Shown here piece after piece: positions 1-64,000 of a DNA stretch of 64,000 nt. The stretch's first letter is position 1; each line of letters starts with the position of its first letter. Below the pieces are notes generated by a model. That model was not told the DNA's origin. It did no database searches and was given only the letters and a program-made list of their open reading frames with translations. Origin of the DNA: Gemmatimonadota bacterium (GTDB lineage: Bacteria; Latescibacterota; UBA2968; UBA8231); assembly GCA_018660835.1 (NCBI GenBank), contig JABJJN010000014.1, forward strand, positions 186,001-250,000, in the 5' to 3' direction. The position numbers and the translations under genes were made by a program.

Positions 1-38
1 CCCGACAATCGACTCATCGACGGATCTGTCGCTGACTA

Positions 39-1013
39 TTAGTCGTAGTCTTCATCGGCGGCATCGCGCTCTTCTGGCGCTTGATGGTTCGGATCGTCCC
101 GGTGCGCGAGGGACCGTTCGATGTAGTCATCAAGAAGCTCAATCTCAAACTCCCGCACCATTTCTTCGCTGCTGACCTCGTCGTCTTCGCTCGTGACCAG
201 AACCGACCCCAGATACCCCGGATCCTTGATCGTGACGCCTGGCCCATACTTTTCTTTCAAAGCGCGAAATGCGGGCTGATTGAAATCAAGATGCGCGACC
301 TGGCAATCGAGATTCACATTGCAGGTCACGTGATCGACATAGTTCGTCGACATGGCCAACGTCTCCCCTGTCGGCGACAGGACACCACTCGGCAGGCCGC
401 AGATCGACGTGACCATATGACTCCGACAGGAATACGCCCAGTATGCCTGCATAAGGCCACCGTGATACATCGACGGAAACAGGATCAGATCAGGGCTTGA
501 ATCGATGTAGGCTTCACGGATTGGCGCAAAATTCAGATCGAAGCAGATGGCACAACCGACGGTGCCGAAGTCGCATTCGAATAGGGGTGCGTCGCAACCT
601 GCGAGGATTCCCCCCTCTGTGGTTTCGGTGATAACGATGTGATTCTTGTTGTAGTGTCCCATCGATTCGCCATCGCGATCGAAGAGTTGGACCGAATTGC
701 GCCAGCTTCCGTCCTCCGCCTCCCGCACGGCAGGATAGGCGACGTAGCAAGAATTGTCCTTGGCAACACTGGCGAAATACTCACCCACCTGATCGCCACG
801 CTCCCGATAGTAGGCCAGGCGATCCGCCATGGGATGCTCGGGGTATCGGTCACAGCACTCTGGCACGACGATCAGATCAGGCTCATCGGGCAAGACCTGG
901 GCAAAGCGCCCTTCCCAGTGAGCGATCATCCGAGCGACCGCCTCCGAATCGGGAGCCGGACGGCCACGGACAGCGCGGGCGCCGATGGTACTAATCCTTA
1001 CGCGTGTGGACAT
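39..1013 (-). CDS. carbon-nitrogen hydrolase (nitrilase superfamily amidase)
   Basis: A 324-aa cytoplasmic enzyme of the nitrilase superfamily, which hydrolyses amide or nitrile C-N bonds through a Glu-Lys-Cys triad. The triad is visible as E52 (V-P-E-C-C), K123 (Y-N-K-N-H) and C157 (A-I-C-F-D-L-N-F). The C-terminus is unusually acidic (D-A-A-D-E-D-Y-D). The ATG has an upstream GGGAGAAAG ribosome-binding site. It is divergent from the biotin ligase gene 60 bp away, and the next gene on its own strand lies outside the window. A second nitrilase-family gene at 10980-11954 is only distantly similar. The family is certain; the substrate cannot be told from sequence. Confidence 0.85.
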   Translation of the reverse strand: MSTRVRISTIGARAVRGRPAPDSEAVARMIAHWEGRFAQVLPDEPDLIVVPECCDRYPEHPMADRLAYYRERGDQVGEYFASVAKDNSCYVAYPAVREAEDGSWRNSVQLFDRDGESMGHYNKNHIVITETTEGGILAGCDAPLFECDFGTVGCAICFDLNFAPIREAYIDSSPDLILFPSMYHGGLMQAYWAYSCRSHMVTSICGLPSGVLSPTGETLAMSTNYVDHVTCNVNLDCQVAHLDFNQPAFRALKEKYGPGVTIKDPGYLGSVLVTSEDDEVSSEEMVREFEIELLDDYIERSLAHRDDPNHQAPEERDAADEDYD

Positions 1014-1073
1014 GATCTTTCTCCCATGGTATCGTGAGTTCGTAACCCTCCACCGCTGACACTAAGACATTCT

Positions 1074-1823
1074 ATGACGTTTGCCGAACCTGAATGGTTT
1101 GAACAGGTCACGTCGACGAACACGATCGTTCTTGAGCGGATCGACGCGGGGGAAAGCCTGCCGGACGGCTACGTGCTGGCCACTACCGAGCAGACTGCAG
1201 GTCGTGGCAGAGGCACTCGCCACTGGCATGCCGAGGCGGGACGGGACTTGTGTTGCTCAATTCTCTACCGTAACGATGCACCGGCGCGGCAATTGGCATC
1301 ACTCGCCATGGCAACGGCATTGGGCATTGTGGATGCCCTTCACGAATATGGGATCAAGGCACAGACGAAGTGGCCCAATGATGTGCTCGTTGGCGACGCC
1401 AAGATTGCCGGAATTTTGTGCGAATTGCGCCCAGGTAGCGCCGTCATCGGCATTGGACTGAATGTAAGTATGTCAGCCGCAGAGGCTGCGAGAATAGACC
1501 AGCCAGCCACATCTATCCTGATCGAAACAGGGACCGTGCAAGCACCGAGGGAGGTCCTGCCCATTTTGCTGCAAGTCCTGTCTCGACGTCTGCAAGCTTG
1601 GCAGGAGGGTGGTTTCGCTGGATTGCGATCGGATTGGTGTCGGCACTGCCTGGCGCTAGGTCAGGACATTACCATCGATGATGGCGACACGCGGCAAACC
1701 GGTGTGCTTGCTGGCTTTGGCGATGCGGGACAGTTGCTTCTGCAACCGCACGATCTGGCCCAGGATGGCAGCTCAACCCCTGTGGAAATCTGGTCAGGCC
1801 ATCTGCGGCTGACCAACCGTTAG
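1074..1823 (+). CDS. birA: biotin--[acetyl-CoA-carboxylase] ligase, monofunctional
   Basis: A 249-aa biotin protein ligase. It activates biotin to biotinyl-5'-AMP and transfers it to the lysine of carrier domains. Visible are the G-R-G-R-G biotin/ATP loop (43-47), K-W-P-N-D-V (99-104) and G-D-A-K-I-A-G-I-L (107-115). A C-terminal SH3-like domain covers about 200-249. The N-terminal winged-helix DNA-binding domain of E. coli BirA is missing, so this should be a ligase without repressor function. It is convergent with the biotin-dependent decarboxylase alpha gene (stop-to-stop 22 bp), whose A-M-K-M lysine is an obvious substrate. No clear Shine-Dalgarno precedes the ATG. Confidence 0.92.
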   Translation: MTFAEPEWFEQVTSTNTIVLERIDAGESLPDGYVLATTEQTAGRGRGTRHWHAEAGRDLCCSILYRNDAPARQLASLAMATALGIVDALHEYGIKAQTKWPNDVLVGDAKIAGILCELRPGSAVIGIGLNVSMSAAEAARIDQPATSILIETGTVQAPREVLPILLQVLSRRLQAWQEGGFAGLRSDWCRHCLALGQDITIDDGDTRQTGVLAGFGDAGQLLLQPHDLAQDGSSTPVEIWSGHLRLTNR

Positions 1824-1845
1824 GCGGCGACAGTCAGACAGGAGG

Positions 1846-3648
1846 TCAAGCCGGCTGCAGCAACGCCAGGCAGGCACCGGAGGCGACCTGTTCACCCACA
1901 CTGACATTGACCTGTGCCACTTCACCCGCCGAAGGGGCGGGGACGGGGACTTCCATCTTCATGGCCTCGATGATGATCACGGGATCACCTGCCTCCACCC
2001 ACGCGCCGGCGTCGGCGGCAACCCGAATGACTTTCCCGGGCATATGGGCAGCCACTTCGATCTGCGTCCCTGCGTCACTGGCTTGATTGCCAGATGATGC
2101 GGCGCCATCGCCCACGGCGACTTCGAATACTTTGCCGCCGACCTTCACCTGGTCACCATCTACGGTGACATCGAAGGACCTGCCATCTACGCGGACGCTG
2201 TATGCCCCACCTCCACTTGTGGCGTCAGAGGCCTGTGCGGCACGGGGATCAGCTTTGCGCACACCCATCTCCGCATCACCCTTGAGAAAAGCAACTCCCT
2301 TATCTCCACACGCGGCGACGATGAAGATATTTTCGTCGTTGATCTCAAGTCCGACCTCCGTCAACCGCGCAGTGGCTGCGGCTATGCCCTTTTTCGGGTC
2401 TGCGTCATTGAGCTCCAGCGGCGGCCGATCAGTGGGCTCCATCCCGAGTTGCTCGGAAGCGAGTTTCACGATCTCTGGGTCCGGCGGCACGGGCGTCTTG
2501 CCGAAGTAGCCAAGGACCATCCGGCCATAATCATCGGCAATTCGCTGCCACTTCCCCATCATGACGTTGTTGAAGGCCTGCTGGAAGTAGAATTGGGACA
2601 CAGGAGTCACGGACGTTCCAAACCCGCCGCGTTCGACGACCTCGCCCATGGCTTTGATCATCTCTGGATAGCGATCCATGATGCCATTGTCGCGCAGCAT
2701 CTGCGTGTTCGCCGTCAGGGCACCACCTGGCATGGGACTCCATGGAATCATGGGTTCCACCGCGACTGCCTCTGGCGGCAGGAAGTAGTCGGACATGCAC
2801 TCTTTAAAGACCTCCTCCGCATCCCGCACCTTGTCCACATCTATATCCAGGTCATAATTCGAACCTCGCAGAGCATGCCACATGACCAGCACGTCGGGCT
2901 GACAGGTTCCACCCGAACAAGGGGCGAGAGACAGGTCGATGGCATCGGCTCCGGCATCGAGGGCCGCCATGTTCGCCTGTACTGAAATACCCGCGGTTTC
3001 GTGGGTGTGGAAGTGGATGAAGGTGCCCTCAGGCAACATCTTGCGTGCCCGCTTAATCGACTCGTGCACCGTCGCCGGCACCGACGTGCCGGAGGCATCT
3101 TTAAAGCAGACGGAGTCGAAAGGGATGTCGGCATCAAGAATCTGCCGCAGCGTGCTTTCGTAGAAGTCGGCATCGTGGGCACCGACGCATCCAGGCGGCA
3201 ATTCCATCATGGTCACGCACACTTGATGCTTGAGACCGGCATCCGTAATGCATTGCCCCGAGTGCACCAGATTCTGCACATCGTTGAGGGCATCAAAATT
3301 GCGAATCGTCGTCATACCGTGCTTGGCGAACAGATCAGCGTGCAATTTGATGATGTCACTCGACTGCGAATCCAGACCCACCACATTCACACCACGCGAC
3401 AAGGTCTGCAGATTCGCCTCTGGCCCCGCCGCGGCGCGAAACTGGTCCATCATATCGAAGGCATCTTCCTGACAGTAGAAATAGAGCGATTGATAACGCG
3501 CTCCACCTCCGGCCTCGAAATAGCTGATCCCCGCATCGCGGGCAGCTTCCAGGGCTGGCAGAAAGTCGGGTGTCAATACACGTGCGCCGTAGACAGACTG
3601 GAAACCGTCACGGAACGCCGTACACATGAAGGAGACTTTTTTCTTCAT
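1846..3648 (-). CDS. oadA: oxaloacetate decarboxylase alpha subunit / pyruvate carboxylase B-type, biotinylated
   Basis: A 600-aa carboxyltransferase subunit. The N-terminal HMGL-like barrel (about 1-270) shows R-D-G-F-Q-S (13-18), the K-D-A-S-G lysine (K183) that is normally carboxylated, and the metal ligands H-F-H-T-H (212-216). A conserved carboxylase domain follows (about 300-460), then a linker. A biotinyl domain ends the protein, with E-A-M-K-M-E and biotin acceptor K564. In this family the alpha subunit moves CO2 from oxaloacetate (or a related acid) to biotin, and the membrane beta subunit releases it while exporting Na+. The beta and gamma genes lie just upstream on the same strand, which favours a decarboxylase pump over pyruvate carboxylase. 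Methylmalonyl-CoA-type substrates are not fully excluded. Confidence 0.9.
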   Translation of the reverse strand: MKKKVSFMCTAFRDGFQSVYGARVLTPDFLPALEAARDAGISYFEAGGGARYQSLYFYCQEDAFDMMDQFRAAAGPEANLQTLSRGVNVVGLDSQSSDIIKLHADLFAKHGMTTIRNFDALNDVQNLVHSGQCITDAGLKHQVCVTMMELPPGCVGAHDADFYESTLRQILDADIPFDSVCFKDASGTSVPATVHESIKRARKMLPEGTFIHFHTHETAGISVQANMAALDAGADAIDLSLAPCSGGTCQPDVLVMWHALRGSNYDLDIDVDKVRDAEEVFKECMSDYFLPPEAVAVEPMIPWSPMPGGALTANTQMLRDNGIMDRYPEMIKAMGEVVERGGFGTSVTPVSQFYFQQAFNNVMMGKWQRIADDYGRMVLGYFGKTPVPPDPEIVKLASEQLGMEPTDRPPLELNDADPKKGIAAATARLTEVGLEINDENIFIVAACGDKGVAFLKGDAEMGVRKADPRAAQASDATSGGGAYSVRVDGRSFDVTVDGDQVKVGGKVFEVAVGDGAASSGNQASDAGTQIEVAAHMPGKVIRVAADAGAWVEAGDPVIIIEAMKMEVPVPAPSAGEVAQVNVSVGEQVASGACLALLQPA

Positions 3649-3674
3649 CTACTCTGTCTTTTCACTTACCAAGT

Positions 3675-4802
3675 TCATTTGACCATGACCGACCAAAGGA
3701 TTCCGGCGCAGATGGCGGAGCCTATGACACCAGCCACATTGGGGGCCATAGCGTTCATCAACAGATGATTGTGGGGATCCTCCTGCAGACCAACCATCTG
3801 CACGACGCGGGCGGAATCGGGTACCGCTGAAACACCGGCCGCGCCAAGAAGAGGATTCACCTTCTGTTTGGTGAACAGGTTGAGGAATTTGCAGAAAAGA
3901 ACACCGCCTGCCGTCGCCATGGCGAAGGATAGAGCACCGAGTCCGAAGATCGACAGGGACTGAGGTGTTAGAAAGGTCTGTGCCTGCGTGCTGGCGCCGA
4001 CCGAGAATCCCAGCAGAATTGTGACGATGTCGATAAATGCATGCCGCGCCGTGTCGGCGAGGCGATCTGTCACGCCACTTTCCTTCAGAAGATTTCCGAA
4101 CATCAACATACCCACCAGTGCCAGTGAACCAGGGGCAATCAGCGCCGCCACGAGGAACGCGATGATGGGGAAAAAGATCCGCTCCCGCGTCGACACCTCT
4201 CGCGGTGGAGGCATGCGAATCAGTCGCTCCTTGCGGGTCGTCAGCAGCTTCATGATCGGCGGCTGAATGACCGGCACCAGGGCCATATACGAATAGGCTG
4301 CAATCGCGATGGCGCCGAGAAGATGCGGGGCGAGCTTGGCAGACAGGAAGATGGCCGTGGGGCCATCGGCGCCGCCAATAATGCCGATCGCACCCGCTTC
4401 CTCGGGAGAAAAACCCAGGTAGAGGGCGCCAATCAGGGTCAGAAAGATCCCGATCTGCGCCGCCGCGCCAAGCAGGACGAGGCGAGGATTCGACAACATC
4501 GTCGAGAAATCTGTCATCGCCCCGATACCGAGAAATATCAGCGGTGGAAAGATGCCCTGGCTGACGCCGAAATAGATATAGGACAGCACACTGCCCGGAT
4601 CATATACGCTGAGTGCCATCCCCGGGATCGATGGAATATTGCCCACCATAGCCCCAAAACCGATCGGTAGCAGCAGCAGCGGCTCGTAATCCTTCGTGAT
4701 CGCCAGGGTGATAAAGATCAACCCGATCACGATCATGAGCAGATTGCCCCACGTCATGGTGGCAAAACCGGTCGTGGAGAGAAACTCCACCAGGACCGTC
4801 AT
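3675..4802 (-). CDS. oadB: sodium ion-translocating decarboxylase beta subunit
   Basis: A 375-aa polytopic inner-membrane protein, the Na+-translocating core of biotin-dependent decarboxylases. It decarboxylates carboxybiotin and exports Na+. Family signatures are G-F-G-A-M-V-G-N-I-P (48-57) and G-G-A-D-G-P-T-A-I-F (143-152), with D146 matching the essential aspartate of the Klebsiella enzyme. Length is slightly under the usual 380-430 aa, with most variation at the N-terminus. The ATG overlaps the 3' end of the gamma gene by 4 bp and the alpha gene starts 27 bp after its stop, so the order is gamma-beta-alpha in one operon. Confidence 0.93.
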   Translation of the reverse strand: MTVLVEFLSTTGFATMTWGNLLMIVIGLIFITLAITKDYEPLLLLPIGFGAMVGNIPSIPGMALSVYDPGSVLSYIYFGVSQGIFPPLIFLGIGAMTDFSTMLSNPRLVLLGAAAQIGIFLTLIGALYLGFSPEEAGAIGIIGGADGPTAIFLSAKLAPHLLGAIAIAAYSYMALVPVIQPPIMKLLTTRKERLIRMPPPREVSTRERIFFPIIAFLVAALIAPGSLALVGMLMFGNLLKESGVTDRLADTARHAFIDIVTILLGFSVGASTQAQTFLTPQSLSIFGLGALSFAMATAGGVLFCKFLNLFTKQKVNPLLGAAGVSAVPDSARVVQMVGLQEDPHNHLLMNAMAPNVAGVIGSAICAGILWSVMVK

Positions 4803-5068
4803 AATGGAGAGCCTTTACGATGGATATGGTAGGCGGCGGCCGCGGCGGCGACAGCGGCAGCATCATTGTCGCCCGCAGGATGCGGCCGAGACACATGATG
4901 ATCGGTCTCGGGCACGACTTTGCTCAACTGACGTAGTAACCAGGGGAGCACGGAGATAAACGTCGCGATGGATGACAGCGCGACAAAAACGATCGTCATG
5001 CCGGCCGCCGCGATAGGCAGGCCTCTGCCGTCGATGATACTCTGGATTCCTATGTCGTATTCAGGCAT
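4799..5068 (-). CDS. oadG: small membrane subunit, OadG-like decarboxylase gamma chain
   Basis: An 89-aa protein with one transmembrane helix (about 17-45), a cytoplasmic linker and a tail. Its place and architecture match the gamma chain that tethers the alpha and beta subunits of oxaloacetate decarboxylase. The tail is an Ala run (A-A-A-V-A-A-A-A-A-A-Y) followed by H-I-H. In characterised OadG a His/Pro-rich tail binds metal and contacts alpha. Sequence conservation in this family is low, so the call rests on size, topology and a 4-bp overlap with oadB. It is probably the first gene of the gamma-beta-alpha operon. Confidence 0.75.
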   Translation of the reverse strand: MPEYDIGIQSIIDGRGLPIAAAGMTIVFVALSSIATFISVLPWLLRQLSKVVPETDHHVSRPHPAGDNDAAAVAAAAAAYHIHRKGSPL

Positions 5069-5178
5069 AAGTCTATTAAGATTGGGGTACTTGGCCTCTG
5101 GCGCCAGCCTTCGGGGCAGATTGCCTTGAATCAGACAGAGGCGGTCATGCGCAGTCCGAATAAATTCGCGGACAGCCC

Positions 5179-7671
5179 CTAGAGTTCGTCAAAACCAAAG
5201 CGCGCCATGCTGACGCCGATCGCCCACCCTCCTGGATCGACTAGACGGGTCAGATCGACGCGAAAGATATGATAGAGGAAGAGGCTCGCACCGACCTCCT
5301 TATGGGGGATCTTCGTCCACCGAGGAATCAGCGGCAGCGCTGCACGGCGGTCCTCGCTGATCCATGTCTGGCCATAGCCTCCTGAAACAAGCAGACTGAA
5401 TCCACGATTGACCAATGGCCACAACCCGAGTACCTCGAAGGGGGCCGTGCGGAAATTGTGCTCCCCGACGAAGCCCAGATAGCTCTCGCCAAGGTAAGGG
5501 TGTCCGTGCACGCCCCTCAGTGTTCCGTAAGGAGACAGGGGTCCCATGGCAACATCGAGTGCGCCAAATCTCTGCACAGGCAAATCGCCTCGAAAGGTGC
5601 CGCCCACAAGGCGTAGATCGAGCGCGTTGGGTACCCAACGTCTCTGTAGAAAGGTCTTCTGATGCCAATCGAAGGCGAAGTGAATCTTGGTGAAGTCGAA
5701 GTCCGATCCCATCCAGTCTGCGCTGTGCTCGATGGAAATTTCGAGACGCCGATTGGGTACGGCCCCGAAGCGCTCATATTCCCCCCCGGATTCCATGTGC
5801 AGTTCAATACGGCGCATGTGACCATCGTCGACACCGGGATTGGCCCGCATCGGGCCGCGATTCAATGGATCGTGGTTGATTTCCTGCGTGAGGGAACTGT
5901 GATCCTCGGCCCGCAGACCCAGGCGAGCCGTCGCCTGCCAGTAGCCCGGTGTCACACCGAGATCTACACCGAATCCGTCACTCCAGTAGTAGTCGAAATA
6001 GTCATCCTCACCAACCAGGGCCTGTATCGTGTTGAGGAAGACGGGATACGCATCTGACGTGTAGTGACTGCCACCGCCCCGTCGATAACCCGCGTCTACA
6101 TATACCTGCCTGCCATCTTCATCAGCCCACTGCCTACGAGCGCCGATATCGAAACTGAGCTTTTCCAAGCCTGAACTGAAACCGACCCGGCCACGTAGGT
6201 CCACTTCCCACGGCCCGTGGCGTTGTGCTCCCAGGGCCAGCAGGGCTTCCTCGACTCGATTGAAGCGGCCAGAGGGTGACAAGTCGGCCATTTTCCACCA
6301 CTGCTTTGGTGTATGTGTGCTCTGCGTGGGCACACCCGTTCCCGTGTCTTCCTCTTCGCCCCGCGCCTGCGAGTCACCATCCTCTGAATCGTCCTCTGGC
6401 TCACCCATATCCATGAAACGCACGAGGAATCCAGTCGGCTGAAATACGAGGGTCCCCTTGAACTTTGCCGTAATTGTGTCGAGGGCAACCTGCTCCGCCT
6501 CGGTCATAGGCACAGGATCTGCGAAACGCGTGAAGGCCGTATCTTCGGCAATTGCCACCGAGTCCAGATGCACCGCTTCTTCGGTGGCGAAGAGGGTATC
6601 TGCCTGCGCCTGAGCTGAATTAATCTCGTAATCACCGAATCGTGTGACCTGTTCCATCCCGATCAAGGGAAGATGGAATCCGATCATGCCGATTTTGATG
6701 CCCACAGAGAGCCGATAGTCGACGGGCAACCACAAGCCATCGAAGCCGCGAAACTGCTGCCGATAGCGCCAGGTAAGGCCTTCGATCAGGGGAATGGGGA
6801 TCGCCGTTGCCAACGTTGAGCGTGTCGGCACCAGGTCGACTTCGAGCAGGGCAAACTCGTCGTCGAGAATGGCCACGGTCCCCTCGAAACCTGAGTGCAG
6901 ACGACTCTTCGGTTTCACACTCAGATCAAAGACCACAGTGTCGTCGACGAATCGACGGCCAATCAGATCAAACTGGTAGTGATCGAGTGCATCGGGATGC
7001 GTGATCCCCATCAGATCTGACTCGATAAATTCGATGTCGTCGTGATAGAGATTCACCGTCCCCTCCATAGCAGAGACGTATTGGTTTTCGTTGGCATTGG
7101 CCGTATTGCGGACAGACGTGACGACTTCGCGGGTCCCCAATTCCGCATCCCAGAAGACATCTGAGACGATCTCGTTGATCTCGACGATCTCGTCGGTCCG
7201 TTCAATCGAGCGGCGCGTGTAGGCGGCTGCGCGATAGCTCTCGATGCGCGGCGCCCACTCGGCCTTAGCTTCGATCACCTGCCTGATCAGATCAGCGCCA
7301 AAAGCAGGATAGACGACGATCTCTGGCAGACGGTGAGGGGAAACCGTCATCTCCACGTGCACTTGACTCTCGGTGCTGTCCTTGACCACGACCTGCCGGG
7401 AGTGATAGCCAATGTGGGTGATATGCAGCACCGCCGGCCATTGCTCCAGTTCGAGAGCATACTCGCCGGTATCGTTGGCAATGGTGCCACGATAGGTCCC
7501 GTCGACCTGGATCGTCGCCGCCGGCAACCCCTCCCCCGTCTGAGCATCCCGCACAACGCCGCCAACCACTTGCCCAGCCAGGACCGGGCCGGCTATCAGG
7601 CAGATGAGGCTGACAAGCAGCGCTCGACTCAAGATGGTGAGATCAGCTCGGCAGGCCAGCACTGTGCTCAT
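5179..7671 (-). CDS. outer-membrane protein with carboxypeptidase-like regulatory domain and DUF5686-type barrel
   Basis: An 830-aa exported protein. A signal peptide ends near residue 32 (V-L-A-G-Q). A carboxypeptidase-D regulatory-like beta-sandwich follows (about 33-110, with V-V-R-D-A-Q-T-G-E-G-L-P). A long region rich in alternating beta strands comes next, ending in an aromatic C-terminus typical of outer-membrane barrels (S-M-A-R-F-G-F-D-E-L). An acidic low-complexity insert (E-D-D-S-E-D-G-D and nearby) lies around 430-450. The architecture matches the DUF5686 family of Bacteroidota-type envelopes, whose function is unknown. Its start overlaps the upstream carboxymuconolactone-decarboxylase-like gene by 4 bp, so translation is probably coupled. 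Confidence 0.78.
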   Translation of the reverse strand: MSTVLACRADLTILSRALLVSLICLIAGPVLAGQVVGGVVRDAQTGEGLPAATIQVDGTYRGTIANDTGEYALELEQWPAVLHITHIGYHSRQVVVKDSTESQVHVEMTVSPHRLPEIVVYPAFGADLIRQVIEAKAEWAPRIESYRAAAYTRRSIERTDEIVEINEIVSDVFWDAELGTREVVTSVRNTANANENQYVSAMEGTVNLYHDDIEFIESDLMGITHPDALDHYQFDLIGRRFVDDTVVFDLSVKPKSRLHSGFEGTVAILDDEFALLEVDLVPTRSTLATAIPIPLIEGLTWRYRQQFRGFDGLWLPVDYRLSVGIKIGMIGFHLPLIGMEQVTRFGDYEINSAQAQADTLFATEEAVHLDSVAIAEDTAFTRFADPVPMTEAEQVALDTITAKFKGTLVFQPTGFLVRFMDMGEPEDDSEDGDSQARGEEEDTGTGVPTQSTHTPKQWWKMADLSPSGRFNRVEEALLALGAQRHGPWEVDLRGRVGFSSGLEKLSFDIGARRQWADEDGRQVYVDAGYRRGGGSHYTSDAYPVFLNTIQALVGEDDYFDYYWSDGFGVDLGVTPGYWQATARLGLRAEDHSSLTQEINHDPLNRGPMRANPGVDDGHMRRIELHMESGGEYERFGAVPNRRLEISIEHSADWMGSDFDFTKIHFAFDWHQKTFLQRRWVPNALDLRLVGGTFRGDLPVQRFGALDVAMGPLSPYGTLRGVHGHPYLGESYLGFVGEHNFRTAPFEVLGLWPLVNRGFSLLVSGGYGQTWISEDRRAALPLIPRWTKIPHKEVGASLFLYHIFRVDLTRLVDPGGWAIGVSMARFGFDEL

Positions 7672-8060
7672 TGTCGTGCACTTTGCTCATCTTCGTGTTC
7701 CTCAATAACCGTCTCCAGCATGACCAGTGCGTCCCAGGCTGCAGGAAAGCCGGCGTAGGCAGCAACCTGGAACAGAGCTTCGAAGATCTCCGGCAGGGTG
7801 CAGCCATTGTTGAGCGCCATCTGCAGATTCAGTTTCAGCGCGTTCACGCGTCCAAGAGCGGCGAGGGCGCTGATACTGCACAAGGAGCGCGTCTTCAGAT
7901 CGATACCACCGCGGGTCCAGATACGGCCACCGACGACACTGACGACTTCCGTCTCAAAATCCGGGCAGAGATTGCGGAATCTGTGCAGCAACGCATCGAT
8001 TCGATCCGCACCGACCATCTGCCGAAATTGCGCCAGGCCCCGTTCGTAATCGTTGCTCAT
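7668..8060 (-). CDS. carboxymuconolactone decarboxylase family protein
   Basis: A 130-aa all-helical protein of the carboxymuconolactone decarboxylase (CMD) family. The family core is visible as L-K-T-R-S-L-C-S-I-S-A-L-A-A-L-G-R and A-L-N-N-G-C-T-L-P-E-I. The redox C-x-x-C of the AhpD branch is missing, so a peroxidase-type function is unlikely. The PcaC-like, non-redox branch fits better, but no other beta-ketoadipate genes are present. It sits between PhzF and the outer-membrane protein with 4-bp overlaps on both sides, consistent with one transcript. The substrate is unknown. Confidence 0.82.
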   Translation of the reverse strand: MSNDYERGLAQFRQMVGADRIDALLHRFRNLCPDFETEVVSVVGGRIWTRGGIDLKTRSLCSISALAALGRVNALKLNLQMALNNGCTLPEIFEALFQVAAYAGFPAAWDALVMLETVIEEHEDEQSARQ

Positions 8061-8851
8061 TCGCCTTCCTCCGAGACGCGGATGCTGCCGCGCAGATAGA
8101 GTTGTGCCTGACCACCGATCAACACACGGTCGCCCCTGAGCTCAACACTCAATTCACCACCGCGCGCCGAAATCTGCCGCGCTTGCATCGTCGTCTTGCC
8201 CAATCGCTGCGCCCAGTACGGCGTGAGCGTACAGTGCGCCGATCCCGTCACGGGGTCTTCATCAATGCCGCCCCTTGGCGCAAAACACCGCGACACGAAG
8301 TCGCAGTCGTCACCCGGTGCCGTGGCGATCACGACAAGTGCCTCCACTTGCGCCAGTTGGGCAAAATTCGGCGCCAGTGCAGCAACCTGATCTTGAGATT
8401 CGAACACCGCCAACAGGTCGCGGGTCTTATGTGCTTCGCACGGCGTCGCCCCCAGACCAAGCCGGAGAGTCTCATCCACATTGGATGGTGTCAGCTCGTA
8501 AGCGGGAAAGTCCAGAATCAGTTGATCTGAGACTCGTTCGACCTTCAACACACCACTTGCCGAGTCGAAGGTCAGCGTATCGGATCTGATGCCCAGTTCT
8601 GCAAACAGAACATGCGCCGTCGCCAGCGTGGCATGGCCGCAGAGATCGACTTCGACGGTTGGCGTGAACCAACGCAGGTGAAACAAACCTGACGTAGGGA
8701 CGAAGAAGGCCGTCTCGGACAGATTGTTCTCTGCCGCGATGGACTGCAGCAGGTCGTCGTCGAGCCATGCCTCCAGGGGGATGACGGCGGCTGGATTGCC
8801 ACCGAAGATCCGCGAAGTAAATGCGTCAACCTGATAGATGGGTAGTTCCAT
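8057..8851 (-). CDS. PhzF family isomerase
   Basis: A 264-aa protein of the PhzF/diaminopimelate-epimerase-like fold. Family marks are V-D-A-F-T with G-G-N-P-A-A-V (17-23), the catalytic glutamate in N-L-S-E-T-A-F-F (E46), C-G-H-A-T-L-A-T-A (71-79) and E-D-P-V-T-G-S-A-H in the C-terminal half. Family members isomerise small acids, and only a minority make phenazines. No phenazine genes are nearby, so phenazine synthesis should not be inferred. It overlaps the downstream CMD-like gene by 4 bp. Confidence 0.9.
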   Translation of the reverse strand: MELPIYQVDAFTSRIFGGNPAAVIPLEAWLDDDLLQSIAAENNLSETAFFVPTSGLFHLRWFTPTVEVDLCGHATLATAHVLFAELGIRSDTLTFDSASGVLKVERVSDQLILDFPAYELTPSNVDETLRLGLGATPCEAHKTRDLLAVFESQDQVAALAPNFAQLAQVEALVVIATAPGDDCDFVSRCFAPRGGIDEDPVTGSAHCTLTPYWAQRLGKTTMQARQISARGGELSVELRGDRVLIGGQAQLYLRGSIRVSEEGE

Positions 8852-8959
8852 GGCTTTCCCTGGTGCTCGACCTTCGATGATGGGCTTGTCTGCTGGTTTA
8901 TCTCACGTCGTATGGTCGGATGGGAGCCAGACAGTGGCAAGGGCTGCCCGTGTGCGGCG

Positions 8960-9370
8960 TTACTCTGGGTCGGGGGAGATTATCTGATGACCTTCGGCTA
9001 TCAGGGCTTCCATGGCAGTGGACATCGTATCCTGCTGAACCAGAATGACGTCCGTGTCATGTGTCGACAGGGCGAAAACTGCAACACCGGCCTGGGCCAG
9101 ACAGCTCGTGAGGGCAGCGAGCACGCCGACTTCAGAAAAATCGAGTGTGCCATCGATCTCAAATGCCCGCCAGCCCGATTGATGAGTCAGCTCCGGAGGA
9201 ACCCTCGCCGTATCGCAGACGACGCTCAGTTCATCGCCACGACGAGACACCGACCAGAACCCTTTGCTGCAGACCCACCGAGGGATCGCTTCCTGCACTG
9301 CCTGATCATTGGCATCCAATCGGCACACGGAAAGAACATCCGGGAGCAGACGAAGCCGAAATTCGCGCAT
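8960..9370 (-). CDS. ACT domain-containing protein
   Basis: A 136-aa protein with two ACT-like halves, about 1-60 and 65-136. The second contains a typical ACT core (L-D-F-S-E-V-G-V-L-A-A-L-T and V-A-V-F-A-L-S-T-H-D-T-D). Stand-alone paired ACT proteins of this kind bind small ligands, often amino acids, and may regulate neighbouring enzymes. It follows the sulfatase gene with a 2-bp gap and precedes PhzF by about 110 bp. No DNA-binding domain is present. The ligand is unknown. Confidence 0.72.
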   Translation of the reverse strand: MREFRLRLLPDVLSVCRLDANDQAVQEAIPRWVCSKGFWSVSRRGDELSVVCDTARVPPELTHQSGWRAFEIDGTLDFSEVGVLAALTSCLAQAGVAVFALSTHDTDVILVQQDTMSTAMEALIAEGHQIISPDPE

Positions 9371-9372
9371 GC

Positions 9373-10983
9373 TCAGGGCGCCACCTCGAGGCGCTCCTGT
9401 AGTTGCTCACTCTCCTGGTAGCCCAGTCGGATTGCCCGAGCCCGCAGATGCAAGCGCCCTGCCGGAAGCCGGATCGGCTGCGTGTACAGCGACCAGTGGC
9501 AATCATCACCGCTCTCCAGTGTATACGCGATGGATGCTCCCTCGGTGCTGCACTGAAGCTGCGCCAGTGCCGGTGATCGCAGGGCCGGCGCCGGAACACC
9601 TGCTGCAAGCCCCGGATGGGACGCGTCGTAGAGGGCAATCATCGGCGTCGCCGTGAGCGGTTGAGTACCATCCGGATACCAGCGCCGAACCATCTGTGGT
9701 TCGCTCATCTCGCCAAGGTCTCCCACATCGCGCATCCACCCATCCAGAGAACTTCTCAATCTTGTCAGAATCGGCCCGTACTCGGCGTCATCGGCAAGGT
9801 TGATCATCTCAAAGGGGTCGACAAGCGTATCGTATAGCTCCTCAATCGGCCGTGGCTGGAACAGTAGTTCCTCAGGCCCTTCGAGGCTTCCCACCGCGTA
9901 TCGCCGCCACAACTCCTGCATCACCGGATGTTTGTTGCGATAGGGAATCCACGGCAGATAGGGTCGCTGAGGTTCGTGGTGACGGATGAGTTTGTAACGG
10001 TGATCGCGCACGGCGCGGACCCGATCGTACGCCTCGTCGTGGCGATCACGGGAAGCGAAGACATGGTCTCGTGGCGCCGAGTCGTCGCCGAGGAATGGCT
10101 GGCCTTGCAGGTGCTGCGGCCGAGTAGCCCCGGCCAATGACAGCAACGTGGGCCCCAGGTCGATGAGACTGACCAGCTGCTGATCACAACTGCCTGCAGG
10201 CAATGAATTCGGCCAGCGGACGATCAGTGGCACCCGGATACCCGCGTCATAGGGCCAACGCTTGCCACGTGGCAGGCCCTCGCCGTGGTCGCTCCAGAGA
10301 AAGACGATGGTGTTTTCAGCCAGACCATCCTCCTCAAGTTGGTCGAGGATTTCACCTACCCGTTGATCCGCAGTTTCCAGATTGTCGTAGTGCTGTGCCA
10401 GCGCTTCACGGCAGGCGAGTGTATCGGGGAGATACGGCGGCAACTCGACGTGCGTCGGGTCTGTGCGCAAGGGCCCCTGCCGCTTCTCGGGCCACATACC
10501 GCTCTCATGGGTGACGGTCGGATTGAATACAGCGAAGAAGGGCTGGTCATCTGCTCGATGACGCCAGTGCCCCTGGTTACCGAGTTCATCCCAGGCGGTG
10601 CGTGGTGGCGAAAACTGGTAGTCCGTCTTGGCGTTGTTCGTGCAGAAATATCCTGCACTGCGCAGATACTCGGTAAAGCACTTTACATAGGGTGGCGGAC
10701 AGCAGTCGTAGGGTGTCGGCATGCCATCGGTGAGTTCGTTGACATGGCTCGTGCGCATGTGGTGCGCGCCGATCGAGGTGGGATACATCCCCGTAATGAT
10801 TGCGGCGCGACTCGGTGCACACACACCTGCGACTGAAAAGGCGTTGGGATATATACAGCCACCGGCGGCGAGTCGGTCGATGTTCGGCGTACGCGCAACT
10901 GTGTCTCCGTAGCATCCGAAACGCGGACTTGTGTCCTCCAGGGAGATCCACAGAAAATTTGGCCGCACGCCTTGACTGTTCAC
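9373..10983 (-). CDS. sulfatase (formylglycine-dependent arylsulfatase family)
   Basis: A 536-aa type I sulfatase. The formylglycine signature is C-A-P-S-R-A-A-I-I-T-G (C55, to be converted by a maturase). Metal ligands are seen near the N-terminus (S-L-E-D-T-S, D17) and in W-S-D-H-G-E-G. Other core landmarks are N-I-D-R-L-A-A-G-G and V-P-L-I-V-R-W-P. An extra C-terminal segment (about 455-536) with A-S-I-A-Y-T-L-E-S-G resembles a chitobiase C-terminal-like beta-sandwich. No signal peptide is visible, so the enzyme may be cytoplasmic. It overlaps the upstream amidase gene by 4 bp. The substrate, probably an organic or polysaccharide sulfate ester, is unknown. Confidence 0.9.
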   Translation of the reverse strand: MNSQGVRPNFLWISLEDTSPRFGCYGDTVARTPNIDRLAAGGCIYPNAFSVAGVCAPSRAAIITGMYPTSIGAHHMRTSHVNELTDGMPTPYDCCPPPYVKCFTEYLRSAGYFCTNNAKTDYQFSPPRTAWDELGNQGHWRHRADDQPFFAVFNPTVTHESGMWPEKRQGPLRTDPTHVELPPYLPDTLACREALAQHYDNLETADQRVGEILDQLEEDGLAENTIVFLWSDHGEGLPRGKRWPYDAGIRVPLIVRWPNSLPAGSCDQQLVSLIDLGPTLLSLAGATRPQHLQGQPFLGDDSAPRDHVFASRDRHDEAYDRVRAVRDHRYKLIRHHEPQRPYLPWIPYRNKHPVMQELWRRYAVGSLEGPEELLFQPRPIEELYDTLVDPFEMINLADDAEYGPILTRLRSSLDGWMRDVGDLGEMSEPQMVRRWYPDGTQPLTATPMIALYDASHPGLAAGVPAPALRSPALAQLQCSTEGASIAYTLESGDDCHWSLYTQPIRLPAGRLHLRARAIRLGYQESEQLQERLEVAP

Positions 10984-11954
10984 AGTCCGGTCTCCGAGGC
11001 TTCCGCTTCGTCGCCTTCAAGCTGCCACCCGGGGAGCGTCACCGATTCCTGTGGGGCGACCATGGGTCCATAGAGTTCGGGGCGTCGCGCCTGTAGATAC
11101 CTCGAGCCAGACGTGTTCTGCAGCTTCTGCGGCGTGAGCAAGCCCACAATCACGTCGTCTTCCAAAGCCTCCGATTCGACCATGATCTCGCCAAAGGGAT
11201 CTATGAGCATGGACAGTCCCGGCTTGACGGTATCGTAGTCCCATCCAATGGGATTGCTAAAGGCGTAGTAGACGCCATTCTCATAGGCCCGTGCCGGCAG
11301 CCAACGCAGCAACCATTCCCGCCCCTTCGGACCGCGGAATTCCTGCCGCAGGCGCACCGGATCACGATGGCGGTTCTCCCAGAGTGCACGATCGACGACT
11401 CCACGCCCCGGCATATTCGAGGGCAAACAGCATGTGACATGGGGAGCCATGATGACTTGTGCCCCCATCATCGTCGTCAGCCGCGGATTCTCTACGAGGT
11501 TGTTGTCGTAGCAGATGAGAAATCCCACCTGCCAGCCACATAGTTCAATGACATTGTATCCCTCCCCCGGCGACAGATGCGGATTGACAAAGGGATGCAG
11601 CTTGCGAAACCGGGTCAGATAGCCATCGGGTGACACTGTCACATATGTGTTGTAGAGATCTTCACCTTCCTGCTCGATCAGACCAGCCATGACAATCGTG
11701 TCATATTCTCGCGCGATGCGGATCAGCTCGGTCACGGAAGGGCCATCGGGTACCGGCTCGGCCACATCGGCGAGTTGACTCTTCGTCATCGGCTGCAGCC
11801 ACGAATACGCGGGAATGCAACCTTCATGAAAGCTGACGATCTGAGCGCCAGCTTCTACGGCTTGGCGGGTCAGAGCCTCTATGCGTGAGAGGTTGAAGAC
11901 CTTGTCTCCGTCGCGATGTTCGAACTGAGCCGTTGCGATTCTCAAGTCTTTCAT
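10980..11954 (-). CDS. carbon-nitrogen hydrolase (nitrilase superfamily amidase)
   Basis: A 324-aa nitrilase-superfamily enzyme. The triad is E44 (F-H-E-G-C), K118 (F-R-K-L-H) and C148 (L-I-C-Y-D-N-N). The start at 11954 is preferred over an in-frame upstream codon because GGGAGAG lies a suitable distance ahead and the protein then begins M-K-D-L-R-I-A-T-A-Q, typical of the family. It is the first gene of a minus-strand run leading into the sulfatase with a 4-bp overlap, which suggests co-use on the same or related substrates. N-carbamoyl-amine or aliphatic amides are possible substrates (inference). Confidence 0.87.
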   Translation of the reverse strand: MKDLRIATAQFEHRDGDKVFNLSRIEALTRQAVEAGAQIVSFHEGCIPAYSWLQPMTKSQLADVAEPVPDGPSVTELIRIAREYDTIVMAGLIEQEGEDLYNTYVTVSPDGYLTRFRKLHPFVNPHLSPGEGYNVIELCGWQVGFLICYDNNLVENPRLTTMMGAQVIMAPHVTCCLPSNMPGRGVVDRALWENRHRDPVRLRQEFRGPKGREWLLRWLPARAYENGVYYAFSNPIGWDYDTVKPGLSMLIDPFGEIMVESEALEDDVIVGLLTPQKLQNTSGSRYLQARRPELYGPMVAPQESVTLPGWQLEGDEAEASETGL

Positions 11955-12154
11955 CGACCACTCTCCCTTATGAATTGGCCCCACCGGTCACTGCGGCACA
12001 TCTATTCGCCCTGGTTGCTATATGGGAAGGCTATTGGCGGCGTCTGGTCACGGCAAGCAGACCTGGCGACGGGAGGTGAGGGGGACTATTGTTCGCCCTG
12101 CGATCACTGCGCTAGCGATCGCTCCCGACCCATCCCTTTATGTTGAGGCGATCC

Positions 12155-13612
12155 ATGCGAGCGACCCCTTTGACCTTACCAAGTGCCGCCATTGTCATCC
12201 TGGCCCTGTTTGCACCACAACCGGCGATCTCGCAGACGATCCCTGTCACGACCCAGTCACCAGCGGCGCATGAGAAGTTCATTGAAGGGCGGGCGCTTTT
12301 CGAAAAGCTGCGCGCTCAAGAGGCTCGTCCATTACTGCAAGCGGCTGTCGCCGCGGATCCTGACTTCGCGTTGGCGTGGCTCAATCTTGCGCAGGTCTCA
12401 ACGAGTGCGAAGGACTTTTTCGATCATGTAGATCGGGCCGCCAGCCTCGTCGAGCACGCATCAGAGGCCGAGGGATGGTGGATTGTAGGATTCCAGGCCG
12501 GCGTCCAGGGGCACCCTCAGCGGCAACTTGAACTTTACAGCAAACTGGCCGAGGCATATCCCAATGACCCCCGATCACACAATCTTCTCGGCATTCATCA
12601 CTTCGTTCAGCAGAATTGGGCTGTGGCGATTACCAATTTCGAACAGGCGACAGATGTCGATCCATCCTATTCGGCCCCATACAACATGCTTGGGTACGCG
12701 CGGCGCTTTGCTGGCGATTTTGATGGTGCCGAAAAGGCATTTCAGACATACATCAGACTGATCCCCGATGATCCAAATCCATACGACTCGTATGCCGAAC
12801 TCTTGATGAAGACCGGGCGCTTTGAAGAGTCCATCAAATCCTATCGCAAGGCTCTGCAACAGGATGGTCACTTCATCGCATCCCACATCGGTATTGCCAC
12901 GAATCTCAATTTCCTCGGCCAGCAAGCCGCAGCACGTGCACAACTCGAACAGATGCTGGGTACAGCACGCAACGATGGCGAACGGCGTGGTGCCTATTTC
13001 GCGATGGCCGTGTCTCAGGTATCCGAGGGCAATCTGGCTGCTGCCATCAGTTGTATCGCCGTCGAGCTGGCTCTGGCTGCCAAGATCGATGATGCGACAG
13101 CGATGGCCGGAGATCACACCAACATGGGTCTGTTGCAGTTGGAGAGCGGGAATGTGGACGCTGCCGAATCCCATTTCGAGGCGGCCATTGCCGTCACCGA
13201 AGCATCAGACAGAGATGAGGATGTGAAAGAGACTGGACGACGAGCATATCTCTACAACAAGGGGACCCTGGCCGTCGCCAGAGGAGACTATGCCACGGCG
13301 CGTGCCTTGGCGGCGGACCTTCTGGAACGGGCCCAAGCAATCGGCAACAGCTTTGCCGAACGTCTTGCCCACGAATTGATTGGGATCGCCGCCCTTGCTG
13401 AGGGGGACGCGAGTACTGCATCCAGCGAACTGGCCCAGGCGAATCAGCAGGACCCCTACAACCTGTATCGCCAGGCTCTCGCCGCCGACGCATCAGGCGA
13501 CGACAACAACGCGCGCCAATGGCTACAGCGCACGATCGCCAACAACCCTCTCAACAACCTGAATGATGCTCTGGTTCGCAGCAGAGCCATGAAACTGCGG
13601 GACGAGTTTTAG
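12155..13612 (+). CDS. secreted TPR-repeat protein
   Basis: A 485-aa protein beginning with a signal peptide (M-R-A-T-P-L... cleaved near A-I-S-Q). Tetratricopeptide repeats fill the rest, for example D-P-S-Y-S-A-P-Y-N-M-L-G-Y-A-R-R and the D-D-P-N-P-Y-D-S-Y-A-E-L-L-M-K-T-G-R-F helix pairs. I chose ATG 12155 over 12140 because GAGG lies just upstream and the signal peptide then starts normally. It probably serves as a periplasmic scaffold. It is isolated on the plus strand between two minus-strand runs, and its stop overlaps the convergent glycosidase-like gene by 4 bp. Confidence 0.8.
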   Translation: MRATPLTLPSAAIVILALFAPQPAISQTIPVTTQSPAAHEKFIEGRALFEKLRAQEARPLLQAAVAADPDFALAWLNLAQVSTSAKDFFDHVDRAASLVEHASEAEGWWIVGFQAGVQGHPQRQLELYSKLAEAYPNDPRSHNLLGIHHFVQQNWAVAITNFEQATDVDPSYSAPYNMLGYARRFAGDFDGAEKAFQTYIRLIPDDPNPYDSYAELLMKTGRFEESIKSYRKALQQDGHFIASHIGIATNLNFLGQQAAARAQLEQMLGTARNDGERRGAYFAMAVSQVSEGNLAAAISCIAVELALAAKIDDATAMAGDHTNMGLLQLESGNVDAAESHFEAAIAVTEASDRDEDVKETGRRAYLYNKGTLAVARGDYATARALAADLLERAQAIGNSFAERLAHELIGIAALAEGDASTASSELAQANQQDPYNLYRQALAADASGDDNNARQWLQRTIANNPLNNLNDALVRSRAMKLRDEF

Positions 13613-14958
13613 TCCTGCGCAGTGGCGATCACAACCCAGGAACCCGACCCTGGTGCGGCGAGTGTCACCCACTGCCCCCCATTGACGAAGTCTGCGTCGA
13701 TTTCCCGTTCGCCATCGATATCGATCCACAGCAACTGAAATTGCCCCGGCTCCTGCCGCAGGTCGAGACCAACAAGCCCACCGTCGACATAGTAGATGAT
13801 GTGCTGCTCACCTGGGATACAACTGTGGTAGGCTTCGTTTGTCTTGCGTTCGTTCAACTGCAGATGATCTGAGTCGGGCAGGGCGCGTGGAAAATCGAAC
13901 AACTGCGTCACTCGGCGCGCTGCCCGCAGGTGTCGCTGTGCCAGGGCTCCCAGCCCCAGGCCCGATGGTGGGCGGTGAAAGCGTATCGCTGCAAATCCGC
14001 CGATCAGATTGCGCCAGAATGTCTGGATTCCATGGGCCGTATCAATCCCGCGGTCCGTCCACTTGCCGGCATCGGATCCGTAGATCTTGGTCGAATTCAT
14101 AGGCCGAGGCTGATTTCGCAAAAAGTGCCACACCCACTGTGCGTGATTCCAGTTCGATTCACCCGGAGTTTGACTGTTCTGCGAAATATCCACGAACTGA
14201 TAACGAGTCACGTCGTCGAAAGTGGCTCTGTGTGTTGCGTCCCGCACATCCCAATGGTCCCACATCTCCGTCACGTGAATCGCCACGCCAGCTGCCTGCG
14301 CCCTGTCTGTGATATACGTCGCCCAGAAGCTAGCCCAGGCCGGATCTCCTGATGTCTCATTGTCGACACAGTAGAGGATATGATCGTGCTGGAGAGTGTA
14401 AGACAAGACGCGATCGACAAAGGCCTTCTGGAAGGCCAGCAAAATCTGATTGTCCTGCAGTTGCGGAACGGTGTAGAAAAATGGCTGACGATTCTGGCCG
14501 GGATGCGCTGGATAATCACTGGCAAGTCCCGATTCTTCCGCATCGTAGTTGATATTGTTTGCGGGATTGAAGGGATCATGCAACCAGGGACCTCGACTGT
14601 GATCGAAGCGATCCCACATCTCGATTTGGACGACGATGCCGCGCTCGTTGGTGCCAGTCAGAAAACGCTCGAAACGCGTCCAATACTCTTCGTTCCAGGT
14701 CTGCAGATCGTAAAGGCCATCGTCACGTTGTCCGAATGCTTTGATTTCGTAGCCGAGATCAGGACGATCAGACATCGTATTCCGCAGGAAATTGCCACCA
14801 TTCTGCACCAGCAGATCTAGTTGCCCTTCCACGCCAGGCATTTGGAACAGATTGTCGTCGGCGCTGCCTCCGAGTAACACCTGCGTCTGGCCCCGGTGCG
14901 TCCAATACCTTGGAGATTGGGGGCAGGGGTGGATGGCTGCAGCGGGAGAATCGCGCAT
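13609..14958 (-). CDS. putative glycoside hydrolase-like TIM-barrel protein with C-terminal beta-sandwich
   Basis: A 449-aa protein. The N-terminal phrase P-R-Y-W-T-H-R-G and V-L-L-G-G-S-A-D-D-N-L-F-Q is typical of DUF4038-like putative glycosidases. V-V-Q-I-E-M-W-D-R-F-D and I-L-Y-C-V-D-N-E-T-S-G lie at barrel strand ends and the latter holds a likely catalytic glutamate. The last ~85 residues (H-I-I-Y-Y-V-D-G-G through G-S-W-V-V-I-A-T-A) resemble the putative collagen-binding domain often fused to such enzymes. No signal peptide is seen. It starts at the stop of the lipoprotein gene upstream, sharing one base. The substrate is unknown. Confidence 0.68.
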   Translation of the reverse strand: MRDSPAAAIHPCPQSPRYWTHRGQTQVLLGGSADDNLFQMPGVEGQLDLLVQNGGNFLRNTMSDRPDLGYEIKAFGQRDDGLYDLQTWNEEYWTRFERFLTGTNERGIVVQIEMWDRFDHSRGPWLHDPFNPANNINYDAEESGLASDYPAHPGQNRQPFFYTVPQLQDNQILLAFQKAFVDRVLSYTLQHDHILYCVDNETSGDPAWASFWATYITDRAQAAGVAIHVTEMWDHWDVRDATHRATFDDVTRYQFVDISQNSQTPGESNWNHAQWVWHFLRNQPRPMNSTKIYGSDAGKWTDRGIDTAHGIQTFWRNLIGGFAAIRFHRPPSGLGLGALAQRHLRAARRVTQLFDFPRALPDSDHLQLNERKTNEAYHSCIPGEQHIIYYVDGGLVGLDLRQEPGQFQLLWIDIDGEREIDADFVNGGQWVTLAAPGSGSWVVIATAQD

Positions 14959-16121
14959 TACATGTGCTCCCGGCGAAAAGCGATCAGCCCCTGTTTCATC
15001 AGTTCGCGGGCCGTCGCATCGGGACGCTGATCATACAGTTGACCAAAGACGGCTGCGAAGCGCTCGACGTCATTGTCGATGTCAGCTCTATATCCGGGAA
15101 ACATTCGTCGGTTATAGAACTCCGTCAGGCCCTGATAGGCTGCGAAGACGGTCCAATCGAGATTGGCCGTGCCGGACGCCTCACTTACGGCCTCGTCGAA
15201 GACATCTATGAGCAGATGACGCCCAAATTCGAAGCTCACCGTCCGCGCCATCAACTCTTCATCCTTCTCGACCGCCAACAGGGTCTCGCCGTAGCTGAGT
15301 CCCGTCGCCGAGATGGACATAGGAGCCGCCACGAGGGAAACGACGAAGTGTCGGCCATCGTAGCTCTCCTGCGTCATCGATTCCCAGGAGGCGATCAGAT
15401 CCACTGACCAGGCTTGTGACTCAATCTGATCTGCTGCCACCTCGAGATCACGTTCGATCTCCGGCCACAGTTCGTCTTCGTAGTCGCGGTAGTGTTTGAC
15501 ATAGAGTCGGCCCAGTTCACGTATAAATGTGAAACTGTTGTGATAGAGATCCAGGCGTTCGTAGAAGAACCCTTCCAGATCAAAGAGCCATGTGGATACT
15601 CGATCGTGACCGTCCGCATTGTCACGCCGAAAGGCGGCATATGCATCGCGTCGAATCGCATTCTCAAAACTGATGAAGTATTGTTCGAGCTCGAATTCGT
15701 CCTGCAGCCGGAGATAGGCCGGCAGGAAGACGAAATACGGAGCCAGCTCACCCGTATGCTGTCGATCCCATGCCAGTGCGGGGGCCGCCTGCTGAAGACG
15801 GCTCAGGCTCTGCGTAGGCACTGTGGAGCGCATCAAATCGCCATACGGTGTCGGCCAGGGAAGGCCACCGAGGGTTGTCAGGTGTACGACGTAGTTGGCC
15901 ATCGGTTCTGCGACACAGACGATCTCCTTCTGTCGTCGTCCTGTGCTGGCCACGTCACCGATCGCCCTGCCGCCGGTCGACCGGCCATCGATCGATCGAT
16001 CGCCGGTGCCCGGCCTGACCGAAGGCGGTGCACATGCAGCACAGAGCAACAGCCCCAGGCCAATCATCGTGATATATAGCGGCCTCCAGCCCCCCACCAG
16101 TGAATCTCGATGACGACCCAT
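14958..16121 (-). CDS. hypothetical lipoprotein
   Basis: A 387-aa protein I do not recognise. A signal peptide leads to a possible lipidated cysteine (L-L-L-C-A-A-C, C30 from this start). A short Ser/Asp/Arg/Gly-rich linker follows (D-R-S-I-D-G-R-S-T-G-G-R), then a helix-rich, acidic and aromatic body. The lipobox is imperfect, with Cys at -3. ATG 16121 is chosen because AAAGGGG lies upstream, which avoids overlap with the SEC-C gene. The linker is encoded by an ATCG tetranucleotide run (15987-16002). It is adjacent to the glycosidase-like gene and may act with it at the cell surface, but that is inference. Confidence 0.65.
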   Translation of the reverse strand: MGRHRDSLVGGWRPLYITMIGLGLLLCAACAPPSVRPGTGDRSIDGRSTGGRAIGDVASTGRRQKEIVCVAEPMANYVVHLTTLGGLPWPTPYGDLMRSTVPTQSLSRLQQAAPALAWDRQHTGELAPYFVFLPAYLRLQDEFELEQYFISFENAIRRDAYAAFRRDNADGHDRVSTWLFDLEGFFYERLDLYHNSFTFIRELGRLYVKHYRDYEDELWPEIERDLEVAADQIESQAWSVDLIASWESMTQESYDGRHFVVSLVAAPMSISATGLSYGETLLAVEKDEELMARTVSFEFGRHLLIDVFDEAVSEASGTANLDWTVFAAYQGLTEFYNRRMFPGYRADIDNDVERFAAVFGQLYDQRPDATARELMKQGLIAFRREHM

Positions 16122-16126
16122 TGGGC

Positions 16127-16573
16127 TTACCCCTTTCCGCAGCATTTCTTGAATTTCTTCCCGCTACCACAAGGGCACGGTTCATTGCGACCAACGGGCG
16201 CTACAGGTTTTCTTATCGTCGTTCCACGGACTGAACCGTCATTACGGAAAGCTGCCAAATACCCCTCTTCACAGCCGTCGATCACCGTCGCCCAGGAGGC
16301 GGACGACGGAAATCTGCCCGTTGACGGTAGGTACTCCACAAAGGCTGTGAGCAACTCAGGAAATCGCTGTCTCTGGTCCAGTGGCAGGTCCAGATGGGCG
16401 ACGCCCAGCAGTGCTTCCTTCACCTTGAGCGTCGTCGGATCTCCCCCTACGGCCTGAGCCCAATGGGCCAGCAAACCTTCCGCATTCTGCTTGAGTTGTG
16501 TGTCGAGAAGCAGGAAGTGCTGGGACTGGCAGAAATCGCTGACTGCGTCCTGTAGTGACTCTGTGTGTGGCAT
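16127..16573 (-). CDS. SEC-C metal-binding motif protein
   Basis: A 148-aa protein with a helical N-terminal region (about 1-120) and a C-terminal SEC-C motif: R-N-E-P-C-P-C-G-S-G-K-K-F-K-K-C-C. The C-x-C and C-C pairs bind zinc, as at the end of SecA. Such motifs occur in stand-alone proteins of unknown role. The start at 16573 is chosen because GAGGAG lies 5 bp ahead. A TTG 12 bp upstream would place the ribosome-binding site inside the gene. It has tight spacing to the GNAT gene upstream (12 bp) and the lipoprotein downstream. Confidence 0.85.
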   Translation of the reverse strand: MPHTESLQDAVSDFCQSQHFLLLDTQLKQNAEGLLAHWAQAVGGDPTTLKVKEALLGVAHLDLPLDQRQRFPELLTAFVEYLPSTGRFPSSASWATVIDGCEEGYLAAFRNDGSVRGTTIRKPVAPVGRNEPCPCGSGKKFKKCCGKG

Positions 16574-16585
16574 ATGTCTCCTCAA

Positions 16586-17038
16586 CTAAACGTCCGGAGT
16601 AGGGCGTGGGATCCTGGTCAATCTCATCAAGTGATCCGCCGACGAAAGCCGTTCCCAGCCGAAAGCCTCATAGAATGAGTGTGCATCTCGTGTTGCCAAT
16701 CCAATCGACGGCAGCAGATCAAGAGCAGGGCACTCGAGAATACAGGCAATCAGCCACTTTCCAAGACCCTGTGCACGCACCTGCTCGACGACAAAGACAT
16801 CCAATAAGTAGGCGAAACGCGCGTAATCGGTGACAATCCTGGCGAAACCGATCTGTTTTGTCTCGTGATACAGACCGAAGCAAAGCGAATTCTCTATGGA
16901 GATTTCCACTGTCCTGCGTTCGATACCGGGCACCCAATAGGATGTGGTTAAGAATTGGTGAATCATCTCCACGTCGAGCTGCGCCGGATCGGTGCTGATC
17001 GTGTCACTGTCGCGCTGCCATTGATAGTGGTCAGACAT
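16586..17038 (-). CDS. GNAT family N-acetyltransferase
   Basis: A 150-aa acetyltransferase of the GNAT fold. The acetyl-CoA loop is Q-V-R-A-Q-G-L-G-K-W-L (R/Q-x-x-G-x-G/A), preceded by the beta4 strand L-L-D-V-F-V-V-E. The C-terminal F-Y-E-A-F-G-W-E-R is the usual GNAT ending. The start at 17038 (M-S-D-H-Y-Q) has AAGGAG 7 bp ahead and overlaps the exporter gene by 8 bp. The acceptor substrate is unknown. Proximity to an EamA exporter and another GNAT suggests small-amine or amino-acid handling (inference). Confidence 0.85.
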   Translation of the reverse strand: MSDHYQWQRDSDTISTDPAQLDVEMIHQFLTTSYWVPGIERRTVEISIENSLCFGLYHETKQIGFARIVTDYARFAYLLDVFVVEQVRAQGLGKWLIACILECPALDLLPSIGLATRDAHSFYEAFGWERLSSADHLMRLTRIPRPTPDV

Positions 17039-17939
17039 CAGGTTGCTCCTTTTCGCCATCGCCTTGGCGCTGCACAAGGAAGACGCCGCCCAGAATCATA
17101 ACGCCACCGAAGGTCGTATACATGCCGACAGATTCTCCGAGAAGCAGAACACCCCCAGCCAATGTGACGAGAGGCTCGAAATACAGCAGGGAGGCAACCG
17201 AAGACGTCGTGGCACGCCCGAGGGCTGCGAACCACAGCAGGTAGGCAAGTGCTGAACAGCCGACGCCAAGAAAGAGCAGGGCCAATACAGCATTCAGACT
17301 CACCTGCATCAACTCACTGGCAGCACCTGCGAACAAGGCGGGAGGAAGCAGCAACACGAGCCCGACAACCATGGCTGCCATCGTCGCCGGCAGTGGATCG
17401 AGACGACTCAGAATTCGCCGTCCGAGAACAGTATATACCGCCCAATTGACGGTGCTTGCCAGGATGAGCAGATCTCCCCTCGTCTGTGGCAACTGCAGCG
17501 CCACGCCTGGCTGACCATCGCTGAGTAGCACAACAACGCCCGCCAGACCGACAAGCAGACCCAGCACTCGTACGCGTCGTAGATGTTCGCCAAGTACGAA
17601 AAATGCCAACAGCGCAGACCAGACAGGAATGATGCCGATCAGCCAGCCCGTGCGTACCGCCGTCGTCATCGTCAGGCCATACGCCTGCAGCATCTGATGC
17701 AGGAAAACACCGAGGCCGCCGGCCACGAGCAGACTCGGCCAGGCGGCGCGAGGCACGACCCAAACCTGGCGCCGTATCGTGGCGATGATGATCAGACTGA
17801 GCGCACCGAAGGCGGTCCGCCCCAGGACGATGGCCATGGGAGTCAACTCCAATAACGCCACGCGCGTTGCAACAAAGGAGAGTCCCCATAGAACCACGGC
17901 ACCAAGGCCGAAGGCGAGACCAACCGTTCGTTGGGTCAT
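17031..17939 (-). CDS. EamA family (DMT) transporter
   Basis: A 302-aa inner-membrane protein with ten predicted helices arranged as two EamA repeats. Typical phrases are V-V-L-W-G-L-S-F-V-A-T-R near the N-terminus and L-L-Y-F-E-P-L-V-T-L-A-G-G in the second repeat. DMT-family members export metabolites such as amino acids or metabolite-damage products. It overlaps the upstream GNAT gene by 4 bp and the downstream one by 8 bp, so the three are likely co-translated. The substrate is unknown. Confidence 0.9.
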   Translation of the reverse strand: MTQRTVGLAFGLGAVVLWGLSFVATRVALLELTPMAIVLGRTAFGALSLIIIATIRRQVWVVPRAAWPSLLVAGGLGVFLHQMLQAYGLTMTTAVRTGWLIGIIPVWSALLAFFVLGEHLRRVRVLGLLVGLAGVVVLLSDGQPGVALQLPQTRGDLLILASTVNWAVYTVLGRRILSRLDPLPATMAAMVVGLVLLLPPALFAGAASELMQVSLNAVLALLFLGVGCSALAYLLWFAALGRATTSSVASLLYFEPLVTLAGGVLLLGESVGMYTTFGGVMILGGVFLVQRQGDGEKEQPDV

Positions 17940-18376
17940 ATGCTCAGGCTGTAGTGACGAAAATCCTCATCGAGCACGTAGCCGAGTCCCTCATAAAGCC
18001 GTTGTGCCCGCCCATTGTCGTGTGCTGTGGCCAGTTCGAGGCGAATCGCACCTGTTGTGCGAGCGTGCGTAGCGGCTGCCTCCATCAGTAGACGCCCGCA
18101 GCCCGTGCCGCGCTGATCCTCGACGACGAATAGATCGTTGAGAACCCAGATGGAGGCGATAGAGACGGAGGAAAAAGATGGATAGAGTTGTGCAAAGGCA
18201 ACCAGATCTTCGCCCTGCAGGACACCGTAGATCACCGACTCGTCGGCCTCCAGGCGTCGGCGCAGAAATTGTTCTGCTGCATTAACATCGGAGTCGGCGC
18301 CGTACCAGACCCGGTACGCATCGAACAGGATGGCCAGTGATGGTAGGTGGTCTAGGCCGAGTCGAATTGCTTTCAA
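17936..18376 (-). CDS. GNAT family N-acetyltransferase
   Basis: A 146-aa GNAT protein. The acetyl-CoA pyrophosphate loop is Q-R-G-T-G-C-G-R-L-L-M, with the preceding strand L-N-D-L-F-V-V-E-D. The C-terminal R-L-Y-E-G-L-G-Y closes the fold. It resembles the aminoglycoside/diamine-type GNATs used on small amines, but the substrate cannot be set. It is the head of the GNAT-EamA-GNAT trio. A 72-bp gap separates it from the HEAT-repeat gene upstream. Confidence 0.88.
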   Translation of the reverse strand: MKAIRLGLDHLPSLAILFDAYRVWYGADSDVNAAEQFLRRRLEADESVIYGVLQGEDLVAFAQLYPSFSSVSIASIWVLNDLFVVEDQRGTGCGRLLMEAAATHARTTGAIRLELATAHDNGRAQRLYEGLGYVLDEDFRHYSLSI

Positions 18377-18448
18377 AGGATCATCATCCTGTGTGACAAG
18401 GGCAGTGGCAGAATCTACAGCATGGCCGCAACATCCAGACCGAGCCTT

Positions 18449-19420
18449 TCACCAGCCTTCTCCGGCGATGACTCGCAGCGCTCTTGCCGCCGCCAGCCGC
18501 AGGTCACCGCCTTGATTGGCCTTCAATTCCTCCAGTAGCGGTATCGCTGACGAGGCTTCTAACTGTCCCAGGGAAAGTGCAGCCTTTACACGGATGGCCT
18601 CAAGGCCGGGGTCGGAGGCGACCCGACTCAGGGCGGCGACAATGTCTTGCTGGGTGCCTTCGTGACCAGTCCAGGCCGGATGATCATCACCCTTGATTTC
18701 TCCCAAAGCCTGAACGGCAACGTAGACGACTTCCGGTGACTCGCGCTCGATGGCATTCAGCAGCCAGGGGGCCAACCCACGATAGGCAAAGCCACGAAGC
18801 CCGGCGATGGCTGCAACCTGCTGCGTTGGCGAAGGTGCAGCCAGTTCGTTTGCCAGCAGTCGATAGACAGAGTCAGCCAGAACATGCGTCGTATCGATAC
18901 AAGCACCCATTGCCTGCATGACCTGCACACGCAGTCGGGGGGACGGATCATGCATGTGTGCCAGGAGCGGTTCCATCGCCAAGGTTGATGCGACCTGCTC
19001 CAGAGCGATGGCAGCCGCGAGGGCCACGTCGATACTCGGATGTTGCAGACGCCGACCCAGTAGATGTGCCGCAGCAGGATCTCCGATCTGACCGAGGGCA
19101 GTGACACTTCTCTCGACAACTCCGACATTGCTGTCGGACAGAGCCACTAGCAGATCGGCGACGGCAACCTTTGCACGCAGTGTACCAAGTAGTTGAGCAC
19201 TCATGAAGCGAGTTCGCCAGCGGTCGGACTGCAAGCCGCCACGCAGAGCGGGAATCACGTCCTCCTGTTGGCGTAGCAAGCGATCCGACACCTGCCTGAG
19301 TTCGTTTGGATCTCGAGATGCAAGACGCACCACCAGCTCCTCGGGACTCTCTTCGCAGGCAACCAACAGCAACAGGATGGTCACCAGGACCGGTCTATGA
19401 CAGATAGAGGCAGACATCAA
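18449..19420 (-). CDS. HEAT-repeat lipoprotein
   Basis: A 323-aa protein with a lipoprotein signal peptide (L-L-L-L-V-A-C). It is built from PBS-lyase-type HEAT repeats, seen as recurring D-P-x-x-x-V/L-R and A-L-G-Q-I-G-D-P-A-A-A. Such repeats form a solenoid that binds other proteins. It overlaps the TlpA-like thioredoxin gene upstream by 4 bp, so the pair probably acts together at the outer face of the membrane. The partner is unknown. Confidence 0.85.
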   Translation of the reverse strand: MMSASICHRPVLVTILLLLVACEESPEELVVRLASRDPNELRQVSDRLLRQQEDVIPALRGGLQSDRWRTRFMSAQLLGTLRAKVAVADLLVALSDSNVGVVERSVTALGQIGDPAAAHLLGRRLQHPSIDVALAAAIALEQVASTLAMEPLLAHMHDPSPRLRVQVMQAMGACIDTTHVLADSVYRLLANELAAPSPTQQVAAIAGLRGFAYRGLAPWLLNAIERESPEVVYVAVQALGEIKGDDHPAWTGHEGTQQDIVAALSRVASDPGLEAIRVKAALSLGQLEASSAIPLLEELKANQGGDLRLAAARALRVIAGEGW

Positions 19421-19950
19421 TCGTAGTTGAATCGAAGACCATCCGAATGCATCACGCCCACGACGTGACGCCCGTGCAAGGCGACCTGCCCGTCGGGATT
19501 CACCAGCCAGTAGCTTGGGTAGTACGAAACCTGATACAAGGATTGCAGCGCCCCCTCGTTATCCAACACGTCCAGAATCTGGGGCCAGTCCATCTGCTGG
19601 CGCTGCAGAAATCGCTCAAAGGCCTCTCGGTCTCTGTCGATACTGACACCAACCACAGTCAGTTGCTCGGCATATTTCTCCTGCAGGGCCCGAATCCGAG
19701 GGACCTCATCGATACAGGGCGGACAGGTTGTAAACCAGAAGTCGAGGAGCACGTATCTGCCTCGCAGGTCTTCGAGGCGGAGTGGATCGCCTTTCGAGTC
19801 CATCGCGTTGAAGAGGGGGGCCACCATGTTTGTCTGAATGGCCCAATTCGTCTGCGGCACACTCAGATCTGGCGTCCGGCGCCCCACAAGTGCAGCCAGA
19901 CCGACTGCAACCAGAGCAGCTGCGACCAGCGACATGGGCCAGCGCATCAT
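19417..19950 (-). CDS. TlpA/ResA-like thioredoxin-fold protein, membrane anchored
   Basis: A 177-aa protein with an N-terminal signal anchor (M-S-L-V-A-A-A-L-V-A-V-G) and a periplasmic thioredoxin fold. The active site is F-W-F-T-T-C-P-P-C, with downstream V-V-G-V-S-I-D and the Y-P-S-Y-W cis-proline region. TlpA/ResA proteins reduce disulfides in exported proteins, often cytochromes. The start at 19950 gives an ATGA overlap with the methyltransferase stop. A GTG at 19980 is the alternative and would add ten residues. Confidence 0.85.
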   Translation of the reverse strand: MMRWPMSLVAAALVAVGLAALVGRRTPDLSVPQTNWAIQTNMVAPLFNAMDSKGDPLRLEDLRGRYVLLDFWFTTCPPCIDEVPRIRALQEKYAEQLTVVGVSIDRDREAFERFLQRQQMDWPQILDVLDNEGALQSLYQVSYYPSYWLVNPDGQVALHGRHVVGVMHSDGLRFNYD

Positions 19951-20744
19951 TCTCCCCCATCTATTCTTCGTTGCAGACACCAGATGGGCCCGCCAAAAAG
20001 CAGCCGCCTTTCGCGCCCCGCAGAGCCTTCACGACCGCCGAAGTAACGACCAAGAGAGTCGTGAAACCACCGTTTGGTAGCGTCTGCTGTCATCTGCGTC
20101 TGTTCCAGAGCGTGGGTCACATTGGATTGAGTCATCAGAAATGCTACCCACGCACTCGCAGACAAGGGGATCTCCAACTGATACGAGTCCCCCGCAAGCA
20201 ACTCGAACCCATAGTTGGCAGCTTCCTCATCGGTGATCGGGCGCTCGTCTCTTGGAGGTCGAGGGAATCTGGATAGGTATTGGTTCACGTACCATTCGCG
20301 ATAGGATGGCTCCTCGATCATCGCCCCCTGCTCCGCTCCGTCATAGACCCAGAGCAGCGCACCTGCCCTCAAAACACGCCATGATTCTGCGAAAAAGAGT
20401 TTGCGATCGATCCAGTTGATCGCACCGGCAACACTCAGCAGATCGAATGCGCCATCGACGAAGGGCAGCCCTTCGCCGGAGGCGGCGACGTATCTGACTC
20501 CAGGGGCGTGCTCAGCCGCTGCAAGCATGGCTGCAGAACGATCGATGCCGATGACCTGCGATGCAAAGTCCCTTAGCGGCAGCGTCGACAGACCCGTGCC
20601 GCAGCCAACATCCAGCGCACGAAAGCACGAAAAATCGGGTGATTTGAGTGCCAAGCGAGATAAGACGTTGCCGTGAAATCTAGGTCTGCTCTCGGCGTAT
20701 CCCTCGGCCACTCTCGATGTCACGAATAAACTGTCGTCCGTCAC
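19947..20744 (-). CDS. class I SAM-dependent methyltransferase
   Basis: A 265-aa protein of the methyltransferase-11 type. Motif I is A-L-D-V-G-C-G-T-G-L-S-T-L-P-L, followed by I-G-I-D-R-S-A-A-M-L and the F-D-L-L-S-V-A-G-A-I-N-W-I motif IV region. It probably acts on a small molecule. The start is GTG at 20744. It heads the minus-strand run down to the TlpA-like protein. The substrate is unknown. Confidence 0.87.
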   Translation of the reverse strand: MTDDSLFVTSRVAEGYAESRPRFHGNVLSRLALKSPDFSCFRALDVGCGTGLSTLPLRDFASQVIGIDRSAAMLAAAEHAPGVRYVAASGEGLPFVDGAFDLLSVAGAINWIDRKLFFAESWRVLRAGALLWVYDGAEQGAMIEEPSYREWYVNQYLSRFPRPPRDERPITDEEAANYGFELLAGDSYQLEIPLSASAWVAFLMTQSNVTHALEQTQMTADATKRWFHDSLGRYFGGREGSAGRERRLLFGGPIWCLQRRIDGGE

Positions 20745-21039
20745 GCTTGTGCCAATTCGGTCTCTGTGAGGTTATGTGTACCACGCATAAGACTTGGTGT
20801 CTCATAGTCAGTTCCATAGCTCCCCCAGGCCCCACAGGTCGTAGGACATAGTCGTTCTGCCTCTGAGGATTGCCTTGTAGGGAGGATGAAGGCCCACTGG
20901 GTCACATGCAAGAGCATCGGTGAAAAAAGGTCTCGTATCAGTTCGTTTTCAGTACTTGTACGGATAGGTAGCCCCCTTGGCCGAGGGTATATTGGCGACG
21001 CTCTCCATCCGCTGCTGCCGCCTTCAGGAGCTTCGTCCA
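20745..21039. other. intergenic, no confident gene
   Basis: About 295 bp between the methyltransferase start and the small HTH gene. Open frames exist on both strands, but their composition does not look coding and none has a ribosome-binding site or recognisable motif. The region must carry the promoter of the minus-strand run and probably that of the HTH gene. I could not pick out convincing -35/-10 pairs. Confidence 0.5.
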
Positions 21040-21222
21040 ATGTTGTTGAACTCCGTCTCACCAGAGTCCCTCGCGCGCGTCGCCCGTCTGTATCGTACCA
21101 GCAAAGAGGCTGGCGCTGCCATAGGTCTTACGATGCGAGGCTTCTCGCGAGCGTGCCGTCGCCACGGGATCGAAACCCCTGCGGCTCGACGCGGTCGGGA
21201 ACGCCAACTCGCCCGAGGCTAG
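21040..21222 (+). CDS. small helix-turn-helix protein (hypothetical)
   Basis: A 60-aa basic protein. A predicted helix-turn-helix runs from about S7 to I44, with S-K-E-A-G-A-A-I-G-L-T-M-R-G-F-S-R-A-C-R and R-H-G-I-E-T-P-A-A-R-R. The tail is Arg-rich (R-R-G-R-E-R-Q-L-A-R-G). CAGGAG lies 9 bp before the ATG, which decides the start. The motif A-C-R-R-H-G-I-E echoes L-C-R-Q-H-G-I-T at the end of the sigma-like protein 0.5 kb downstream. It is probably a DNA-binding regulator. I do not recognise a named family, and a chance ORF is not fully excluded. Confidence 0.55.
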   Translation: MLLNSVSPESLARVARLYRTSKEAGAAIGLTMRGFSRACRRHGIETPAARRGRERQLARG

Positions 21223-21275
21223 CTGCGCTTCGCAAGGGATTCAAGTTTTTTTGAGTTCTCTCTGATTTATTTCGC

Positions 21276-21357
21276 TACATCGCGTGAAAAGTGCATCCGC
21301 CACGATGTAAGGGTGGTCACTATCCGCACAGGAACTGCTCGCCTGTGAGTTTTTTTT
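21276..21357 (+). terminator. tandem hairpins ending in a strong intrinsic terminator
   Basis: The first hairpin pairs TACATCG (21276-21282) with CGATGTA (21303-21309), with extra GTG/CAC pairing inside. The second pairs CACAGG (21327-21332) with CCTGTG (21342-21347) and is followed by AG and eight T (21350-21357). It would end transcription of the small HTH gene and insulate the promoter that starts 30 bp later. The first hairpin may belong to a structured 3' UTR or a separate small RNA. Confidence 0.7.
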
Positions 21358-21387
21358 GGAATTATGCAGATTTACAGGAACTTTGGC

Positions 21388-21417
21388 TTGACATCGTATC
21401 AGGCGCTCTGATACGCT
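21388..21417 (+). promoter_or_regulatory. sigma-70-type promoter with extended -10
   Basis: A perfect -35 TTGACA (21388-21393), an 18-bp spacer and TACGCT (21412-21417) preceded by TG (21409-21410), i.e. an extended -10. Transcription would start near 21424. The terminator just upstream and the ribosome-binding sites downstream support its use for the leader transcript and, with read-through, the sigma-like gene. Confidence 0.65.
21396..21414. promoter_or_regulatory. perfect inverted-repeat operator inside the promoter spacer
   Basis: GTATCAG-GCGCT-CTGATAC: two perfect 7-bp half sites with a 5-bp spacer, lying between -35 and -10 and overlapping the first bases of the -10. A dimeric HTH protein bound here would block RNA polymerase. 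The 60-aa HTH protein encoded upstream is a natural candidate (inference). Confidence 0.6.
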
Positions 21418-21506
21418 CTTAATAGCAACGACGACGAAGAGGGCCGCGCGTCTCAATTCGTCTGATGAAACGTCATCAAACGCACGCGCAAGAAAGGGGT
21501 AGTCGA

Positions 21507-21590
21507 ATGCTTTTTAACGAATTCGCGGATGTAGTAATGATCTGTGAAGGCCAGCTGCCTCTGTGCAGGAGTAGGGACCGACAACGTTAA
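21507..21590 (+). CDS. 27-aa small ORF (possible leader peptide)
   Basis: ATG at 21507 with AAAGGGG ending 7 bp upstream; 27 codons to TAA at 21588. The peptide begins M-L-F-N-E-F-A-D-V-V-M-I-C-E and ends basic (C-R-S-R-D-R-Q-R). Its stop codon lies in the loop of the 21574-21602 stem, and the terminator follows 30 bp later. This is the geometry expected of a translated leader that controls RNA folding. There is no obvious run of one regulatory amino acid apart from four Arg near the end. It could equally be a short functional peptide. Confidence 0.45.
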   Translation: MLFNEFADVVMICEGQLPLCRSRDRQR

Positions 21591-21619
21591 GTCGAAAGTC
21601 CCACCTATCTCTCCTACCC

Positions 21620-21655
21620 AGCCGCAGCCGCCCTCACAGGCACTGCGGCTTTTTT
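21620..21655 (+). terminator. intrinsic terminator or attenuator
   Basis: AGCCGCAG (21620-21627) pairs perfectly with CTGCGGCT (21643-21650), followed by six T (21650-21655). It lies 62 bp before the start of the sigma-like gene with no obvious promoter between, so it may act as an attenuator. Confidence 0.8.
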
Positions 21656-21717
21656 CGTGGCACGATGCGAGGTTTTTCTCGCGTCATTCGAGAAAGAAAA
21701 CATGGGAGAGAGTGTTC

Positions 21718-22092
21718 GTGTATAACCCTGACTTCTGGGAAGTCCGTCTCGACCATTCCGACCTGGAGCGCTATCCGGACCAATCAGCGCTCTGGTTTGA
21801 TACGGTTGAGGAGCGTCGTCTGCAGCGACGCAGTCAGGCCCGAGCCCGGCGGCTTTTTGGGCCTGTTATGGAGCTGGTCACCGCCTCGCTGACACATCGT
21901 CAGCGTGAGGCCCTGCTCCTCTATTTCGTCCACGGTAAGACGCAGGAGGAGGTTGCCGAGATCATGGGCATCAACCGACGCGTCGTTAGCCAGCACCTGT
22001 TCGGTATCCGGCGCAATGGTCGCCAGGTAGGGGGAGCCGTCCCCCGCCTGCGACGGCTCTGCCGACAGCATGGCATCACAGCCGATGTCTGA
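21718..22092 (+). CDS. sigma-70 region 4-like DNA-binding protein
   Basis: A 124-aa protein. Residues 56-98 resemble sigma region 4: S-L-T-H-R-Q-R-E-A-L-L-L-Y-F, then the helix-turn-helix T-Q-E-E-V-A-E-I-M-G-I and R-V-V-S-Q-H-L. There is no sigma region 2, so it is not a complete sigma factor. The N-terminal 50 residues are acidic and aromatic. GTG 21718 is preferred because GGGAGAG lies 7 bp upstream. Longer frames would run through the terminator. It is followed after 90 bp by a small membrane protein gene. It could be a transcription factor of the orphan region-4 type. Confidence 0.7.
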   Translation: MYNPDFWEVRLDHSDLERYPDQSALWFDTVEERRLQRRSQARARRLFGPVMELVTASLTHRQREALLLYFVHGKTQEEVAEIMGINRRVVSQHLFGIRRNGRQVGGAVPRLRRLCRQHGITADV

Positions 22093-22182
22093 GAATGGGA
22101 TGGAGGGCCAAGTGTACCGGCACTGCCCTCGTCCCTCTGGGACCCCGGCTTCACATAGAACCCACACCCCTGGAGGTGAAAC

Positions 22183-22395
22183 GTGGAATACGTTCGCCGA
22201 GAGGACTTCCGGACCTGGTGTTCCGAGGTGGGCTACCTCTATGTCGTGGTGGCCGCCTTCGTTACGATCGCCATGCTTATGGGCAGCCTCGGCAGCTACA
22301 TAGGTAGTGTCGATTTGCGAGATGATGAGAATCGCAGGTTGTCGGCCGAATATCTCGGGCCGGAAGCCCACGTTGTACCTGCTGCATATCCATAA
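22183..22395 (+). CDS. small single-pass membrane protein (hypothetical)
   Basis: A 70-aa protein. GTG start with a strong GGAGGTG 5 bp upstream. One transmembrane helix (about 16-41, rich in V, A, I, L, M), a charged N-terminus (R-R-E-D) and a hydrophilic tail. The family is unknown. It lies 90 bp behind the sigma-like gene and before a terminator, so the two probably share a transcript. A membrane-bound sensor, anti-sigma-like partner or small stress protein are all possible. None is shown by sequence. Confidence 0.6.
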   Translation: MEYVRREDFRTWCSEVGYLYVVVAAFVTIAMLMGSLGSYIGSVDLRDDENRRLSAEYLGPEAHVVPAAYP

Positions 22396-22475
22396 TCCCT
22401 AATCCTTATCAGGGGCCAGTCTTCCGTAGAACGGATGACCCCTCATAGGGTCTGCCAACGGCGCAGACCCCAAAA

Positions 22476-22521
22476 GACAACGCGGTCCCGGTCAGCCTCG
22501 GCCGGGGCCGCGCTGTCGTTT
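22476..22521. terminator. bidirectional hairpin terminator
   Basis: GACA-ACGCGG-TCCCGG pairs, with small mismatches, with CCGGGGCCGCGC-TGTC (22501-22517). GTTT follows on the plus strand and TTTT on the minus strand. A smaller GGGTCTG/CAGACCC hairpin lies just upstream (22448-22470). It would end the sigma-like/membrane protein transcript before the GNAT gene. Confidence 0.55.
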
Positions 22522-22570
22522 GAAATCTTGCCCTGCAACGCACTGCCTTGTAAGGTTTCTGTAGGCGTCG

Positions 22571-23224
22571 ATGTGCCCTCGCAGACAGGTATTGCCGCAG
22601 GTGACCAGCCCCGAGAGTGCTCTTGTTGGTGTCTTAGACGCAATTTCTCTGGAGACACCAGCTGAGATCTTCCGTGAAAGCTTCATTGATGGTGCCACGT
22701 CCTTCGCCGCAGAGAAGCGGCTGGAGTCGACGTATGCGCCCTTCCTCGGCTATGACGTACATCGGCTGCGCCGCGAGTTCGGCACATTTGTCTGGGATCT
22801 CAGACAATTGGCAGATTCCTCCCGGTTGCATTCCAGTGGCTATCGCGATCATGTCTACTGGCTCATCGACGATGGCGAGTACATCGGCCAGTGCTCCATC
22901 CGACCAGAGCTCGGCACACCTTATCTGATCACCTATGGCGGTCATATCGGTTACAGCATCCGCCCCGATCGACGTAGACAAGGTTATGGCCGCCGGATTC
23001 TGGACCTCGCCCTCGACGAATGTTATTCCCTTGGCATGGAGCGTGTCCTGATCACCTGCGATGAAGACAACCAACCTTCGCGTCGGATCATCGAGTCAAA
23101 TGGCGGACAATTTGAATCAGGGCTTACGATGGACCGAGCTGTCCGGCGGGCTGAGGGTCGCAAGAGCGACACAGATATCCAGAAACTGCGCTACTGGATC
23201 GAGTTGGGAGACCGGCGTCGATGA
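22571..23224 (+). CDS. GNAT family N-acetyltransferase
   Basis: A 217-aa protein with a C-terminal GNAT domain (about 100-190). The acetyl-CoA loop is R-P-D-R-R-R-Q-G-Y-G-R-R-I, preceded by G-H-I-G-Y-S-I. I-T-C-D-E-D-N-Q-P-S-R-R-I-I-E-S-N-G-G is the typical second half. The N-terminal ~60 residues are family-specific. It overlaps the phosphatase-like gene by 4 bp. The substrate is unknown. The true start may be slightly later, as no clear ribosome-binding site is seen. Confidence 0.85.
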   Translation: MCPRRQVLPQVTSPESALVGVLDAISLETPAEIFRESFIDGATSFAAEKRLESTYAPFLGYDVHRLRREFGTFVWDLRQLADSSRLHSSGYRDHVYWLIDDGEYIGQCSIRPELGTPYLITYGGHIGYSIRPDRRRQGYGRRILDLALDECYSLGMERVLITCDEDNQPSRRIIESNGGQFESGLTMDRAVRRAEGRKSDTDIQKLRYWIELGDRRR

Positions 23225-24465
23225 GCGTCGACGACCCATTTCCTTTCGCATCCTTTGACATAGCACTCGCAAGCGGAGAACGGGTGCTGCCAGACTACGA
23301 TGGCGGATCCATCGTCAATGTCACCGCATCCATCCTGCAGTCCTTTGGCTGTAAACCGCCATCGCCGCCACTACGCTCAGACCTCCTTGACCCAAATCTG
23401 CTGAGCGACGCCGCTGGCGGGGTCGTTTGCCTCGTTGTCGATGCCCTCGGTCTGGCGCAGCTACAGGCCGGTCTTGCCGCCGGCAGGGCGCCGCACGTGC
23501 AGCAACTCGTCGACAATGGTGGCGCACCTCGGGCCCTGACATCCATCTTTCCCTCGACCACGACAGCAGCCCTCACGTCTCTGGCGACGGCTCACCCACC
23601 CAGCGGCCACGGTATCCTTGGCCATGTGTTGTGGCTTGATGAGGTGCAATCCACTTGTAACGTCCTGCACTTCGCACCAGTGGGTCGCCCCACTGAGCCG
23701 ATCGACGACGAAATACTGCGCTGTCAGCCGACGATTCACGAAACACTCATGCGCGTGGGCGTCCCCTCATTTGCCGTCACCGCCGCCGCTTACGAAGGCA
23801 CGGCGTTCACGGGTCTTCTGCAGCGCGGCAGTCGCTTTCTCGGGTACCAGACACAGTCGCAGATTCCCGCACTTCTCGAGCAGGCATTGTCTGCCGCCGC
23901 CAATGAGGGGCGATGTTTTGTCGGTATGTATTGGCCTCACATTGATACGATCGCGCACCTTAATGGACCAGATCTGCCTACGGCACACAGCGAAGCGAGT
24001 GCACTCGAATTGGAATTCGTCGATCTCATGATTGGACACGTGGCCCGCATCTGTCGTCAACATCGATGTGCGCTAGTGATCACAGCCGATCACGGACAAA
24101 CACGACTCGATCCCCAACAAGGCTGTGTGCTTCCCGCGAACTTGCTCAGCAAACTGCATCATCGCCCCACGGGAGGCCGTCGTGCTGCCTACTTAGCATG
24201 CGATGATGTTCAACGATTGCATGATGCTGGCATCTCTCAAGCGGCAGATTTGCTGCCGATGGATGCAGTCGTTGAGGCTGGCTGGTTCGGTGGCCCGCTG
24301 TCGTCCTCTTTTCGCCAACGAATCGGCAATTGGTTGGCCCTGGCCCACGATGGGGTGCAATTCCTCATCGATGATGGGGATGGCGTGCATCCAATGCTTG
24401 GTGGGCATGCGGGTCTGACTCCTGCCGAAATGCAGGTCCCTCTTCTCGTGGTGCCCGCCTCGTGA
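23221..24465 (+). CDS. alkaline phosphatase superfamily / type I phosphodiesterase-like protein
   Basis: A 414-aa metalloenzyme-like protein. The N-terminal half has V-C-L-V-V-D-A-L-G and the nucleophile region F-P-S-T-T-T-A-A-L-T-S (S/T nucleophile). The metal-ligand phrases P-H-I-D-T-I-A-H and I-T-A-D-H-G-Q follow, then H-P-M-L-G-G-H-A-G-L near the C-terminus. This is the nucleotide pyrophosphatase/phosphodiesterase pattern. No signal peptide is present. It overlaps GNAT upstream and the secreted hypothetical downstream. Confidence 0.88.
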   Translation: MSVDDPFPFASFDIALASGERVLPDYDGGSIVNVTASILQSFGCKPPSPPLRSDLLDPNLLSDAAGGVVCLVVDALGLAQLQAGLAAGRAPHVQQLVDNGGAPRALTSIFPSTTTAALTSLATAHPPSGHGILGHVLWLDEVQSTCNVLHFAPVGRPTEPIDDEILRCQPTIHETLMRVGVPSFAVTAAAYEGTAFTGLLQRGSRFLGYQTQSQIPALLEQALSAAANEGRCFVGMYWPHIDTIAHLNGPDLPTAHSEASALELEFVDLMIGHVARICRQHRCALVITADHGQTRLDPQQGCVLPANLLSKLHHRPTGGRRAAYLACDDVQRLHDAGISQAADLLPMDAVVEAGWFGGPLSSSFRQRIGNWLALAHDGVQFLIDDGDGVHPMLGGHAGLTPAEMQVPLLVVPAS

Positions 24466-25454
24466 TGGTGACGGCAAGGAAATCTGGGCACAGTTGGATG
24501 GTTCAAATTCTGATCTGTCTGCTGGCGACTACCACCTTCGCCCAGCCCGTACCGCTTCTGAATCTCGACGAGGATCCAATTCTGCTGGCGACCCTGCGGT
24601 ACCTCGACCAGGGCCTGCGGTCGGCTGATCCAGTCCGCATGAGCGAATTGCTGGGCTATGTGGCGGGGGCTACGGATCACAGCCAACAGCAGGTCCGGGC
24701 ACACCTGATAGATCGACTGCAGGCAATGGCGGACCTTCGCCAACAAGGTGGCGACGATTGGGAGCGCCTCGTCGATCTGGGGGGGGAGCTGTCACGGCGT
24801 CAATTATCACGCTTCATCGATCACTTGGGACGCCATGGACGAGAGATCTTGCACTCGTCGGACGACTACTTGCTGGACACCACCCTACGCTGGGCAGCGC
24901 GTGAGGCGCGGATTCCACCACAGGAAGCATTGCACTTCGTGAATCGCATCGTGGCTGCTCAGCTCGTGAATGATCCACTTGCTCCCGCTGCTGAGCCGGT
25001 CGGTGTCGTCGTCAACGGCTGGACCGAGAAATACGAGTTCAGACTCGAACCACTGCTGATCTATCTAGAGTCGGAGGATGAAGCCGCGGCACGTGAGGCG
25101 GTACGTGACATCCAGCGCTTCATCGTACCGGCCGTGGTACGAGGTCTACCCTCTGCGTCGGGCGTTGCCTGGGCATTTCGACAGCGTGATCTCACCGCCT
25201 TGGTAGATCCCACGTATGACGTCCGCCTTCGCGTCCGCACCCTTCGATTCAGTGGACTGTCGACCAACCTGCAACCCTGCATTGACATCGGGATCCAGAT
25301 CATCGACACACAAAGCCAAACACTCGCTTCTGAGTTCGACGTAGCTCACTGCGGCGTGGCCAGTGTCTCCCCACGGCGTCTATCCCTGTTCTTCGACGAA
25401 GTAGCCAACGTCGTCGTCGATACACTCGTTCCCTTCTTCGACTCGCGCAGATGA
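24465..25454 (+). CDS. secreted hypothetical protein
   Basis: A 329-aa protein I do not recognise. A signal peptide (I-L-I-C-L-L-A-T-T-T-F-A-Q) is followed by a helix-rich, charged body with no clear motif. Starts at GTG 24462 and ATG 24465 both overlap the preceding stop; ATG is preferred. It overlaps the RNA methyltransferase gene by 4 bp, so it is part of a four-gene coupled run with GNAT, the phosphatase-like enzyme and the methyltransferase. Confidence 0.6.
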   Translation: MVTARKSGHSWMVQILICLLATTTFAQPVPLLNLDEDPILLATLRYLDQGLRSADPVRMSELLGYVAGATDHSQQQVRAHLIDRLQAMADLRQQGGDDWERLVDLGGELSRRQLSRFIDHLGRHGREILHSSDDYLLDTTLRWAAREARIPPQEALHFVNRIVAAQLVNDPLAPAAEPVGVVVNGWTEKYEFRLEPLLIYLESEDEAAAREAVRDIQRFIVPAVVRGLPSASGVAWAFRQRDLTALVDPTYDVRLRVRTLRFSGLSTNLQPCIDIGIQIIDTQSQTLASEFDVAHCGVASVSPRRLSLFFDEVANVVVDTLVPFFDSRR

Positions 25455-26578
25455 CCATCTCCCCTCCTGGGGAGGCCCTCAAGCGCCAGGCCCATCTGTT
25501 CGATCGACTCGTTGGCGGGACACCCGGCCTGTTGTTCACAACGGATCCGGGCCTCGAAGACCTGGCGGCGGCGGAAGCCGTCGACCGACTGGGACAGCGA
25601 ATCCACGGCGGCCTGTACGAACGCCGACCTCATGGATTTCATGGCCATGCTCTGATTCTGCCCCCCCGTCATGACCCATCCATTCGCGCGATCGCAAGGC
25701 AGATGCGGTCCGTTCACCACGTCGTCGAGCCCCGTTATGCTTTCCAACTGTCTGCTGATGACCCCCTCGGAGGTATCCGCTCCACGCTGGCAGAGCGTGG
25801 TGTCGAGGGTGACCTGCACACGCAGGGCAGTTTTCGCGTCACCTCCAACCGCCATGGCGAACATCCTTTCTGCAGCACGGATGTACAGCGTGTGGCAGGA
25901 GCAGGTTTGGTCGAGCGACACGGGATGAAGGTCGATCTCACGAACTTCGACACAGAAATCCGCGTCGATGTTCGTCATGGGCAATGTCTCGTTGGCCTGC
26001 AGCTGACGCGGGAGCGTCTGAGCAAGCGCCCCTGGCGGCTCTACCACCCGCGAGCCTCACTACGAGCGAATGTCGCCTATGCGTTGCTGCGGTTTGCCGG
26101 GATCTCGGAGGGTCGGCTCCTCGATCCATTCTGCGGCTCAGCGACCATTCCAATAGAAGCCACCAGCTTTGGTCCCGATCTGCAGATCGTCGCCAGCGAC
26201 TACAGCGAAGAAGCCATTGAAGGTGCACGGAAAAACATCGCCGCAGCAAACGTTGCAGATCGCATATCGATTGACCAGCATGATCTGAGCGATCTGAGAA
26301 GCAACCATCAGGAGGGTAGTTTCGATCTCATCGTCACCAATCCACCCTACGGTATTCGCGTCGGTCAGGGGATGAATTTCTTCGCTTTCTACGCGGCCTT
26401 CCTGCGTACGGCGGCGTATCTGCTGCGACCCGGCGGATGTTTGGTCTTCCTCGCGTGGAAACGGGGTATCGTTGATAAGGTTCTGCAGCAAGGCGATGGC
26501 CTGCTGCAAAGACGGCATTCACGAATTATCGAGATGGGCGGGATTTATCCACGGATCTATGTCCTGGATCGTCTGTGA
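25451..26578 (+). CDS. THUMP-domain class I RNA methyltransferase (RlmL/Trm14-like)
   Basis: A 375-aa enzyme. An N-terminal ferredoxin-like/THUMP region (about 20-175, beginning L-L-F-T-T-D-P-G-L-E) precedes a Rossmann methyltransferase. Motif I is L-L-D-P-F-C-G-S-A-T-I-P-I-E and the catalytic motif is I-V-T-N-P-P-Y-G-I-R. N-P-P-Y marks N-methylation of an exocyclic base amine, as for 23S rRNA m2G or tRNA m2G. Length fits the single-domain RlmL N-half family. It is convergent with comEC, and the two overlap by 53 bp. Confidence 0.87.
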   Translation: MTISPPGEALKRQAHLFDRLVGGTPGLLFTTDPGLEDLAAAEAVDRLGQRIHGGLYERRPHGFHGHALILPPRHDPSIRAIARQMRSVHHVVEPRYAFQLSADDPLGGIRSTLAERGVEGDLHTQGSFRVTSNRHGEHPFCSTDVQRVAGAGLVERHGMKVDLTNFDTEIRVDVRHGQCLVGLQLTRERLSKRPWRLYHPRASLRANVAYALLRFAGISEGRLLDPFCGSATIPIEATSFGPDLQIVASDYSEEAIEGARKNIAAANVADRISIDQHDLSDLRSNHQEGSFDLIVTNPPYGIRVGQGMNFFAFYAAFLRTAAYLLRPGGCLVFLAWKRGIVDKVLQQGDGLLQRRHSRIIEMGGIYPRIYVLDRL

Positions 26579-28985
26579 GTTGCTGTGACACCCGCATCTG
26601 CCCTGTGTTGCTGATACGAATCATTATAGCCCCGTCCTGATCTGTGCGACGAACATCTGCGTGCGCCTGCAGTCGAGTGACAACGGGGCTGGCCGGATGG
26701 CGGAATTTGTTGTGAGCCCCCACGGAGATGACAGCCACAGAAGGTCGAACCACATCGAGAAACACAGCGGCCGATGACGTCCGCGAGCCGTGGTGGGCGA
26801 CCTTGAGGATGTCAGCGTGCAGACGAGATCCCCAGCGGGTCACGGATCGGTCCGTCTCGTGCTCGATATCTCCTGTGAACAGAACCCGGCGCTCGCCGTA
26901 GTCAAGACGAAACACGACGGAACCATTGTTCAACCCCATGGTAGAGAGCCCTGAGCTGTCCACAAAGCTCGCCGTCGGATGCAGAATCAGCCCACCAGCA
27001 CCTCCTAGTCCTGCGAGACTATCGCCACCCCGCACGGCATGGTAGGTGATCTGTCGGCGCTCGATGAGCTGCCGAAGCCGGAGCGACGTCCACGAATCGT
27101 AATTCTGCCCGCCATCAACGAAGTGCCGCACCTTGATCTGTTCGAGCAGCGACACGAGACCGCCGATGTGATCTGCGTGCGGGTGCGAAGCGACGACGAC
27201 ATCGACGACCTCTACCCCCTGACGACGTAACCAGGGCACCACGACTCGCTCCCCCATGTCGATATGACGACTGCGCATGCCGGCATCGATGATCATCGTC
27301 TTACCGTCTGGAAAGCGGACGAATGCCGCGTCCCCCTGTCCTACGTCGAGGAAAACGATGTCGAGGACGGCGGGATCCCACACCTTGTGCCAGATCCACA
27401 CATTGGCCGTCAACAGCGCCAGAAGCAAGGAGACCCGGCGAAGGCCAGGTCGATAGATGGCGACAATGGTGAGTGCTGTCAGGGACATCCAACTCAGCGC
27501 CTCGGATGGGGTGGGTTGGGCAACCTGCCAGGGAGTCAGGGCAGAAAATACTGCGACGATTTTCATCAGTCCCGTCAGTGTGAGCCAGATGGCGCCACTG
27601 ATCATGGGGGCCGCCGCGGGCACAATGGGTGCGACCAGTGCCAGGAGCAAACCCTGTGCAACGGCGAGGCCGAGCAGCGGCACGACCAGGAGGTTGGCCA
27701 ACAACGACAAGGGTGCCAGCTGCTGGAAGTGGAAGACGATCAATGGCAGGGTCCCGACCTGCGCTGCAAGCGACACCGTCGCCGGCACGAGGATCCACTT
27801 TCCCACGCGCGACGTTTCTGCAAGCCAGTGCGAGGGCCACAGGGACATGAAGGGGCCATGCAGAGTGACAATGGCAAGGGTCGCGGCGAAAGACAGTTGA
27901 AAAGACAGCGTCAGAAGAGACGTTGGCTGCACCACCATCAGTACCAATGCTGCCAGCCCCAGGCTGTTGAGAACACTGCCTCGCAGTTCCACAGCGCGGC
28001 CCACCAGAACGATCGCCGCCATAAGACTGGCGCGAACAACCGGTGCCTGCATCTGAGTGACGAAGGCATAGATAACGAGCAAGACCACGGTGGCAGAACA
28101 TGCGATGGCGTCAGGGACTCGAGCTACGCGCATCAGAGTCAGGAGGAATATGACGATGAGCCCCACATGCAGACCGCTGATCACCAGGGCGTGAGCGAGT
28201 CCCGTGGCGCGAAACTGCGACGCCACTGACGCCGGAATCGCGTGTTTGTCTCCCAGTAGCATGCCTACCAGAAGAGCTGCAGGGGCTCCGTCAAGATGTG
28301 CTGTGAACGACGAGCGCAGTGAGGCTCGGATGGGGCGAATCACGTGTTGTTGCCACGGAGTGTCAGACCCTGGCGACATTTCAAGGATATCCGAATTACG
28401 ATAAATGCTGGCCGTCGCGTGCAGATCGTGACGTTGAGCGAGGAATCGTCGGTAGTCGAATTCGCCCGGATTGCGTGCTGGTTGTGGCTTCAGGATCCTG
28501 CAGAGAATTCGAAGTCGATCACCGGCGGTCGCCGTGAACTGCGTGACTTCGGGACGCACGGTCAGCAATACATCACCCGACAGCTCGCGGCAGTCTCCAT
28601 CATCTGCGCACAGAATCTCCGCACGCACACGAACTCGCCGCCGCCCATCCGCGAGAGTTTCCGGGTCGTGGTCCAGCGACGCCGTCAGCTCCCCTTTGCT
28701 GCCGTAGACGTGGGCCTGACGTATGTCGTTTGCAGGTAACAGTCTTGTGTCTTGATGGTGACGGATACCGCCCAACCCGAACAAGGATATGCAGAGCATC
28801 CAGGACGCGATCCTGGCGGCAGTTCCCCATAGATAGAGAAGAAGAACGACGACCCAGAAGATGCCTGCACTCGTAAGCCACAGCCATGTCGGTGGTGCAA
28901 GAAACTCTGAGCAGACGATGCCCAGCCCCAGGCACAGGGCGGCAAGAAGAGCCGGACAGCGGCGGTGGACTCCTGAGGTTTCCAT
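26526..28985 (-). CDS. comEC: ComEC/Rec2 family DNA-uptake channel
   Basis: An 819-aa inner-membrane protein. The N-terminal domain (about 1-220, DUF4131 with an OB-like part) leads to the polytopic competence domain (about 230-520), with L-A-H-A-L-V-I-S-G-L-H-V-G-L. The C-terminal metallo-beta-lactamase domain (about 540-800) shows S-H-P-H-A-D-H-I-G-G near residue 600 and V-A-H-H-G-S later. The family moves single-stranded DNA into the cytoplasm during transformation. No other competence or type IV pilus genes are in the window. Confidence 0.93.
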   Translation of the reverse strand: METSGVHRRCPALLAALCLGLGIVCSEFLAPPTWLWLTSAGIFWVVVLLLYLWGTAARIASWMLCISLFGLGGIRHHQDTRLLPANDIRQAHVYGSKGELTASLDHDPETLADGRRRVRVRAEILCADDGDCRELSGDVLLTVRPEVTQFTATAGDRLRILCRILKPQPARNPGEFDYRRFLAQRHDLHATASIYRNSDILEMSPGSDTPWQQHVIRPIRASLRSSFTAHLDGAPAALLVGMLLGDKHAIPASVASQFRATGLAHALVISGLHVGLIVIFLLTLMRVARVPDAIACSATVVLLVIYAFVTQMQAPVVRASLMAAIVLVGRAVELRGSVLNSLGLAALVLMVVQPTSLLTLSFQLSFAATLAIVTLHGPFMSLWPSHWLAETSRVGKWILVPATVSLAAQVGTLPLIVFHFQQLAPLSLLANLLVVPLLGLAVAQGLLLALVAPIVPAAAPMISGAIWLTLTGLMKIVAVFSALTPWQVAQPTPSEALSWMSLTALTIVAIYRPGLRRVSLLLALLTANVWIWHKVWDPAVLDIVFLDVGQGDAAFVRFPDGKTMIIDAGMRSRHIDMGERVVVPWLRRQGVEVVDVVVASHPHADHIGGLVSLLEQIKVRHFVDGGQNYDSWTSLRLRQLIERRQITYHAVRGGDSLAGLGGAGGLILHPTASFVDSSGLSTMGLNNGSVVFRLDYGERRVLFTGDIEHETDRSVTRWGSRLHADILKVAHHGSRTSSAAVFLDVVRPSVAVISVGAHNKFRHPASPVVTRLQAHADVRRTDQDGAIMIRISNTGQMRVSQQLTDDPGHRSVDKSRPSR

Positions 28986-29097
28986 GGCGTAACCAATGCA
29001 AAGGCCGTTCCCGCTATCTACTGCTGTTGCGCATGACTACCCCTGACACAGATCTTCTATGGAAGCGTATATCAACGTCACCGTGAGATAGGTCTCC

Positions 29098-29508
29098 TTG
29101 TTATTGAAACTGTTCCTGATGTTCACACTGATTCCCGTGATCGAACTGGCTCTGTTGGTCGAAGTGGGAAGTCGAATCGGTGTGACGCTGACAATTGCCG
29201 TGGTCCTGCTGACAGGTGCGGCCGGTGCCTGGTTGGCACGTAGTCAGGGCCTGCGGGCCCTCGTCCGTCTGCAGGAGGCGCTGCGCGCAGTACAATTTCC
29301 AGGAGACGAGATTTTCGACGGTGTGCTCATCCTCGGCGGGGGTCTGTTATTGTTGACCCCCGGCTTTCTCACTGACCTGCTCGGCCTGAGCGTCCTGATT
29401 CCTGGCAGCCGCCATTTGATCAAAGCGGCGCTCAAAGGAACCGTCCGACGCCGCATGCACACGGGTGATCTGCGGGTCAACACTACCTATACGGTCTCTG
29501 ACTCATGA
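29098..29508 (+). CDS. fxsA: FxsA family membrane protein
   Basis: A 136-aa protein. The N-terminal membrane pair (F-L-M-F-T-L-I-P-V-I-E-L-A-L-L and the following T-I-A-V-V-L-L-T-G-A-A-G) and G-G-G-L-L-L-L-T-P-G-F-L-T-D are the FxsA signature. Overproduced FxsA relieves F-plasmid exclusion of phage T7 in E. coli; its normal role is unclear. The start may be TTG 29098 or ATG 29119. It overlaps the YhbY gene by 4 bp. Confidence 0.88.
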   Translation: MLLKLFLMFTLIPVIELALLVEVGSRIGVTLTIAVVLLTGAAGAWLARSQGLRALVRLQEALRAVQFPGDEIFDGVLILGGGLLLLTPGFLTDLLGLSVLIPGSRHLIKAALKGTVRRRMHTGDLRVNTTYTVSDS

Positions 29509-29828
29509 GTGAACGCACCGACGTGTTTGACAAACCCGACTTGAGTGGCAAACAGCGACGCCACCTTCGATCCCTTGCCTACGGACTCAAACCGACGGTC
29601 TCAGTTGGCCGACAAGGTTTGTCTGAGCCGGTCCTGGCATCCGTCCAGGACGCCTACAACAAGGCTGAGCTTGTAAAGGTGCGCCTGGAGCGGGCCTGCG
29701 AACTCGATCGGAAAGAGGCGGCGAGCGCGTTAGCGACGGCGACCGGCTCCCATCTGATTCAGGTGCTCGGCCGCACAGTTTTGCTCTACCGTCCCGATCC
29801 AGATGAGCCAGTGATCCAGCTCCCCTAG
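29505..29828 (+). CDS. yhbY: CRS1/YhbY RNA-binding domain protein
   Basis: A 107-aa KH-like protein. L-S-G-K-Q-R-R-H-L-R-S-L-A-Y-G-L-K-P and V-G-R-Q-G-L-S-E are the family hallmarks, and the G-x-x-G-like loop lies in the centre. YhbY binds pre-50S particles and takes part in large-subunit assembly. It is the last gene of the fxsA-yhbY pair. The 154 bp after it, before the sarcosine-oxidase-like operon, should carry that operon's promoter, which I could not place. Confidence 0.92.
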   Translation: MSERTDVFDKPDLSGKQRRHLRSLAYGLKPTVSVGRQGLSEPVLASVQDAYNKAELVKVRLERACELDRKEAASALATATGSHLIQVLGRTVLLYRPDPDEPVIQLP

Positions 29829-29982
29829 AGCGAACTGCCTCTATCGCCGTCGCGGCATGGGCAGCGTTTGCCATCTGCTACGGTGCACGTGTTCAGTTCG
29901 CCCTATGGCGAAGCCGGGCTATTCGTCTCATCTTTCCCGCCTCGCCATTGTTGGCCACTGACTCATCATCCACCCCGGATCC

Positions 29983-31215
29983 ATGTCACTGACATTGCTT
30001 CGCCAGGGCCTGGGGGCAGAGCCGCCACGAATGTGGCACGATCGCCCCCTGAAGAATCACTACGACGTCGTCATCATCGGCGGCGGCGCTCATGGGTTGG
30101 CCTGTGCCTACTACCTGGCCAAGGATCACGGCATCACCAACGTCGCCGTCATCGACAAGAGTTACATCGGCGCCGGTGGATCAGGGCGTAATACGGCGAT
30201 TATCCGCTCCAACTACCTCACGCCCGAGGGTGTGCGCTTCTATGACGCCAGCGTCAAACTCTACGAGGGCCTGGCACAGGATCTCGACTTCAATGTCATG
30301 TTCTCTCAGCGTGGCCATCTGACGCTCGCTCACAACGATGGTTCTGTGCGCACAATGCGCCGGCGTGCTGAGGTCAATAAGTTGCAGGGTGTTGATTCAC
30401 GTCTCGTTTATCCGGACGAACTGGCGCGGATCTGCCCGCAGCTCGATCTGAGTGACCACCCCCGCTTCCCGATACTCGCGGCACTCTATCATCCACCGGG
30501 TGGCATCATCCGCCACGACGCCGTCGTATGGGGGTATGCGCGGGGCGCCGATCAACGTGGCGTGGACATACATCAGTACACAGAAGTCACGGGTCTGACA
30601 CTCAACAACGGCGCCGTCACCGGTGTCGAAACGACAGGTGGAGACATCTCTGCGGGGCTCGTGCTTTCTGCCACTGCCGGCTGGGCATCAAATGTGGCCG
30701 CCATGGCAGGCCTGGAACTTCCCCTAGACACTTTTCCTCTCCAGGCATGTGTGACGGAGCCACTCAAACCATTCCTTGATGTCGTCGTCGTCTCCGGCTC
30801 TCTGCATGTGTATGTCAGCCAGTCTGACCGCGGCGAACTCGTGATGGGAGCGAGTGTCGATCCCTTCACTTCGTACAACGTCGCCGGGAGTCTTGATTTC
30901 CTGGAGGGCCTGTCAGGTCACGTCCTTGAATTGTTCCCCTTCCTTTCGAAGGCCCGTATTCTGCGCCAGTGGGCAGGTCTGTGCGAGATGCCACCCGATT
31001 TCTCGCCATTGATGGGCATAACCCCAGTGGAAAATTTCCTTATCGATGCCGGATGGGGAACGTATGGCTTCAAAGCATCACCGATCTGTGGCAAGACCAT
31101 GGCGGAACTGATCGCCACACGCCGCACACCAGACTTACTACATCCCTTTCGCCTGTCCCGCTTCGCCGAGTTCGATCAGGTAGGCGAAAAGGGCGCAGCC
31201 TCGGTGGGCCACTGA
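29983..31215 (+). CDS. mgdA: N-methylglutamate dehydrogenase / sarcosine oxidase beta-type subunit
   Basis: A 410-aa FAD-dependent oxidoreductase of the DAO family. V-V-I-I-G-G-G-A-H-G-L-A (30-41) is the FAD dinucleotide motif. R-N-T-A-I-I-R-S-N-Y and the C-terminal G-W-G-T-Y-G-F-K-A-S-P loop are as in SoxB. This subunit oxidises the N-methyl amine. The next genes are delta, alpha and gamma subunits followed by mgsABC and gmaS. The context points to N-methylglutamate dehydrogenase instead of sarcosine oxidase. The names soxB and mgdA describe the same family. There is only a weak ribosome-binding site. Confidence 0.88.
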   Translation: MSLTLLRQGLGAEPPRMWHDRPLKNHYDVVIIGGGAHGLACAYYLAKDHGITNVAVIDKSYIGAGGSGRNTAIIRSNYLTPEGVRFYDASVKLYEGLAQDLDFNVMFSQRGHLTLAHNDGSVRTMRRRAEVNKLQGVDSRLVYPDELARICPQLDLSDHPRFPILAALYHPPGGIIRHDAVVWGYARGADQRGVDIHQYTEVTGLTLNNGAVTGVETTGGDISAGLVLSATAGWASNVAAMAGLELPLDTFPLQACVTEPLKPFLDVVVVSGSLHVYVSQSDRGELVMGASVDPFTSYNVAGSLDFLEGLSGHVLELFPFLSKARILRQWAGLCEMPPDFSPLMGITPVENFLIDAGWGTYGFKASPICGKTMAELIATRRTPDLLHPFRLSRFAEFDQVGEKGAASVGH

Positions 31216-31216
31216 C

Positions 31217-31501
31217 ATGCTGCGTCTCGAGTGTCCCAACTGTGGTGTGCGCAATGCCGCTGAATTTCGCTATGGCAGCGACTACACCCCCCGTCCCTCG
31301 CCATCGACAGATGCCTCTGATGTTGAATGGACCCGTTTCCTCTATCTGCGTCACAATAGCATGGGTGTACAGACGGAGTGGTGGTATCACCGGTCTGGAT
31401 GTGGCCTGTGGTTTCTCGTTGAGCGCGACAGGCGAACCAATGTGATCGCACGAACCTGGCGCTTGCAGCCACAAGACCAGCCGCAGAAGGACGCACCATG
31501 A
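31217..31501 (+). CDS. mgdB: N-methylglutamate dehydrogenase / sarcosine oxidase delta-type subunit
   Basis: A 94-aa zinc-binding subunit (SoxD family). Ligands are visible as C6 and C9 (L-E-C-P-N-C-G) and H58 and C62 (W-Y-H-R-S-G-C), matching the Cys3-His zinc site of the SoxD structure. W-T-R-F-L-Y-L-R-H-N is a conserved family phrase. It begins 1 bp after the beta gene and overlaps the alpha gene by 4 bp. Confidence 0.9.
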   Translation: MLRLECPNCGVRNAAEFRYGSDYTPRPSPSTDASDVEWTRFLYLRHNSMGVQTEWWYHRSGCGLWFLVERDRRTNVIARTWRLQPQDQPQKDAP

Positions 31502-34389
31502 CAGGTCGGCGCATCGAGGCACGTGATGGGCAGGTCGTGGAACGCGGTCAACCGATTGAGTTTCGCTTTGACGGGCGAACCTATGAAGGCTACAGCGGTG
31601 ATACGGTCGCCTCAGCTCTGACCGCTGCGGGCGTCAGCATTCTGAGTCGCTCCTTCAAGTATCATCGACCTCGCGGTCTGCTGTGCGGCGCTGGCCACTG
31701 CCCAAACTGCCTGGTTCAGATCGGCGACGAGCCGAGTGTGCGTTCGTGTAAACGCGCCCTCGAAGAAGGCATGGATGTCAGGCCACAGAATGCCTGGCCG
31801 TCTCTCGACAATGACATGATGTCTCTCACCGAGTCTGTTTCGCGCTTTCTGCCGGTTGGTTTCTACTACAAGGTCTTTCATCGCCCCCGCATGCTGTGGC
31901 CCGCCTTTGAGCGCGTGCTGCGCAATGCGGCCGGGCTCGGCGTGATCGATCAGAACACACCCGAAGGCGACTACGACAAGCAATATCTACACGCCGACGT
32001 CGTCGTCGTGGGCGGTGGTCCGGCTGGCCTGAGTGCTGCCGTGAGTGCCACCGAAGCGGGTGCCCGTGTGTTGCTGATCGATGAGAATCCGCAACTTGGC
32101 GGCCATCTGCGTTTTTCTCGCACAGACAGTATCCTCTCCGAGAAAGTCGCCGATTGTCGACGTCGTCTTGAACAGGCAGGTGCCCAGATCTTGACCGACA
32201 CAGCCGTCGTTGGTTGGTATCAGGATCACTGGCTCTCTGCCGTCTGCGAGCAGCGACTGTACAAGATTCGTGCGGGTGCCGTCGTCGTCGCCACGGGAGC
32301 CTTTGAATCACCACCCGTGTTTTCGGGCAATGATCGACCCCGCGTGTTGTTGGGCACCGCAGTGCAACGATTGCTTCACATGTATGGCGTCACGCCGGGT
32401 GAACGGGGTGTCGTGGTGACAGCCAATGACGCGGGATGGGCTGTCGCTGCAGATCTGCTTGCGGCAGGCGTAGAGATCGCGGCCCTCGTTGACGAGCGCG
32501 AAGCTCCCGTGACAAACGCCGATGCGCACGCCGTGCAGGCTGCAGGTGTGAACGTCCTGTACGGCTACACAATCGGTGAAGCACGCGGCAAGCGCGGCAT
32601 AGAGGAAGTAACCCTCGTGCCGACAGACGGGTCCGATCCGCAGCATGTCCTTCGTTGTGACTTTGTTTCCCTCAGCACAACGTGGGTGCCTGCGACCGAA
32701 TTGGCCACCATGGCCGGCGCCCGCAGTCGCTACAATGACACACAGGCGGAAATGCAGTTGGAAGAGCTTCCCGAGGGACTGTATCTGGCGGGGCGCGTCA
32801 CCGGCCCGTGTACCGCCGAGCAGGAGTGGACTCAGGGAGCCGCAGCAGGAGCCGCCGCTGCCGCCGGCGACAGATCGCCCTCCACAGACCCGGCCCCGAC
32901 GGTCTCGAGTACGAACGACTTGGCAACAGCAGACCTTCGCCGATCGTCACCACTGGTATCGGCACCCGTGGTGGGTGGTGACAAGCGCATTGTCTGTTTG
33001 TGTGAGGACGTAACCGATACCGACATCGAGACAGCGATCAGTGAGGGCTTCGATCGTATCGAATTGCTGAAACGCTACAGCACGGTGGGTATGGGGCCAT
33101 GCCAGGGTCGGATGTGTGGTCTCAACAGCATTCGACTGTGTGCCCGCGCAACGGGCCATTCAGTGCAGGAGACAGGGCGAACCACTGGGCGGCCGCCGGT
33201 CACACCGGTCTCACTTGGAGCGCTGGCGGGACAGAAGATGGAGCCCGTACAGCTGTCTGCCGTCCATCCGTGGCATGTCGACGCGGGCGCCCGAATGATG
33301 GTGGCCGGTCCGTGGATGCGACCTGAGCACTATGGAGATCCGACGGAGGAAGTACGCGCTGTGCGCGAGACGGTGGGTCTGATAGATGTCAGCCCCCTGG
33401 GAAAACTCAAGCTCACCGGTCCCGGCGTGGCGACGATGCTGGAGCGACTCTATGTGAATCAGTGGCAAGACCTCGGGCGGGGACGAGTGCGTTATGGCAT
33501 CATGTGCAACGATGAGGGCGTCATCCTCGACGACGGCGTTTGCGCTCGCCTGAGCGACAACGAGTGGTATGTCTCCACCACGTCCACGGGTGCGAGCGGT
33601 GCCTTCGAATGGATGGAGTGGTGGCGGCAGTCGGGATGGGGCGAGGGCGTCCATATCACGGACCTGACCGAAACCCATGCTGCCTTCAATCTGACGGGTC
33701 CCCTTGCTCGCCACGTGCTTCAACCACTCACGTCCCGGGACTTGAGTCATCGAAAATTCCCCTATATGCGTGCCCGTCGAACCCAGGTAGCCGGTGTCGA
33801 GTGCCTGCTGCTGCGGATCGGCTTTACCGGCGAGTTGGGTTATGAGATCCATTGCCCCGCAGGCTACGGTCCGTATCTATGGGAAACGTTGGTGGAGGCA
33901 GGAGCAGCGCATGGTCTGCGTCCCTTTGGTGTCGAGGCGCAGCGAATCCTGAGACTTGAGAAGGCGCACTTCATCGTTGGCCAGGACACGGACGCCCTGA
34001 CGGATCCCCTCTCGGCGGATGCCCCATGGGCGGTACATCTGGACAAGGAAGAAGACTTCCTCGGACGGCGTGCCCTTAACCGGATCTCCGAGGAGGGGCC
34101 CAAACAGCGTCTCGTTGGTTTTCGCACGGGGCGCCGGGCAGATCGTATCATCGAGGGCTTGCAGATCGTCCAGCAGAATGATCGCGGCGCACCGACTATC
34201 ATCGGCTGGATTTCCTCTTGTCGTTACTCCCCCACCCTGCAGGAGACCCTTGGTTTGTGCTGGTTGCCTGCTGAGTTGGCAGCGCAGGAGGGAGCCACTT
34301 TCCATATCCATGTGGAGGGACAACTGGAGCAGGCCACCGTGCACCATGGTCCGTTCTATGATCCTGAGGGAAAGCGCGTGCGCGGCTGA
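31498..34389 (+). CDS. mgdC: N-methylglutamate dehydrogenase / sarcosine oxidase alpha-type subunit
   Basis: A 963-aa multidomain subunit. In order: a ferredoxin-like domain (about 15-95) with four cysteines C63, C68, C71 and C84 in [2Fe-2S] spacing; a pyridine-nucleotide-disulfide-oxidoreductase domain (about 160-450, V-V-V-G-G-G-P-A-G-L-S-A); a BFD-like cysteine domain with C500/C502 and C535/C540; and a C-terminal GcvT-like folate-binding domain (about 580-960). The GcvT part would pass the methyl carbon to tetrahydrofolate as methylene-THF. The intact cysteine sets suggest electron transfer to a carrier in place of direct O2 use (inference). It shares one base with the gamma gene. Confidence 0.9.
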   Translation: MTGRRIEARDGQVVERGQPIEFRFDGRTYEGYSGDTVASALTAAGVSILSRSFKYHRPRGLLCGAGHCPNCLVQIGDEPSVRSCKRALEEGMDVRPQNAWPSLDNDMMSLTESVSRFLPVGFYYKVFHRPRMLWPAFERVLRNAAGLGVIDQNTPEGDYDKQYLHADVVVVGGGPAGLSAAVSATEAGARVLLIDENPQLGGHLRFSRTDSILSEKVADCRRRLEQAGAQILTDTAVVGWYQDHWLSAVCEQRLYKIRAGAVVVATGAFESPPVFSGNDRPRVLLGTAVQRLLHMYGVTPGERGVVVTANDAGWAVAADLLAAGVEIAALVDEREAPVTNADAHAVQAAGVNVLYGYTIGEARGKRGIEEVTLVPTDGSDPQHVLRCDFVSLSTTWVPATELATMAGARSRYNDTQAEMQLEELPEGLYLAGRVTGPCTAEQEWTQGAAAGAAAAAGDRSPSTDPAPTVSSTNDLATADLRRSSPLVSAPVVGGDKRIVCLCEDVTDTDIETAISEGFDRIELLKRYSTVGMGPCQGRMCGLNSIRLCARATGHSVQETGRTTGRPPVTPVSLGALAGQKMEPVQLSAVHPWHVDAGARMMVAGPWMRPEHYGDPTEEVRAVRETVGLIDVSPLGKLKLTGPGVATMLERLYVNQWQDLGRGRVRYGIMCNDEGVILDDGVCARLSDNEWYVSTTSTGASGAFEWMEWWRQSGWGEGVHITDLTETHAAFNLTGPLARHVLQPLTSRDLSHRKFPYMRARRTQVAGVECLLLRIGFTGELGYEIHCPAGYGPYLWETLVEAGAAHGLRPFGVEAQRILRLEKAHFIVGQDTDALTDPLSADAPWAVHLDKEEDFLGRRALNRISEEGPKQRLVGFRTGRRADRIIEGLQIVQQNDRGAPTIIGWISSCRYSPTLQETLGLCWLPAELAAQEGATFHIHVEGQLEQATVHHGPFYDPEGKRVRG

Positions 34390-35072
34390 TGGCGACACCA
34401 TTTTTGACATCCCCCCTCGAAACGGCCTGGCTCCACCTCGGCGCGACGATGATGCAATCCGACGGTGGCTGGCGCCTACCTGCCAGCTTTGCTGGCGCGG
34501 ATGCGGAAGTGAAGGTTGCCAGACAGGCCGCAGTGATCGGCGATGAGTCCTGGCGCGGCAAATTGCTTTTACAGGGAGATGGAATCGGGCAAGTCTTGCA
34601 GCAGACCTTTGATGCGGCGCCGGAGCTTGTAGGCAGGGTGGTCAGAACCGACTCGGTGGAAACAGCGCTTTTGCGCCCGGATCTCGCCCACGTAGGCACG
34701 ACCGAGGCATCTCATATGGAGAATTTGGCGACCCTCACGACAAGCTGTGAGGCGACACCTGTTACAATGACCGACGTCACCCACGGCCGTTTCGAAATTC
34801 GCGTTGTCGGTCCCGAAGCTCCTTGTTTGCTGAGCAAGGTCTGTGGTCTGGATTTTGATTCTGGTGAATTTCCCGCCGATACGGCGCAACTGACGAGTGT
34901 TGCCAAGACCCGGCAACTGATCCTGCGCGTCGACATGGGCGATCTACCCGCCTTCAGGCTGATCGGCGGCCGTGCCCTGGGGGGCTATATGTGGGACACT
35001 CTGATGGAGGCGGGACGAGAATTTGGCATCGAACCGATCGGTGCCAACGCCCTGCAAACGCTGGCCGGATAG
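34389..35072 (+). CDS. mgdD: N-methylglutamate dehydrogenase / sarcosine oxidase gamma-type subunit
   Basis: A 227-aa SoxG-family subunit with a GcvT-like fold: R-F-E-I-R-V-V-G-P-E-A, L-L-S-K-V-C-G-L-D and the C-terminal G-G-R-A-L-G-G-Y-M-W-D-T-L-M-E-A-G. The gamma chain completes the alpha-beta-gamma-delta enzyme and contacts the folate tunnel. The ATG overlaps the alpha stop (TGATG). The next gene, mgsA, starts 9 bp after the stop. Confidence 0.82.
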   Translation: MATPFLTSPLETAWLHLGATMMQSDGGWRLPASFAGADAEVKVARQAAVIGDESWRGKLLLQGDGIGQVLQQTFDAAPELVGRVVRTDSVETALLRPDLAHVGTTEASHMENLATLTTSCEATPVTMTDVTHGRFEIRVVGPEAPCLLSKVCGLDFDSGEFPADTAQLTSVAKTRQLILRVDMGDLPAFRLIGGRALGGYMWDTLMEAGREFGIEPIGANALQTLAG

Positions 35073-35081
35073 AGCAGAATC

Positions 35082-35978
35082 ATGTGTGGGATCGTTGGAC
35101 TCTTCCTGAAAAATTCCGCTCTGCAACCTGAACTCGGGGCCCTCACAGCACGAATGGTTCACGAGATGGTGGATCGTGGTCCTGATTCTGCCGGCTTCGC
35201 CATCTACGACGTGCCAGAGACCAGATCGAAGATCACCTGTCTGTCATTGACAGGTGAGACAGACTGGCAAGCACTCAGTGTCGACGTGGAGCGGGTTGTT
35301 GGCGAAGCCGTCGAGGTGATTGAAGTCGAGGACCACGCGATACTGCACTCAGCCGGGGATGGCGCCGTGGCACGCAATCGCATCATCGAGATCGCGCCGG
35401 ATGTGTCCGTGCTCTCCGTGGGTCACGCGATAGAACTGTTCAAGGGGATCGGCGACCCTGATGCGATCACCGAGCGCTTCGGCCTGGCGCGACGAAGTGG
35501 TCGGCATGCCATCGCCCATACTCGCATGGCAACCGAATCCGCCGTCGTCATCGCCGGATCGCACCCCTTCTCCACAGGTGCCGACACTTGCTTGGTACAC
35601 AATGGATCTTTGTCGAATCACAATCGCCTGCGCGAACGCCTGCGTCGGAGTGGGGAGACATTTCAGACCGAGAACGATTCCGAGGTGGCTGCAGGTTACC
35701 TGGCATGGCGCATGCGCGAAGGTGATACACTGGAAGTCGCCATCGAACGCGCCCTCAGCGACCTCGATGGCTTCTATACCCTTGCCATTGGCACACGCGA
35801 CGGGTTTGCCGTCGTGCGCGATCCCATTGCCTGCAAACCCGCCGTCATCGCCGAGACCGATGACTGGGTCGCCATGTCGTCTGAATTTCGCGCCATCGCC
35901 CAGCTGCCTGGGGTAGCCCATGCGCAGATATGGGAGCCAAAACCAGCAACCGTCTATGCCTGGAGCCACGCCGCATGA
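35082..35978 (+). CDS. mgsA: N-methylglutamate synthase subunit A (class II glutamine amidotransferase, GlxB-like)
   Basis: A 298-aa N-terminal-nucleophile amidotransferase. It begins M-C-G-I-V-G-L-F, so C2 is the nucleophile after Met removal. H-T-R-M-A-T-E, H-N-G-S-L-S-N-H and E-N-D-S-E-V are the active-site landmarks. In N-methylglutamate synthase this subunit releases methylamine from gamma-glutamylmethylamide and channels it to the synthase part. It resembles the amidotransferase domain of glutamate synthase as a separate chain. It overlaps mgsB by 4 bp. Confidence 0.9.
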   Translation: MCGIVGLFLKNSALQPELGALTARMVHEMVDRGPDSAGFAIYDVPETRSKITCLSLTGETDWQALSVDVERVVGEAVEVIEVEDHAILHSAGDGAVARNRIIEIAPDVSVLSVGHAIELFKGIGDPDAITERFGLARRSGRHAIAHTRMATESAVVIAGSHPFSTGADTCLVHNGSLSNHNRLRERLRRSGETFQTENDSEVAAGYLAWRMREGDTLEVAIERALSDLDGFYTLAIGTRDGFAVVRDPIACKPAVIAETDDWVAMSSEFRAIAQLPGVAHAQIWEPKPATVYAWSHAA

Positions 35979-36649
35979 CAGCAGACCTGGATCTGGCCAC
36001 CCTCAGTGTGAGGCAAGTCAATGCGGCACTGCAACAAGCGCAGGAAGGAAGCTACCGAGTTCTGCATCCAGGTGGAGCACATGCACTGGCTTGCGGACTC
36101 GATGCGCCCTTGGAGATCTCCATCGATGGCCACGCCGGGTATTATTGCGCCGGCATGAGCAAGGAGGCAGACATCACGGTGATGGGGAATGCCGGCACAG
36201 GCTGTGCCGAAAATGTCATGTCCGGCTCGGTGCGGGTGAAAGGTGATGTAAGCCAGTCCCTGGCCGCCAGTGGCCACGGCGGGCTCGTCGTTGTCGAAGG
36301 TTCCGCATCCGCCCGAGCGGGGATCTCGATGAAGGGTGTCGATATCGTCGTCGGTGGGGACGTGGGTCACATGTCCGCCTTCATGGCACAGGCAGGTCGC
36401 CTGGTGGTACTCGGTGACGCCGGCACGGATCTGGGTGACTCGATCTACGAGGCCGAGATATACATTCGCGGCAATGTGGCCAGTCTTGGGGCAGACTGTA
36501 TACAGAAGCCAATGGAAGAGCAGCACCTTGCCGTCGTCTCCCAGCTACTGGATCGCGCCAGACTCGATGCGGATCCCGCCAGTTTTACCCGCTACGGTTC
36601 GGCCAGAAAGCTCTACCACTTCTCTATTGATCACATGGATGAATACTGA
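35975..36649 (+). CDS. mgsB: N-methylglutamate synthase subunit B (glutamate synthase GXGXG domain, GlxC-like)
   Basis: A 224-aa right-handed beta-helix protein equal to the C-terminal G-x-G-x-G domain of glutamate synthase. Glycine repeats are seen in V-M-G-N-A-G-T-G-C-A-E and V-V-G-G-D-V-G-H-M-S. It supports the ammonia/methylamine tunnel. The start at 35975 is chosen over an in-frame ATG 45 bp upstream because it overlaps the mgsA stop as ATGA. It shares one base with mgsC. Confidence 0.9.
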   Translation: MTADLDLATLSVRQVNAALQQAQEGSYRVLHPGGAHALACGLDAPLEISIDGHAGYYCAGMSKEADITVMGNAGTGCAENVMSGSVRVKGDVSQSLAASGHGGLVVVEGSASARAGISMKGVDIVVGGDVGHMSAFMAQAGRLVVLGDAGTDLGDSIYEAEIYIRGNVASLGADCIQKPMEEQHLAVVSQLLDRARLDADPASFTRYGSARKLYHFSIDHMDEY

Positions 36650-37983
36650 TGCCTGACGAGGCGGACTCCTTCAACATCCCTGCTACGGTACCACGAAAAT
36701 CGGCCACCTTCGATGACTACACCCTATCGGAGATCCGGCGCGCGGCAGCGACAGGGATCTATGATATCCGTGGTGGTGGGGCCAAGCGCCAAGTCCCCCA
36801 CTTTGACGATCTGCTCTTCCTGGGGGCCTCGATGTCGCGGTATCCCCTTGAGGGGTATCGAGAGCGTTGCGATACGGACGTCGTTCTGGGTTCGAGATTT
36901 GCGAGCAAACCGATCGAGCTCAAGATCCCTATCACGATCGCGGGGATGAGTTTTGGCTCTCTCTCCGGGCAGGCCAAGGAAGCCCTCGGTCGAGGTGCAT
37001 CGGCCATGGGCACGTCGACGACAACGGGAGATGGTGGCATGACCGAAGAGGAACGCGGCCACTCAGACAAGCTCGTCTACCAAGTGCTGCCGTCCCGCTA
37101 TGGCATGAATCCAGATGACCTGCGCCGGGCCGACGCAATAGAGATCGTTGTCGGGCAGGGAGCAAAACCAGGTGGTGGCGGCATGCTACTAGGACAGAAG
37201 ATTACCGAGCGCGTTGCCGGCATGCGAACACTACCCGAAGGCATTGATCAGCGCTCTGCCTGCCGACATCCGGATTGGACCGGCCCCGATGACCTGGCGA
37301 TCAAGATTCAGGAGTTGCGGGAGATTACGGCTTGGGAAAAGCCGATCTATGTAAAAATCGGGGCCGCACGCCCCTACTACGATACGGCGCTGAGTGTGAA
37401 ATCCGGTGCGGATGTCGTCGTCGTCGATGGCATGCAAGGTGGTACGGCAGCGACGCAGGAGGTCTTCATCGAACACGTGGGGATCCCGACCCTTGCAGCA
37501 ATTCCTGAGGCGGTGCGTGCTCTGCAAGAGTTGGACATGCATCGCAAGGTTCAATTGGTGGTCTCCGGTGGGATCCGCTCCGGAGCCGATGTGGCCAAAG
37601 CACTCGCGCTGGGAGCCGACGCCGTAGCCATCGGCACTGCCGCTCTGGTTGCCCTTGGTGACAACGATCCTGCACTGGAGGAGGAATACCAGAAAATGGG
37701 CACGACGGCCGGTGCCTATGATGATTGGCACGAGGGCAATGATCCAGCCGGCATCACCACGCAGCGACCCGAATTGGCGCAACGCCTCGATCCGGTCAAG
37801 GCAGGTCGTCGACTCGCCAACTATCTCACGGTGATGACGATGGAACTGCAAACGCTTGCGCGAGCCAATGGAAAAAGCAACGTTTTGAGCCTCGAACCGG
37901 AGGATCTGGTGGCCCTGACCGTCGAAGCGGCCGCCATGGCTCGAGTGCCACTGGCCGGCACAAGCTGGATACCAGGAACCTGA
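36649..37983 (+). CDS. mgsC: N-methylglutamate synthase subunit C (FMN-binding glutamate synthase domain, GlxD-like)
   Basis: A 444-aa protein homologous to the FMN domain of glutamate synthase. It has G-M-S-F-G-S-L-S (FMN region), G-E-G-G-M-like T-T-G-D-G-G-M-T, K-I-G-A-A-R-P-Y-Y and G-G-T-A-A-T-Q-E. It makes N-methylglutamate by reductive amination of 2-oxoglutarate with methylamine. The cysteine cluster that holds the [3Fe-4S] centre in standard GltB is replaced by M-G-T-T-A-G-A-Y-D-D-W-H-E-G, as I recall for the GlxD/MgsC branch. It is followed after 29 bp by gmaS. Confidence 0.9.
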   Translation: MPDEADSFNIPATVPRKSATFDDYTLSEIRRAAATGIYDIRGGGAKRQVPHFDDLLFLGASMSRYPLEGYRERCDTDVVLGSRFASKPIELKIPITIAGMSFGSLSGQAKEALGRGASAMGTSTTTGDGGMTEEERGHSDKLVYQVLPSRYGMNPDDLRRADAIEIVVGQGAKPGGGGMLLGQKITERVAGMRTLPEGIDQRSACRHPDWTGPDDLAIKIQELREITAWEKPIYVKIGAARPYYDTALSVKSGADVVVVDGMQGGTAATQEVFIEHVGIPTLAAIPEAVRALQELDMHRKVQLVVSGGIRSGADVAKALALGADAVAIGTAALVALGDNDPALEEEYQKMGTTAGAYDDWHEGNDPAGITTQRPELAQRLDPVKAGRRLANYLTVMTMELQTLARANGKSNVLSLEPEDLVALTVEAAAMARVPLAGTSWIPGT

Positions 37984-38012
37984 AGCCCGAAACCAACAGC
38001 TGGAGAATGTAG

Positions 38013-39320
38013 ATGACCATCGATCTGGCAAAGGAAGCACGCAACAAGGGGATCGACTATTTCCTCATTTCCTTCGTGGATCTGTTCGGCGTCATGCGCG
38101 CCAAACTTGTCCCCGCCGCGGCCATCGACGATATGGCCCGGGATGGTGCTGGTTTTGCAGGATTTGCCGCCTGGTTGGATATGACCCCCGCTGACAGCGA
38201 TATGTTCGCTGTACCGGATCCATCAAGCCTGATCCAACTGCCCTGGCGACCGAATGTGGGCTGGCTCGCAGCCGATCTGCATATGGATGGCAAAGAAGTT
38301 GAGCACGCACCACGCAACGCGCTCAAGCGTGTCCTGAAGGGCGCGGCAGAAAAGGGCTATCGCCTCAAACACGGCGTGGAGTGCGAATACTTCCTGATCA
38401 CACCCGAGGGCGATGGTCTGGCGGATGCGTCGGATAGACAGAGCAAGCCCTGTTACGACGTAGCTGCCCTGATGCGGCGCTATGATGTGATCAGCGAGAT
38501 CTGCGATGCCATGCTGTCCCTCGGCTGGGGCCCCTATCAGAACGATCACGAGGATGCCAATGGTCAGTTCGAAATGAACTGGGACTACGCTGACGCCCTC
38601 GTCACGGCCGATCGCCACGCCTTCTTCAAATACATGGTAAAGTCCATCGCCGAGAATCACGGTATCAGAGCGACCTTCATGCCAAAGCCCTTTGCCGATT
38701 TGACGGGCAACGGCTGCCATACACATGTGAGCCTTTGGTCAACTGACGGCGAGACCAATCTCTTCGCTGATCCAGCGGGCGAACTGGGTGTCTCCGAACT
38801 TGGCTATCACTTTCTCGGCGGCATCATGGAGCATGCGACCTCCATGTGTGCCATAACCAATCCGACAGTGAACTCTTACAAGCGTATTAATGCTCCGGTG
38901 ACGAATTCAGGTGCCACATGGGCGCCCAATCTGGTGACCTACAGTGGCAACAATCGGACCCACATGGTGCGCATACCAGATGCAGGCCGCTTCGAACTGC
39001 GGCTTGCTGATGGCTCCGCAAATCCATATCTGTTACCCACTGTCATCGGTGCCGCCGGCCTGGATGGAATCGAGAAACAACGAGATCCTGGCAAGCGACT
39101 CGACATCAATGTCTACGCCGAACCTGAAAAGGCGGCTGACGCAGAACGACTCCCTCTCAATTTGCTGGACGCCCTGCGCGAATTGGAAACCAACCAGACC
39201 CTCGCCAAGTCTCTTGGTTCAGAGACCGTGTCGGCATTCGTGAAGCTGAAGACCGCTGAATGGAATGCCTACGCCACGGATCTGAGCCAATGGGAACGCG
39301 ACCATACCCTCGACTGTTAG
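38013..39320 (+). CDS. gmaS: gamma-glutamylmethylamide synthetase (glutamine synthetase type III-like, GlnT)
   Basis: A 435-aa glutamine-synthetase-fold enzyme. Active-site marks are V-E-C-E-Y-F, D-A-N-G-Q-F-E-M-N (metal glutamates), G-N-G-C-H-T-H-V-S (H for ATP/metal) and G-R-F-E-L-R-L-A-D-G-S-A-N-P-Y. GMAS joins methylamine to glutamate using ATP, the first step of the pathway. Position behind mgsABC supports GMAS instead of ordinary glutamine synthetase. It was chosen to start at ATG 38013 with GGAGAATGTAG upstream. Confidence 0.9.
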   Translation: MTIDLAKEARNKGIDYFLISFVDLFGVMRAKLVPAAAIDDMARDGAGFAGFAAWLDMTPADSDMFAVPDPSSLIQLPWRPNVGWLAADLHMDGKEVEHAPRNALKRVLKGAAEKGYRLKHGVECEYFLITPEGDGLADASDRQSKPCYDVAALMRRYDVISEICDAMLSLGWGPYQNDHEDANGQFEMNWDYADALVTADRHAFFKYMVKSIAENHGIRATFMPKPFADLTGNGCHTHVSLWSTDGETNLFADPAGELGVSELGYHFLGGIMEHATSMCAITNPTVNSYKRINAPVTNSGATWAPNLVTYSGNNRTHMVRIPDAGRFELRLADGSANPYLLPTVIGAAGLDGIEKQRDPGKRLDINVYAEPEKAADAERLPLNLLDALRELETNQTLAKSLGSETVSAFVKLKTAEWNAYATDLSQWERDHTLDC

Positions 39321-39326
39321 GCACTC

Positions 39327-40166
39327 ATGACTCGTGTTGCAGGCGCAACCTTCAGTTTTGGCGACCTGACCATAGAGGAGGCGGCACCCGTTGTTGCCAA
39401 CCTCGGCTTTGATCTGGTGGATGTCGGTGCCGGCTGGAGCAACTATCACCAGATCCTGCCGCAAGAGGCCGTAGACGATGCCGACGGTCAAGCCGACCGG
39501 TTGCGTCGGGTCCTGGATGAACATGGCATCGCTGTGTCCGAACTGTTCATCATGCACTTCGGCCATCCCATCAATCATCCCGACCCGCAAACGCGCAGTT
39601 GGACCCGCAGTATGTACGATGGAATCACCAGTTTTGCTCAGAAGGCGGGCTTCGAGAGCGTGATGATGATTCCCGGACATATACATGAGGAGGAAGGCCA
39701 GTCACCTCTGGAAGCCTTCGATCTGTCTGTGGAGGAGCTACGGTTCATGGTAGATGTCGCCGCACATAGACAGCTACAATGCAATATCGAGCCCTGTATC
39801 GGTTCGATCGCCGAACAACCAGCCGACGCGATCCGACTCGTCGAAGCGGTACCGGGACTTGGGCTGACCGTCGACTATGCTCACCAGGTACAGTTGGGTC
39901 TTGGCCACGAGCAGATCGAGATATTGCATCCCCATGCGCGACACTTCCACGCCAAGCAATCGTCTCCCGATTCGTTCCAGGCACGACCGGATGAAGGCAG
40001 CATTGACTTTCCGCGCCTCATACGAAAACTGGCGGCCGACGCCTACGACGGTGTGATCTGTGTCGAATTTGTGACGCAGGAGCCCTTGCTTGCGGCGGGA
40101 TGGAATTTCAAGACGGAGACCGCGCGTCTGAAGCAGATCATCGATGACGCCCTGGCCGAGTTATGA
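39327..40166 (+). CDS. xylose-isomerase-like TIM-barrel sugar phosphate isomerase/epimerase
   Basis: A 279-aa TIM barrel of the AP-endonuclease-2/xylose-isomerase-like superfamily. The four metal ligands can be read as E155 (C-N-I-E-P), D183 (T-V-D-Y-A-H), H208 (R-H-F-H-A-K) and E247 (I-C-V-E-F-V). Members isomerise hydroxypyruvate, tagatose and similar ketoses. It starts 6 bp after gmaS, so it is almost surely in the same operon. The substrate is unknown. A link to one-carbon or glyoxylate/hydroxypyruvate metabolism is possible (inference). Confidence 0.85.
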   Translation: MTRVAGATFSFGDLTIEEAAPVVANLGFDLVDVGAGWSNYHQILPQEAVDDADGQADRLRRVLDEHGIAVSELFIMHFGHPINHPDPQTRSWTRSMYDGITSFAQKAGFESVMMIPGHIHEEEGQSPLEAFDLSVEELRFMVDVAAHRQLQCNIEPCIGSIAEQPADAIRLVEAVPGLGLTVDYAHQVQLGLGHEQIEILHPHARHFHAKQSSPDSFQARPDEGSIDFPRLIRKLAADAYDGVICVEFVTQEPLLAAGWNFKTETARLKQIIDDALAEL

Positions 40167-40179
40167 TCGATCGTGCGCC

Positions 40180-40893
40180 ATGACCTCTGACCTGCTCGAA
40201 CCTTTCCAGGAATTCGGTACGGCGACGATCAGTTCCGCCTTGCGGGAAGTCTGTGGCGTACTACGAGCCTTTGTATGCGGCCCGGCTCCCTTCACGATGG
40301 GTGCCAAAACCGTAGGCACCGCTGTGACGCTGAATTTCATGCCCAAACGCGAAGACATTGTTGAAGGACATGCAGAGGAGAGCCAGGAGAAACGGTCAGC
40401 CCTGTGGTCGGCAGTCATTGCCGTCCAGGATGGCGATGTGCTCGTCGTCGACGCGCGGGCCAATATGCAGACTGGCTGTCTGGGCGAAATGCTGATGACG
40501 GCGATTCACGCCAAGGGCGCTCGCGGCCTCGTCGTCGATGGATGTATACGTGACTTGCCGCAAGCCCGCGAGATTGGCCTGCCACTATTTCTCCGCGGCG
40601 GCACCCCACACAATGCCGGCCATTTTGAAATGTATCCCTGGGATTACAATGTCCCCATCGCCTGCGGGGGAGCATTGGTATTTCCTGGCGACATCATCGT
40701 CGGAGATGACGATGGCGTCGTTGTCGTACCGCCCAAACTGGCGCCTCAGGTCATCGAATACTGTAGCAAGCGAGAAGGACGGGAGACCTTCGAGCGACAG
40801 AAACTGGAAGAGACGGGTGACATTGAGAAATACTACCCTCTCAATGCAGAGGGGCAGAAGGAATACGACGCCTGGCTCAGGGCCAAAAAATAA
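40180..40893 (+). CDS. RraA/4-hydroxy-4-methyl-2-oxoglutarate aldolase family protein
   Basis: A 237-aa protein of the RraA/HMG-aldolase family. The active-site phrases are G-E-M-L-M-T-A-I-H, V-V-D-G-C-I-R-D (R and D for pyruvate and metal) and D-I-I-V-G-D-D-D-G-V-V-V-V-P. Such enzymes cleave 4-hydroxy-2-oxo acids to pyruvate plus an aldehyde or keto acid; the RraA branch binds RNase E. The ATG at 40180 is preferred, 13 bp after the isomerase gene. It ends in a terminator. Aldolase activity is more likely because it is paired with an isomerase. Confidence 0.87.
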   Translation: MTSDLLEPFQEFGTATISSALREVCGVLRAFVCGPAPFTMGAKTVGTAVTLNFMPKREDIVEGHAEESQEKRSALWSAVIAVQDGDVLVVDARANMQTGCLGEMLMTAIHAKGARGLVVDGCIRDLPQAREIGLPLFLRGGTPHNAGHFEMYPWDYNVPIACGGALVFPGDIIVGDDDGVVVVPPKLAPQVIEYCSKREGRETFERQKLEETGDIEKYYPLNAEGQKEYDAWLRAKK

Positions 40894-40921
40894 CGGCTCG
40901 GCAGGAAATCCCACCGAGCCG
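40885..40921 (-). terminator. hairpin terminator for lysS, shared with the end of rraA-like gene
   Basis: CGGCTCGG (40894-40901) pairs with CCGAGCCG (40914-40921). On the minus strand the hairpin is followed by TTATTTTTT (40893-40885), making it an intrinsic terminator for the LysRS gene. The T tract overlaps the stop and last codons of the aldolase gene. On the plus strand there is no T run, so termination there would be weak. Confidence 0.75.
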
Positions 40922-40951
40922 CCTAAGGTATCGTCCTTCAGTGAGGTCGGA

Positions 40952-42532
40952 TCAACCGACCTTCTCTCGCAGCATTTGAAGTACGCGCTCCTTGCCGACG
41001 AGTTGCACGAATGTTCCAAAACGTGGCCCGCGCTCCTGCCCGAGCACCACTTCATAGAAACTCGTGAACAACGAACGTGGTTCGATCCCGGCTTCCTTGG
41101 CAACATCAAAAGGAATACTTTGCAGCCGCTTCTCGGCATCCTCTCCGGAGATCTCGCTCGCTTCCAGCCTGTCGCATACCTGCAGCAGGAGGCCCCTCTC
41201 TTCGGCGGTCGGATCACGATAGACCTTATCAGGAAGAACCTGCTCGCGATAGTAGTTCAGACCCTTGTGCACCAGATTATCCAGCACATCAGGAAAGTCT
41301 CCGATGGCGGGATCATAGCGCAGGAGAAAGTCGCGCAGCAGATCTTTATCATCGCTGCCTAAAGCCGAGATAAGGTTGTTGACGACGGTGAAGTTCACCC
41401 CGGCGTTGTAGCTCGGCACGTCGCTGGCACCTGCAAAAATGTGCCAGAGATCACTGTCTTCGCGCTCATCCTCAGGCACTTGGGGCCAACGACGCAGTGC
41501 CTCGAGATAGTCATCTACCGCTTTTGGCACAACATCCCAGTAGAGTCGCTTCGCTCGCTGCGGATTCTGCAGGATGTAGTAGAGCAGAGACTCGATGGGC
41601 GCGAAATCGACCCAGTGATCGACGCTAAGTCCTTTGCCGACGCTCTTGGAGATCTTCTTGCCCTCCTCGTCGAGAAAAAGCTCATAGATCATCGTTACCG
41701 GCGGTTGCTTGCCCATCACGCGAACAATGCGACTCGACAACTTGACCGAATCGATCAGGTCTTTTCCTGACATCTCGTAGTCCACATCATATGTGAACCA
41801 GCGCAGAGCCCAGTCGACCTTCCAACCCACTTTTACATTTCCACCACGGATGGAAAGTTCACCCGACTCTGAGCACCCTTGGAATCCGTCTGCCTGTCGA
41901 TCGCATGCGAAAGACAGGCTCTCCCGCTCTGGATGATAGCCGGTGACGCGTGTAGCGTAGACTGAGCCACAGGCGGGACAGATTGGAAAAAAGGGCGACC
42001 AGCCGTCGCGATTCTCTTCGCGCAGGGTTGGCAAAATGACCTGCAGAACCTCATCGACCTTCTGCAGTAGGACGATGAGTCCTTCGTCGAACTCACCATC
42101 TTCGTAGGCCTGACGAGAACTCTTGAACTCGTAGTCAAAGCCATACGCATCGAGAAATTGCTGCAATTTGCTGTTGTTGTGGGCTGCAAAGCTGTCACAA
42201 CAACCGAAGGGATCGGGAATCACGCTGAGAGGCTTGCCGAGATGTGGCCGCAGCAGTCGATCGCCGTCCGGGATATTGCCCGGGACTTTGACCAACCCAT
42301 CCATATCATCTGAGAATGCCTGCAGGCGAGTGGCCTCACCCGTCAGCCTCTCATAGGCGGTGCGTACAAAGCTAGACCGTGCGACCTCAGCGAAAGTGCC
42401 AATATGTGGCAATCCGCTGGGCCCATATCCGGTCTGGTAAAGTACTGGCTTGTCGTTGGACTCTCCTCGCCGCGATCGTCGCTGATGGATCTGCGTCGCT
42501 TCGGCAAAGGGCCACGAGCGCTTCTTCCCCAT
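40952..42532 (-). CDS. lysS: lysine--tRNA ligase, class I
   Basis: A 526-aa class I aminoacyl-tRNA synthetase. HIGH-like L-P-H-I-G-T (H43-T46) and KMSKS-like K-K-I-S-K-S-V-G-K-G (about residue 292) flank the Rossmann domain. The zinc-like region C-P-A-C-G-S-V and C-D-R-Q-A-D-G-F-Q-G-C lies between. Most bacteria use the unrelated class II LysRS; class I occurs in archaea, spirochaetes and alphaproteobacteria. The translation start is uncertain by a few codons. infA lies upstream on the same strand. Confidence 0.93.
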   Translation of the reverse strand: MGKKRSWPFAEATQIHQRRSRRGESNDKPVLYQTGYGPSGLPHIGTFAEVARSSFVRTAYERLTGEATRLQAFSDDMDGLVKVPGNIPDGDRLLRPHLGKPLSVIPDPFGCCDSFAAHNNSKLQQFLDAYGFDYEFKSSRQAYEDGEFDEGLIVLLQKVDEVLQVILPTLREENRDGWSPFFPICPACGSVYATRVTGYHPERESLSFACDRQADGFQGCSESGELSIRGGNVKVGWKVDWALRWFTYDVDYEMSGKDLIDSVKLSSRIVRVMGKQPPVTMIYELFLDEEGKKISKSVGKGLSVDHWVDFAPIESLLYYILQNPQRAKRLYWDVVPKAVDDYLEALRRWPQVPEDEREDSDLWHIFAGASDVPSYNAGVNFTVVNNLISALGSDDKDLLRDFLLRYDPAIGDFPDVLDNLVHKGLNYYREQVLPDKVYRDPTAEERGLLLQVCDRLEASEISGEDAEKRLQSIPFDVAKEAGIEPRSLFTSFYEVVLGQERGPRFGTFVQLVGKERVLQMLREKVG

Positions 42533-42721
42533 AGGTTCGTCAGTCGGTAGAGAGAGTGGAGATGGGACGGGCAGCGCTTCGAATGGCGTGCCTCTGCGAA
42601 AGGAAGAGAGCGATCTCCCCCCTCAGACAAGCTACAGCACCGGCAGGCCTCACCGGCCAGTGACTTCGATAATCAGTATTCGATGCAGCAGTACTTCGAG
42701 GTAGCAGTGTTTTCGAGGCAG

Positions 42722-42940
42722 TCAGCGATTGCGAAACGTGATACGACCGCGGGTCAGATCGTACGGCGACAGGGCAACCGTGACCTGGTCACCGGGCAGA
42801 ACCCGGATGTAATACTTTCGCATCTTACCAGAGATGTGAGCCAGGACTTCGTGTCCGTTCTCCATCTCGACCTTGAAGAAGCCGTTGGGCAACGCCTCCT
42901 TCACAGTCGCTTGTACCTCAATAGATTCTTCTTTAGCCAT
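42722..42940 (-). CDS. infA: translation initiation factor IF-1
   Basis: A 72-aa S1-type OB-fold protein, complete and of standard length. It begins M-A-K-E-E-S-I-E-V, with [20 protein letters not shown] and G-D-Q-V-T-V at the usual places. IF-1 binds the A site of the 30S subunit during initiation. It stands alone, outside a ribosomal protein operon. It is 190 bp upstream of lysS on the same strand. That gap contains no recognisable gene. Confidence 0.97.
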
Positions 42941-42982
42941 GCGGCCCCAATGTGGGAGGTTGGTGCTGAATTTCAGCCTGTC

Positions 42983-43011
42983 AATGTAGGTGCCCCCCCT
43001 GTCAAAGTCAA
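42983..43011 (-). promoter_or_regulatory. predicted infA promoter
   Basis: On the minus strand: TTGACT (43011-43006), a 17-bp spacer and TACATT (42988-42983), placing the start about 35-40 bp before the infA ATG. The spacer holds a run of seven G. A TTGACA also lies between the two boxes. Confidence 0.5.
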
Positions 43012-43058
43012 CGCGCTTCCCCTTGTGTCACAGGCGCTTGGGGCGGCCAGGAGACCGC

Positions 43059-43997
43059 TCACTCCAGCAGAATCGTCTCATCATACGAGGCATTGCGAGC
43101 CGCATCGATCGTGGCCAGATGCGGCGTCAACTCGACCACTCGATGGAGCAGGGGTGTCGCCAATTCGAGGCGCCCTGTTTGCTCGTAGATGACGGCAAGA
43201 TTGTGTAAAGCGGGCACATGATCTGTTTCCATCTCGATGGCACGGGCAAAGGCGGTCTCTGCCGCAGGCAGATCTGCCAATCTCATGTGTGCCAGCCCCG
43301 CAGCATAGTGCACGTCAGCGTGCTCTCGCAGTGCAGTTGCTTTGTCGAAAAACGTGATCGCCTCAGTCGGTAGCTTTGCATCAAAGAGAACCAGTCCGCG
43401 GGCAAAGTATGCCTGGCTCAAAGCACGATCTGAACCGGGGAACTCGAAGTGCCGAGCGCGCAGGGTCTCCAGCTGCTCCACGGCGCGTCGATAGTCACCT
43501 ACGCGGTGATAGGCGACACCAAGATTAAATCGGGCGTCGTCGCGTCGAGCATCGAATTCGAGCGTCTTCGCCAGATAGTCGATGCCCTCTCCGTGCTGCA
43601 ATCTTCTGCACAAGAGCGTACCGAGACCCGCCATCGCGTCGACGAGAGTCGAGTCGAGATCTAACGCTCGCCGGTAGGAGGCCTCTGCATCCGTCGCCCT
43701 TGATTGAGCCTGTAGAACAATGGCCAGATTGCAGTGTGCCTCTGCATACGCCGAATCCAATTCGATCGCTTGTTCGATCTGGGCCAAAGCCCGTATCAAG
43801 TCACCATCGGCGAAATACGCGTTGCCCAGCAACACCCTCAGTTCAGCATTGTAGGGATCCGTCTGCACCCGCTCGTAGTTGTAACGGATCTTCTCTTTCG
43901 CCCAGACATTGTAGCGTGTCTTTGCCTCGAGCGATGCGGCGAAGAGTGTCGCCAGCAGGGCCGCTGACCATACGGATTGTTGTAGGAGACGGAACAT
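43059..43997 (-). CDS. exported TPR-repeat protein
   Basis: A 312-aa protein with a signal peptide (A-A-L-L-A-T-L-F-A-A-S-L-E-A). It holds about seven tetratricopeptide repeats, for example A-Y-A-E-A-H-C-N-L-A-I-V-L-Q-A-Q-S-R and D-H-V-P-A-L-H-N-L-A-V-I-Y-E-Q-T-G-R. It starts 24 bp after the NHL-propeller lipoprotein stop, so the two form an envelope pair. It is unrelated in detail to the TPR protein at 12155. Confidence 0.85.
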   Translation of the reverse strand: MFRLLQQSVWSAALLATLFAASLEAKTRYNVWAKEKIRYNYERVQTDPYNAELRVLLGNAYFADGDLIRALAQIEQAIELDSAYAEAHCNLAIVLQAQSRATDAEASYRRALDLDSTLVDAMAGLGTLLCRRLQHGEGIDYLAKTLEFDARRDDARFNLGVAYHRVGDYRRAVEQLETLRARHFEFPGSDRALSQAYFARGLVLFDAKLPTEAITFFDKATALREHADVHYAAGLAHMRLADLPAAETAFARAIEMETDHVPALHNLAVIYEQTGRLELATPLLHRVVELTPHLATIDAARNASYDETILLE

Positions 43998-44021
43998 GGA
44001 ACGCTACGTCGTTTCCTGGCC

Positions 44022-45341
44022 TCAGGGAGCGAATTTCTGAATTCGATTGTTGAAGGTATCAGCAACATAGATTGAGCCATGCTGATCCAGAGCGATGCCA
44101 CCAGCGACGACCTCACGTTGATGTCGTGTGCCGGACGTCAGATCATCAACTACCCACGCCTTGCCGCGGAACTGAAAATCTCCATTGCGCTCCTGGCCTT
44201 CCTGCCCCCAGCGCGTAAGAAACCGCGATCCTCTGAAGACCTCGACCCGATGGTGTCCGGCATTGACAACGAAGATCCGGCCACCCACATCATCCACGGC
44301 GAAGTCGCTTGGGCGCCGCAGGAGACCAGCGCCACGATCCTCCTCAGACAGGGGATCTCGCCCTAACACCGACTGTGCTTGCTGTCGCTCAAAGCTCGTA
44401 TAGGTCACCAGCCGCGGCGCCTGCCAACCTGAACTGTCGAATCCCAGTGGCTCGACAAGGGCAGCCAGGGCACCTTTCCACCAACGCAGACTTGATACCA
44501 TAAGTGGTGGGACCGGAAATCGTGCGACGAATTCCCCTTCTTCGTCGAATTGCTGGAGTTGGCTCACACTCTCGATGAAGACGCGTCCCTCGTCGATGAC
44601 AATATGGCGGACAAAAACCGCTTCCAATGGCTTCGTCCAAAGCAACTGTCCTTTGGGATCAAATTTGGTCCAGCGTGGCAGAGGTGCACTGCCTTCCTCA
44701 AAGACGTTGTGGACGACGAACAGACTTCCATCTGAACCGAGTGCCGCCGCAGGGCCATCGAGGGTCGCTGTCTCCAGGCAGGCATTCAGCCCGGAGGTGA
44801 AACGCCACCTGCCCACCTCGCGCCCATCGAGATCGAACCGGGCGACATATCCTGCACCCGCGCCAAGGACATTGACCACGTCCCCTGCGGCCAGCACGCG
44901 TGTCGGCAGAAAGCCCGGTGGCAACGCCCAGGCTTCATCGAAGGGGTGGATACCTCCTTCAACCAGTTCGCTTTCCAGGAAAGCTTCCTTGTCGCGATCC
45001 TTGCCAACAGCATAATAGGCCTGCACACGATACCGATACCTACGATCCGCCGTGATCCCCTCATCGACGAAGGTCGTGTCCTTTGGATCAACCAATTTCC
45101 CCAGGACCTCGAAAGTGGGATCGAAAGCGTCCACATGACTGCGTTCGATCTGGTAGCGCAGAAAATCATGCCCTCGCACCCGATGCCACTGCAGTCGGGC
45201 ACTGGCGCTGCCGCTGTCGAAGGAAGCCGTCAGTCGCGGCGGACCATCCAACCCGGGTGAACCTTGCCCCAGGAAGGCGCAAGAGGAACCCAGGCTCAGC
45301 AGGACGAGGAGTAGACAGGGACAGCGCAGTTGTGCTGCCAT
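44022..45341 (-). CDS. NHL/beta-propeller lipoprotein with N-terminal fibronectin III-like domain
   Basis: A 439-aa protein. A signal peptide ends at L-G-S-S-C (probable lipidation). A fibronectin III-like domain (about 35-120, L-Q-W-H-R-V-R-G and Y-R-Y-R-V-Q-A-Y) precedes NHL-type propeller repeats: G-G-R-I-F-V-V-N-A-G-H-H-R-V-E-V-F and Y-V-A-D-T-F-N-N-R-I-Q-K-F near the end. NHL propellers bind proteins or ligands at the cell surface. It is divergent from the Asp-Thr-Gly lipoprotein, 138 bp away. Confidence 0.8.
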   Translation of the reverse strand: MAAQLRCPCLLLVLLSLGSSCAFLGQGSPGLDGPPRLTASFDSGSASARLQWHRVRGHDFLRYQIERSHVDAFDPTFEVLGKLVDPKDTTFVDEGITADRRYRYRVQAYYAVGKDRDKEAFLESELVEGGIHPFDEAWALPPGFLPTRVLAAGDVVNVLGAGAGYVARFDLDGREVGRWRFTSGLNACLETATLDGPAAALGSDGSLFVVHNVFEEGSAPLPRWTKFDPKGQLLWTKPLEAVFVRHIVIDEGRVFIESVSQLQQFDEEGEFVARFPVPPLMVSSLRWWKGALAALVEPLGFDSSGWQAPRLVTYTSFERQQAQSVLGRDPLSEEDRGAGLLRRPSDFAVDDVGGRIFVVNAGHHRVEVFRGSRFLTRWGQEGQERNGDFQFRGKAWVVDDLTSGTRHQREVVAGGIALDQHGSIYVADTFNNRIQKFAP

Positions 45342-45479
45342 CGTTGGATAGATTCGATTTCTTTAGGTATGAAAACAGACCGACCTACGATACAGTAGGC
45401 GGTGAGAGTATCAAGCAATGTAGCCGGTGTGCCGATTCTATGGTAGAGGGTCTGTTGCCATCGTATACTTGCCGGACAG

Positions 45480-46992
<1,513 letters not shown>

Positions 46993-47000
<8 letters not shown>

Positions 47001-48360
47001 AGCGCCATTGATTGTCTCTGTATCCGGTATCCGCGGCATTGTCGGACAATCACTGACAGACGAAACGATCCAGCGTTTTGCGGATGCCTTTGCCACATGG
47101 TTACCCCAAGCCGCGCGCGTGGTGATTGCACGGGATACGCGGCCCTCGGGCGAGGCATACGGCCGACTCGTGAGCACCGCCCTGCAAGCAGCAGGTTGTC
47201 ACGTAATCGATTTGGGTATCTGTGCGACACCCGTGGCGAAACTGATGGTTCTCGAGCTCAAAGCTCAAGGGGCTCTCATCCTGACTGCGAGCCACAATCC
47301 GACGCCCTGGAATGGGCTCAAACTGATCCGTGCAGATGGGATCTTCCTGAATGCCCACGACGGCGCGCTGGTGGAGTCCGCCTACCACGAAAGCCGCGTG
47401 CGTACCGCGCCGGCACCAGGTACTTCGGAGTCGGTTGACTCTGATACGGTGAGAAAGAGGCATTTTGAACGATTGCTGGCAGCGATCGACGTAGATCTCA
47501 TTCGCGGTGCGCGACTGCGCGCCGCAGTGGACCCCTGCAATGGCGCCGGGGCAATCTATGCGAAGCAACTTCTGGATCTGTTGGGAGTCGAAGCTCATCT
47601 GATTCACGCCGAACCCAACGGTGAGTTTGCCCATGACCCGGAGCCGATCCCTGAAAATCTGATCGATCTTGGGCGCAAGGTGACCGACGCTGATTGCCAC
47701 ATCGGCTTTGCGATCGACCCCGATGCCGATCGTGTCGCCCTTGTCGGAGCCGACGGCGAGCCCCTGGGAGAAGACCTGACGCTGGCCTTGGCCGTGCAGT
47801 CCGTGACGGCACGTGAGCGTGGTCCGGTGGTGACCACCCTTTCCACATCGCAGGTTGTTAGTGATGCAGCTACGGCGAATGGCTGTCCGGTGATACTCAC
47901 GCCGGTGGGTGAGGTAAATGTGATGGACGCGATGATCGCTGAGGGTGCGGTGATTGGAGGCGAGGGCAATGGCGGCGTTATCCTACCAACCGTCGACCCA
48001 GGGCGGGACGCGGCGGTAGGAATGGCACTTGTCCTGGAGGCGATGGCTCGCTCAAGACAGCCCCTGTACAGGATGGTCGGCCGCTTACCCAGATACGTCA
48101 TCGAAAAACGCAAGGTCAGTGACGTCGATGTACAGGACCAGCAGCGGGCGATTCGACGACTATTGGAGGCGTATCCGTCTGCCGAGCGACACCCCGTTGA
48201 GGATGGCGTGAAGCTCTACATCGATGGCCCACGACGTTGTCCGTGGATTCATCTACGACCATCCAATACGGAACCCGTCGTTCGCATCATTGCTGAGAGC
48301 GAATCGCGTGATCAGGCGGTGGAGTTATGTGATAGAGCGCAGGAAGGACTTCAGGGATAG
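46993..48360 (+). CDS. glmM: phosphoglucosamine mutase / phosphohexomutase
   Basis: A 455-aa alpha-D-phosphohexomutase. The phosphoserine loop is T-A-S-H-N-P (S100), the metal loop I-D-P-D-A-D-R-V, the sugar loop G-E-G-N-G-G-V and the phosphate loop R-P-S-N-T-E-P-V. GlmM makes glucosamine-1-phosphate for peptidoglycan and LPS; a phosphomannomutase role is the alternative. ATG 46993 overlaps the DUF62 stop; an in-frame ATG 81 bp upstream is rejected because it lies deep in that gene and adds non-family sequence. Confidence 0.87.
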
Positions 48361-48372
48361 AGCCGGCGCGAT

Positions 48373-48795
48373 TTATTCCAGCTCTAGCTCGGTGATGAAG
48401 ACGTCTGTCACCTCGCTTTTTTTCAACACGTGTTCATTGACCATCAGCAGCAACTTCTCACGTAGATGCTCAGCGCGCAGGGGATGCTCCATCTGCTCCA
48501 ACGTCTGGGCACTTAGCATGCTGATCGCGTGGTGCTTCAACTCGATCCGCTTGCGAGTGATTTCGGCCAATCCTTCTTCAGGAGGACAGACCTTAAACGC
48601 TGCCTGCAGGCGAAGATGTCGATCGAGGGCCCCAGCTGGATTGACGCGAAGGATGCCGAGGTCTTCGTAGACTGGACAGTCGTCTTCGATGAAAGCGGGT
48701 GTTGGAGCGCAGCCACCGAGAGTGACAATTGCCAGCAGCGTCCCGGCGACAAGCCACGAAACCAGGATTCGCCGCCGCATGAGCCGGTGGATCAT
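48373..48795 (-). CDS. FliL-like lipoprotein
   Basis: A 140-aa protein with a lipoprotein signal (I-V-T-L-G-G-C). The C-terminal ~70 residues look like the FliL fold: R-K-R-I-E-L-K-H-H-A-I-S-M-L, T-L-E-Q-M, then L-R-E-K-L-L-L-M-V-N-E-H-V and the closing V-T-D-V-F-I-T-E-L. Classical FliL is anchored by a helix at the inner membrane and modulates stator units. Lipid anchoring would be a variant. No flagellar genes surround it; it overlaps zapA by 4 bp. Confidence 0.6.
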   Translation of the reverse strand: MIHRLMRRRILVSWLVAGTLLAIVTLGGCAPTPAFIEDDCPVYEDLGILRVNPAGALDRHLRLQAAFKVCPPEEGLAEITRKRIELKHHAISMLSAQTLEQMEHPLRAEHLREKLLLMVNEHVLKKSEVTDVFITELELE

Positions 48796-49211
48796 GAGAT
48801 CGTCGTGGACGAAACCTGCTGACGCTCACGCACACGATCAGGGACAACGACCTCCTGCCGTTCGGCGATACGCTGCTCGAGGCGGGCATCGGCATCGGCG
48901 ATGGCCTCATTGGTGATACGTCCCCGATCTTCGACGAGCTGTGTAAGACGCTCGATACTTTCGTGGGCGCGATCGGTGAAAGCCTTGCGTTCAGACATGA
49001 CGCGAAAGAGCTCTGCAGTGATTTCCATCGCCGCCAGGATCGCCACCTGTGCCTTCGGCATCCGGCCCTTCTGCGAGCCAACGACCTCTTCCATCTTCTT
49101 ATCTACATACTCGGCGACTTGTTGCACCTGCTTGGGGTCGCCCCCAATGCGGTACTGCTCACCGAAGATTTCGACGGTGACGCCTTCGACCTGGCGGTCA
49201 GATGTATTCAT
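48792..49211 (-). CDS. zapA: cell division protein ZapA
   Basis: A 139-aa protein. The N-terminal ZapA head shows V-E-G-V-T-V-E-I-F-G-E-Q-Y-R and the helix Y-V-D-K-K-M-E-E-V. A coiled coil follows (about 60-125), rich in A/E/L. ZapA cross-links FtsZ filaments at mid-cell. Start at 49211 (M-N-T-S-D-R); the in-frame upstream extension adds non-family sequence. There is no clear Shine-Dalgarno. A predicted promoter with repeats lies 98 bp upstream. Confidence 0.88.
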   Translation of the reverse strand: MNTSDRQVEGVTVEIFGEQYRIGGDPKQVQQVAEYVDKKMEEVVGSQKGRMPKAQVAILAAMEITAELFRVMSERKAFTDRAHESIERLTQLVEDRGRITNEAIADADARLEQRIAERQEVVVPDRVRERQQVSSTTIS

Positions 49212-49246
49212 GAGAAGTTGCCGCTGAAAGGAGGGGAAATCATGGT

Positions 49247-49344
49247 GTAGAAGTGCTAAAACCACTGCGTAGAAGTGCCACAATTACTGCCTGAAAATGC
49301 CGTAAGTTGTTTGCGAATATACCGTTTGCGAAGTTCCCCAGCAA
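49247..49344 (-). promoter_or_regulatory. zapA upstream region: promoter overlapped by two pairs of direct repeats
   Basis: On the minus strand: TTGCTG (49344-49339), 17 bp, TATATT (49321-49316), predicted start near 49309. Two copies of GTTTGCGAA (49309-49317 and 49324-49332, plus-strand reading) straddle the -10 box. Two copies of GTAGAAGTGC (49247-49256 and 49269-49278) sit 22 bp apart in the 5' UTR, two helical turns. Both pairs look like tandem protein-binding sites. Confidence 0.45.
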
Positions 49345-49367
49345 GCATTAATCACATGGGTCATACC

Positions 49368-50429
49368 TTATCGGCGCCAGCAGGAAATGTTCAGATCGCA
49401 GGCATCCAAACGTTTAAGGATCGCTTCCCAATGCAATCGGTGCACCGGAATTCCCTCCTTCAGACGCTGAGCCCGGCAGGACCGGGCTCGATCTCCGGGC
49501 ACCAACACCGTGTCGTGGCCCGCCGCCGCAGGCACCCCGTGCGCAGCGTCGACGAGAGCCGCGCATCGATGCGCCAGCGCTTCGGCACCGCCAAATCGGG
49601 ACGGATCGACGACCCATACGAAAAAGCTCGAGCCGTAGGGTGAATCCCAGTCCCGCACAGGCGGAATCTGTGGGCCAATGGGCGCATCTGCGAGCCCGCC
49701 ACTGAGCACGTCGACGAGCAATCCCAGACCATAGCCGAGTGCCGCACCAACGGGAAGCAGCGTTCCCGCAGCAGCTGCTGCAGGATCTGTCGTCTCACAG
49801 CCATCTTCATCCAGCGCAATCCCTGGCGCCAAGGGTCGCCCTTCGTCGACAGCCTGAGCGATCCGTGCCGCGGCATTCCCCGTGGCCGCATCGAACAGAA
49901 GCGGCTCACCGCCTTCGACAGGTGCAATCCAGGCGATGGGATTGGTTCCATGCAATCCGGATCGCCCCCCATACGGCGCAACTCTGGGTGTGGAGTTGGC
50001 TACAGCCAGAGCAAACAGATTCGCTTGCGCAACGGGCAACAGGTAGGGTGCCAGAGCACCAAGGTAGTTCCCGTCCACGAGAGACACGGCGGCCATCCCA
50101 CTGCGTTTGGCCTTCCCCATCGCCAGATTGACACACTTGCGCGCCAGCGTCGGCCCGAGTCCTTGCTGACCATCGACCCAGGCGGATGTCGCTCCTTCGC
50201 GACGAACGAAGAGACTGCGCCCGGGGCGCATCTGGCCACTGCGGATGCGCTCAGCGAAGGTTGCCACCAGGGCGATTCCGTGGCTATCGACACCGCGCAG
50301 GCTGGCTTCCAGCATCACCTCTGCGCAATCAGAGATTTCCTTCGCAGGGACGGCCAGCTGCTCAAGTTGATCACGACAGAACTGTTCTGCCTCCGACGCC
50401 GACAAGACAAGATAATCTGACTCTTTCAT
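49368..50429 (-). CDS. Ldh family oxidoreductase (malate/L-lactate/L-sulfolactate dehydrogenase family)
   Basis: A 353-aa NAD(P)-dependent dehydrogenase of the type-2 malate/lactate DH family. R-G-V-D-S-H-G-I-A (catalytic His region), V-D-G-Q-Q-G-L-G, N-S-T-P-R-V-A-P-Y-G-G and L-H-G-T-N-P-I-A are family phrases. ATG 50429 is chosen because GGGGAAGAGG lies upstream and the protein starts as the family does. It overlaps the DCC gene by 4 bp. The substrate could be malate, lactate, ureidoglycolate or sulfolactate. Confidence 0.88.
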   Translation of the reverse strand: MKESDYLVLSASEAEQFCRDQLEQLAVPAKEISDCAEVMLEASLRGVDSHGIALVATFAERIRSGQMRPGRSLFVRREGATSAWVDGQQGLGPTLARKCVNLAMGKAKRSGMAAVSLVDGNYLGALAPYLLPVAQANLFALAVANSTPRVAPYGGRSGLHGTNPIAWIAPVEGGEPLLFDAATGNAAARIAQAVDEGRPLAPGIALDEDGCETTDPAAAAAGTLLPVGAALGYGLGLLVDVLSGGLADAPIGPQIPPVRDWDSPYGSSFFVWVVDPSRFGGAEALAHRCAALVDAAHGVPAAAGHDTVLVPGDRARSCRAQRLKEGIPVHRLHWEAILKRLDACDLNISCWRR

Positions 50430-50842
50430 CCTCTTCCCCGGCGGCTCCGCTTCATCGATGGCATCCACTTCTGCCCACAAGACAAGCACGGCCCATCCTT
50501 GCGACGGCGGCGGTTGACGGCGTGATACACACCACTGATGATGGGCGTGACGCCCGGCAATCGATATGCCCAGGATACTCGCCGTAGCCCGGGCAACACG
50601 TCGGTGAGTCGCCGTAATGCGTGAATGCCGTGATGATGATTGCCAAGGCGGTCGATGACCGTGAGTTCGGCCTGGGCTGCCTCGAGCTGCTCGGGTGTCA
50701 GACGCGCCAGCAGTTCGGCGTCGTCGAGACGAATTCTCGCGATCAGACCATCGCGATCCCAACCACCGACGGTCTCCTGAAACTGCATACAAAGGGGACA
50801 CTCGGGGTCGTAGAGAAGCTGTATTCGAGAAGTGGTAGACAT
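50426..50842 (-). CDS. thiol-disulfide oxidoreductase DCC family protein
   Basis: A 138-aa protein with the DCC signature Y-D-P-E-C-P-L-C near the N-terminus and a thioredoxin-like fold. A later C-L-S-C-G-Q adds a second cysteine pair. The function of the family (DUF393) is not known. It precedes the dehydrogenase with a 4-bp overlap and is divergent from the quinone oxidoreductase gene (82-bp gap). Confidence 0.85.
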   Translation of the reverse strand: MSTTSRIQLLYDPECPLCMQFQETVGGWDRDGLIARIRLDDAELLARLTPEQLEAAQAELTVIDRLGNHHHGIHALRRLTDVLPGLRRVSWAYRLPGVTPIISGVYHAVNRRRRKDGPCLSCGQKWMPSMKRSRRGRG

Positions 50843-50924
50843 GGTCGCGGTTGCTGGGGGCGGGTCAATACCTGAACGTTAGCGATTCCGGTTCCTAAAA
50901 CGCTAATCTATCTCGAAATGAGCC

Positions 50925-51908
50925 ATGCACGCGATCGTCGTCGATACCCAGAGTGAACAACGACTTCTGCAGTGGACACAAGTTGATGATCCCGTCGCTG
51001 GACATGGTGAGGTGATCGTCGATATCCATGCCACAGCAGTCAACCGCGCCGACCTTCTGCAACGCGCCGGGCACTACCCTCCTCCCCCGGGAGCCCCTGA
51101 CATCATTGGTCTGGAGATGGCCGGTGTCGTCGCTGATCCCGGGCAGTCCGACTGGGCCACCGGCGACCGAGTCTGCGCCCTGCTTGCAGGCGGCGGCTAT
51201 GCTGAGCGCGTCGCAGTTGATGCGCGCTTGTTGTTTCCCGTTCCCGATGACTGGTCCCTCACTCGCGCCGCCGCTCTACCAGAAGTATTTCTCACAGCCT
51301 ACGTCAATCTCTTCGTTGAAGCGATCTTGCAGGATGGCGAGACGGTCCTGATTCACGCCGGTGCCAGCGGTGTCGGTAGTGCGGCCATCCAGTTGGCCCG
51401 TCATGCGGGTTGTCGTGTGCTGGCCACAGCGGGCAATGATCTGAAGCGAGAGCGCTGCCGACAATTTGGTGCGGAGTTTGTCTGCGATTCTCGGGATGAC
51501 GACTTCTCCGAAGAAATTGTCGAGTATCTGGGAGGCAGTGGCGTGGACGTAATTCTCGACGTCGCCGGAGGCAGTCATCTGTCCCGTAACCTGCGCTGCC
51601 TGGCTCCTAAGGGACGACTCATTCTGTTGTCACTACTTGGCGGACGTCACAGCGACATCGATCTCGGGCTGGTCCTGACCAGACGCCTATCCATCGTGGG
51701 ATCCTTGTTGCGCAGTCGCCCCGTTGATGAGAAAGCTCAGATTGTGGCAGCCTTTCGCGAACGTTTCTGGAAACCTGTGCTGGCGGGCGCGATTCAACCT
51801 GTCGTGGATCGCGTATTGCCGATCAGCTCTGCCGACGAGGCGCACGAGGTGCTGAGTGCGAACGCCAATGTTGGCAAGGTCGTGTTGGAGATCAGGTCCG
51901 ATGACTGA
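50925..51908 (+). CDS. NAD(P)H-quinone oxidoreductase (zinc-free MDR family, PIG3-like)
   Basis: A 327-aa medium-chain dehydrogenase/reductase without zinc ligands. N-R-A-D-L-L-Q-R, P-P-P-P-G-A-P-D-I-I-G-L-E and the nucleotide-binding H-A-G-A-S-G-V-G-S-A-A-I-Q-L-A mark the quinone oxidoreductase branch. It reduces quinones or enones with NAD(P)H. It overlaps the GFA gene by 8 bp and leads a plus-strand run of four genes. Confidence 0.92.
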   Translation: MHAIVVDTQSEQRLLQWTQVDDPVAGHGEVIVDIHATAVNRADLLQRAGHYPPPPGAPDIIGLEMAGVVADPGQSDWATGDRVCALLAGGGYAERVAVDARLLFPVPDDWSLTRAAALPEVFLTAYVNLFVEAILQDGETVLIHAGASGVGSAAIQLARHAGCRVLATAGNDLKRERCRQFGAEFVCDSRDDDFSEEIVEYLGGSGVDVILDVAGGSHLSRNLRCLAPKGRLILLSLLGGRHSDIDLGLVLTRRLSIVGSLLRSRPVDEKAQIVAAFRERFWKPVLAGAIQPVVDRVLPISSADEAHEVLSANANVGKVVLEIRSDD

Positions 51909-52335
51909 GTCTGAATCTGTGCCCATCTCTGGGGGCTGCCTATGCGGTGCGATTCGCTGGGAGGCTGACCTACCTCCGAGAGCGTCCGTGTTGTGCCACT
52001 GCGACACGTGTCGGCGGGCAACCGGTGCGGGTGCCGTCGGTTGGCTCGTTTTTGACATCGCAGTCTTTCGCTTTGTGCGCGGCGAACCACAGACCTATCA
52101 CACAGACACGCAAGCGGATCGCACCTTCTGTTCGACATGCGGCACGCCACTGACCTACCACCACTCGGCCGATCGTCCCGGTGATATGGATGTCACGAGT
52201 GGGTCCGCCGATGCTCCGGATGACCGTCCTCCAACGAAGGACATCTTCGTCGAGGAGAAATTGACATGGACGACCCGTGCCGAGGGCCCTCACTCCAGAT
52301 GCGACACCAACAACACCAGGGAAATTGCACAATGA
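51901..52335 (+). CDS. GFA (glutathione-dependent formaldehyde-activating-like) zinc protein
   Basis: A 144-aa protein of the GFA/CENP-V fold. Zinc cysteines are seen in G-G-C-L-C-G-A-I-R-W, L-C-H-C-D-T-C-R-R and F-C-S-T-C-G-T-P-L. The family is named for S-hydroxymethylglutathione synthase activity in Paracoccus, but most members have unknown roles. Start at 51901, overlapping the upstream stop. It overlaps the C45 gene by 4 bp. Confidence 0.88.
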   Translation: MTESESVPISGGCLCGAIRWEADLPPRASVLCHCDTCRRATGAGAVGWLVFDIAVFRFVRGEPQTYHTDTQADRTFCSTCGTPLTYHHSADRPGDMDVTSGSADAPDDRPPTKDIFVEEKLTWTTRAEGPHSRCDTNNTREIAQ

Positions 52336-53429
52336 CTACACGCTATCGAGAGCTGACCGTCTCCGGTTCACCGCGTGAAATGGGTGAGCAGATTGGCGAA
52401 GGATTGCGCGAGGAAATCCGCAACTTCGACGCCATCGCCATGGACCGAACCCGCAAGGCGATTTCGATATCTGATGAAGCGGCACTTGCCGTCGCGGCAG
52501 ACTCAATGGGTCGAGTACAGATATATGCACCTCACCTGCTCGAAGAGCTGGAGGGCATGTCACGGGCAAGTGGTGTCAGTGGCGAGCGTCTTATGTTGCT
52601 GCAGATCCGCAATCAGTTGCAGACCGAGGATGGTGGCCGAGGTGTAGCGCCAGGCAGCAGTGTTACAACAGATGCTGGGTGCACATCCTTCGCCGTATCC
52701 GGGCAAGTCAGCTCATTGGGCGCCGTCGCTGGACAGAATTGGGACAACGATGTCGAACTGGATCCACACACCGTCGTTCTTACGAGGCGACCAGACGACG
52801 CGCCTGCCTTCGCCACCATCACACAGGCAGGTCTGATCGCCTACATCGGCGTCAGTGATGCGGGGATCGGTGTGTGCCTGAACACGCTGCCGGCCCCAGC
52901 GAGGGCACTTGGTGTCCCCCACTACTTCACAGTAAGAGCCATCTTCGAGAGCCGTAGCCTGGAGGCGGCAGCGGCGGCCGTCAGCCGTGCCGAGCGGGCG
53001 ATCCCTGCCAACGTCCTGTTAGCCACGCCACAAGGACCGGCTGATTTCGAAGTGACCATCGATGCGGTACACGTGCTGCGCGACGACGATGAGGACGGCG
53101 TCGTCACACATACGAATCACTGTCTGCACCCAGAATTGGTGACAGTGAATGACAGTTTTCCCGAATTGATCGAATCGATTCCAAGAAAGTGCCGCATCGA
53201 CGAACTACTCGCCGCCGCGCCACGCCCCATCCAACGAAGTCATTTCGAGTCTGCCCTATCTGACCATGACAATCATCCTCGCTCGATCTGCCGGCACCCC
53301 AACGACCATCCCGTCACAGGGTTCTGGAGCAGTGTGTTTTCAATCCTGATTGAGGCGGACAATGGGCGCATGCATATCAGTCGCGGCAATCCATGCGAAA
53401 ACGCCTACGAGACATACGAGTTGAACTGA
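52332..53429 (+). CDS. C45 family autoproteolytic acyltransferase/hydrolase
   Basis: A 365-aa N-terminal-nucleophile hydrolase precursor of the acyl-CoA:6-aminopenicillanate acyltransferase (C45) type. The likely self-cleavage site is D-A-G-C-T-S-F (C117), which would become the N-terminal nucleophile of the mature beta chain. G-Q-N-W-D-N-D is the typical downstream motif. The N-terminal part shows G-S-P-R-E-M-G. Members hydrolyse amide or acyl bonds. The substrate is unknown; it is followed after 36 bp by the CehA/McbA gene. Confidence 0.87.
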   Translation: MTTRYRELTVSGSPREMGEQIGEGLREEIRNFDAIAMDRTRKAISISDEAALAVAADSMGRVQIYAPHLLEELEGMSRASGVSGERLMLLQIRNQLQTEDGGRGVAPGSSVTTDAGCTSFAVSGQVSSLGAVAGQNWDNDVELDPHTVVLTRRPDDAPAFATITQAGLIAYIGVSDAGIGVCLNTLPAPARALGVPHYFTVRAIFESRSLEAAAAAVSRAERAIPANVLLATPQGPADFEVTIDAVHVLRDDDEDGVVTHTNHCLHPELVTVNDSFPELIESIPRKCRIDELLAAAPRPIQRSHFESALSDHDNHPRSICRHPNDHPVTGFWSSVFSILIEADNGRMHISRGNPCENAYETYELN

Positions 53430-53465
53430 CCTGTTACCGCGACATCCGACAGAGGCGGTGAAACG

Positions 53466-54947
53466 ATGGCCACACTACACGGCACCATCATCGATGCAGC
53501 GACAAACGAAAAGATAGACGCCAAGGTTCATGTGTTGGGTCCGAGTGGGACCTTTCGGCATCCCAACCAGGCGATGCTGAAACAGGGTCCGGGTACGCCG
53601 TTCTTCTTCGCGCCTGAAGGTGAATTCACCGTGACGACCGGTCGTGGTCGCACGGACATCCTTGTTGAACGCGGTACTGAATACCGGCCTCAGCGAGTCG
53701 TGCTTGAGACGCCTGCTGCAGGGATCGTCGACACAGAGATCCGCATCGAACGCTGGACTCACCCACAAGAGAACAACTGGTATCCCGGCAACACCCACAT
53801 TCACTACGACGAGAAGGAAACACGACCTAACGATCGCCTCGGGATCGACTGCTCCGTCGAGGGCTACAATGTCACCGTCGTCAGTATTCTCGATCGACGC
53901 CAGTTGCCCTACGCGAGCAACAAATTTCCGATCGGTGTAATGAATGAGTTCACCACGGCCCACCACGTCGCTGATGTTGGCGAGGAGAATCGTCACTACG
54001 GTGAGAATTCACCGTGGGGCATGGGATACGGTCACGTGATGTTCCTCAACATTCGCAACCTCGTACAACCTGTCAGCCGCGGTCACACTCTCGCAGGGCA
54101 GTTCGACCCCGACTATCCACCCCTGTGTACCTGCTGCGACGAAGCACGCGACCAGGGGGGACTTGTCATCTGGTGTCACAATGGCTGCGGTATGGAAGCA
54201 CCCATCGCTGCAGCCCTTGGGAAGCTCGACGCCTTCAACCTCTTTGACCCCTTCTGGATGGATCCGGAATACGATCTGTGGTACAAACTCCTCAACTGCG
54301 GCCTGCGATTGCCCGCCTCAACGGGAACGGACTGGTTCGTGTGTTCGAACAATCGCGTCTATGTGCACACGGAGAAGGACTTCTCATACGAGAATTGGAT
54401 CGATGGGATGAAGAAGGGGCGCACCTTTATCACCAATGGTCCCGTCATCGACATGAAGATCAATGACGCACCGATCGGCGCCACATTACCCCTGGACGGG
54501 GGCGGAACCCTCGACGCAGAAGTGACCTTCCAGTCACACTACCCGGTGGACGCCGTAGAAATCATCATGGATGGTAAGGTCGTCGATCGCAGGTTCGCGG
54601 ATCGCAGGCTCGCGAATGAGAGCGGCTTCGATGATGGTGACGCCTTCTCTGGCACGATACGCTGCAAAGTCACAGCCCAGAATGACGGCTGGATTGCTGC
54701 ACGTGCATGGGGGCACAGTCGCGACAGCTTCAATCAGTCGCTTTTTGCGCACACGAGCCCGACGTGGTTTTCCTGCGGCCGGCCGCCGGCACAACGCCAG
54801 GAGAGCGCCCGTTTCTTCCTCGAGTCGATCGATGAATCGCTCAAGTGGGTCGACACGATGGGACGCTACAACACAGATGACCAGCGTGAAGAAGTGCGTG
54901 AGCTGTTTCGCCGCGGCCGCGAGGTATACGCCGGACTGGCGCGGTAA
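53466..54947 (+). CDS. CehA/McbA family metallohydrolase (PHP superfamily)
   Basis: A 493-aa protein. A carboxypeptidase-regulatory-like N-terminal domain (about 1-95) is followed by the PHP-type hydrolase with N-T-H-I-H-Y-D-E-K-E and later W-C-H-N-G-C-G. Known members CehA and McbA hydrolyse carbaryl, but most act on unknown substrates. It begins with GGCGGTGAAACG upstream of the ATG. It ends the four-gene run with quinone oxidoreductase, GFA and C45 proteins. Confidence 0.85.
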   Translation: MATLHGTIIDAATNEKIDAKVHVLGPSGTFRHPNQAMLKQGPGTPFFFAPEGEFTVTTGRGRTDILVERGTEYRPQRVVLETPAAGIVDTEIRIERWTHPQENNWYPGNTHIHYDEKETRPNDRLGIDCSVEGYNVTVVSILDRRQLPYASNKFPIGVMNEFTTAHHVADVGEENRHYGENSPWGMGYGHVMFLNIRNLVQPVSRGHTLAGQFDPDYPPLCTCCDEARDQGGLVIWCHNGCGMEAPIAAALGKLDAFNLFDPFWMDPEYDLWYKLLNCGLRLPASTGTDWFVCSNNRVYVHTEKDFSYENWIDGMKKGRTFITNGPVIDMKINDAPIGATLPLDGGGTLDAEVTFQSHYPVDAVEIIMDGKVVDRRFADRRLANESGFDDGDAFSGTIRCKVTAQNDGWIAARAWGHSRDSFNQSLFAHTSPTWFSCGRPPAQRQESARFFLESIDESLKWVDTMGRYNTDDQREEVRELFRRGREVYAGLAR

Positions 54948-54951
54948 AGAA

Positions 54952-54983
54952 ACGGCCGAAGCTCGTGCGAGAGCTCCAGCCGT
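54952..54983 (-). terminator. hairpin terminator for trxB
   Basis: ACGGC (54952-54956) pairs with GCCGT (54979-54983), and AGCTC (54960-54964) pairs with GAGCT (54971-54975). The minus strand then reads TTTCTTT. It lies between two convergent genes and may serve both directions. Confidence 0.6.
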
Positions 54984-55006
54984 CCGCAGTTGGGTTGGTT
55001 CAGGTC

Positions 55007-55948
55007 TTATTCCTGTGCTTCGAGCCACCGCTCCGTCTCAATCGCAGCCATGCAGCCAGTACCAGCGGCTGTCACGGCCTGCCGGTACACATGATCCTGT
55101 GCATCACCGCAGGCAAAGACGCCTTCGATGTTCGTCTTCGTTGAATCCGGTTGCGTGATGAGGTAGCCCGTCTCGTCCATGTCGAGAACACCTTCGAAGA
55201 GCGATGTATTCGGCTTGTGACCGATGGCAACGAAAAACCCCTCACAGGGAATCTCGAAGGTCTCCTCCGTCTCCACGTTCTTCAGGCGCACGCCGGTCAC
55301 GGCCATACCATCCTCCGTGCCCAGAACTTCCTCGACGACGACGGGGGTCACCACCTCAACCTTGGGATTCTCGCGGACCCGCGCCTCCATGATTCTCGAG
55401 GCGCGGAACTCCTCGCGTCGATGCACGACGGTGACCTTGGAGCCGAATTTGGTCAGATAATTGGCCTCTTCCATCGCCGTGTCACCACCACCGATGACGA
55501 CGATCTCCTTGTCGCGGAAGAAGAACCCATCACAGGTGGCACAAGCGGAGACGCCGTGACCCATCAACTTTGTTTCCGACTCCAACCCCAGTAAGCGTGC
55601 AGAAGCACCCGTGGCGATGATGACTGAGTCCGCTGTATAGTGCGTCCCCTCTGCATCGATCTTGAAGGGGCGTTGAGAGAAGTCGACCTCCGTGACCGTC
55701 TTGAAGAGTGTCTCTGCACCAAATTTCTGCGCCTGCTCGCGAAACTTTTCCATCATCTCCGGACCCATGATGCCATCGGGGAAACCCGGGTAATTCTCGA
55801 CATCTGTTGTGATCGTCAACTGACCACCCGGTTGCGCACCCTCCAACACCAGAGGCGAAAGATCAGCTCGCGCCGTGTACAGAGCTGCAGTGAAACCTGC
55901 GGGACCAGAACCAATGATGATAACCTTGTAGTGCGCGGCATCTGCCAT
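55007..55948 (-). CDS. trxB: thioredoxin-disulfide reductase
   Basis: A 313-aa FAD/NADPH enzyme of full length. FAD motif [12 protein letters not shown] (11-22), redox-active C-A-T-C (136-139), NADPH motif [11 protein letters not shown] and the closing F-A-C-G-D-A-Q. It reduces thioredoxin in the cytoplasm. It is likely monocistronic: the 2-hydroxyacid dehydrogenase stop lies 97 bp upstream and a terminator follows. Confidence 0.96.
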
Positions 55949-56045
55949 GGTGCGCTAACTCTCCGTTGTTGAACTGTCCAGTGTCTGGGGCTTCAAGCAC
56001 CCAAAGGATAGAATCTCTCAAAGATTCGCGGGCACGCAACACCCA

Positions 56046-57002
56046 CTACACAATTCGATGTGGCACGTCACGGCCCTCGAGACCAGCGAGGAGATTCTCC
56101 ACGGACATCTTCGCCATCGCATCGCGTGTTTGCAGCGTCGCCGACCCCAGATGCGGCAATACAACAAGCCGCTTCTCACCCAGTATCTCGTCGTCACGAC
56201 GCAGAGGTTCGGGATAGGTGACATCAGTTGCCGCCGCATGCAAATGACCCGCGCGCAGTGACGCCAACAGGGCCGGCTGATCCCAAACGGGGCCACGAGC
56301 GGCATTTACGACAACCGCTGTTGGCTTCATGAGATCAAACTCACGCGCTCCGATCATCCCTGTCGTGGCATCGGTCAGCGGCATGTTGAGGGCGATAAAA
56401 TCGGCGCGCTCAAGCAACTCGTCCAGGGGCACCCATGTGGCGCCAAAGTCAGCTTCAGCTCGCTCATTTCGCCCGCGGTTGTGGTAGAGGATCGGCATAT
56501 CAAAGCCGACGGCCCGTTTAGCCACCTGGTAACCTATTCTGCCCAACCCGATGATGCCGATCGTTCCACCCGTGACCTGCTGACCGAGCATGAAGCTCGC
56601 ATCGTACTTGAGGAAATCCGGACCGCGAGCGAACTCGTCGCCACACACGACATTGCGCGCCGCCGCCAGCAGCAGTGCCCATGTCAGATCCGCCGTCGTT
56701 TCGTCCAACACACCGGGTGTGTTACCGACCGGGATGCCCAGTTCCTGCGCCGCCACCTGATCAATGTGATCACAACCCACACCAAAATTGGCGACGATCT
56801 TCAGGCGCGGACACTTCAGCATCAATTCTCGCGTGACTGAAAAATGTCCGTATGCGTAGATCGCATCGATCACATCAAAGTCTGTGTCCGGATCTGGTGT
56901 GAGGCCTTTCCACCAATGCAACTCAACATCCGCTTCATCCAGCAGCTTGGTGATCGTCACATAGAGTTCGACGTCGGATTGGATCAGCACCTGCCAGGCC
57001 AT
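56046..57002 (-). CDS. D-isomer-specific 2-hydroxyacid dehydrogenase (glyoxylate/hydroxypyruvate reductase-like)
   Basis: A 318-aa NAD(P)-dependent dehydrogenase. The Rossmann motif is G-I-I-G-L-G-R-I-G-Y-Q-V, with catalytic R in N-A-A-R-G-P-V, Glu in V-T-Y-P-E-P-L and His in L-P-H-L-G-S-A-T. The basic residue after the Rossmann beta2 strand (H-N-R-G-R) suggests NADP preference. It could reduce glyoxylate or hydroxypyruvate, which would fit the isomerase in the methylamine operon, but that link is inference. Confidence 0.9.
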   Translation of the reverse strand: MAWQVLIQSDVELYVTITKLLDEADVELHWWKGLTPDPDTDFDVIDAIYAYGHFSVTRELMLKCPRLKIVANFGVGCDHIDQVAAQELGIPVGNTPGVLDETTADLTWALLLAAARNVVCGDEFARGPDFLKYDASFMLGQQVTGGTIGIIGLGRIGYQVAKRAVGFDMPILYHNRGRNERAEADFGATWVPLDELLERADFIALNMPLTDATTGMIGAREFDLMKPTAVVVNAARGPVWDQPALLASLRAGHLHAAATDVTYPEPLRRDDEILGEKRLVVLPHLGSATLQTRDAMAKMSVENLLAGLEGRDVPHRIV

Positions 57003-57057
57003 CGTGTTGCTTCTCCTTCATGTGCAGTCTTTGCGTAAGAGGAAGGCCGCAAGATAC

Positions 57058-57093
57058 AAAAAAGGGCCGCCCCGGTCTTCCGGAACGGCCCTT
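57058..57093 (-). terminator. strong intrinsic terminator
   Basis: On the minus strand AAGGGCCG (57093-57086) pairs with CGGCCCTT (57069-57062), with an inner CCGG/CCGG stem, followed by six T (57063-57058). It ends the flagellin-like small gene. Confidence 0.85.
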
Positions 57094-57131
57094 AAGGCTA
57101 TATGGTCAATCTCGAGCGGGACAGGTGATGA

Positions 57132-57599
57132 TCAGGCGACGAGATCTACCCCGTCGACACCCTCAGCCGGCGTCGCAGCAACTGGCGCAGGTGCTGGAGC
57201 GGGCGGCGCTGCAGCCTCCACATTCTCTGCAGCGACTTCGACACGATCGCGATCGGTCTGTGCTCGTGCTGGCGCAGCAGCATCTGCAGTAATCGGTCCA
57301 GGACTGCCTGCAGCAGAACCGGTAATGCCGGCACTGACTTGGCCCTGGCCTCGCGCCTCGAATCCCTCACCCGCGACAATGCCATCAAGGCGATTCACCT
57401 GGCGCTGAAGATCGTTGAAACGCGTGCGCAGAACCGTTCGCTCTGTCGTGCTCGCGGTTGAGTCGGAATCCAGGCGACTGGCTACGGCTTCGAGACTGGC
57501 GACGAGTCGTCCGAGTCGATGCTGGGCGCGCTCGCGTGGCGATGCATTCGGATTGCTTACTGCAGTGGCAGCGGCACTGTTAATATCAACGGTAGCCAT
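57132..57599 (-). CDS. small Ala-rich protein with flagellin-like helical segment (hypothetical)
   Basis: A 155-aa protein. It starts M-A-T-V-D-I-N-S-A-A-A with a strong AGGAGGTGAACAG ribosome-binding site, which decides the start. Residues about 20-80 are helical heptads (R-L-G-R-L-V-A-S-L-E-A-V), and L-Q-R-Q-V-N-R-L-D-G-I-V-A-G-E-G-F recalls the conserved helix of flagellins. The rest is low-complexity Ala/Pro (A-P-P-A-P-A-P-A-P). It is far too short for a flagellin. It may be a highly expressed structural or chaperone-like protein; the family is unknown. Confidence 0.62.
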   Translation of the reverse strand: MATVDINSAAATAVSNPNASPRERAQHRLGRLVASLEAVASRLDSDSTASTTERTVLRTRFNDLQRQVNRLDGIVAGEGFEARGQGQVSAGITGSAAGSPGPITADAAAPARAQTDRDRVEVAAENVEAAAPPAPAPAPVAATPAEGVDGVDLVA

Positions 57600-57723
57600 C
57601 TGTTCACCTCCTGGGGCGGAAGGCGTGCGGAGCATCCATGCCCCTGTGGAATCGCTTCAGTCGTAATGTGATTTGAAGCAGATTCGTCCAGGGCGTACCT
57701 TAAAAGCCTGTAACTCGTTGTAC

Positions 57724-57732
57724 TGGTACAAT
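57724..57732 (+). promoter_or_regulatory. extended -10 promoter element for the RidA-like gene
   Basis: TGG-TACAAT, an extended -10 with a close TATAAT match, with no clear -35. Predicted start near 57739, just ahead of ATG 57772. It speaks against translation from codons upstream of that point. Confidence 0.45.
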
Positions 57733-57771
57733 ATGCGGTCTCATTGCAAAGTCAACCACAAAGTAGCCAAT

Positions 57772-58524
57772 ATGCTGATCGCCAATCCCCAAGGTCACTA
57801 CCACTTTCTCAAGGGCATAGACCCCTACTCCTGCGGCGTCGTCGCCGATCCTGGATACGAGATTGTCTTCGTTACACTGCGGACGCCGACCTCTTGGAAA
57901 GAAGGCTTCCAACTCATCGATCGCCATCTGGCGCAGGTCGAATGCGAGCGCACGGCTCTGTGCAGTATTCAGTTGCGGTGTCCTGCCCCGTATCCCATGC
58001 AAGGCTTCATCGACTTTAACGAGACCTATTGTCGTGTGCTAAAGGAGTGGGGTCTGTATCTCGATGATCTGAATCCGCTCGCCCGCACTAACGTGTCTCC
58101 TGCCTACGCGCCCCCGACGGAACCACAGATGCACGCATTCGGCTACATCGTCAAGGCAGAAACCCCCGAGGTGCGCCCCAGCCTCGTCATCGCCGGCGCC
58201 GGCGAACTGCGTGATGGCGTCCTCGATGATGCAGGAATCATCAAACTCGGCGATACGTCACCGGAGGGCATGCGGGCGAAGGCTGACTATGTCATGAAGG
58301 TCATGGAAACGCGCCTGGATGGACTCGGCGCACGCTGGGATCTACTCAATGTCATCAACGTCTACACAGTCTATCCCATCGACGGTTTCCACGAGGACAT
58401 CATCCTCAATCGTCTGGGACCTGCCCGCAGGATGGGTATCCATCTACATGATACGCGACCGCCCGTTCAGGGCATCGATTTTGAGATGGACATGCGTGGT
58501 GTCAATCAGGAGTTGGTGTTGTAG
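57772..58524 (+). CDS. RidA/YjgF-related protein (2-aminomuconate-deaminase-like)
   Basis: A 250-aa protein. C-G-V-V-A-D-P-G-Y-E-I-V, then A-L-C-S-I-Q-L-R-C-P and F-N-E-T-Y-C-R-V-L-K-E-W-G fit the long RidA branch that includes 2-amino-5-chloromuconate deaminase-like proteins. A-R-T-N-V and the A-F-G-Y-I core lie centrally. ATG 57772 is preferred because an extended -10 promoter lies at 57724. The upstream in-frame codons lack a ribosome-binding site. Enamine/imine deamination is the likely chemistry, the substrate unknown. Confidence 0.7.
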   Translation: MLIANPQGHYHFLKGIDPYSCGVVADPGYEIVFVTLRTPTSWKEGFQLIDRHLAQVECERTALCSIQLRCPAPYPMQGFIDFNETYCRVLKEWGLYLDDLNPLARTNVSPAYAPPTEPQMHAFGYIVKAETPEVRPSLVIAGAGELRDGVLDDAGIIKLGDTSPEGMRAKADYVMKVMETRLDGLGARWDLLNVINVYTVYPIDGFHEDIILNRLGPARRMGIHLHDTRPPVQGIDFEMDMRGVNQELVL

Positions 58525-59248
58525 TCTCGAAATATTGCACTTCCAGCGGGCCACCAGCCACACACAGGGCACCGGCCATACCCGCCCCGGGCTCGACCTG
58601 CGTAAGCCACCAGTCGCCGGCACCGCCTTCCGCCGTCGATAGAAGTTCGGCCGGGAGCGCCGGATCGACACGCACGATGAAGTTTCCCAGCCCCAACGTA
58701 ATGCCACGTCCTGTTGCCTTCATGTATGCTTCTTTCGACGTCCAACAACGAAAGAATCCTGACCGTCGCTGATCGCCAGGCAATGCCCGCAGCTGATCCA
58801 GCTCCGAATCGGCGAAGAATCGCTCCGCCACCTGCTCCCATCCGACGTCTCGCATCGTTCGCTCCACGTCGACACCCAGATCACGTACACGGGCAAATGC
58901 CATCAGTGCGACGCCACCGGAGTGGCTGACATTGAAGCGTACGTCTGCCTGCGGAGACTCGAGATAGGGTTTGCCATGCGTACCGTAGGCGAAACGGAGT
59001 TGCTTGGGTGTCGTGTGCAGATACCCGGATAGAATGTGTCTCAGGGTCCCACGCGTGACGGCGAAACGCCGCGATTGACGACTGGCACGAAAGCGATCAG
59101 CTCGAGCGTGTTCATCAGCTGCCAGCACACTACGGCACCGTTTCTCGGCGGCTTCGCAGGTATCGAGGTCGACACGCCACAAGTGAACGACATCATGCTC
59201 AAGTTGTGGCGGTGCGTTCACTGCAACCCATCGGATGTCTGTCGTCAT
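58502..59248 (-). CDS. 4'-phosphopantetheinyl transferase (Sfp type)
   Basis: A 248-aa Sfp-type enzyme. N-V-S-H-S-G-G (substrate loop), L-G-V-D-V-E-R (metal) and W-T-S-K-E-A-Y-M-K-A-T-G-R-G are the family signatures. It transfers phosphopantetheine from CoA to carrier proteins. No PKS, NRPS or acyl carrier gene is in the window, so it acts on targets elsewhere. Start at 59248 with GGGGG upstream; 59278 is an alternative. It overlaps the 3' end of the convergent RidA-like gene by 23 bp. Confidence 0.92.
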   Translation of the reverse strand: MTTDIRWVAVNAPPQLEHDVVHLWRVDLDTCEAAEKRCRSVLAADEHARADRFRASRQSRRFAVTRGTLRHILSGYLHTTPKQLRFAYGTHGKPYLESPQADVRFNVSHSGGVALMAFARVRDLGVDVERTMRDVGWEQVAERFFADSELDQLRALPGDQRRSGFFRCWTSKEAYMKATGRGITLGLGNFIVRVDPALPAELLSTAEGGAGDWWLTQVEPGAGMAGALCVAGGPLEVQYFETTTPTPD

Positions 59249-59280
59249 GCCCCCAAAGGTAGCTGCCGTGCGGGCCACCT

Positions 59281-59372
59281 GTCAGGTAGCCGCTGGACGC
59301 GGAGTCAGGTAGCCGCTGGACGCGGAGTCAGGTAGCCGCTGGACGCGGAGTCAGGTAGCCGCTGGACGCGGA
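59281..59372. repeat. 23-bp tandem repeat, four perfect copies
   Basis: Four exact head-to-tail copies of a 23-bp unit starting GTCAGGTAGCC and ending GGACGCGGA, at 59281, 59304, 59327 and 59350. The unit length is not a multiple of three, and no gene covers it. It lies between the phosphopantetheinyl transferase start and the stop of the receiver gene. Confidence 0.95.
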
Positions 59373-59386
59373 AGTTCGCTAAACCG

Positions 59387-59767
59387 TCAAGCCTCTTTCT
59401 GGTGCGCCTTGTCGGCGTCATCGAATCTTTGGATTCCCTCGATCAGGGCTTCAACTCTACACGGCTTCTGCAGATAACCGTAGGCACCGTGCTGGAATGC
59501 CCGCGAGGAACTCGTTGCATCACCGACGGCAGACAGGATCACCACCGCAAGATTCGGCACGAGCTCGTGGACGCGAATCATCAGCCCGATTCCATCCATC
59601 TCGGGCATTTCCAGGTCAGTGATCACGATATCGGGGCAATCTTGCTTGATCAGTCCCAGCGCCTCGACACCACTGCCAGTGACCCGCATATGATGCCCTC
59701 GCGCGCTCAGGGCATCTCCCATCACCCGCAGAAAGGTGGTATCGTCGTCGACGAGTAGAATCTTCAT
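59387..59767 (-). CDS. single-domain response regulator (receiver only)
   Basis: A 126-aa CheY-like receiver. It begins M-K-I-L-L-V-D-D-D, with phospho-acceptor D in V-I-T-D-L-E-M-P-E-M-D-G, T/S in I-L-S-A-V-G-D and K in Y-L-Q-K-P-C. No output domain. ATG 59767 is chosen; the frame is open 165 bp upstream but does not look like receiver sequence. It lies beside the kinase/NtrC pair and could take phosphate from the same kinase. Confidence 0.92.
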   Translation of the reverse strand: MKILLVDDDTTFLRVMGDALSARGHHMRVTGSGVEALGLIKQDCPDIVITDLEMPEMDGIGLMIRVHELVPNLAVVILSAVGDATSSSRAFQHGAYGYLQKPCRVEALIEGIQRFDDADKAHQKEA

Positions 59768-59921
59768 TTGCGTTGACTCCAGCCTGGTTGCCCTGGCCTC
59801 TACGCAAACATTAGGCCTGCATCCCTCAACTGACTCACACGCAACCTCCAACCTGCGGAAAAACAACAACATGCGGAAATTTGCGACATGCTCAGGGCAG
59901 GCTGCGAGCAACTCGATGCAA

Positions 59922-59964
59922 CGCGGAATCACGCGCGGAATCGCGTGTTACACGCGATTCCGCG
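59922..59964. promoter_or_regulatory. perfect 14-bp palindrome with a third half-site
   Basis: CGCGGAATCGCGTG (59934-59947) and its exact complement (59951-59964) around a TTA loop; a further CGCGGAATCACG at 59922-59933. The repeat sits between the NtrC-type gene stop and the stand-alone receiver start. It could be an operator or a transcript hairpin. No T run follows on either strand, so it is a poor intrinsic terminator. Confidence 0.6.
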
Positions 59965-59992
59965 TTTACAGTGGCTACGTTGGGTGCCGGCC

Positions 59993-61381
59993 TCAGCTGG
60001 CGTCATCCATCCCAAGACGCTGAAGTCGTCGTCGCAGGGCGTCTCGCGAAATCCCAAGGAGTCTTGCTGCTTCGCCGCGATGCCCGGCGGCTTGCTCCAG
60101 TGCCCTGCGTATCACCCGTTGTTCAGCGGCATCCAGGCTGAGTCCATCCTCTGCTTCGCCGGACGCAATCGTTGCCGGCTTCGACTGCAGAGAAAGGTGA
60201 TTCTCATCGACAACGCTCTGCTCGCATAGAATCACGCTACGCTCGATGATATTGCGAAGCTCACGAACGTTGCCCGGGAAGTCATGGGACTGCAATCGTT
60301 CAATCGCGGCCAACGACAGCTCTTGGACAGGCTTTCGCAGTTCCCTTGCATAACGATGAACGAAGTGTTCCGCCAAGGAGTGGATATCTTCACATCGCGC
60401 TCGCAGTGAAGGAACCTGAATGACGAAGGATTCCACACGGTAGTAGAGATCCTCCCGAAAGAGTCCCTGCCGGACACATTCAGCCAGGTCCCTGTGTGTA
60501 GCGGCCACGACACGAACATCGACGGGCACCGTCTGTTCTGCACCGACGCGACGAACCTGACGAGTTTCCAAGGTCCTGAGCAATCGTGATTGCAGATCAA
60601 GACTCATGTCACCGATCTCGTCCAAAAAGAGAGTGCCGCCATCCGCTTGCTCGAAGTAGCCCGGTCGAGCTTGCTGCGCGTCGGTGAATGCACCTCGTTC
60701 GTGACCGAAAAATTGACTTTCCATTAGCGTCGCCGGAATGGCTGAACAATCGACAGCGACAAATGGTGCGTCCGCACGGTCGCTGGCATAGTGCACCGCT
60801 TGCGCGACCAGCTCTTTGCCCGTGCCGGTTTCGCCAAGAATCAACACCGTCGTTGAGGGGGCCCTGGCGACCTGGCGAATCTGCGATCGAACCTGCTCCA
60901 TGGCCTGGCTCGAACCAATCAGAGCATCAATCCCCGAAGTCTGCCTGCCTGCGTCGATGACCAACTGCAATCTGGTTCGATATCTCTCGATGTCGCGACG
61001 CAGTTGCTGGAATCGTGCGGTCCTCTGAAGTGCAGCAGAGATATCCTGCACCTTGAAGGGTTTGGCGAAGAAGTCAAAGGCCCCCTCGCGCATAGCCCGC
61101 ACTGCACTCTCCACATCACCAAAAGCTGTCACAACGACGACATCTATGCTGGGGTCTGTCTTCTGGATGTGGGCCAGCAGTTCGAAGCCATCCATTGCTG
61201 ACATGCGCACGTCGGTGATCACAACATCGATGGGATGTGCCTGCAATAGATCGACGGCGCGCTCCGCACTGTCAGCAAGCGTCACATCGTGGCCGCGATC
61301 TGCCAGGTAGTTGTTGAGCGATTGGCGGATGTCATCATCGTCGTCGACAACCAGAATACGCAGGGCGGGGAGCTTCATCAT
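59993..61381 (-). CDS. sigma-54-dependent response regulator, NtrC family
   Basis: A 462-aa three-domain regulator. Receiver (about 1-125) with V-I-T-D-V-R-M-S-A-M-D-G; AAA+ domain with Walker A G-E-T-G-T-G-K-E-L and Walker B G-G-T-L-F-L-D-E-I; C-terminal Fis-type HTH with A-A-R-L-L-G-I-S-R-D-A-L-R-R-R-L. The sigma-54 contact loop reads G-A-F-T-D-A in place of GAFTGA, a known natural variant. It overlaps the kinase gene by 4 bp and is its partner. Confidence 0.94.
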   Translation of the reverse strand: MMKLPALRILVVDDDDDIRQSLNNYLADRGHDVTLADSAERAVDLLQAHPIDVVITDVRMSAMDGFELLAHIQKTDPSIDVVVVTAFGDVESAVRAMREGAFDFFAKPFKVQDISAALQRTARFQQLRRDIERYRTRLQLVIDAGRQTSGIDALIGSSQAMEQVRSQIRQVARAPSTTVLILGETGTGKELVAQAVHYASDRADAPFVAVDCSAIPATLMESQFFGHERGAFTDAQQARPGYFEQADGGTLFLDEIGDMSLDLQSRLLRTLETRQVRRVGAEQTVPVDVRVVAATHRDLAECVRQGLFREDLYYRVESFVIQVPSLRARCEDIHSLAEHFVHRYARELRKPVQELSLAAIERLQSHDFPGNVRELRNIIERSVILCEQSVVDENHLSLQSKPATIASGEAEDGLSLDAAEQRVIRRALEQAAGHRGEAARLLGISRDALRRRLQRLGMDDAS

Positions 61382-64000
61382 TCTACCTCCACTGGAAATT
61401 CTGCCCTGAACACAGTGCCATGGCCCAGAGTGCTGTCACAGGTAATCGTGCCACCATGATTGCGCACAATCGCGTAGGAGATTGAAAGACCAAGCCCTGT
61501 TCCTCGATCGGCGGGTTTCGTCGTAAAAAACGGCTCAAAGAGCCGCTCCTTGTCCTCCGGCGCAATGCCAGGACCATTGTCAGCCACTTCGAGACAGATC
61601 AGACCAGCATCCCAACTTGTGGTGACACGGATCGTTCGAGATTGCCCTTCGGGCACATCATCCAGGGCATCGCGGGCATTGGTCAGAAAATTCAACAGGA
61701 CCTGCTCGAGTTGGTATGGCTGTCCGTGAATCGTCGGCACGTGTGGAGCACGAACCTGCTCGACGAGGATGTTGTTATTTGCCAGCTGCGTGCCGAGCAC
61801 TTTCAAACCCGATTCCACAACTTCGTTCAAGTCGACGGGGACACCAGGCTCCGCGGACGTATCGCGTGAAAACACACGCAGGTGTTCGATTGTACTGGAC
61901 ATGCGATCGACCATGCCTGTCAGATCCGTCATCATCTGCCGCAGTCGATCGTCGCTGGGTCTATGTCCATCCAGCAGGCGCAGGTGAATGTCCCCCGCCA
62001 CCGTGGCAATCGCCGTAAGAGGTTGATTGAGTTCGTGGGCGACACCGGCAGCCATCTGTCCCAGAGCGACCAGGCGTGCTTGCTGCAGCAGCTGCGCCGT
62101 CAATTCACGAGTCTCAAGAGCTCGAGTTACCTGCATCGCCGTTTCATCAAGCAGGGCGCGTCGGTGTCCTTCCTCCAGTCTTGAGGGAACCCAGATCTCC
62201 AGCTCTCCCCGCGTGCTCTCACCCCAGCTCAGGTCGTGGCGATAGTGGGTTCCGCGCTGCCTTCCACCCGAGTCCCAGTGGCGTCCGTCGCAGTGCAGGT
62301 GCACACGGGAGCCGGGCGCAGCGATGGTCGCCACGACTGCCTCACCGGCGGCAGCAAGGATTGAGTCGAGAGAATCGGTGTCACTGAGACGCCCTCGCAA
62401 GCGCTCCAGATGACGCAGGTCACGCACCTGTGTATCGAGTTGCGCCCTTGCTTCTTCTGCATGTTGACGTTTTCGCTCTTGCTCGCTCAGGTCTTCATTC
62501 AACCTGAGCAAGGCCGCATTGGTGAGCTGCAGACGATGATCTCGCTGCATGACACGACGAATCTGCACACCCATGAGCAATACGAGCAGCGCCATCCCAC
62601 TGCCCCACAGTACACGCTCGTATGGCCAGTCCACGCGTATCTCGATGTGGGCAGGGAGAGACAGAACGAAGTCGCGGCTTACGGCCTGCACCTCGAAGAA
62701 ATAGTCGCCGCGCGCCAGATCCTCGTAGTCCGCGCGGCCCATGCGCGTATACTGCCAGGAGTCAGAGTGCCCTCGCAGGCGGTGGCGATACAGGGGTGAC
62801 CGGGCGGGCAGACCAAGGCCTCGTGCCTGAAAGAAGATGGTGAGGTGACGCTGGGAGGATGGCATCGATACGGTTGACACCGTGCCGTGAGGAACGCTGG
62901 TGACGACATCGGAAATGTGAACCTCTGGGGGCTCAGTGCTTGGCAGGTAACGTGTCAGCCCACCATCCGTCGCAATCCAAATGGCGTCTTGCTCCCCCGC
63001 CTCGATATCGTAGACGCTGTTACCGCCGATTCCGTCCCTTTCAAACAGGGTCTGTAACATGCCATCATGGTAGCGCTGCACACCCAGATCTCGCGTGCCA
63101 AACCAGATCTCACCAGCAATCGGCTCGTCGATGGAAAACACAATGGAGGTTCCGCCGATCAGATCTATGGCAATGAAACGAGCATCCTGCAGGTATGCGG
63201 GGCCGCCCGTGGTGCCAACCCACAGGCGACCCGTGTGATCCTGAAAAGCCGAAACAACGCTGGCGGTCGGCAGACCTTCTGCGACACCCATCGTCAGCCA
63301 ATCTCCATCCTTGTAGACTGCCAGGCCTCCTGAGACGTGGAACCATGGGGCACCCGACTGATCGATGAACAGCGGATCCACGGGGCCGGGCGGCAGGGGC
63401 CACTCGCACTCGAGGCTCTCGGCGGCCTGTTCCTCGCGATACCTGCATACACCATCTCGCGTGCCAATCCACAGATCACCTTCTCCATCAATCTCAAAGC
63501 CGATCACATGGGGATGTGGCAGACCATCAGCGCTCGTCAGCATCTCAAAACGGTTACCACGTCGGCGTGCCACCCCACTCCGGGTGCCAACCCAGAGAGT
63601 ACCGGACGAATCTCGGGCGAGTCGCTCCGTGCGCGCATCGGACAACCCGGAGCTCATGCCATACCGAGACAGATCTCCTTCGTGCACAGACCACAGACCA
63701 TCATGGGTGGCAAACCACATTGTGTCCTGTGCGGCGAGGGCATCCTGAATGCCGGTGATTGAGCCTGCAGAGCCCCTCAACCCCTCCGGGGTGACAACAG
63801 ATGCGCCATGACCAATCGCCCACACCGAGCCTTGGACATCCTGCAGTATCGTGGTGATGGCAGCAGTCTCCCCCGCCGGCACCATTGTGCGCACATGGGT
63901 TCCATCATAACACAGCAACTGCCCGCGGGCGGTAGCCACCCAGATTCGACCCGCCGCATCCGTGACGACGTCGAACACTTCGTGATTGAACCCGTCGATC
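61378..64000 (-). CDS. sensor histidine kinase with periplasmic beta-propeller (partial, start outside the window)
   Basis: At least 866 aa; the reading frame stays open to the window edge and the codons before GTG 63978 still fit a propeller repeat (D-G-F-N-H-E-V-F-D-V-V), so the true start is outside. Reg_prop propeller repeats fill about 1-360 (for example G-T-L-W-V-G-T-R-S-G-V). A Y_Y_Y domain follows, then one TM helix (about 455-475), a coiled coil, a GAF-like region (about 530-620), HisKA with A-H-E-L-N-Q-P-L (H near 646) and HATPase with D-N-G-P-G-I and G-T-G-L-G-L-S. Such kinases sense carbohydrates or other exported ligands. Confidence 0.93.
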   Translation of the reverse strand, partial: IDGFNHEVFDVVTDAAGRIWVATARGQLLCYDGTHVRTMVPAGETAAITTILQDVQGSVWAIGHGASVVTPEGLRGSAGSITGIQDALAAQDTMWFATHDGLWSVHEGDLSRYGMSSGLSDARTERLARDSSGTLWVGTRSGVARRRGNRFEMLTSADGLPHPHVIGFEIDGEGDLWIGTRDGVCRYREEQAAESLECEWPLPPGPVDPLFIDQSGAPWFHVSGGLAVYKDGDWLTMGVAEGLPTASVVSAFQDHTGRLWVGTTGGPAYLQDARFIAIDLIGGTSIVFSIDEPIAGEIWFGTRDLGVQRYHDGMLQTLFERDGIGGNSVYDIEAGEQDAIWIATDGGLTRYLPSTEPPEVHISDVVTSVPHGTVSTVSMPSSQRHLTIFFQARGLGLPARSPLYRHRLRGHSDSWQYTRMGRADYEDLARGDYFFEVQAVSRDFVLSLPAHIEIRVDWPYERVLWGSGMALLVLLMGVQIRRVMQRDHRLQLTNAALLRLNEDLSEQERKRQHAEEARAQLDTQVRDLRHLERLRGRLSDTDSLDSILAAAGEAVVATIAAPGSRVHLHCDGRHWDSGGRQRGTHYRHDLSWGESTRGELEIWVPSRLEEGHRRALLDETAMQVTRALETRELTAQLLQQARLVALGQMAAGVAHELNQPLTAIATVAGDIHLRLLDGHRPSDDRLRQMMTDLTGMVDRMSSTIEHLRVFSRDTSAEPGVPVDLNEVVESGLKVLGTQLANNNILVEQVRAPHVPTIHGQPYQLEQVLLNFLTNARDALDDVPEGQSRTIRVTTSWDAGLICLEVADNGPGIAPEDKERLFEPFFTTKPADRGTGLGLSISYAIVRNHGGTITCDSTLGHGTVFRAEFPVEVE

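What the first reader, a model, noticed from the sequence alone, without database searches (positions are those of the whole stretch)
21424..21655. Unrecognised ~230-nt structured transcript with an embedded 27-codon ORF
A perfect -35 and extended -10 start a transcript that ends in an 8-bp terminator with six T. Between them I see a GC-rich outer stem, an inner 6-bp AACG-loop hairpin, a 9-bp stem with an AAA bulge, and a small ORF with a good ribosome-binding site whose stop lies in the loop of that stem. It matches no riboswitch or small RNA class I know. It could be an attenuator for the sigma-like gene just downstream, a riboswitch, or a dual-function RNA.
Basis: partly seen in the sequence, partly recalled or inferred. 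Interest (0 to 1): 0.72.

Follow-up and report, generated by a model that had tools for sequence, protein, structure and literature searches.

The report
Ribosome-controlled switch for a stress regulator
The stretch is an RNA switch at the start of a gene for a small DNA-binding regulator: a ribosome reading a tiny upstream gene probably decides which way the RNA folds and so whether the regulator is made, an arrangement conserved in several groups of little-studied bacteria.

Summary
Window 21287-22092 holds a conserved DNA element, a promoter, a short ORF (27 codons), an intrinsic terminator, and a gene for a protein that is little but sigma-70 region 4. The same order stands before 28 of 28 orthologues found in the class and before 15 of 16 (one not parsed) in a second phylum, one of those with a truncated uORF. 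RNA strands can pair in mutually exclusive ways, as in trp leaders: SD1 with the uORF end (1:2), uORF end with the terminator's 5' side (2:3), terminator (3:4); D also hides the regulator's SD. Native pairings beat pairings swapped between 14 genera (2:3, D:SD2: 0 of 100,000 permutations as good; 1:2: 2,226). uORF peptides differ between genera, so ribosome position rather than peptide is probably sensed. The DNA element recurs before genes for IF-1, RsgA, RIO kinases, exporters and ten-codon ORFs, suggesting a translation-stress regulon like WhiB7's with an unrelated regulator. No Rfam family matches. No expression data: trigger and regulon are inferred. New variant of a known kind.

The parts
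21287..21312 (+). Conserved DNA element AAAAGTGCATCC-N6-[G/A]TGTAAGG; candidate binding site or promoter of the regulator itself
   Evidence: AAAGTGCATCC lies upstream of 27 of 28 class orthologues; AAAAGTGCATCCGC occurs once, exactly, in this genome; recurs before other genes
21388..21417 (+). Sigma-70-type promoter: TTGACA, 18-nt spacer, TG-extended TACGCT; an inverted repeat CGTATCAG/CTGATACG (21395-21402/21408-21415) lies between
   Evidence: Sequence; TTGACATCGTATCAG and CTGAT-ACGCTC kept in G001; not found by the consensus scan
21424..21655 (+). Attenuated leader RNA (the reported feature)
21495..21503 (+). Strand 1: SD of the uORF, AGGGGUAGU
   Evidence: Pairs with 21554-21562, 9 pairs including G-U
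21507..21590 (+). uORF, 27 codons, MLFNEFADVVMICEGQLPLCRSRDRQR*
   Evidence: 27 codons also in G001 (MLIHVFADFLSICDGRLPLCRSRDQHR*); a uORF of 13-27 codons in 28 of 28 class orthologues
21549..21582 (+). Strand 2: 3' part of the uORF (GGC, GCUGCCUCU, AGGAG, GGGAC), pairs with strand 1 or with strand 3
   Evidence: Folds with and without the terminator 3' arm; duplexes
21598..21632 (+). Strand 3: GUCCC, anti-SD D (UCUCUCC 21608-21614), and terminator 5' arm / GCAGC-C-GCC (21620-21632)
21620..21655 (+). Intrinsic terminator (3:4): 8-bp stem, T6
   Evidence: Hairpin -19.5 kcal/mol
21704..21712 (+). SD2 of the regulator gene, sequestered by D (21608-21614)
   Evidence: D:SD2 duplex -15.9 kcal/mol; native better than swapped in 14 genera, 0 of 100,000 permutations
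21718..22092 (+). Regulator gene (GTG start): sigma-70 region-4-only protein
   Evidence: Pfam Sigma70_r4 E 1.5e-10, Sigma70_r4_2 E 3.1e-10; N-terminus YNPDFWEV shared by relatives

Best explanation
The transcript is the leader of the sigma-region-4 regulator gene and works as a ribosome-mediated attenuator with two outputs. With no ribosome on the uORF, its SD (strand 1) pairs with the uORF's 3' end (strand 2), so the terminator (3:4) forms and any read-through RNA has the regulator's SD2 paired with anti-SD D. With normal translation the ribosome runs to the uORF stop and covers strand 2, with the same result: OFF. When a ribosome is held at or soon after the uORF start (translation inhibitor, starvation or another stress), strand 1 is covered but strand 2 is free; strand 2 pairs with D and the terminator's 5' arm, which removes the terminator and frees SD2: ON. 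The regulator made then acts on the AAAGTGCATCC-N6-GTGTA element at its own and other promoters. SHOWN by sequence and comparison: the parts, their order, their conservation, and the covarying, mutually exclusive pairings. INFERRED: the ribosome logic, the stress signal, and binding of the element by the regulator.
For: Architecture: 28 of 28 class orthologues have SD1 plus uORF, and a T-run that begins 42-76 nt before the NP(D/S)FW codons; AAAGTGCATCC in 27 of 28. Second phylum: 16 of 16 genomes hold the gene; 15 leaders parsed, 15 with the element's core and a T-run of 6-9, 14 with a uORF of 25-38 codons (12 by script, 2 by eye), 1 with the uORF cut at codon 3. Pairing: native versus swapped between 14 genera, permutations reaching native: 2:3 0 of 100,000, D:SD2 0 of 100,000, 1:2 2,226 of 100,000. 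Dinucleotide-shuffled partners: 0 of 200 reach the native advantage for each; three control pairings show none. 1:2 in register: 93 of 104 cells standard in 13 distinct rows, 4 of 8 columns with a both-sides change, 0 of 2,000 shuffles as good. Folds of G000 and G001: 1:2 + terminator for the whole leader, 2:3 when the 3' arm is left off. Peptide not conserved between genera; frame over GCCUCC differs in G027. Regulon hints: element before IF-1 in 3 genera of 2 phyla, RIO kinases in 3 genera, RsgA in this genome, exporters.
Against: No transcript, ribosome or binding data. In 11 of 28 class leaders (all genus g9) the terminator hairpin is weak or ill-formed (-8.8 to -13.6 kcal/mol, T5-T6), and G102 shows no T-run terminator, so translation control may dominate there. 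Several full-leader folds (g4, g9, G036, G035) keep 2:3 rather than the terminator as minimum, so equilibrium folding alone does not give the OFF state there. 1:2 has the weakest covariation, was counted with the window's register shifted one base by hand (unshifted: 90 of 104, 3 columns) and with G008 and G011 left out (no GCCTCC). In the window's genus the anti-SD ends 28 nt before the uORF end, so a terminating ribosome may not cover it fully; in G004 it lies past the stop. G340's uORF ends at codon 3. The -10 is weak and no TTGACA-type promoter is evident in genus g4 or f4 g12 (by eye). Most two-mismatch element matches read later look like chance.
Confidence: 0.77

Rival explanations
1. 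The leader controls only translation: D hides SD2, and uORF translation or stalling frees it; the terminator is a minor or lineage-specific addition.
For: D:SD2 has, with 2:3, the clearest covariation and is present in g9, where the terminator is weak. VmlR shows that both levels can coexist (PMC9226507, passages).
Against: A clear hairpin before a T5-T8 run in the other 17 of 28 class leaders, window included (judged by eye), and T6-T9 runs in 15 of 15 parsed leaders of the second phylum; 2:3 reaches into the terminator's 5' arm.
Confidence: 0.13
2. Amino-acid-specific attenuator of the trp/his type: the uORF senses shortage of one aminoacyl-tRNA.
For: Same 1:2, 2:3, 3:4 logic; uORF present throughout.
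Against: No run of one codon; the peptides differ between genera; the gene downstream is a regulator, not a biosynthetic enzyme.
Confidence: 0.05
3. Riboswitch or protein-binding leader (ligand or the regulator itself decides the fold) in which the uORF is incidental.
For: A leader with exclusive folds before a possibly autoregulated gene could be read this way.
Against: SD plus uORF kept in 28 of 28 class leaders, with AAGGAGG in 20 of 28; no conserved aptamer-like core seen; no Rfam hit.
Confidence: 0.03
4. Stand-alone small RNA or dual-function RNA with a working 27-aa peptide.
For: 27 codons in both g1 genomes; own promoter and terminator.
Against: Peptide not conserved outside the genus; strands pair with the downstream gene's SD; always seen beside that gene, though most loci were found through the gene.
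Confidence: 0.02

Closest known systems
WhiB7/WblC leader and regulon of actinobacteria
   Same: Transcription factor gene behind a uORF and Rho-independent terminator, with an antiterminator using uORF and terminator sequence; regulon of ribosome-associated proteins and resistance genes (PMC11550727, PMC10727445, PMC7157823: passages).
   Different: The regulator here is a sigma-region-4-only protein, not a WhiB Fe-S protein; another DNA element; other phyla; extra SD1:uORF and D:SD2 pairings. Response to antibiotics untested.
Bacillus subtilis vmlR leader
   Same: uORF, anti-antiterminator, antiterminator, terminator, and a hairpin partly sequestering the structural gene's SD (PMC9226507: passages).
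   Different: vmlR encodes an ABCF resistance factor, not a regulator; no regulon-wide DNA element is mentioned in the passages seen.
trp-type leaders of enteric bacteria (recalled)
   Same: Four-strand 1:2, 2:3, 3:4 logic with a leader ORF.
   Different: Strand 1 is the uORF's SD itself; no control codons; second, translational output.
Sinorhizobium meliloti DUF1127 leader
   Same: uORF-dependent attenuation with pairing between the uORF's RBS and its own codons, responding to tetracycline (PMC12218461: passages).
   Different: There presumably Rho-dependent, attenuation element at the start of the uORF; here intrinsic terminators and strand 2 at the uORF end.

Membership tests
Ribosome-mediated transcription attenuators (trp-like) | Short leader ORF with ribosome-binding site before the structural gene | tested here: met
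   28 of 28 class orthologues
Ribosome-mediated transcription attenuators (trp-like) | Mutually exclusive anti-antiterminator, antiterminator and terminator | tested here: met
   Folds and swap tests; by computation only, and 1:2 is the weakest
Ribosome-mediated transcription attenuators (trp-like) | Intrinsic terminator between leader ORF and gene | tested here: met
   Clear in the window and, by eye, in 17 of 28; weak in 11 of 28
Ribosome-mediated transcription attenuators (trp-like) | Run of control codons for one amino acid (amino-acid operons only) | tested here: not met
   uORF sequences; hence not filed as an amino-acid attenuator
Ribosome-mediated transcription attenuators (trp-like) | Termination depends on uORF translation | not testable with these tools
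   Needs RNA or reporter data
WhiB7/WblC system | Regulator is a WhiB-type Fe-S protein | tested here: not met
   Pfam and NCBIfam hits are sigma region 4 (the best NCBIfam score, 38.8, is under its cut-off of 42.9); fold hits are sigma -35 binding domains, best E 0.016, model pLDDT 70
WhiB7/WblC system | Leader with uORF and Rho-independent terminator | tested here: met
WhiB7/WblC system | Regulon of ribosome factors and resistance genes under one DNA element | tested here: inconclusive
   Element enriched and found before IF-1, RsgA, RIO kinases and exporters, but binding unproven and many weak sites look like chance
Known Rfam riboswitch or sRNA families | Match at or above gathering score | tested here: not met
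   0 matches in the window; only sub-threshold hit BcKCsr2, E 0.3, 16.1 bits against 40
Two-subunit sigma factors (SigO/RsoA type, recalled) | Separate region-2 partner protein | not tested
   Considered because the protein is region 4 only

The most novel reading that the evidence does not exclude
A widespread translation-stress response of little-studied bacteria, found in at least three lineages, in which a sigma-region-4-only protein is itself the promoter-recognising part for a 22-nt promoter (AAAGTGCATCC-N6-GTGTA), is switched on by a stalled ribosome through a dual attenuator, and in turn drives IF-1, ribosome-maturation factors, exporters and companion ten-codon ORF/terminator RNAs that carry the same device: a counterpart of WhiB7 with an unrelated regulator and an unusual promoter.
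Probability: 0.35. Interest if true: 0.82.

Novelty: new variant of a known kind. Interest (0 to 1): 0.68.

Why it matters
It would show that bacteria far from actinobacteria evolved, apparently on their own, the same logic as WhiB7: sense stalled ribosomes on a short ORF, switch on a transcription factor, and remodel translation and export. It gives little-studied lineages a testable stress circuit with a defined leader, DNA element and candidate regulon, and a region-4-only sigma-like protein whose way of acting on RNA polymerase is an open question.

Tried and rejected
Rfam at gathering score over the window and at E 1 over 21250-21760: nothing. DNA search for the leader in 147 genomes: 13 matched at E 0.1, but only G000 and G001 over a long stretch; the other 11 (about 21-36 nt, E 0.014 to 0.09) were dropped as chance. 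Protein scan of viral contigs: none with the single protein; 3 weak, partial relatives with the alignment, not pursued. Phage origin therefore found no support. PADLOC gave only a weak hit of the region-4 part to a CARF model (E 2e-4): rejected. The single-sequence MFE reading was set aside for comparative pairings. A trp-like control-codon reading was rejected. Seven paralogous matches in classmates (one each in G026, G028, G033, G034, G037, two in G035) were left out of the leader set; the two read (L100, L101) carry AAAAGTGCCTTATA..GTGTATAGG upstream. Of the 32 two-mismatch or similar element loci fetched, most look like chance (inside ORFs or with no gene start behind); at least 5 (L202, L203, L204, L209, L220) stand before a gene. 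Papers: eight searches listed no description of this system by title and start of abstract; this covers only the held open-access library.

Full report
What is there. The window lies in a 7.1-Mb draft genome; the contig of the same-genus relative G001 is, by number and length, apparently that of a record titled 'Gemmatimonadetes bacterium isolate SAT162'. The reported stretch ends 62 nt upstream of a gene (21718-22092, GTG start) whose protein is sigma-70 region 4 and little else (Pfam Sigma70_r4 E 1.5e-10). A predicted structure (mean pLDDT 70) has sigma -35-binding domains among its best PDB matches, weakly (best E 0.016).

Conservation. By DNA the leader is found in G001 (83% identity, query bases 56-232). 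By the protein it is much wider: 9 of 25 genomes of the family (one of the nine, G012, a weak partial match that the profile search did not confirm), 28 of 47 of the class, none of the 17 other genomes of the phylum (28 of 64), and 3 of the 275 genomes outside the phylum in a sample of 339 (the split is by handle numbers). Around one of those three, 16 of 16 genomes of its phylum have it. In the class all 28 orthologues carry an SD with a uORF (13-27 codons; AAGGAGG in 20 of 28) and a T-run before the gene; 27 of 28 have AAAGTGCATCC upstream (G043 has TGGTGCATCC). In the second phylum 15 of 16 leaders could be parsed (G339 was not found by my pattern); all 15 have the element's core and a T-run; 12 uORFs were found by script, 2 by eye (G348, G352), and G340's is cut at codon 3. 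In G102, of another lineage, the exact element, SD1 and a 26-codon uORF are present but no T-run terminator.

The switch. Four strands are named: 1 = the uORF's SD; 2 = the uORF's 3' end; 3 = an anti-SD (D) plus the terminator's 5' arm; 4 = the terminator's 3' arm. In the window 1:2 is AGGGGUAGU (21495-21503) with GCUGCCUCU (21554-21562); in G001 it holds GAGGCAG/CUGCCUC, in g5 GGAGACAG/CUGUCUCC, in G036 GGAGGCGAAU/AUUCGCCUCC. 2:3 in G001 is GGGCGGCUGC with GCAGCCGCCC plus AGGAG with CUCCU; in G041 it holds CCUAUCCGC with GCGGGUAGG, in G038 by eye the same with GCGGAUAGG. D also pairs with the regulator's SD2, over up to about 19 pairs with lineage-specific extensions. Folding the G000 and G001 leaders gives 1:2 plus terminator for the whole leader and 2:3 when the 3' arm is left off. 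Other leaders vary: G009, G005, G042 and G043 also show 1:2 or the terminator, while g4, g9, G036 and G035 keep 2:3 even in the full fold, so there the OFF state must come from the ribosome or the order of folding, not from equilibrium.

Is that more than chance? If each pairing is real, a genome's own partners should fit better than partners swapped between genera. For 10 genera (G001 for g1): 1:2 -16.8 versus -14.7 kcal/mol (p 0.01), 2:3 -30.0 versus -23.5 (p 1.7e-4), D:SD2 -22.2 versus -16.7 (0 of 100,000); with G000 in place of G001 nearly the same. For 14 genera of two phyla 2,226 (1:2), 0 (2:3) and 0 (D:SD2) of 100,000 permutations reach the native mean. An earlier run with 13 class leaders gave 2e-5 for 2:3, though in single rows the native partner was often not the best one. 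Shuffling partners within each genome removes the effect (0 of 200 each), and three pairings that should not exist show none. For 1:2 in fixed register, 93 of 104 cells are standard pairs and 4 of 8 columns have both-sides changes (G008 and G011 left out, window register shifted by one base; without the shift 90 of 104 and 3 columns). The windows of each strand were set by me from SD, stop codon and T-run; G046's strand 3 was made 4 nt longer from then on. These tests do not correct fully for relatedness.

What it senses. The uORF peptides are unalike between genera, hold no run of one codon, and in G027 the conserved GCCUCC is read in another frame than in its genus mates. So the position of a ribosome, not the peptide, is the likely signal: held early, it covers strand 1 and frees strand 2. 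This is inference. The anti-SD ends 5-16 nt before the uORF end in 20 of 26 leaders counted, 24 in 3, 28 in the two g1 genomes, and past the stop in G004, so a terminating ribosome would cover it only partly in g1. Weak terminators in genus g9 (11 of 28) suggest that hiding SD2 carries more of the control there.

The DNA element and a candidate regulon. AAAAGTGCATCCGC occurs exactly once in this genome, at 21287-21300. AAAGTGCATCC-N4..8-GTGTA has 28 matches in 24 of 47 class genomes and none for the reversed control; the window's own copy (GATGTA) does not match it, and one match (G042:C200) lies inside an ORF. With up to two mismatches and N6, the 28 genomes with the regulator have 118 matches, of which by my count 27 are the leaders, against 20 control matches; the 19 genomes without it have 21 against 10. 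Many of the 91 others are one site repeated in the eleven g9 genomes, so they are not independent. Of 31 non-leader matches with at most one mismatch I read 19 in context: 18 lie upstream of an ORF on the same strand, 1 (L218) does not; one further (L158) ends a contig. Genes behind the element, some at two mismatches, include IF-1 (G036, G042, G102; infA model above cut-off for G036 and G102, Pfam for G042), RIO kinases (G028, G035, G042), RsgA in this genome (TIGR00157 above cut-off), aldo/keto reductases (G005, G028), ABC exporters (G025, G043), a MacB-like permease (G032), a HlyD-type adaptor (G030), and related proteins in g9 and g13 (40% identity, one with a PcfJ domain). Right after the regulator gene in several class members, and just before it in G102, the element stands before an SD, a roughly ten-codon ORF and a terminator with no larger gene inside (MEPITWRCAV, MLHIYPEGIA, MDNVMMRDVV, MLSNQRRCDT; read by eye). 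Some targets have their own uORF and terminator (L139, L156, L178; by eye). At L177 and L179 the first in-frame start lies 4 nt after GTGTA (true starts unproven), which suggests that the element may itself be a promoter. Most of the 32 sites fetched later look like chance.

Known relatives. WhiB7/WblC in actinobacteria has the same logic: uORF and terminator before a transcription factor gene, an antiterminator on translation stress, and a regulon of ribosome-associated and resistance proteins (PMC11550727, PMC10727445, PMC7157823; passages). VmlR adds SD sequestration (PMC9226507; passages). The system here works like these, as far as sequence can tell, but is not a WhiB7 system: the regulator is of another family. 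It is filed as a new variant of ribosome-mediated attenuation. None of my eight paper searches listed this leader or protein, by title and start of abstract.

Noticed in passing
21327-21357: Between the conserved element and the TTGACA promoter lies CACAGG-AACTGCTCG-CCTGTG-AG-T8, a second terminator-like hairpin in this genome; G001 shows no such T-run there.
   Followed up: no
21395-21415: Inverted repeat CGTATCAG-GCGCT-CTGATACG lies in the promoter spacer and runs into the -10; largely kept in G001. Possible repressor site in this genus.
   Followed up: no
20977-21222: ORF of 81 aa resembling a helix-turn-helix protein by eye, no Pfam hit; G001 keeps the upstream TAGTACTTGTACGGAT..TATATTGG-like stretch and the ORF's end but lacks its middle.
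   Followed up: partly
22183-22395: 70-aa ORF just after the regulator gene, alike in G001 but frameshifted there; no Pfam hit.
   Followed up: partly
L184, L191, L190, L183, L180-L182, L227: Element + GGAGG-type SD + about ten-codon ORF + strong terminator near the regulator gene, with no larger gene inside: candidate small RNAs or sensors. In G030 (L180) it lies about 11 kb away.
   Followed up: partly
L227:1368-1646: An IF-1 gene with the element (two mismatches) upstream lies directly before the ten-codon module and the regulator gene in G102.
   Followed up: yes
L161, L162, L175: Element, TTGACG promoter, then a short GTG-started ORF of 10-12 codons, with an ECF sigma gene (Pfam for L161) downstream.
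   Followed up: no
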